A DNA stretch of 21,669 bases from a virus. The position numbers were made by a program, and so were the translations under genes. The DNA is taken from positions 1-21,669 of IMG/VR virus record IMGVR_UViG_3300032235_000458; one strand, written 5' to 3'. Positions 1 to 21,669 of the stretch are shown here, in pieces; positions within the stretch are counted from its first letter, which is position 1; every line of letters starts with the position of its first letter. The notes beneath the pieces were generated by a model, which was not told the DNA's origin, did not search any database, and saw only the letters and a program-made list of their open reading frames with translations.

Positions 1-1
1 C

Positions 2-544
2 ACTGGCGGTTCGACCTCGGCGGCAGTCACGTCGGAAGGCGCAACCACCATCGCCGTCACTGGCGCTGGCGCTAACGCTACCGTTCTGGCTGGCGACGTG
101 TTCACTGTGGCTGACTGCTTCGCTGTCAACCCGCAGACCCGCGAAAGCACCGGCTCGCTGTTCCAGTTCGTCGCGCTTACCAGCGTGACCCTGAGCGGCG
201 CTGGCGCTGGCAACATCACGGTTGCACCGATGTATTCGGCCAACCATGCGCTTGCCACGGTCAACGTGCTGCCGGCCACCAGCAAGGCCATTGTGTTCGT
301 TGGCGCTGCCAGCACGCAGTACGCGCAGAACCTTGTGTACCACAAGGACGCGATCACCTTCGCCACCGCCGACCTTCTGCTTCCGCAGGGCGTCGACATG
401 GCTTCGCGTCAGGTCCACAACGGCATCTCGCTCCGCATTGTTCGTCAGTACGACATCAATAACGACCGTATGCCCTGCCGTATCGACGTCCTGTACGGCT
501 ACAGCACCATCCGCCCGCAGATGGCTTGCCGTCTCTGGGGTTAA
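2..544 (+). CDS. P22-type major capsid (coat) protein, C-terminal part
   Basis: This is the 3' end of a gene that begins before the window; the frame is open from base 2 to the TAA at 542-544 (about 180 residues seen). The C-terminal half carries features I recognise from the P22 coat protein family (PF11651): a stretch reading NLVYHKDAITFATADL, then GISLRIVRQYDINND and a closing RIDVLYGYSTIRPQMACRL. The protein would form the icosahedral shell. Placement directly ahead of small beta-rich proteins and of the gp4/gp10 homologues agrees with a P22-like head operon. The GTG at 98 is internal and not a start. I recognise the family from sequence pattern only, and the N-terminal part is not available. 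Confidence 0.82.
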   Translation, partial: TGGSTSAAVTSEGATTIAVTGAGANATVLAGDVFTVADCFAVNPQTRESTGSLFQFVALTSVTLSGAGAGNITVAPMYSANHALATVNVLPATSKAIVFVGAASTQYAQNLVYHKDAITFATADLLLPQGVDMASRQVHNGISLRIVRQYDINNDRMPCRIDVLYGYSTIRPQMACRLWG

Positions 545-553
545 TCTGACAAC

Positions 554-576
554 GGCCCCCAGCACCGCTGGGGGCC
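554..576 (+). promoter_or_regulatory. Hairpin after the coat protein gene
   Basis: A perfect 10-bp stem (GGCCCCCAGC / GCTGGGGGCC) closes a 3-base ACC loop ten bases after the coat stop codon. No T-run follows, so it is not a classic intrinsic terminator. It may slow polymerase, protect the 3' end of the coat mRNA, or give partial termination. The sequence shows the structure; the role is inferred. Confidence 0.6.
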
Positions 577-598
577 AATGGATTGAAAGGAATTTGAG

Positions 599-1015
599 AT
601 GATACTTCCCAATGGTGGCGGCGGCTATCAGGTCGGCGATGGCAACCTCGACGAGCCTCTGATCGACGCAATCCCGCTTCCGGTTTCCATCGCGGCTACG
701 GCTACGCTGACCCCGGCGCAGGTCTTGAACGGCCTCATTCTGGCCAACAGCGGCGTCACGGCTGCGGCGCAGACCTACACTCTGCCGACCGTAACCGACC
801 TTGAAAACGTGCTGACTAACTCGGACAAGGCGGGCACCTCGTTCACCTTCCGCGTGGTCAACCTCGGCACTTCGTCGGGCACGGCTATCATCGCGGCTGG
901 CACTGGCTGGACCGTCTCTGGCTCGCTGACCATGACCATTCCGGTCACGACCGGCGCGACCATGGTGGCCCGCAAGAGCGCTGCCGGCGCTTGGACGCTG
1001 TACCGCGTCGCGTAA
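599..1015 (+). CDS. Small beta-rich virion protein (decoration-like), unknown
   Basis: This 138-aa protein has a Gly-rich N-terminus and a C-terminal half of about 75 residues dominated by Thr, Gly, Val and Ala. That half has a TYTLP segment, a FTFRVVN strand and a closing WTLYRVA. The pattern recurs in small phage capsid-surface or fibre-associated proteins and suggests a beta-sandwich. A role on the outside of the head is inferred from fold class and from its place right behind the coat gene. The ATG at 599 is preceded by GAAAGG at 585-590 with 8 bases of spacing. Similar C-terminal segments occur in two later tail-region proteins. No enzyme motif, signal peptide or membrane segment is visible. 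Confidence 0.72.
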   Translation: MILPNGGGGYQVGDGNLDEPLIDAIPLPVSIAATATLTPAQVLNGLILANSGVTAAAQTYTLPTVTDLENVLTNSDKAGTSFTFRVVNLGTSSGTAIIAAGTGWTVSGSLTMTIPVTTGATMVARKSAAGAWTLYRVA

Positions 1016-1023
1016 CAATGGAC

Positions 1024-1047
1024 AGCCCCGGCTTTCGGGCCGGGGCT
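1024..1047 (+). promoter_or_regulatory. Hairpin between virion genes
   Basis: A 9-bp GC-rich stem (AGCCCCGGC / GCCGGGGCT) with loop TTTCGG lies 9 bases after the upstream stop. It ends 5 bases before the AGGGGA ribosome-binding sequence of the next gene. No T-run follows. It resembles the hairpin after the coat gene and could tune expression between neighbouring virion genes. Confidence 0.55.
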
Positions 1048-1066
1048 ACCTATTAGGGGAAACACC

Positions 1067-1480
1067 ATGGCGAACTCCAAAGCAACCGGCGTTGCGTTCA
1101 GCGATCAAGACATCATCGGCGCGCAGTTTATTCTGACCGACGAACAGCTTGGTTACACCGCCGCCGCGCAGGGTACCGTCACGCAGTTGACGGACAAAAG
1201 CACGGCGGTCACGTTGAACAAGTCCGCAGGCCGTATCACTATGAACGGCGCGGCGCTCAACACTGCCACCAACGCCACGTTCACGCTGAACAACAACCTC
1301 ATTTCGCCGAACGACACGGTAATCCTTACGATTTCGGGCGGTCAAGCTACCCCCGGTTCGTACAACGTGTTTGCGAACGCATTGAGCGCTGGCTCTGTCA
1401 GCATCACTTTGCGTAACATTTCCGGCGGCTCTTTGTCGGAAGCGGTTATCATCAATTTTGCGCTAATCCACTGCGCTTAA
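1067..1480 (+). CDS. Beta-rich phage structural protein, unknown
   Basis: The 137-aa product has the pattern VTQLTDKSTAVTLNK, then GRITMNGAALN, a D-x-V-I-L strand and a closing RNISGGSLSEAVIINFALI. I know this module from many tailed-phage virion proteins, both as a stand-alone small protein and as the tip of larger fibres. A role as head decoration or as a receptor or carbohydrate-contact module is inferred. The start ATG has AGGGGA at 1055-1060. The gene ends at a strong intrinsic terminator, so it closes the head transcription unit that includes the coat gene. No cysteine-rich, catalytic or membrane features are seen. Confidence 0.75.
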   Translation: MANSKATGVAFSDQDIIGAQFILTDEQLGYTAAAQGTVTQLTDKSTAVTLNKSAGRITMNGAALNTATNATFTLNNNLISPNDTVILTISGGQATPGSYNVFANALSAGSVSITLRNISGGSLSEAVIINFALIHCA

Positions 1481-1486
1481 TGGATG

Positions 1487-1513
1487 TGGGCGGCCTTCGG
1501 GCCGCCCATTTTT
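1487..1513 (+). terminator. Rho-independent terminator
   Basis: A 9-bp stem (TGGGCGGCC / GGCCGCCCA) is capped by the stable TTCG tetraloop and followed at once by five T residues (1509-1513). This is the textbook layout for an intrinsic terminator on the plus strand. It lies 6 bases after the upstream stop and 11 bases before the next start, so downstream tail genes probably depend on read-through or an undetected promoter. Confidence 0.85.
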
Positions 1514-1524
1514 CGAGGTTCTAT

Positions 1525-1734
1525 ATGTCCGTCATTTACCTAATTCACCCCAAGCACGGTGCCAAAGTCGCCATATCTGAAGCAGAAGCGATTTCAGATG
1601 CAATGAACGGTTGGTCGCGCTATACTCCCGACACGCCTTCTCTGGCGGCAGTCGAACCGGCGGCAGCGCCCGTCGTCAACACACTGGCGGCCCCTCGGCG
1701 TCGCGGACGCCCGCGCCCCGAAACGAAAGACTAA
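1525..1734 (+). CDS. Small phage protein with AT-hook-like C-terminus
   Basis: The start at 1525 is preferred over an in-frame ATG at 1480, because the 1480 start overlaps the previous stop and would translate through the terminator stem. GAGG at 1515-1518 gives good spacing to 1525. The 69-aa product starts MSVIYLIHPKHGAKVAISEAEA, has an Ala/Pro-rich linker, and ends in PRRRGRPRPETKD. The R-R-G-R-P-R core resembles an AT-hook, which in known proteins binds the DNA minor groove. Small proteins with such tails occur between coat and connector genes of phages, but I know no assigned function. DNA contact near the portal is speculative. Confidence 0.7.
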   Translation: MSVIYLIHPKHGAKVAISEAEAISDAMNGWSRYTPDTPSLAAVEPAAAPVVNTLAAPRRRGRPRPETKD

Positions 1735-1737
1735 GCG

Positions 1738-2448
1738 ATGACGAGCGCAGGGGAAATTATCAACGGCTCGCTGCGGTTGATTGGCGTTCTTGCTGAAGGC
1801 GAAACCCCCTCCGCTGAAACGGCGCAAGACGCGCTGACCGCCATGAACCAGATGATTGATAGCTGGAACACAGAGCGGCTATCCATCTACGCCACGCAGG
1901 ACCAAGTGTTCCTATGGCCGGCAGGGCAATTGTCGCGCACGCTAGGCCCGACCGGCGACTTCGTCGGCAACCGCCCTGTGCTGCTGGACGACAGCACCTA
2001 TTTCCGCGACCCTAGCACAAACGTCAGCTACGGCATCAAATTCATCAACCAGCAGCAGTACAACGGCATCGCGGTCAAGACCGTTACGTCGACGTACCCG
2101 CAGGTCATCTTCGTCAATGAGACGTTTCCTGACGTTGAGATGTTCGTCTACCCGCGCCCGACGCGCGAGTTGGAGTGGCATTTCGTCTCGGTGCAGGAAC
2201 TCGCCCAACCGGCGACACTGGCGACCGAACTGCATTTCCCGCCCGGCTATCTGCGCGCGTTCCGCTACAATCTGGCGTGCGAACTGGCACCGGAGTTTGG
2301 CACGGAGCCGACGCCGCAGGTGCGCCGTATCGCCATGACGAGCAAGCGCAACCTGAAGCGCATCAACAACCCGAACGACATCATGGCGATGCCGTACAGC
2401 ATCGTGGCGACGCGGCAGCGCTTTAACATCTACGCGGGCAATTACTGA
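1738..2448 (+). CDS. Head-to-tail connector, P22 gp4-like tail accessory protein
   Basis: This 236-aa protein begins MTSAGEIINGSLRLIGVLAEGETPS and has the AMNQMIDSWN helix typical of P22 gp4-type tail accessory factors (PF11650). In P22 the protein (166 aa, shorter than here) forms a ring under the portal and is the first factor to bind after DNA packaging. The order coat, gp4-like, gp10-like supports the call. It starts 4 bases after the previous stop with no strong Shine-Dalgarno sequence, so translation may be coupled. The stop overlaps the next ATG by one base. Confidence 0.85.
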   Translation: MTSAGEIINGSLRLIGVLAEGETPSAETAQDALTAMNQMIDSWNTERLSIYATQDQVFLWPAGQLSRTLGPTGDFVGNRPVLLDDSTYFRDPSTNVSYGIKFINQQQYNGIAVKTVTSTYPQVIFVNETFPDVEMFVYPRPTRELEWHFVSVQELAQPATLATELHFPPGYLRAFRYNLACELAPEFGTEPTPQVRRIAMTSKRNLKRINNPNDIMAMPYSIVATRQRFNIYAGNY

Positions 2449-3986
2449 TGCAGACGCCGATACTTGGGTCGGCGTACGTTGCTCGCAGCGTCAACGCCGC
2501 CGACAACCGCATGGTCAACCTGTTCCCGGAAATTGTGCCGGAAGGTGGCCAGATGCCGGCGTTTCTCAACCGCGCGCCCGGACTGCAATTCCAGCAGACG
2601 ATTGGCACCGGCCCCATTCGCGGGCTGTGGCCACGTCCCGGCAGCAACAGCGGCTTCTACGTCGTGTCCGGCAGCAACGTCTATCTGCTGACGTCGCTGA
2701 CCGCCACGCCGACGCTGCTGGGCACGGTCGCTGCGGGCACCACGCCTGTCTCCATCACCGACAACGGCGACCAAGTCGTATTCGTCACCAACCCCGACGC
2801 CTATGTGTACACCGAAAGCACCAGCACCTTCGCGCAAGTCACCGACCCTGACTTCCCCGGCGCGGTGACGGTCGGCTACATCGACGGCTATTTCGTGTTC
2901 AACGAGCCGAACAGCCAGAAGATTTGGGTGACGTCGCTGCTGGATGGCACGCAGATCGACCCGCTCGACTTCGCCAGCGCTGAAGGCGCTCCCGACGGCG
3001 TCGTCGGCATCATCGTCGATCACCGCGAAGTTTGGGTGTTCGGCACCAACAGCACCGAAGTCTGGTACGACGCGGGCGCTGCCGACTTCCCGCTGGCGCG
3101 CATCCAAGGTGCGTACAACGAAATCGGCTGCGTCGCGCCCTTCTCCATCGCCAAGCTGGACAACAGCGTTTTCTGGCTAGGCCGCGACGCACGCGGGCAG
3201 GGTATCGTCTATCGCGCGGGCGGCTACGTCGGCCAGCGCATCTCGACGCACGCGATCGAGTGGCAAATCCAGCAGTACTCCGACATGTCGGACGCGGTCG
3301 CGTACACCTACCAGCAGGACGGCCACGCCTTCTACGTCCTCAACTTCCCGACCGGCGGCACGACGTGGGTATTCGACGCGGCGACCGGCGCTTGGCATGA
3401 GCGCGCCTATTTCGACAACGGCGACTTCAGCAGGCACCGTGGCAACAACCAGTGTAGCGTCAACGGCTACACCATCATCGGCGACTACCAGAACGGCAAC
3501 ATCTACACGTTCGACCTCGACGTGTACGCCGACAACGGCACGCCGCAAAAGTGGCTGCGCTCTTGGCGGGCGCTTCCGACCGGCACCAACAACCTGCGCC
3601 GCACGGCGCACCATTCGCTGCAACTGAACTGCGAAGTCGGCGTCGGCCTCAACGGGTTGGCACCGGGCGACATACCGCCGCAGCCAGCGTACACGCTCGA
3701 CGTCAACTTCATATTCCAGCAGTACGCCGCACCCGGCACGCTGCCGACCGTGCAGGGCGCTGACCCGCAAGCCATGCTGCGTTGGTCCGACGACGGCGGC
3801 CACACATGGTCGAACGAGCATTGGACGTCTATTGGCCGCCTCGGCCAGTACGGGCGTCGCGCTATCTGGCGTCGACTTGGCATGACGCTGAAGTTGCGCG
3901 ACCGCGTCTATGAAGTGTCGGGCACCGACCCGGTCAAATTGTCGATCATCAACGCGGAACTGCTGTTGAGCGGCACGAATGGCTGA
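2448..3986 (+). CDS. Packaged-DNA stabilization protein, P22 gp10-like
   Basis: The 512-aa product opens with MQTPILGSAYVARSVNAADN followed by a RMVNLFPEIV segment, the signature start of phage stabilization proteins of the P22 gp10 family (472 aa in P22). In P22 gp10 extends the tail tube below gp4 and helps hold packaged DNA. The body shows repeated aromatic/Gly strands (for example WVFGTNSTEVWYD and FYVLNFPTGGTTWVFD), as expected for a beta-propeller-like fold. The ATG overlaps the gp4-like stop (TGATG), so translation is probably coupled. The 3' end overlaps the next gene by 8 bases. Confidence 0.88.
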   Translation: MQTPILGSAYVARSVNAADNRMVNLFPEIVPEGGQMPAFLNRAPGLQFQQTIGTGPIRGLWPRPGSNSGFYVVSGSNVYLLTSLTATPTLLGTVAAGTTPVSITDNGDQVVFVTNPDAYVYTESTSTFAQVTDPDFPGAVTVGYIDGYFVFNEPNSQKIWVTSLLDGTQIDPLDFASAEGAPDGVVGIIVDHREVWVFGTNSTEVWYDAGAADFPLARIQGAYNEIGCVAPFSIAKLDNSVFWLGRDARGQGIVYRAGGYVGQRISTHAIEWQIQQYSDMSDAVAYTYQQDGHAFYVLNFPTGGTTWVFDAATGAWHERAYFDNGDFSRHRGNNQCSVNGYTIIGDYQNGNIYTFDLDVYADNGTPQKWLRSWRALPTGTNNLRRTAHHSLQLNCEVGVGLNGLAPGDIPPQPAYTLDVNFIFQQYAAPGTLPTVQGADPQAMLRWSDDGGHTWSNEHWTSIGRLGQYGRRAIWRRLGMTLKLRDRVYEVSGTDPVKLSIINAELLLSGTNG

Positions 3987-4527
3987 ACCGACCAACATTA
4001 CCAAAATACCCGCGTCACGCGTCGGCGTCATCGACCCGCGTACCGGGCTGATGACGCGCGACTGGTATCGCTTCTTCTTCAACCTGTTCAACCTGACCGG
4101 CGCTGGCAACAACCCTATCACGCTCGACGAGGTGCAGATCGGGCCGCCGGCTGACAACACATCGACGCAGCACAGCATCCAGCAGGCTTTGGACGGCCTT
4201 AGCGTCGCGCCGACATTTGTGTTCGATGACCGCATGGGGCCGGAATATGTTCGGACCCGCCCGGTCGCGGCGTCAGACAACTTTTGGCCAGACGATTACC
4301 TTGTGGTTTGCAACGCGACGTCCGGCGTGGTCACTATGACGCTCCCCGCAGCGGCGGCCAGCCAAGGGCGTAAACTGGTGGCCAAAAAGATCGACGCGAG
4401 CGCAAACGCCGTGACGGTCGATGGCAACGGCGCGGAGACAGTGGACGGCGCGGCCAGCGTCTCTATCACCGCGCAATATGATAGCGTGTCCGTCATTAGC
4501 GACGGCACGACATGGTGGGTTGTATGA
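3979..4527 (+). CDS. Tail protein of unknown role (RDWYRFFFNLF family)
   Basis: The 182-aa protein has a conserved-looking N-terminus, TKIPASRVGVIDPRTGLMTR followed by DWYRFFFNLFNLTG, which I have seen in proteins next to stabilization or fibre genes in many podoviruses. The C-terminal 75 residues form a Gly/Thr/Val-rich segment from VTMTLPAAAAS to TTWWVV, like the beta-sandwich modules of other virion proteins here. In P22 this slot holds the tail needle gp26, but no needle-like heptad coiled coil is visible. I therefore infer a virion or fibre-attachment role only. It overlaps the gp10-like gene by 8 bases, and its stop overlaps the next start as ATGA. Confidence 0.68.
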   Translation: MAEPTNITKIPASRVGVIDPRTGLMTRDWYRFFFNLFNLTGAGNNPITLDEVQIGPPADNTSTQHSIQQALDGLSVAPTFVFDDRMGPEYVRTRPVAASDNFWPDDYLVVCNATSGVVTMTLPAAAASQGRKLVAKKIDASANAVTVDGNGAETVDGAASVSITAQYDSVSVISDGTTWWVV

Positions 4528-5906
4528 CGTACCGTAGTGGGATGCTCACTTGGACTAGCGGCGGCGGGGGCGGCGGCTCTGGCACTGTGACTAACGTGAG
4601 CGGGACGGGGACGGTTTCCGGCTTGACCCTGTCCGGGACTGTGACGACCTCTGGCAGCTTGACCCTTGGCGGCACGCTTTCGGTCGCGTCGTCCAACTTC
4701 TCCTCGCAGACGGCCAACACCTTCCTCGCAGCGCCGAACGGGCTTGCGGGCGTTCCTACGTTCCGCACGCTTGTCGCGGCGGACGTGCCGACGCTCAACC
4801 AGAACACGACCGGCAGCGCAGCAACCCTGACGACTTCGCGCAACTTCTCTATCTCTGGCGGCGGCATCACAGCGGCGGCGGTTGGCTTCAACGGGTCGGC
4901 GGCGGTCACGCTATCGGCTTCAGTGGACGCGGGGCACATCACGCTTGCGCGCATGGCCAACCTCGCTCCAAATAGCATCATCGGCAACGACACTGGAACG
5001 GCTGCAACGCCGGTTGCGCTTACATCCACGCAGGTTACGGCGATGCTGAATACGTTCACGACCGGGTTCAAGGGGCTTGCCCCGGCCTCTGGCGGCGGCA
5101 CAACGAACTTCCTGCGCGCTGACGGCACATGGGCTGCACCGCCGGGCGGCGGCGGCGTCCCTGACGGCGATAAAGGCGACATCACCGTGTCCGCTGCTGG
5201 CGCGACTTGGACCATCGACGCGGGCGCAGTGACGACGGCTAAGATGGGCGGCGATGTGACCGCAGCCGGCAAGGCGTTGCTTGACGACGCGGACGCGGCG
5301 GCGCAGCGCACGACGCTAGGCCTTGCGGCGGTCGCCGCGAGCGGCAGCGCTGCCGACCTGACGGGCAGCCTTCCTGTTGCGCGGCTCAACGGCGGTACAG
5401 CGGCGTCAAGCACAACCTTTTGGCGCGGTGACGGAACTTGGGCAACTCCGGGCGGCGGATCGGACCCATGGACGTATCTGAAGCTGGCCGCCAACTTTGT
5501 CACCAGCAGCGCCACGGCGGTCGATATTACCGGGCTAGGGTTCGCGCTCACAGCCAACGCTCAATATGAGTTTGAGGCAATGCTGCTGCTTCGCACTGCC
5601 ACGGCCACCGTTGGCCCGCGTCCCGGTCTGGCATGGCCCGGCGGCACCGTGGACGGCGTCGCGCAGATTTATACACCATCTAGCGCCACGGCGCAGACGC
5701 TCGTGCTTGGGAATATCAACGCGTCCCTGCTGGCCGCCGTCGGCGGTCTGCCAAACACAACGCAAAGCTGGATGGCCACCGTTAGCGGAACAGTGATTGC
5801 AGGCGCGACGCCTACAGGCACCTTGCGCCTGCAAATGGCAAGCGAAACGGCGGGGACCAACGTGACGGTTATAGCCCGCTCTTTCATCAAATACCGAGTG
5901 ATTTAG
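4524..5906 (+). CDS. Putative tail fibre protein
   Basis: The start at 4524 is chosen because its ATGA overlaps the upstream stop; an in-frame ATG at 4512 lies further inside the previous gene. The 460-aa product is low in complexity. It has a six-Gly hinge near residue 15, Thr/Ser/Gly repeats (GTVTNVSGTGTVSG), and two copies of a fibre motif, FLRADGTWAAPPGGG near residue 197 and FWRGDGTWATPGGG near residue 300. A distinct C-terminal domain of about 145 residues (from DPWTYLKLAANF to FIKYRVI) contains a Y-E-F-E-A-M strand. This matches tail fibres with a repetitive shaft and a C-terminal tip. Receptor binding is inferred. No autoprotease or chaperone motif is apparent. Confidence 0.72.
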   Translation: MTYRSGMLTWTSGGGGGGSGTVTNVSGTGTVSGLTLSGTVTTSGSLTLGGTLSVASSNFSSQTANTFLAAPNGLAGVPTFRTLVAADVPTLNQNTTGSAATLTTSRNFSISGGGITAAAVGFNGSAAVTLSASVDAGHITLARMANLAPNSIIGNDTGTAATPVALTSTQVTAMLNTFTTGFKGLAPASGGGTTNFLRADGTWAAPPGGGGVPDGDKGDITVSAAGATWTIDAGAVTTAKMGGDVTAAGKALLDDADAAAQRTTLGLAAVAASGSAADLTGSLPVARLNGGTAASSTTFWRGDGTWATPGGGSDPWTYLKLAANFVTSSATAVDITGLGFALTANAQYEFEAMLLLRTATATVGPRPGLAWPGGTVDGVAQIYTPSSATAQTLVLGNINASLLAAVGGLPNTTQSWMATVSGTVIAGATPTGTLRLQMASETAGTNVTVIARSFIKYRVI

Positions 5907-5972
5907 GGTTGGCTATGGCTGGGCGTCATTTTTTGCTATACCAGACGACATTAACTTTGGAGGGCCGTACTG

Positions 5973-6827
5973 ATGGCTGAACTTTCCCCATCCCCGAAGG
6001 CGCAGTTTCTTGACGCCAACGGCGCTCCGCTGGCCGGCGGCAAGGTCAATACCTATCAGGCCGGAACGACGACGCCCTTGGCGACCTACACGGACGCCAG
6101 CGGCGCGACCGCCAACACCAACCCCGTCATTCTCGACGCGCGCGGCGAGGCGAACATCTGGTACACCAGCGGCGTCTCGTACAAGATCGTCCTGACCGAC
6201 GCGACAAACGCGGTCATCTGGACGGTCGACAACGTGGCCATGTCCGGCTCCATGGCGGCGCAGAACGCCAACAACGTCAATATCACTGGCGGCACCATCG
6301 GCTCTGGCGTGACGTTCAACGGCAATATCACCGGCACGGCGGCGAACGTCACCGGCACCGTGGCCGTCGCCAACGGCGGTACTGGCGCTACGACGGCAGC
6401 CAACGCCCGCACCAACCTCGGCGCGGCAGCGTCCGGCGCTAACACCGACATCACGTCGCTGGAGCAGGACGTCGCGGTTGTGGCGACGGGCACCATCGGC
6501 GCGACTAGCATCGGCTTCCGTGGCGCACCGCAGAACCCGCAGACGGGCGCGTACGGCCTTGTGCTGGCCGACAACGGCAAGCACATCTCGATCACGACCG
6601 GCGGCGTCACCATCCCGTCGAACGCGTCGCAGGCGTTCCCCATCGGGGCCACCGTCGTCATCTTCAACAACAGCGGCTCGTCGCAGACTATCGCTATCAC
6701 GTCTGACACGCTGCGGCAGGCTGGCACGACCAACACTGGCACCCGCACGCTGGCCAACTACGGGCTGGCGACTGTCCTCAAGGTCGACACGACGCTGTGG
6801 GTTATCAGCGGCGCGGGCCTGTCCTAA
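5973..6827 (+). CDS. Tail fibre or tailspike-like protein with virion-binding N-terminus
   Basis: The 284-aa product starts MAELSPSPKAQFLDANGAPL and continues through GGKVNTYQAGTTTPLATYTD, NPVILDARGEANIW and a YKIVLTDA strand. This N-terminal module is known from phage tail proteins and is comparable in role to the head-binding domain of tailspikes. Next come fibre repeats (VANGGTGATTAANARTNLGA near residues 130-150) and a C-terminal beta-rich unit ending LWVISGAGLS. It lacks a long beta-helix or any glycan-hydrolase domain, so it is too short to be a full P22-type tailspike. A GGAGGG ribosome-binding sequence at 5959-5964 sets the start. The 66-bp gap before it is the largest among the virion genes. 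Confidence 0.72.
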   Translation: MAELSPSPKAQFLDANGAPLAGGKVNTYQAGTTTPLATYTDASGATANTNPVILDARGEANIWYTSGVSYKIVLTDATNAVIWTVDNVAMSGSMAAQNANNVNITGGTIGSGVTFNGNITGTAANVTGTVAVANGGTGATTAANARTNLGAAASGANTDITSLEQDVAVVATGTIGATSIGFRGAPQNPQTGAYGLVLADNGKHISITTGGVTIPSNASQAFPIGATVVIFNNSGSSQTIAITSDTLRQAGTTNTGTRTLANYGLATVLKVDTTLWVISGAGLS

Positions 6828-7255
6828 TGAGCGGCGCGGTCCTCTCGCTGCTGGGGACGGCTGGCGGCGGCGGCTCTGCCGTCACCATCACTGTGTCGCC
6901 GCAGTTCATCGACGCGTACAACGCCGGTTCGGCGTCGGCGGCGTATCAGTTGAACCTCAACGGCACGGCTAACCAGAGCATCAACGGCGGGGCGTACACG
7001 CTGCTGGAAAACTGGTGTGTGCCGGCCAGCGAGGCGGGCAACTATGAGTGCTATGCGACGCTTGTGTCTGGCGTGCCAGACGGGGCCAGCGCCGTCACCG
7101 GGGCTTGGCTGGCGTTGTCCGCGACGCGCTTCTGGCGCGTCACGCGCTCGACGACGGGTTCGTCTGAAGTCATCCTCGACATCGGCATCCGTCGCGTCGG
7201 CGACCCCACCATCATCGCGTCGGGGGACATTACCCTGTACGCCGAATATTTCTAA
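6827..7255 (+). CDS. Hypothetical phage tail-region protein
   Basis: The start at 6827 overlaps the previous stop (TAATG), so it is preferred to an upstream in-frame start at 6797. The 142-aa product has a Gly-rich start and mostly beta-type sequence. An S-x-x-R-F-W-R-V strand near residue 95 and a closing IIASGDITLYAEYF are visible. I recognise this as a protein found beside fibre genes in other phages, with no known function. It has no membrane segment or enzyme motif. It may be part of a fibre complex, by position only. Confidence 0.65.
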   Translation: MSGAVLSLLGTAGGGGSAVTITVSPQFIDAYNAGSASAAYQLNLNGTANQSINGGAYTLLENWCVPASEAGNYECYATLVSGVPDGASAVTGAWLALSATRFWRVTRSTTGSSEVILDIGIRRVGDPTIIASGDITLYAEYF

Positions 7256-7266
7256 AGGGTTGAACC

Positions 7267-7602
7267 ATGACCGTCACCGTCAAAGTCCTCGTCCCTTCTA
7301 AGATCGCCGAAGATACGCAGGCCACACAGTACACGGCAACCAACGTGACCGCCATCATCGACAAGTTCACGGCCACCAACTACAGCGCGTCGGCGGCGTC
7401 GATCAGCGTCAATCTGGTGACGGCGGCTACGTCCGCAGGCACTCAGAACGTCGTCGTGCGGACCAAGACGTTGCAGCCGAACGAGACGTACACCTTCCCC
7501 GAAGTGGTCGGGCACGCGCTGGCACCGAACGGCTTCATCTCGACGCTGGCCAGCGCACCGTTGTCGATCAACATCCGCGCGTCGGGCCGCGAAATTACCT
7601 GA
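7267..7602 (+). CDS. Hypothetical phage virion-region protein
   Basis: This 111-aa protein (MTVTVKVLVPSKIAEDTQAT at the start, LSINIRASGREIT at the end) is predicted mostly beta and Thr/Ala/Val-rich. AAGGG at 7255-7259, overlapping the end of the upstream stop codon, serves as ribosome-binding sequence. Small proteins of this type are frequent between fibre genes and the gp14-like gene in podoviruses, but I know of no assigned function. Its TGA overlaps the next ATG by one base, so it is co-translated with the GNAT-like gene. Confidence 0.65.
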   Translation: MTVTVKVLVPSKIAEDTQATQYTATNVTAIIDKFTATNYSASAASISVNLVTAATSAGTQNVVVRTKTLQPNETYTFPEVVGHALAPNGFISTLASAPLSINIRASGREIT

Positions 7603-8024
7603 TGGCACTGGCGCGCTCCTTTGACGTGGATGCAGTCAACAGGGTGGTCAACCATCCTGACGTGCGACCCTACGTCGGAGCGCCAGACGGCGGCCCGCTC
7701 GATTTGGCACCGCTGGTCGAACGGCCAGAGCATTGGTTTCTGATGGACGACCATGGCGGCTTCTTGCTGGCTTGGTCGGCACCCGGCGTGCGCGAAGTGC
7801 ATACCTTCATCGCGCCGGAAGGGCGCGGCCAGTGGGCCGCCAGCCGTCGCCGTGAGATGGTCGCCTATGCCGCTGCCAATGGGGCTAAGATGCTGTGGAC
7901 GCGCATCCCGCCCAAATGGAAACACGTCGAACGCTTCGCCCGCCAAGGGGGTATGCGGCCAACAGATGATGTGATAGACACCCTCGGTACACCGTACCGG
8001 ATATTTGCGATGGAGTTGGTATAA
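7602..8024 (+). CDS. P22 gp14-like protein (DUF2824, GNAT-like fold)
   Basis: The 140-aa product has the pattern NHPDVRPYVGAPDGGPLDL, then WFLMDDHGGFLLAW, APGVREVHTFIAPEGRGQWA and a terminal G-T-P-Y-R-I-F. This resembles the DUF2824 family, whose fold is like an acetyltransferase of the GNAT type and which includes proteins annotated as P22 gp14. The EGRGQWA segment lies where GNAT enzymes bind acetyl-CoA. P22 gp14 acts in head assembly, and enzyme activity is not established. The position directly before the gp7-like ejection gene matches the P22 order. One-base overlaps link it to both neighbours. Confidence 0.7.
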   Translation: MALARSFDVDAVNRVVNHPDVRPYVGAPDGGPLDLAPLVERPEHWFLMDDHGGFLLAWSAPGVREVHTFIAPEGRGQWAASRRREMVAYAAANGAKMLWTRIPPKWKHVERFARQGGMRPTDDVIDTLGTPYRIFAMELV

Positions 8025-8818
8025 TGCCCGTAGCAGGAGCCATAATCGGGTCAGCGGTAATCGGCGGTGCCGCATCCATGAGCGCGGCCAAGAAAGCATC
8101 CAAGGCGCAGATAAAAGCGTCGGAAAACGCTGCGCAGGTCCAGCGTGAGATGTTCGACCGGCAGACGCAGCTTCAGGAGCCGTTCCGCCAAGCTGGCCTG
8201 ACCGCGCAGCAGCAGATCATGCAGCTTCTCGGCCTTGGCGGCGACGCCACGGCACCCGGTTACGGCAGCATGGCCCGCTCGTTCGGCATGTCCGACTTCG
8301 AAGCCGACCCCGGCTACGCCTTCCGCCAGTCGGAAGGCATGAAGGCGCTGGAGCGGTCGGCGGCAGCACGCGGCCAACTCTTGTCCGGCGGCACCATGAA
8401 AGGCATCCAGCGCTTCGGGCAGGACTTGGCCAGCCAAGAATACGGCAACGCCTTTAATCGCTTCCAGATCGAACGCGCCGCGCGTCTCAACCCGCTCCAG
8501 TCCATGATGGGTTCTGGCCAGTCGGCGACCAACACCATGACGAGCGCCGCTGGCAATCTCGGTCAAGGGCTGGCGCAGTCGGAAATGAACGCTGGCGCAG
8601 CCCGCGCGTCTGGCTACGTCGGCGCGGCCAACGCACTCAATCAGGCGATTGGCTCCGCGTCTAACGCGCTCATTCAAGCGCCGATGTACAACGCCATGGC
8701 CAACTACTACAACAGCGGCATTGGCACACGCGGCGGTGGCGGAACGCCGCCTATTTCACCGGGCACTATGAATTGGAATGCTGTAATGCCGCGCGCTATG
8801 CCGGGGTACGGGGGTTAA
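8024..8818 (+). CDS. DNA-ejection (internal virion) protein, P22 gp7-like
   Basis: The 264-aa product begins with a Gly/Ala hydrophobic stretch (AGAIIGSAVIGGAASM) followed by an Ala/Gln/Lys helix, a QLQEPFRQAGLTAQQQ segment and DPGYAFRQSEGMKALERSAA. This layout is typical of P22 gp7-type DNA transfer proteins, which are packed in the virion and ejected to help DNA cross the envelope. P22 gp7 is 229 aa. A Gly/Asn/Pro-rich C-terminus (from about residue 235) follows. The start overlaps the upstream stop by one base (TAATG). It is the first of three consecutive ejection-type genes. Confidence 0.83.
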   Translation: MPVAGAIIGSAVIGGAASMSAAKKASKAQIKASENAAQVQREMFDRQTQLQEPFRQAGLTAQQQIMQLLGLGGDATAPGYGSMARSFGMSDFEADPGYAFRQSEGMKALERSAAARGQLLSGGTMKGIQRFGQDLASQEYGNAFNRFQIERAARLNPLQSMMGSGQSATNTMTSAAGNLGQGLAQSEMNAGAARASGYVGAANALNQAIGSASNALIQAPMYNAMANYYNSGIGTRGGGGTPPISPGTMNWNAVMPRAMPGYGG

Positions 8819-8819
8819 T

Positions 8820-10622
8820 ATGGCAAATCAAATGATCGCGCTCGGCGTTCGCGGGCCTCAACTTCCTGACTTGGGCGCTGCTGCGGCGCGGTACGGCGCG
8901 ATGGCGAACACTCTTTTGCAGCAGCGCGCTGCCGAACGGCAGTCGGCGCAAAGCCAGCAGGCAATGGAGATTGCGCGCAATCAGGAACAGCGCGCGGCTT
9001 CGCAGCATGAAATCGAGCAGGCTGGCCGGCAGATCGAATACTATACTCTTCGCGCTGGGCAGACGATGAACCGCGCTGGGTACGAGCAGTTCCTCGGCCA
9101 ACTGGACCGCGACGCACCGGAAATTGCTGCGCAGTTTCGTACGAACCTGCCGCCGGAAAACTTCAACCGCGAAGAACTTCTCCGAATGGTCGGCAGCATT
9201 AGCGACAACTTCAGCAGGACTTTTGCCCCGCTCAACACCGAAGTGGTGCAGGGTACGGACGGTAAATTCCGCATTATCCGTCGCGGCGGTTTCGAGCCTG
9301 CCGGTGCCTATGAGGTACCGGAATATGACCTTGCCCCGGCGGACACTGGCGGCGGCGTCGGCGGTCCTGACCCCGAACAGCGCGACCCAGCGGCCTCTCC
9401 GACGGGCCTCAACGCCCGCCCCGGCGAAACACCGGGGCAAATAAAGGGCCGAGGCATACCCGCTGAAAACGTCCCTACAGGCAGCCCGCTTGTGCGACCG
9501 ATGGAAGAGACTGCGCCGGAGTTGACCCCAGCGTCCGCTGGCGGCGGAATGGGCGGCGTGCAGCCGTTGGATATGCAGACGGCACCACTAATCATCCAGA
9601 ACGCGGTGCAGAACCGCGTCATCGACCAGACGCACATGCAGCAACTTCGTGAGATGGTCGGCCCCGAAAACGAGCGCAATCTGGCCGCGTGGATGCAACA
9701 GCACCAAATCCGCATCCAGCCCCCCGGCGAAGCACCTATCCAGCCCGGTATGCGCAGCGCTGAATACCGGCCCGGCGTCGACGCCGCGCCGCAGTTCCAA
9801 CAGGTGCAGAACGCACCGTCCGGCATGACGTACCGACCGACAGGCCGCGCCGCGACCGGACGACCTCCGCTGGTGTCGCCATCGCAAGACCCCGGCACCG
9901 CTGGGGCCGTGGCGGCGGCTACGCGTGAGCCTGTTGGGGTTTCAGTTGAACGAGCAGGCGGGACGACCCGCGCCGAACGTCAGGCGCAGGTCGAGACGGA
10001 AGGACCGATTACCGCCAGTCGTGAGCGGGCGGAGCGTCTGGAACGGCTGCGCGAGGCCGCACCGAAAGCGCGCAGCGACGTTGACAGCTTCTTGAGCGAC
10101 GGCGCTCGTCGCATCAACGCGATTGACCGGATGCTGCGCACGCGCAGCTACGAAAGCGTTGTCGGCATGATCGAAGGCCGTATTCCCCGCATCCTTCAGG
10201 ACGAAGGCCGGTCGGTAGCGCAGCGGCAACTCGACGAAATCGTAAACACGGACGTCATTCGGGACATCATCGCCAGCCGAGCGCAGACTGAAACAGGCGG
10301 CTCGCCGCTGGGCAACGTCTCCAACTCCGACCTTCAGATGTACGTCAACGCGGCTAACGCGCTGGCGCAGACAGGTGACGAAAACTCATTTCGTCGTGAA
10401 CTGCTGCGTATGCGCGACCAAATTTATCGCGGCATGGAGCGCGCCCGCCGCACATACAGCGACACGTTCCGCGATTTGGGCGGCGAAATGCGGGGGCGCG
10501 AGTTGACCGCGCCGACCGTATCTCCGCGCTACACACCCGCCGCACCGCGCGGCGCGACCGGCGGCAACCGCCCGGCTGCACCGCGTCGGACACGCGGCGG
10601 TGCCGTCGTGACCAACTGGTAA
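8820..10622 (+). CDS. DNA-ejection (internal virion) protein, gp20-like by position
   Basis: This is a 600-aa protein with three zones. Residues about 30-80 form a Gln/Ala/Arg/Glu-rich coiled-coil-like helix. Residues about 150-400 are Pro/Gly-rich and probably disordered. The C-terminal 200 residues are helical (SRERAERLERLREAAPKARS onward) and include GNVSNSDLQMYVNAANALAQ, a motif I know from large internal proteins of podoviruses. The position between the gp7-like and the 907-aa gene matches P22 gp20 (471 aa). A role in forming the trans-envelope DNA channel is inferred. The start is one base after the upstream stop, with GGGGG at 8810-8814 as a likely Shine-Dalgarno sequence. Confidence 0.75.
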   Translation: MANQMIALGVRGPQLPDLGAAAARYGAMANTLLQQRAAERQSAQSQQAMEIARNQEQRAASQHEIEQAGRQIEYYTLRAGQTMNRAGYEQFLGQLDRDAPEIAAQFRTNLPPENFNREELLRMVGSISDNFSRTFAPLNTEVVQGTDGKFRIIRRGGFEPAGAYEVPEYDLAPADTGGGVGGPDPEQRDPAASPTGLNARPGETPGQIKGRGIPAENVPTGSPLVRPMEETAPELTPASAGGGMGGVQPLDMQTAPLIIQNAVQNRVIDQTHMQQLREMVGPENERNLAAWMQQHQIRIQPPGEAPIQPGMRSAEYRPGVDAAPQFQQVQNAPSGMTYRPTGRAATGRPPLVSPSQDPGTAGAVAAATREPVGVSVERAGGTTRAERQAQVETEGPITASRERAERLERLREAAPKARSDVDSFLSDGARRINAIDRMLRTRSYESVVGMIEGRIPRILQDEGRSVAQRQLDEIVNTDVIRDIIASRAQTETGGSPLGNVSNSDLQMYVNAANALAQTGDENSFRRELLRMRDQIYRGMERARRTYSDTFRDLGGEMRGRELTAPTVSPRYTPAAPRGATGGNRPAAPRRTRGGAVVTNW

Positions 10623-10634
10623 GAGGGGGACGCC

Positions 10635-13358
10635 ATGCCGCGCGCCGTAACTGTGGTTTTCTCGGACGGCAAAGTGCGCGTCTACGAGAACGTGCCTGAC
10701 GACGTTACGCCAGATCAGGTTGAGGACCGGGCGCGGGGTGAATTTCCTGACCGGCAGATTACCGAGGTCATGGGCGGCAACCTCGTTAACCGTCAGTTGC
10801 GCGACGCGATTGCGACGCGGCAGGCGACGGTCGAAGATTTGCAGGCCATCGCGCGGCGCTATGATTACCAAATCCAGCCGGACGATTTGGACACCTATCA
10901 GCAGTGGATTGATTTTGCTGCTAACCGCCCGAACGTCGCTATTCCCGAAAACATCCACACCGCGCCGGTCAGCAGGACGCGTGCGTTTGCAGAAGGAGTG
11001 GAGACGGGTACGCGTTCCGTCTCTGACACGCTGGTCGGCGCATGGGCGTGGCTGGCGGACAAAGGCGCTCAACTTGGCATCACCCCGACACCCGAAAACG
11101 CCACTCGCATTTTTGCGCGGCTTAACGCTTACTCACCAGAAGAAGCCGACGCTTTCGCCCGCAACATCGCAGCGCGGGGGTTGTCGTGGAGTGACCTAGT
11201 GTCGGCTGGCACTGAAGCCGTGCGCCAGCGGCCTATCGCCATTGCCTCCCAAGAACAGCGCCCCAACTATTTTACCGGCGGCAATATCGCGGCGCAGATC
11301 GCCACCACGGCACCCGCCATAAGCACTCTTGCTACGCGCGGCGCGGCGGCCACCGCGACGGCGGCACCGCGTGTGTCCAATTTCTTTCGTTCCGTTGGTT
11401 CTGGCGGTATTGGCGTTCGCGCGGCCACACCGGAAGCTATTGCCGCAGGCGCACCCGTCGCCGCGACTTTTGGTGGGCGCATCGCCTTGCGGGGCGGCGG
11501 CGGCGGAGCGGCGGCCATTGCAGGGTCCGCCATGACGGGAAGCGACGCTGAAAACGCCCTTTTTGAAGGCCTTATTGGGGGCACCATTCCGTTTGGGGCG
11601 ACGCTTGTTCGGCGTGGCGCAGGAGCCACCTATGACCTTTTTGCCGGTCGGTTGGGTGAAGCGCGGGCAGCCGAAATTTTCCGCAATCTGATCGCCGACA
11701 ACGCCGACGAAATCATGACGGCGTTGCGCGAAGCGCCGGCCAACGCGCGTGCCAACGTCGCGGAATTTCTGGCGTCGCGCAATCTGCTTAACCCAGAAAT
11801 AGCGGCGGCCACGCGCATCGGCGCGGCCAGTTCCGCTGGCCAGCCGTTGACCGACGTGGCCGTCGCGCGTGCTGCTGGGCAAAACGAGATGCTGAACACG
11901 TTGCGCGGCGGCGCGACGGGCACCGAAGCCATGCAGAACATTGGTGCCATGCGGCAGGGGGTGCGTACCGAAACCGACCCTCTACGCGCCGAAGCGCTGT
12001 TTCAGGCGGATATTGGCCGCACGCGTATTATCCCCGCCGAACGTGAAGCCGAAAGGCTTGACGCGCTGGCTGCCGAAATTAACAGGGCGGGTATCGTCCC
12101 TCGTATGCGCGGGCTGGAAGGCCGTTCGCGCGAACAGTTGGATGTGGCGTTCCAAAACCCTGAATTTTTCACGCTTGACGGGCCGATGGCGCGCACTGGC
12201 GAAATAGCCGATCAAGCTGGCCGCCGCGCCGACGAAGGGATTGAAGCGCAATTGGGCTTCCGCGACGCAGCCCGTTTGTCACGCGAAGCCGCCGAAAATT
12301 TGCGGGCGCAAGGGCTTTCGCCGCTCAACATCGCGGGCGTCGTCGGCAACCTGCGTGCCGCCGCGCGCGAGGCGCAATTCGTAAACTCACCTCGATATGA
12401 TGTGCTGACGTCTTTTGCCGACGACCTACAAAACCGCGCGCGTATGATGGGCGGCATCATCGACGCCAGAGGCCTGTACGAAATTCGCAAGGGTATGAAC
12501 CAAAGAATTGCCGACTTGTTGCAAGGCACCGACCCGTCAGCGCTGCAACGCCGCACGGCGGAAATTGTTGGTGAAGTTAAGCCGCTGATCGACAACGCTA
12601 TCAGGACGGCTGGCGGGCGCAATTGGGATGAATATCTGAACCGCTTTACGGCGGGCATGGAGAATGTCGAACGCCAACAGTTTGGCCTTCGGCTGGCTGC
12701 GCTACCGCGCAACCGGCTAGAGCAGGTCATGTCCGGCAACGACCCTAAATTTGTGACCGACTTTTTCGGGCCGGGAAATTACGACATCAACGCCGCGCTG
12801 TTTGGTTCGCAGCTTCCCGTCGCGCAACGATTGGCCGGCGAAATCGGCGTTGACCGCGACGTCGCGGCGCTTGGCCTGCGCGGCTTGCCTGCAGAAACGC
12901 GTGGTCCGTCAATGGCGGGCGCTCGCGCACGCGTCACAGAAATGATGGCTCCGGGCCTTGGGCCTGTGTCACGCGCGTTCTTCAACGTCACTGGCCGCGT
13001 CCCCGGCCTTTCCGGCGGCGGTATTGCGGCGGAGCAAGCGGCCCGCGAATTTTCGGAGCGGATGTCTGAAAACGCAATGCGTAATCTGGTCCCCGCGCTG
13101 GCCGACCCAGCGGAAGCCGTGCGGCTGGCGGGCGTGCGGTCGGCTAACGCCATGACGGCGGGCGCGTTTGATCGTCTGCCGCCCATGGCGCGCACATACG
13201 CGTCGCAGACGCTCCAGCAATTGATGAACCCGCCAGCGCCGCAAGCCGTCATGCCTTCCGAGGGTGAACTGCCGCCGCCCGGTCAAATGTTCCTCGGTTT
13301 CCAGACAGGCCCGAACGGCGAGGCAATTCCAATCTACGGTCCAGCAGGGGGGCTTTAA
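10635..13358 (+). CDS. Large DNA-ejection (internal virion) protein, gp16-like by position
   Basis: The 907-aa product starts with a small domain, MPRAVTVVFSDGKVRVYENV followed by PDDVTPDQVEDRA, that is common at the N-terminus of large phage internal proteins. Around residues 210-320 lies a Gly/Ala-rich, partly hydrophobic zone (GGGGGAAAIAGSAMTGS) that could insert in membranes. The rest is helical and charged, including MGGIIDARGLYEIRKGMNQR, a motif recurrent in podovirus ejection proteins. P22 gp16 (609 aa) occupies the same slot. I see no convincing lysozyme or transglycosylase motif. GAGGGGG at 10624-10630 precedes the ATG, and the stop overlaps the next start (TAATG), tying it to the lysis cassette. 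Confidence 0.76.
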   Translation: MPRAVTVVFSDGKVRVYENVPDDVTPDQVEDRARGEFPDRQITEVMGGNLVNRQLRDAIATRQATVEDLQAIARRYDYQIQPDDLDTYQQWIDFAANRPNVAIPENIHTAPVSRTRAFAEGVETGTRSVSDTLVGAWAWLADKGAQLGITPTPENATRIFARLNAYSPEEADAFARNIAARGLSWSDLVSAGTEAVRQRPIAIASQEQRPNYFTGGNIAAQIATTAPAISTLATRGAAATATAAPRVSNFFRSVGSGGIGVRAATPEAIAAGAPVAATFGGRIALRGGGGGAAAIAGSAMTGSDAENALFEGLIGGTIPFGATLVRRGAGATYDLFAGRLGEARAAEIFRNLIADNADEIMTALREAPANARANVAEFLASRNLLNPEIAAATRIGAASSAGQPLTDVAVARAAGQNEMLNTLRGGATGTEAMQNIGAMRQGVRTETDPLRAEALFQADIGRTRIIPAEREAERLDALAAEINRAGIVPRMRGLEGRSREQLDVAFQNPEFFTLDGPMARTGEIADQAGRRADEGIEAQLGFRDAARLSREAAENLRAQGLSPLNIAGVVGNLRAAAREAQFVNSPRYDVLTSFADDLQNRARMMGGIIDARGLYEIRKGMNQRIADLLQGTDPSALQRRTAEIVGEVKPLIDNAIRTAGGRNWDEYLNRFTAGMENVERQQFGLRLAALPRNRLEQVMSGNDPKFVTDFFGPGNYDINAALFGSQLPVAQRLAGEIGVDRDVAALGLRGLPAETRGPSMAGARARVTEMMAPGLGPVSRAFFNVTGRVPGLSGGGIAAEQAAREFSERMSENAMRNLVPALADPAEAVRLAGVRSANAMTAGAFDRLPPMARTYASQTLQQLMNPPAPQAVMPSEGELPPPGQMFLGFQTGPNGEAIPIYGPAGGL

Positions 13359-13531
13359 TGACGACTATCGACAAGACCGAAGCGCGGCTAGACACGCATG
13401 AGGAAGTGTGCGCGCTGCGGTACGCCAGCATTTGCGCTCGGCTGAAGCGGTTGGAAGGCATCGGCCTGAGCGTGGCCGGCACCATCATCATGCTGCTAAT
13501 CGGCATTCTGATGAAGTTGGCTTTCGTATGA
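13358..13531 (+). CDS. Small one-TM membrane protein, XhlA/holin-accessory-like
   Basis: This 57-aa gene was found by hand. It reads MTTIDKTEARLDTHEEVCAL at the start. A charged helical N-terminal half of about 33 residues is followed by one hydrophobic segment (GIGLSVAGTIIMLLIGILMK, residues 34-53). This short helix plus single C-terminal TM resembles XhlA-type lysis accessory proteins. The context supports lysis: it overlaps the ejection gene stop by one base and the endolysin start by four (ATGA), and a second membrane protein follows the endolysin. It could be a holin, antiholin or holin helper. The family assignment rests on architecture only. Confidence 0.72.
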   Translation: MTTIDKTEARLDTHEEVCALRYASICARLKRLEGIGLSVAGTIIMLLIGILMKLAFV

Positions 13532-14010
13532 CCGACCCGCGCTGGCTCAAGATCGCCGAACGCAGTGTCGGCTTGCGGGAAATCATCGGACCCGGTCACA
13601 ACAAGACGATATTGGGGTGGCTGGAGAAGCTGCGCGCATGGTGGCGCGACGACGAGACGCCGTGGTGCGGTGTGTTCGTGGCGCACTGTATGCAGGAAGC
13701 TGGGCTGCCGTACCCGAAGATGTACATGCGCGCGAAGGCGTGGTCGGACTACGGCGCGCTGCTGCGCCTCGACCGGCTGGCACCGGGCGCTATCCTTGTG
13801 TTCGACCGCTCTGGCGGCGGTCACGTCGGCTTCTATGTCGGCGAGGACGCAGGGCACTATTTTGTCCTTGGCGGAAACCAAGGCAACGCCGTCAACGTGA
13901 TGAAGCTGGGCAAGTCTCGCCTAGTCGCCTCACGGTGGCCCAAAGGGGAGCCGGTCCTCGGCGGCCCCGCTTACATGTCTGGGGGCACTGTCTCTCGGAA
14001 CGAAGCATAG
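13528..14010 (+). CDS. Endolysin, NlpC/P60-CHAP-like cysteine peptidase (TIGR02594 type)
   Basis: The start at 13528 (ATGA overlap with the upstream gene) gives 160 aa; an in-frame start at 13408 would lie inside the previous gene. The sequence carries TPWCGVFVAHCMQEAGLPYP, GAILVFDRSGGGHVGFYVGE and VLGGNQGNAVNV, the pattern of the TIGR02594 family of cell-wall cysteine peptidases. By family logic C47 is the nucleophile, H99 the base and N117 or Q118 the third residue. It would cut peptide bonds in peptidoglycan at lysis. No signal peptide is present, so export would need the holin. Its neighbours are small membrane proteins on both sides. Confidence 0.83.
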   Translation: MTDPRWLKIAERSVGLREIIGPGHNKTILGWLEKLRAWWRDDETPWCGVFVAHCMQEAGLPYPKMYMRAKAWSDYGALLRLDRLAPGAILVFDRSGGGHVGFYVGEDAGHYFVLGGNQGNAVNVMKLGKSRLVASRWPKGEPVLGGPAYMSGGTVSRNEA

Positions 14011-14020
14011 GAGATACGAC

Positions 14021-14179
14021 ATGCTTAAAGGCTATCGCACCTACATCATGGCCGGGCTGGGCGTCGTCAGCGCCGCCGCCAGCTACCTCGTCGGTGACGT
14101 GGACCTGCTGACGGCGGCGAACGCGGCGTTCACCGCCGCAGCCCTAGCCTTCCTGCGTGCTGGCGTCCCTCGCGCGTAG
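14021..14179 (+). CDS. Putative holin
   Basis: This 52-aa gene is easily missed. It starts MLKGYRTYIMAGLGVVSAAA and has two moderately hydrophobic stretches, about residues 8-24 and 33-46, joined by a short acidic turn (VGDVDLL). Small proteins starting LKGYRTY, placed after the endolysin, are a recognised phage holin type. It would form inner-membrane holes that release the endolysin. AGGAG at 14008-14012 gives good spacing to the ATG. Its last 36 bases overlap the end of the opposite-strand DUF3310 gene. No Rz/Rz1-type spanin follows. Confidence 0.75.
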   Translation: MLKGYRTYIMAGLGVVSAAASYLVGDVDLLTAANAAFTAAALAFLRAGVPRA

Positions 14180-14500
14180 CCAGCGCTCGCCGTACCAGAG
14201 CGCCTTGCGCATATCTTGGCCCGCGTCGTCCTTATGGCCGGCGCGGGCTATGTATTTGAGCATGTTGCCGCGACAGTACCCAGCGAACTCTTCCGGCGAC
14301 AGTTTCGCTTCGATGAAGTCAATCGTCTCAATGCCGCCGACCGTGTAGTGATCTGGATGGTTGACCGGGTCGGCGTCCGGCAAGGATTTAAGCGCCTTTC
14401 GGATTGCGGCACCGGCCCCACGCCGCGCGGCGGATTGCCTTATGCAATCTTGGCAGACAGCACCGACGGGTTCGCCATGGTCACATCTCAACACGATCAT
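14144..14500 (-). CDS. DUF3310 protein with N-terminal Cys/His cluster
   Basis: The 118-aa product contains PVNHPDHYTVGGIETIDFIE, then YCRGNMLKYIARAGHKD and a RKALWYGERWL helix. This is the signature of DUF3310 (PF11753), a phage family sometimes called SaV-like and proposed to be linked to nucleotide metabolism; its role is unproven. Ahead of it sits a cluster C6-x-H8 and C16-x2-C19 that could bind zinc. The start ATG overlaps the stop of the upstream 63-aa gene (ATGA), with GGAAG ten bases before it. It is the last gene of the minus-strand operon and runs into the holin gene. Confidence 0.83.
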   Translation of the reverse strand: MIVLRCDHGEPVGAVCQDCIRQSAARRGAGAAIRKALKSLPDADPVNHPDHYTVGGIETIDFIEAKLSPEEFAGYCRGNMLKYIARAGHKDDAGQDMRKALWYGERWLRARDASTQEG

Positions 14501-14688
14501 TTGCGTACCGCTTCCATAATTTCAGCCCGCTCGCGCGACGTGCGCAGCGACGCGTAGCGCTGGTGCAGCCGCCGCGCCATGACCGGGCGGCGGTGCGTGC
14601 TGACCTCCTCGTCAAGCAGCGCCTTCACCTCATGTTCGGACAGGCTGCTTATGGTCGCAGCCAGCGAGTGCCAATCAATCTTCGCCAT
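14497..14688 (-). CDS. Small helical protein of the helicase operon, unknown
   Basis: The 63-aa product begins MAKIDWHSLAATISSLSEHE and is rich in charged helix-forming residues (HQRYASLRTSRERAEIMEAV). I have seen small proteins like it next to phage helicase or nuclease genes, with no function assigned. An AGAGGA sequence about 9 bases upstream, inside the helicase gene, is a good ribosome-binding site. It overlaps the helicase 3' end by 14 bases and the DUF3310 start by 4. The tight coupling suggests a partner of the helicase or of the DUF3310 protein. No metal-binding or membrane features are seen. Confidence 0.7.
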   Translation of the reverse strand: MAKIDWHSLAATISSLSEHEVKALLDEEVSTHRRPVMARRLHQRYASLRTSRERAEIMEAVRK

Positions 14689-15994
14689 TTTTCAATTCCT
14701 CTAGTGCCACATCGGACACCGCGCGCTTGTTGTGCAGGGCGGCCCAAATGCGTTCGTCGATAGTCTTGTCCGCCATCATGACGTAAACCCAAACGTCGCG
14801 CTTCTGACCACTGCGGTGCAGCCGCCCGACGGTTTGTTCGTACAGTTCCAGCGACCATGGCAGCGACAGGAACACCATGTGGCAGCCGCCGTGCTGGAGA
14901 TTGAGGCCGTGGCCAGCCGACTTCGGATGGACCAGCAGCAACTCGACTTCACCCCTGTTCCAGCGCTCGATGACGTCGTCATCGTCGATGGTCTGGGCGT
15001 GCGGGAACCGGCGCTTCAACTCGGCCAGTTCCTCCTGATAGTTATAGACGACGATAGTGTTGGCCCGCTGGTTCTCGTCCAGCAGTTCGGCCAGCCGGTC
15101 AAACTTGTGCGCGCTGAACCAGATCGACGGCGTGCCGGCGTCGCGGTTGTACACGAAGCCCGACGCCATCTGTTGCAGCTTGGTCGTCACCGACGCGGCG
15201 TTCTGGGCGATGACGCGCTCGTCGCCGAAGCGCACGACATACTCGGCCTTCATCTTCTCGTACGGCGCGCGGTCGTCCAGTTGCGTCCGCACCTCGACGA
15301 CGTGGCAGGGCGGCAGCTTGTCCTTATAGTCGCCGGGGTCCAGCACGAAGGTCGCGGGGCGGATGCGCGCCATGACCTGCTCCAGCGCACCGGGCGCAGG
15401 CGTCCACTGCCCGAAGTCGCGGTTGATGCAGATGAAATACTGCTGAAGGAACGCGCCCTTGGAGCGGCCCAACAGCGGTTGGTCGACAATCTTGCACTGG
15501 CCGAACACGTCCTCAAGGCCGTTCGACGTGAACGAGCCGGTCAACCCCCAGCGCACGTTGATCGGCTCCAGCAGCTTCTCCAGCGCTTTGAACCGCTTAC
15601 CGCTAGGGTTCTTGAGCCGCGTCAGTTCGTCAAACACAATGCCGTCGAAGCCGGTCAGATCATCCAGCTTGTCGAGGTTGTCATAGTTGATGACGACGAC
15701 TTGCGCGTCACTGGCCAGCGCCGCCGCGCGCTGCGCCGGTGAACCGACGGCCAGCGCGGGCGTCAGGTCCGACCACTTGGGCGCTTCGACCGGCCAGACG
15801 TCGGTGCAGACGCGCTTGGGGGCCACGACAAGCCAGCGGGTCACATAGCCGTCGTTGAGCATGGCCTGCATCGCCGTCAGCGTGATAGCCGTCTTGCCCG
15901 CGCCGACCGGAGCCAAGATCATCGCCCGGTCGCGCTCGAACAGGAAGTCGGCGGCGTCGTCCTGATAGGGCCTCAATCGAAGCGTTTGAACCAT
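14675..15994 (-). CDS. SNF2/superfamily 2 DEAD-like helicase
   Basis: The start at 15994 (439 aa) is preferred to 16117: the longer form would overlap most of the VRR-NUC gene, and an AGAGGA sequence sits 9 bases before 15994. Residues 28-35 are the Walker A motif APVGAGKT. Residues 122-125 are DELT, where many relatives have DEAH or DEAD. LTGSF (151-155) is motif III and QTVGRLHRSGQ (387-397) is motif VI of SNF2-type ATPases. It should move on DNA using ATP, probably for replication or recombination. It overlaps VRR-NUC by 22 bases, a pairing I know from other phages. Confidence 0.9.
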   Translation of the reverse strand: MVQTLRLRPYQDDAADFLFERDRAMILAPVGAGKTAITLTAMQAMLNDGYVTRWLVVAPKRVCTDVWPVEAPKWSDLTPALAVGSPAQRAAALASDAQVVVINYDNLDKLDDLTGFDGIVFDELTRLKNPSGKRFKALEKLLEPINVRWGLTGSFTSNGLEDVFGQCKIVDQPLLGRSKGAFLQQYFICINRDFGQWTPAPGALEQVMARIRPATFVLDPGDYKDKLPPCHVVEVRTQLDDRAPYEKMKAEYVVRFGDERVIAQNAASVTTKLQQMASGFVYNRDAGTPSIWFSAHKFDRLAELLDENQRANTIVVYNYQEELAELKRRFPHAQTIDDDDVIERWNRGEVELLLVHPKSAGHGLNLQHGGCHMVFLSLPWSLELYEQTVGRLHRSGQKRDVWVYVMMADKTIDERIWAALHNKRAVSDVALEELKNGED

Positions 15995-16248
15995 TCGTCC
16001 ACATCCTCTTTTGACCACAGGCACGCATAGCGCTGCTTGGTGTGGTCCATCTCCTCGGCAAATACCTCCTGCAACGCGGACAGGCGGCCACCGGGCTTCT
16101 TCAACTCGATGAACCATGCCTCGCCGTTCGGCATACAGGCTATGCGGTCAGCGACGCCGCGCTGGGTCACGCTGCGGAACTTGTACGCCTTGCCGCCACT
16201 GGTGGTGACGCGGCGCACGAAATAGGCTTCGATTTCTTTCTCGGTCAT
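15973..16248 (-). CDS. VRR-NUC domain nuclease
   Basis: This 91-aa protein is essentially one VRR-NUC domain (PF08774, PD-(D/E)XK superfamily). It opens MTEKEIEAYFVRRVTTSGGK, then has GVADRIACMP with D34, WFIELKKPGGRLSALQ with E48-x-K50, and Q60. These match the expected metal-binding and catalytic positions. Phage and bacterial stand-alone VRR-NUC proteins can cut branched DNA such as Holliday junctions; activity here is inferred. A stop codon four codons before the ATG fixes the start, but the Shine-Dalgarno sequence is weak (GGCGAG about 13 bases away). It is the first gene of the minus-strand operon. Confidence 0.9.
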   Translation of the reverse strand: MTEKEIEAYFVRRVTTSGGKAYKFRSVTQRGVADRIACMPNGEAWFIELKKPGGRLSALQEVFAEEMDHTKQRYACLWSKEDVDEWFKRFD

Positions 16249-16264
16249 ACCAACCGTCTATCTC

Positions 16265-16281
16265 GCCAAAAAAAGTTTGGC
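16265..16281. promoter_or_regulatory. Inverted repeat in the divergent control region
   Basis: GCCAAA and TTTGGC form a perfect 6-bp inverted repeat around AAAAG, in the middle of the 98-bp region between the divergent VRR-NUC and DUF2800 genes. It lies 7 bases upstream of the plus-strand -35 candidate. A protein-binding operator is the most likely reading, and a weak hairpin is the alternative. The symmetry is seen directly; the function is inferred. Confidence 0.4.
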
Positions 16282-16288
16282 AAGGGGC

Positions 16289-16316
16289 TTGCACAACATT
16301 TTCGTGCGTGTATGGT
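16289..16316 (+). promoter_or_regulatory. Sigma70-like promoter for the replication operon
   Basis: TTGCAC (16289-16294) and TATGGT (16311-16316) are separated by 16 bases. Each matches four of six consensus positions. Transcription would begin near 16323, leaving a short leader before the ATG at 16347. It lies in the only clear divergent intergenic region of the window, which raises the likelihood that it is real. Confidence 0.5.
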
Positions 16317-16346
16317 GGCCGCTCAAACAGTGAAGTGAGGTTCAAT

Positions 16347-17465
16347 ATGCAACATAGTAGGATTGTTGGCGGTTCGACCGCCAAGCGCGTCATTGCCTGC
16401 CCCGGCAGCGTGGCGCTGGTGGACAAGATGCCGCCGAAGCCCAGCAGCAGCTACGCCAACGAAGGCACGCTGCTTCACGACACCATCGCCGACGTGCTTG
16501 ACAAGGGCTTTGCCCCCAGCGACTTCATTGGCCGTACCTATGAAGGTATCGTGCTGACTGAGGAACTGATTGAGAGCAAGCTGGCCCCGGCGCTGGCCGC
16601 GCTTGACGAAGTCGACCCCACAGGAGAGATGGAGTATGCAGTCGAAAGTCGGGTTGGTTTTGGCGATCTTCTGCCTGACGTTTTTGGTTCTACCGATCTT
16701 CTTGGTCGCGTTGGTGATCGAGCGGTTGTTCTGGATTGGAAGTTTGGCGACGGCGTCGCTGTCGAGGTCGAGGAGAACAGCCAGCTTCTCTTCTACGCTG
16801 CGGCGGCTATCCGTACGGCGGAAACGGCGTGGGTGTTCGACGGAGCCAAGGAAGTCGAACTGATTATCGTGCAGCCGCCCAGCGTCAAGCGCTGGACGAC
16901 GACCGTGGAACGCATCAAGGCGTTCGAACAGGAGTTGGTCGCTGCCGTCAAGATTGCCATGAAGCCCGACGCGCCGCTGGCCGCTGGCGACCACTGCAAA
17001 TGGTGCGCCGCCAAGCCTGTCTGCCCTGTCATGACGGGCGCAGTGGACCGGCTGGTGCGCGAGAAGATTGACCAACTGCCGGTCGAGCAAATCGCCCACT
17101 ATCTCAATCAGTTGCCCGTCATCGAAGGGTTCCTGAAGGACTTGCAGCAGTTGGCGCATGGCGTGCTGGAGGAAGGCCGGAGCATCCCCGGCTGGAAGCT
17201 GGTCAACAAGCGTGCGACGCGCAAATGGACGGACGAGGACAAGGCCGCCGCGTTCTTGGAAGATAACGGCATCGCGCCGTTCGAGTTCAAAGTCCTCTCG
17301 CCCGCTGCGGCGGAGAAGGCACTGAAGAAGGAAAAGATCGAATTGCCGGCGGACCTTGTGGTCGCCGTCTCCACAGGCTCAACCCTTGCGCCGGAAAGTG
17401 ATAACCGGCCAGCGGTTCTGCAAATCGGCCAAACGCTGTCAAAGGCAATGGCTAAAATCCAGTAA
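16347..17465 (+). CDS. DUF2800 protein, RecB/Cas4-like PD-(D/E)XK nuclease
   Basis: The start at 16347 has GTGAGG 7 bases upstream and is preferred to an in-frame ATG at 16308, which overlaps the promoter -10. The 372-aa product shows EGTLLHD (H44), GSTDLLG (D117), VVLDWKFG (D130, K132) and QLLFYAA (Q146, Y150), the active-site order of RecB/Cas4-type nucleases (DUF2800, PF10926). C18 plus C217-x2-C220-x5-C226 match the four cysteines that hold an iron-sulfur cluster in Cas4/AddB proteins. It is probably a DNA exonuclease for replication or recombination. Codons between 16647 and 16745 are unusually T-ended, where an overlapping reading frame lies. Confidence 0.87.
   Translation: MQHSRIVGGSTAKRVIACPGSVALVDKMPPKPSSSYANEGTLLHDTIADVLDKGFAPSDFIGRTYEGIVLTEELIESKLAPALAALDEVDPTGEMEYAVESRVGFGDLLPDVFGSTDLLGRVGDRAVVLDWKFGDGVAVEVEENSQLLFYAAAAIRTAETAWVFDGAKEVELIIVQPPSVKRWTTTVERIKAFEQELVAAVKIAMKPDAPLAAGDHCKWCAAKPVCPVMTGAVDRLVREKIDQLPVEQIAHYLNQLPVIEGFLKDLQQLAHGVLEEGRSIPGWKLVNKRATRKWTDEDKAAAFLEDNGIAPFEFKVLSPAAAEKALKKEKIELPADLVVAVSTGSTLAPESDNRPAVLQIGQTLSKAMAKIQ
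16636..16863 (+). CDS. Candidate embedded membrane-peptide gene inside the DUF2800 gene (+1 frame)
   Basis: The 75-aa frame begins MQSKVGLVLAIFCLTFLVLP. Residues 5-28 are one long hydrophobic segment, followed by ER, a short aromatic patch and a strongly basic tail (about 15 Arg/Lys in residues 44-73). AGGAG at 16622-16626 stands 9 bases before its ATG, made by codons ACA GGA GAG of the host gene. The host gene uses T-ended codons in 22 of 33 positions over 16647-16745, against roughly 13 of 77 in flanking codons. T at that position is what makes the second base of the embedded codons hydrophobic. The product would be a single-span membrane protein of unknown role. A recombined low-GC patch is the alternative. 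Confidence 0.45.
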   Translation: MQSKVGLVLAIFCLTFLVLPIFLVALVIERLFWIGSLATASLSRSRRTASFSSTLRRLSVRRKRRGCSTEPRKSN

Positions 17466-17484
17466 GAAGAAAGGTACGATGATG
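17452..17484 (+). repeat. Direct repeat copy A at a translation start
   Basis: This 33-base sequence (starting CTAAAATCCAG and ending in the start region ACGATGATG) matches a copy at 17781-17813 at 31 of 33 positions. It includes the last codons and stop of the DUF2800 gene, the AGAAGAAAGG ribosome-binding sequence and the start codon of the gp49-like gene. Confidence 0.9.
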
Positions 17485-17784
17485 AAAAATGAAAGTCTGA
17501 CCATCACCGAGGCCGAGAGCGCCGCTAACGCAACCGCCCCCCGCGTCACGTTGGATAGCATGGAAGCCAAGATCGCCAGCACGGACTATATCATCCATGA
17601 AGGCATCTTTACGCTGTGCATCATCAAGATGCAGAACGGGTTCTTCGTGGTCGGGGAGAGCGCCCCGGCCAGCCCAGCTAACTACAACCGGGAACTGGGT
17701 AAGAAATTTGCCTACGAAAACGCCATCCGCCAACTGTGGAAGTTGGAAGGGTACGCGTTGCGGGAACGTCTCGCGCAAGACTAA
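17479..17784 (+). CDS. Gp49/gp66-like phage protein (PF13876 type)
   Basis: The start at 17479 follows the AGAAGAAAGG ribosome-binding sequence; upstream in-frame starts lie within the DUF2800 gene. The 101-aa product contains TLCIIKMQNGFFVVGESAPA, then NYNRELGKKFAYENAIRQLW and KLEGYALRERLAQD. This is the pattern of the N4 gp49 / Sf6 gene 66 family, often found among phage replication or accessory genes, function unknown. Direct repeats flank it, so it looks like a cassette that could be gained or lost without disturbing its neighbours. No catalytic residues are evident. Confidence 0.83.
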   Translation: MMKNESLTITEAESAANATAPRVTLDSMEAKIASTDYIIHEGIFTLCIIKMQNGFFVVGESAPASPANYNRELGKKFAYENAIRQLWKLEGYALRERLAQD

Positions 17785-17813
17785 AATCCAGCAAGAAGAA
17801 AGGTACGATAATG
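17781..17813 (+). repeat. Direct repeat copy B at a translation start
   Basis: This is the second copy of the 33-base repeat, differing from copy A at two positions (C for T at 12, A for G at 30). It starts at the last base of the codon before the gp49-like stop and ends with the ATG of the 219-aa gene. It supplies that gene's ribosome-binding sequence. Confidence 0.9.
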
Positions 17814-18470
17814 TCGAATATCACTGCGTTTGGTGGGGCCAACCTGCCGTCGGTTCAGTCCCTCTCGTCGGCCCTGCGGTCGGTGGCCAGCACCGTCGGC
17901 AGCAGCGACGGTATGGTCATCATCAAGATGGACAAGACTGGTCATTGGGTTTTCGGTGCCGACCAAACCGACGTCGAAGAAGATAGCATCTGGGCGGTCA
18001 ATCCGTTCTCGTTCGTCCACGGCTATATCGCTTGGGGCGACGGTGAAGTGCTGGGCGAAAAGATGGCTCCAGTCTCCGAACCGCTGCCCGCGCTGGACCC
18101 GGCTCCTGCCGGTGCCAAGCGCGGCTGGGAGATGCAGGTCGGCATGACGCTGGCTTGCACCAACGGCGAGGACGAAGGCTTGCAGGCGCGCTTCGCGGCG
18201 ACGTCCGTGGGCGGCAAGAAGGCCGTGCAGGCGCTCGCCATTGCGATTGCCGAACAGGTTGAGAAAGACCCGTCCAAGCCGGTGCCGCTGGTGGTTCTGA
18301 AGAAGGACCATTATCAGCACAAGTCCTACGGGCGCATCTACACGCCTGTGCTGGAAATCGTGAAGTGGGCCGCCATGGACGGCAACGCAGCGGACGCTGA
18401 CGCGGACGACGCTGCCGACGAAGCGCCCGTCGAAGAAACACCCCGGCGTCGCCGTCGCGCGACTGCATAA
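17811..18470 (+). CDS. Unknown replication-operon protein with acidic then poly-Arg tail
   Basis: The start at 17811 has the repeat-encoded AGAAGAAAGG sequence upstream. The 219-aa product has a core from about residue 35 to 188 (VIIKMDKTGHWVFGADQTDV, then WAVNPFSFVHGYIAWGDGEV, and YGRIYTPVLEIVKWAAMDG). A disordered tail follows: Ala/Asp/Glu-rich at 191-210, then PRRRRRATA at the end. I do not recognise a named family. Its place between a nuclease gene and the DNA polymerase gene, and an acidic C-terminal region as in single-stranded DNA-binding proteins, make a DNA-binding or recombination-mediator role possible. The terminal arginine run is unlike a standard SSB tip. Confidence 0.75.
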   Translation: MSNITAFGGANLPSVQSLSSALRSVASTVGSSDGMVIIKMDKTGHWVFGADQTDVEEDSIWAVNPFSFVHGYIAWGDGEVLGEKMAPVSEPLPALDPAPAGAKRGWEMQVGMTLACTNGEDEGLQARFAATSVGGKKAVQALAIAIAEQVEKDPSKPVPLVVLKKDHYQHKSYGRIYTPVLEIVKWAAMDGNAADADADDAADEAPVEETPRRRRRATA

Positions 18471-18482
18471 GGGTGTGCGAAA

Positions 18483-18512
18483 GCCGGGACGACAACCCCT
18501 CGTCGTCCCGGC
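18483..18512 (+). promoter_or_regulatory. Hairpin before the DNA polymerase gene
   Basis: A perfect 11-bp stem (GCCGGGACGAC / GTCGTCCCGGC) closes an 8-base loop (AACCCCTC), 12 bases after the upstream stop. No T-run follows. It could attenuate transcription or protect upstream mRNA, lowering polymerase output relative to the 219-aa protein. The role is inferred. Confidence 0.6.
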
Positions 18513-18521
18513 GAGTAGCTG

Positions 18522-18536
18522 GTGAGTGAGGCACGC
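18522..18536 (+). repeat. 15-base direct repeat upstream of the polymerase start
   Basis: GTGAGTGAGGCACGC is identical to 20513-20527. Here it supplies the TGAGG ribosome-binding sequence for the polymerase. At the second site the same bases are the start codon and first codons of the primase gene. Read from its GTG here, it opens an 11-codon frame starting MSEAR that ends at 18557, an apparent remnant or chance frame. Confidence 0.8.
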
Positions 18537-18537
18537 A

Positions 18538-20499
18538 ATGGCACCCCTATGGATTGACTTCGAAACCCGCAGCCGCTGCGATCTTAGGTCGCGCGGCGTT
18601 TACAATTATGCGCGGGACGCCAGCACAGACGTGCTGTGCATGTCCTACGCGTTCGGCGACGATGACGTGCGGACGTGGCGGCCCGGCCAGCCTTTCCCCC
18701 ACGACGTCGCCAACCATACCGGCCAGATCAGGGCACACAACGCGGCCTTCGAGCGGCTGATATTCTGGTACGTCCTGCAGATCGACTTCGCGCTGGAGCA
18801 GTTCTATTGCACCGCAGCACAGGCCCGCGCCAACTGCGCACCGGGCAGCCTTGAGGACGTCGGGCGCTTCGCTGGCGCTGGTATGCGCAAGGACCATCGC
18901 GGCAGCCAGCTTATCCGGCTGTTGTCCATGCCGCAGCTTGACGGCACCTTCCGCGAGGACGAAGTGTTGATGGCCGAGATGGTGGCGTACTGTGAGCAGG
19001 ACGTGCGCGCCATGCGGGCGATCAGTAAAGCCCAACGGGGACTGTCCGATGACGAGTTGCGCGATTATCACGTCAATGAGCGCATTAACGACCGTGGCGT
19101 CCTGCTTGATAAACGTCTGGCTCTGGCGGCGGTGCGCTACGCACACGCGGAAGCTGACGAAATACAGGAGACTGTTCGGGAAATTACTGGCGGCGAAATC
19201 ACGTCAGTCCGCAGCCCGAAAATGCGCAAATGGGTTCTCGACCGTGTCGGCCCGCAAGCCCTGAAACTGGCGACCGTTTACAAGGACGGCATAGCCAAAC
19301 TATCTATCGACAAGAACGTGCGCGCAAACTTGCTCGTACTGGCAGAGGAACAGCCCGATGAAATCCCGGCGGACGTTGCTGAGGTCATCCAGTGCGCGGA
19401 CGATCTGTGGGCATCGTCCGTGGCGAAATTCAACAGAGCCGCTTCGCTTGCTGACGAAGAGGATGATCGTGTTAGAGGCGCGTTCGTTTTTTCAGGCGGC
19501 AGCGCTACAGGCCGCGCTTCATCGTTTGGACTGCAGGTCCACAACTTCCCCCGAAAGTGCGCCGACGACCCTGCACTAGTCCGTGAGGCCATGGTGCGCG
19601 GGCACAGCATCGTGCCCAAGTTCGGCACGCGCGTCACCGACGTGCTGAAGGGGATGCTGCGGCCAGCGCTGATGGCTGCACCGGGCAAGCATCTGGTGGT
19701 GGCCGATTGGGCCGCTATCGAAGCGCGGGTGACGCCATGGGCGTCCAAGACCAACAGCGGTTCGGCCAAGCTGGCAATCTTCGAGCGCGGCGAGGACGTG
19801 TACAAGCACAACGCAGCGGCGACGTTCCGCGTCGGCTATGACGACGTCACCAAGGACCAACGCCAGATCGGCAAGGTGCAGGAATTGGCCTGCGGCTTCG
19901 CGGGCGGCATCGGTGCCTTCGCCGCGATGGGCCGCATCTACAACGTCGTTTTGAACGAGAGCGAGAGCCGCCGCATGGTGGACGGCTGGCGTCGGGCGAA
20001 CCCATGGGCACCGGCCTATTGGGGCGGGCTGGAGCGCGCCTATATGGCCGCCATGCGCAACCCCGGCCATGAGTTTAGCGCCGGTCGCGTGACGTACCTG
20101 TATGACCGGCAACATCTGTGGTATGTGCTGCCCAGCGGGCGCGTTCTGTGCTATCCCATGGCGCGCTTCGACGACGAGGGCAACATCACCTACGCTAAGG
20201 CGTCGTGGAAGCCTGCAGCCGACGCGAAGGAATGGCCGCGCGCCCGCTTGTGGCGCGGTCTGGCCTGTGAGAACATCACGCAAGCCGTGGCCAACGACCT
20301 GTTGCGCTACAGCCTGCGGCGACTGGACGAGAAAGGTCTGGACGTGGTCCTGCACGTCCACGACGAAATCGTGCTAGAGACGACCGACCCCGACGCAGCG
20401 GCGGCAACGCTGCTCGATAGTATGACAACCCCGCCGACGTGGGCGGCAGGGCTTCCGCTCAATGCGGAAGTTGCTACCATGACCCAATATGGCAAATAG
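18538..20499 (+). CDS. Family A DNA polymerase with 3'-5' exonuclease
   Basis: The start at 18538 has TGAGG 7 bases upstream and gives 653 aa; a GTG at 18526 lies within that ribosome-binding sequence. The N-terminal exonuclease shows D7-F-E9 (Exo I), AHNAAFE at 66-72 (Exo II, with Glu where Asp is usual) and YCEQD with D155 (Exo III). The polymerase domain shows TGRASSFGLQVHNFPR (324-339), motif A VVADWAAIEAR with D390, motif B QIGKVQELACGF with K446, and motif C HVHDE with H608-D609-E610. It should copy the phage genome with proofreading. The 5'-3' exonuclease domain of bacterial Pol I is absent, as is usual in phages. Confidence 0.95.
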   Translation: MAPLWIDFETRSRCDLRSRGVYNYARDASTDVLCMSYAFGDDDVRTWRPGQPFPHDVANHTGQIRAHNAAFERLIFWYVLQIDFALEQFYCTAAQARANCAPGSLEDVGRFAGAGMRKDHRGSQLIRLLSMPQLDGTFREDEVLMAEMVAYCEQDVRAMRAISKAQRGLSDDELRDYHVNERINDRGVLLDKRLALAAVRYAHAEADEIQETVREITGGEITSVRSPKMRKWVLDRVGPQALKLATVYKDGIAKLSIDKNVRANLLVLAEEQPDEIPADVAEVIQCADDLWASSVAKFNRAASLADEEDDRVRGAFVFSGGSATGRASSFGLQVHNFPRKCADDPALVREAMVRGHSIVPKFGTRVTDVLKGMLRPALMAAPGKHLVVADWAAIEARVTPWASKTNSGSAKLAIFERGEDVYKHNAAATFRVGYDDVTKDQRQIGKVQELACGFAGGIGAFAAMGRIYNVVLNESESRRMVDGWRRANPWAPAYWGGLERAYMAAMRNPGHEFSAGRVTYLYDRQHLWYVLPSGRVLCYPMARFDDEGNITYAKASWKPAADAKEWPRARLWRGLACENITQAVANDLLRYSLRRLDEKGLDVVLHVHDEIVLETTDPDAAAATLLDSMTTPPTWAAGLPLNAEVATMTQYGK

Positions 20500-20512
20500 G
20501 AAGGAAAGAACC

Positions 20513-20527
20513 GTGAGTGAGGCACGC
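20513..20527 (+). repeat. 15-base direct repeat at the primase start
   Basis: This is an identical copy of the repeat at 18522-18536. Here it forms the GTG start codon and the next four codons (Ser-Glu-Ala-Arg) of the primase gene, so the two copies bracket the polymerase gene from just before its start to just after its stop. Confidence 0.8.
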
Positions 20528-21669
20528 GATACATTTTTGCAGTTCGTTACCGGCTTGGCCGACATCGAGGGCGAGACGGCGCTGCTGTTGCGCCAGAAGC
20601 CGACGCTAATTGACGGCCAGATGATCTACCATGGCGACGGCGTCCCCAAGGCGACGTTCCCGTCATTCCTACCCGGCACCGCCCGCGTAAAGGACGGCGA
20701 GGCATGGTACGTCAACACTGGTTCGTTCATCATCGACCGCTTCAAGGACGGCAAGCCGAGCGCCAAGCGCGACAATTGCGACTATGTCCTGTTCATGATG
20801 CTGGACGACATTGGCACCAAGTCCAAGACGCCGCCGATTGAGCCGACATGGATTATGGAGACGAGCGAGGGTTCGTTTCAATGGGGCTACGCCTTCTATG
20901 AGCAACCAAGCAAGCACGACTTCGCCGCAGCGATCGCCGCCATAGCCGAGGCGGGCTATACCGACCCCGGCGCAACCAACCCGGTGCGCAACTGCCGTAT
21001 CCCCGGCAGCGTCAACCTGAAGCAAGGCCGCGACAACTTCGCCGCCCGTCTGGTCGAGTTCCACCCCGACCGCCAGTACATACTAGAGCAGATTTGCGAC
21101 GCGCTGGACGTCACGCCAGCCGAAGCCAACAGCAGCGATTACAAGAGCATCAACATCCGCGACACTGGCGGCGACACGGTGCTGCAATGGTTGGCCGACA
21201 ACAACCTTGTTCTGTCCCGGCCAAACAACGAAGGCTGGTGCGGCATCGTCTGCCCGAACCACGGCCAGCATACCGACGGCAATATCGAGGCGCGGTACAA
21301 GCCTCTGGACCGTTCCTTTTGCTGCTATCACGGCCACTGCCAGCATCTTGATAGCCGCGCCTTCCTCGGTTGGGTTGGCGAGAACGGCGGCCCCAAGGTG
21401 ATACCCGGCCTGCGTGACGAATTGATCGTCGAGCGTATGCGCCAGATGGCCGACAAGATACAGCCAACCGATACATTCCCCGACGCGGCGGCGGCAATCG
21501 TGCGTGAGGTCGAGCGCAAGGAAGCTGGGCGGCTGGAGAAAGCCGAGTGGTTTGAGCGCTTCGCCTATGTGCAGTCCGATGACAGCTACTTCGACATGGT
21601 GACGCGCCGGGAAGTGCCGCGCGCGGTGTTTAACGCCCTGTTCCGCCACGTCGATTGCCGGTCTGTCCA
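20513..21669 (+). CDS. AEP/RepB-like DNA primase (primase-helicase), partial at window end
   Basis: The gene starts with GTG after AGGAAGGAAAG and stays open to the window edge (385 codons seen). YVLFMMLDDIGTK (D98, D99), PTWIMETSEGSFQWGYAF and NCRIPGSVNLK (Arg near 162) form a pattern of RepB/archaeo-eukaryotic-type phage primases. A metal-binding cluster follows: C243-x3-C247-x2-H250, then C270/C271, H273 and C276, as in phage primases that read template through a zinc module. A helicase domain of the DUF5906/D5 type may lie beyond the edge; that part is unseen. It would prime synthesis for the adjacent polymerase. Confidence 0.82.
   Translation, partial: MSEARDTFLQFVTGLADIEGETALLLRQKPTLIDGQMIYHGDGVPKATFPSFLPGTARVKDGEAWYVNTGSFIIDRFKDGKPSAKRDNCDYVLFMMLDDIGTKSKTPPIEPTWIMETSEGSFQWGYAFYEQPSKHDFAAAIAAIAEAGYTDPGATNPVRNCRIPGSVNLKQGRDNFAARLVEFHPDRQYILEQICDALDVTPAEANSSDYKSINIRDTGGDTVLQWLADNNLVLSRPNNEGWCGIVCPNHGQHTDGNIEARYKPLDRSFCCYHGHCQHLDSRAFLGWVGENGGPKVIPGLRDELIVERMRQMADKIQPTDTFPDAAAAIVREVERKEAGRLEKAEWFERFAYVQSDDSYFDMVTRREVPRAVFNALFRHVDCRSV

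Follow-up and report, generated by a model that had tools for sequence, protein, structure and literature searches.

A probable membrane-peptide gene nested in the +1 frame of a tailed-phage DUF2800 nuclease gene

The DUF2800 nuclease gene of a tailed-phage genome record very probably contains a second gene, an open frame read in +1 at 16636–16863 (plus strand), as judged from comparison of sequences. The record, IMGVR_UViG_3300032235_000458, comprises 21,669 bases, was analyzed at its full length (hereafter, the window), and carries tailed-phage head, tail, lysis and replication genes. If the nested frame is used, ribosomes would enter the nuclease message internally at the ATG at 16636, directed by an AGGAG 9 nt upstream, and would make a 75-residue peptide (approximately 40–87 residues in relatives), with one membrane helix on its N-terminal side and a short basic C-terminal tail. 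Since third codon positions of the nuclease gene are second codon positions of the nested frame, selection for a hydrophobic helix would leave T-ended nuclease codons over the same stretch. An embedded +1-frame membrane-peptide gene had been proposed at this place in an earlier note on the window, and the proposal is largely supported, with the start, ribosome-binding site, open frame and hydrophobicity each exceeding codon-shuffle expectation.

The enclosing gene and the nested start

The enclosing gene (16347–17465, plus strand, 372 aa) was classified by profile matches as a DUF2800 member (PF10926, E 2.2e-62) and as PD-(D/E)XK exonuclease-like (PDDEXK_1, 4.1e-14; PHROG 69 exonuclease, 5.8e-70), and the nested gene inside it is located in the replication/recombination module. 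A possible sigma-70-like promoter for the enclosing gene (TTGCAC, 16 nt, TATGGT; 16289–16316, plus strand) was picked out by eye and is weak; it was not called by a strict promoter scanner, and resembling TTGCAT/TATGCT boxes lie upstream in several relatives.

Relatives were collected from scans of IMG/VR and bacterial genomes, and the 292 usable copies were collapsed to 157 non-redundant lineages. Lineages were scored as ORF+ (127/157) when ATG or TTG stood at the aligned start position and the frame stayed open for 40 codons or more, and otherwise as ORF− (30/157). Expectations were generated by codon shuffling, in which the protein and the codon pool were held fixed and synonymous codons were permuted within the gene. 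One relative, L021 (IMGVR_UViG_3300007549_000043), is 21669 nt long like the window, with a nuclease only 77% identical, and the shared size is probably a coincidence.

The nested ATG (16636–16638, plus strand) is formed by an enclosing-frame Tyr codon, TAT, and the G that follows, and the start hinges on one synonymous choice, TAT and not TAC. TAT was present at this position in 121 of the 131 lineages that encode Tyr there (53 expected), and ATT, which creates a TTG start, in 20 of the 22 that encode Ile (7 expected), with the expected numbers taken from each gene's own codon usage. The Shine–Dalgarno sequence AGGAG, described in the earlier note as standing nine bases before the ATG inside the enclosing gene, is present at 16622–16626 (plus strand), and is replaced by AAGGAG or GGGGAG in many relatives. 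Anti-Shine–Dalgarno duplex energy averaged −8.4 kcal/mol over the 127 ORF+ lineages, compared with a codon-shuffle mean of −5.2 kcal/mol, and was −1.1 kcal/mol in the 30 ORF− lineages. The first 40 nested codons were open in 140/157 relatives, with approximately 67 expected; the split by composition was 48/62 for low-GC3 relatives (12 expected) and 92/95 for the remainder (55 expected). Preservation of start, ribosome-binding site and open frame was a check suggested in the earlier note, and all three are kept above codon-shuffle expectation. Three marks of an overlapping gene are found here: a frame open beyond what the enclosing protein imposes, a start and ribosome-binding site of its own, and a peptide composition under selection.

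Three other readings of this segment were discarded. Programmed frameshifting from the enclosing frame was ruled out, because a stop stands in the +1 frame of several relatives, one codon ahead of the start; the window segment folds no better as RNA than its shuffles (z +0.9); and a terminator-like site at 16701–16722 gave the same values as shuffles.

Membrane segment and T-ended codons

The predicted membrane-spanning segment comprises nested residues 5–28, VGLVLAIFCLTFLVLPIFLVALVI (16648–16719, plus strand), with a hydrophobicity z of 4.9–5.1 against codon shuffles. When all 23 window genes were scanned in five alternative frames each, no alternative frame scored above this one (z 5.0), and a single further strong hit emerged, a true holin gene overlapped by an over-extended endolysin start, which served as an unplanned positive control. 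This holin-like gene (13358–13531, 57 aa) precedes the endolysin, whose start is likely ATG 13529, not GTG 13408; another small membrane protein is encoded at 14021–14179. The same type of test, performed with 20-residue windows, gave z 2.0 for phiX174 E and z 3.3 for lambda Rz1. Across relatives, most ORF+ lineages had z values of approximately 2.5–5.8 (median 3.5), and the ORF− median was −0.05; z was below 1.5 in 11 of the 127 ORF+ lineages. After collapsing relatives, 31/33 ORF+ clades were above z 1.5, and 13/14 at the deepest cut. AlphaFold2 predicted one long helix, with block mean pLDDT of 90 or more over nested residues 11–30, and this was left out of the evidence, since any such sequence would be expected to give a helix.

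The layout described in the earlier note, 24 mostly hydrophobic residues and then a basic tail, is present, and its first part stands; the tail (16720–16860, plus strand) is another matter. In the alignment it ranges from approximately 4 to 50 residues beyond the helix region, within nested frames of 40–87 codons in total, and its charge is largely what Glu codons of the enclosing frame yield in +1; the tail is therefore not used as evidence. The predicted conserved product has a single span and is roughly 42 residues long.

Over the membrane segment, at 16647–16745 (plus strand), 22 of 33 codons of the enclosing gene are T-ended, compared with 7.0 from codon shuffles (z 6.2), the strongest third-position T patch among the 23 window genes scanned. 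The switch in codon usage pointed out in the earlier note was thus reproduced, and it is T-specific and coincides with the membrane segment. In the 127 ORF+ lineages the mean third-position T excess was +0.33 in this 33-codon window and at most +0.04 elsewhere in the gene, and it was approximately zero at the patch position in ORF− lineages. At four-fold sites of the enclosing frame within the patch, T is raised and A is lowered in high-GC and low-GC ORF+ members both, so neither AT-richness nor rare codons alone account for the patch. Selection on the second frame, which had been put forward as the source of the patch, agrees with the hydrophobicity of the nested frame (z 5.0) and with a T excess confined to the membrane segment.

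A reduction of synonymous change had also been anticipated, and here the outcome was divided. Pooled over 67 relatives, synonymous change at 16632–16752 was approximately 1.0 times expected, that is, not reduced, and reduction was seen within the closest, T-rich subclade only, where the lowest ratios were 0.53–0.66 and shared recent history is an alternative cause. What is constrained appears to be the class of residue rather than the exact bases; in our reading, bases could over longer times change freely as long as the residue stays hydrophobic, with Leu, for example, passing to Trp, Cys or Ala via third-position changes. Elsewhere in the DUF2800 gene, the 5′ end (16362–16450) shows strong synonymous conservation, with observed/expected down to 0.31–0.34 among closer relatives, much stronger than across the nested gene, and synonymous divergence is raised at 17202–17290 (ratio 1.3–1.6).

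Losses in relatives and alternative explanations

On a tree from which the overlapped region had been left out, parsimony gave approximately 12 changes of ORF status, and lineages are for this reason not independent observations. As the case that would speak against the gene, the earlier note had named relatives with an intact DUF2800 frame and +1 stops or a lost start; such relatives were found in about a dozen separate places in the tree. Most of these show no hydrophobic excess either, and taken together they have neither the ribosome-binding site nor the T patch, a joint absence to be expected if a real gene had been lost (or had not been there before). Hydrophobicity z was −1.9 to 1.2 in L004, L040, L130, L139/L140, L069, L318/L321, L315/L316 and a 14-member stop-codon clade, and 2–4 in the nearest ORF+ relatives of ORF− lineages. 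In L004 and L040 the start codon is removed by TAC in place of TAT, a change silent in the nuclease. L064 has no standard start at the aligned position and yet retains hydrophobicity (z 3.7); L080, L152 and L160 do likewise more weakly, and these four may be recent losses or users of another start. More distant DUF2800 genes (approximately 30–50% identity, including MW202483 and APSE-1) gave no comparable aligned nested-frame signal. The simplest history would be a single overprinting origin in the ancestor of the DUF2800 clade, followed by repeated loss.

Two further small frames were seen in an ORF− clade. At L072:1007–1159 (minus strand; also in L071, L074, L075 and L079), upstream of the nuclease, lies a gene for a 51-aa protein with an N-terminal membrane span, which is absent from the other loci compared and is possibly unrelated to ORF loss. 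At L072:6009–6266 (same place in L071, L074, L075, L076 and L079), an 85-codon +1-frame ORF with an SD-like sequence and a hydrophobic segment (z 1.6–2.9) lies within the DNA polymerase gene; as a second nested gene it was set aside as unsupported, the sequences being near-identical only.

The T patch could instead belong to the enclosing gene, for example as a cluster of rare codons at which ribosomes slow down during folding of the nuclease core, and the membrane frame would then be a by-product, since a third-position T in the enclosing frame always yields a hydrophobic +1 codon. The patch does span the conserved nuclease core (GSTDLLG, DWKFG), T-ended codons are scarce in GC-rich members, and L064 has the patch but no usual start. 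However, rare A-ended codons drop within the patch instead of increasing, T-ended codons still gain over A-ended ones in low-GC relatives, where they are not rare, and a rare-codon cluster predicts neither the conservation of the TAT/ATT start and the ribosome-binding site nor the absence together of patch, ribosome-binding site and ORF. We consider this origin of the patch very unlikely. Still less credit was given to a mosaic segment spread by recombination with a T-rich donor: nucleotide identity within the T-rich subclade is indeed approximately 0.9 in the patch, compared with 0.75 for the rest of the gene, but synonymous divergence is normal across all relatives, and the patch is T-specific, limited to the membrane segment, and found in GC-rich and AT-rich lineages alike, with different bases.

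Two other explanations accept the nested gene and differ over its role. A lysis factor of the phiX174 E or levivirus Sgl type, blocking cell-wall synthesis, would match what is seen here in frame relation, in size class and in having an N-terminal span followed by a basic C-terminal part, and part of the subclades have a Pro in mid-helix; this Pro is not conserved, there is no sequence similarity to E, the nested gene sits in the replication/recombination module, and a holin-like gene and an endolysin are already present in the phage (13358–14010), which makes a main lysis role less likely, so that we regard a lysis factor as unlikely. Tethering or regulation of the nuclease/recombination complex at the membrane would draw on the co-production with the nuclease that nesting should guarantee, but several DUF2800 lineages with the same gene order lack the ORF, which means that the nuclease works without the nested product, and this role was judged improbable.

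No stand-alone homologue of the nested peptide was found by tblastn in 50,697 phage records, and profile searches of Pfam, PHROG and PDB with the nested peptide returned chance-level matches only. The window peptide had no PHROG hit, holins included, and the best Pfam holin match (E 0.037) occurred in 1 of 42 nested-peptide members. In the comparison with phiX174 E, one pair reached a BLASTP E of 0.14, confined to the tail; an Rz1-type lipobox was not found, as the only early Cys follows AIF and is not conserved; and APSE P52, considered as a counterpart, is annotated antisense and at a different place.

Known systems and possible role

In phiX174, T displaced from third positions of D to second positions of E makes the E membrane domain (PMC8227390). 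E and the gene described here are alike in lying in the +1 frame of a larger gene, with an internal ribosome-binding site, an N-terminal span, a basic C-terminal part, and membrane codons made by third-position T of the enclosing gene; here, however, the T forms a local patch in an otherwise C/G-ended gene, and the enclosing gene encodes a nuclease, in a tailed dsDNA phage that has a separate lysis cassette. In leviviruses, most functional sgl genes lie within rep, in the +1 frame (PMC7693330). These too are small, with a single span and a Shine–Dalgarno start, often wholly inside an enzyme gene, but they originate frequently and mostly in poorly conserved regions, whereas the ORF here is clade-wide and lies in a conserved nuclease core. 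Lambda Rz1, nested in Rz, is likewise a small +1-frame membrane-associated protein of a tailed phage; Rz1 belongs to the lysis cassette and is a lipoprotein of the outer membrane, and the nested peptide here differs in having no lipobox and no spanin partner, and in belonging to another module. As a kind, then, such a gene is known; as far as sequence and profile searches and the open-licence literature reach, this gene and its family are new.

For the nested peptide, internal initiation on the nuclease message is the mode of translation that its start signals suggest. By the positive-inside rule, its helix would cross the inner membrane and its basic tail would face the cytoplasm, and the peptide would be made together with the early/replication nuclease, not with the lysis genes. 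This timing favors, tentatively, an early membrane microprotein acting on the host envelope, for example in superinfection exclusion or in inhibition of an envelope process, a role that is possible without being probable; besides lysis and nuclease tethering, roles of some other, unspecified kind take up the remaining likelihood. PhiNM1 Gp11 is a small early membrane protein that disturbs host envelope synthesis (PMC11237401). The likeness is functional guesswork and extends to small size, early production and membrane location in a phage that depends on changes to the host envelope (PMC11237401), and Gp11 differs as an annotated phage gene in a Gram-positive system.

The case for the gene is made by separable signals (start codons, ribosome-binding site, open frame, hydrophobicity and T in third positions) that concur over more than 100 lineages, and by about a dozen natural losses or absences that act as controls. 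To our knowledge, nested genes of tailed dsDNA phages have seldom been established from sequence, because they are short and are excluded by gene finders. If the gene is real, a conserved phage membrane protein has been overlooked by annotation, and the codon-shuffle scan, which recovers phiX174 E and lambda Rz1, would be usable on phage genomes for finding more. For the family itself, it may be, more tentatively still, that a clade of tailed phages of freshwater bacteria has, for much of its diversification, carried an early membrane effector, of a gene class overlooked by standard annotation, nested in the catalytic core of its recombination nuclease, where it would block superinfection or an essential envelope process.
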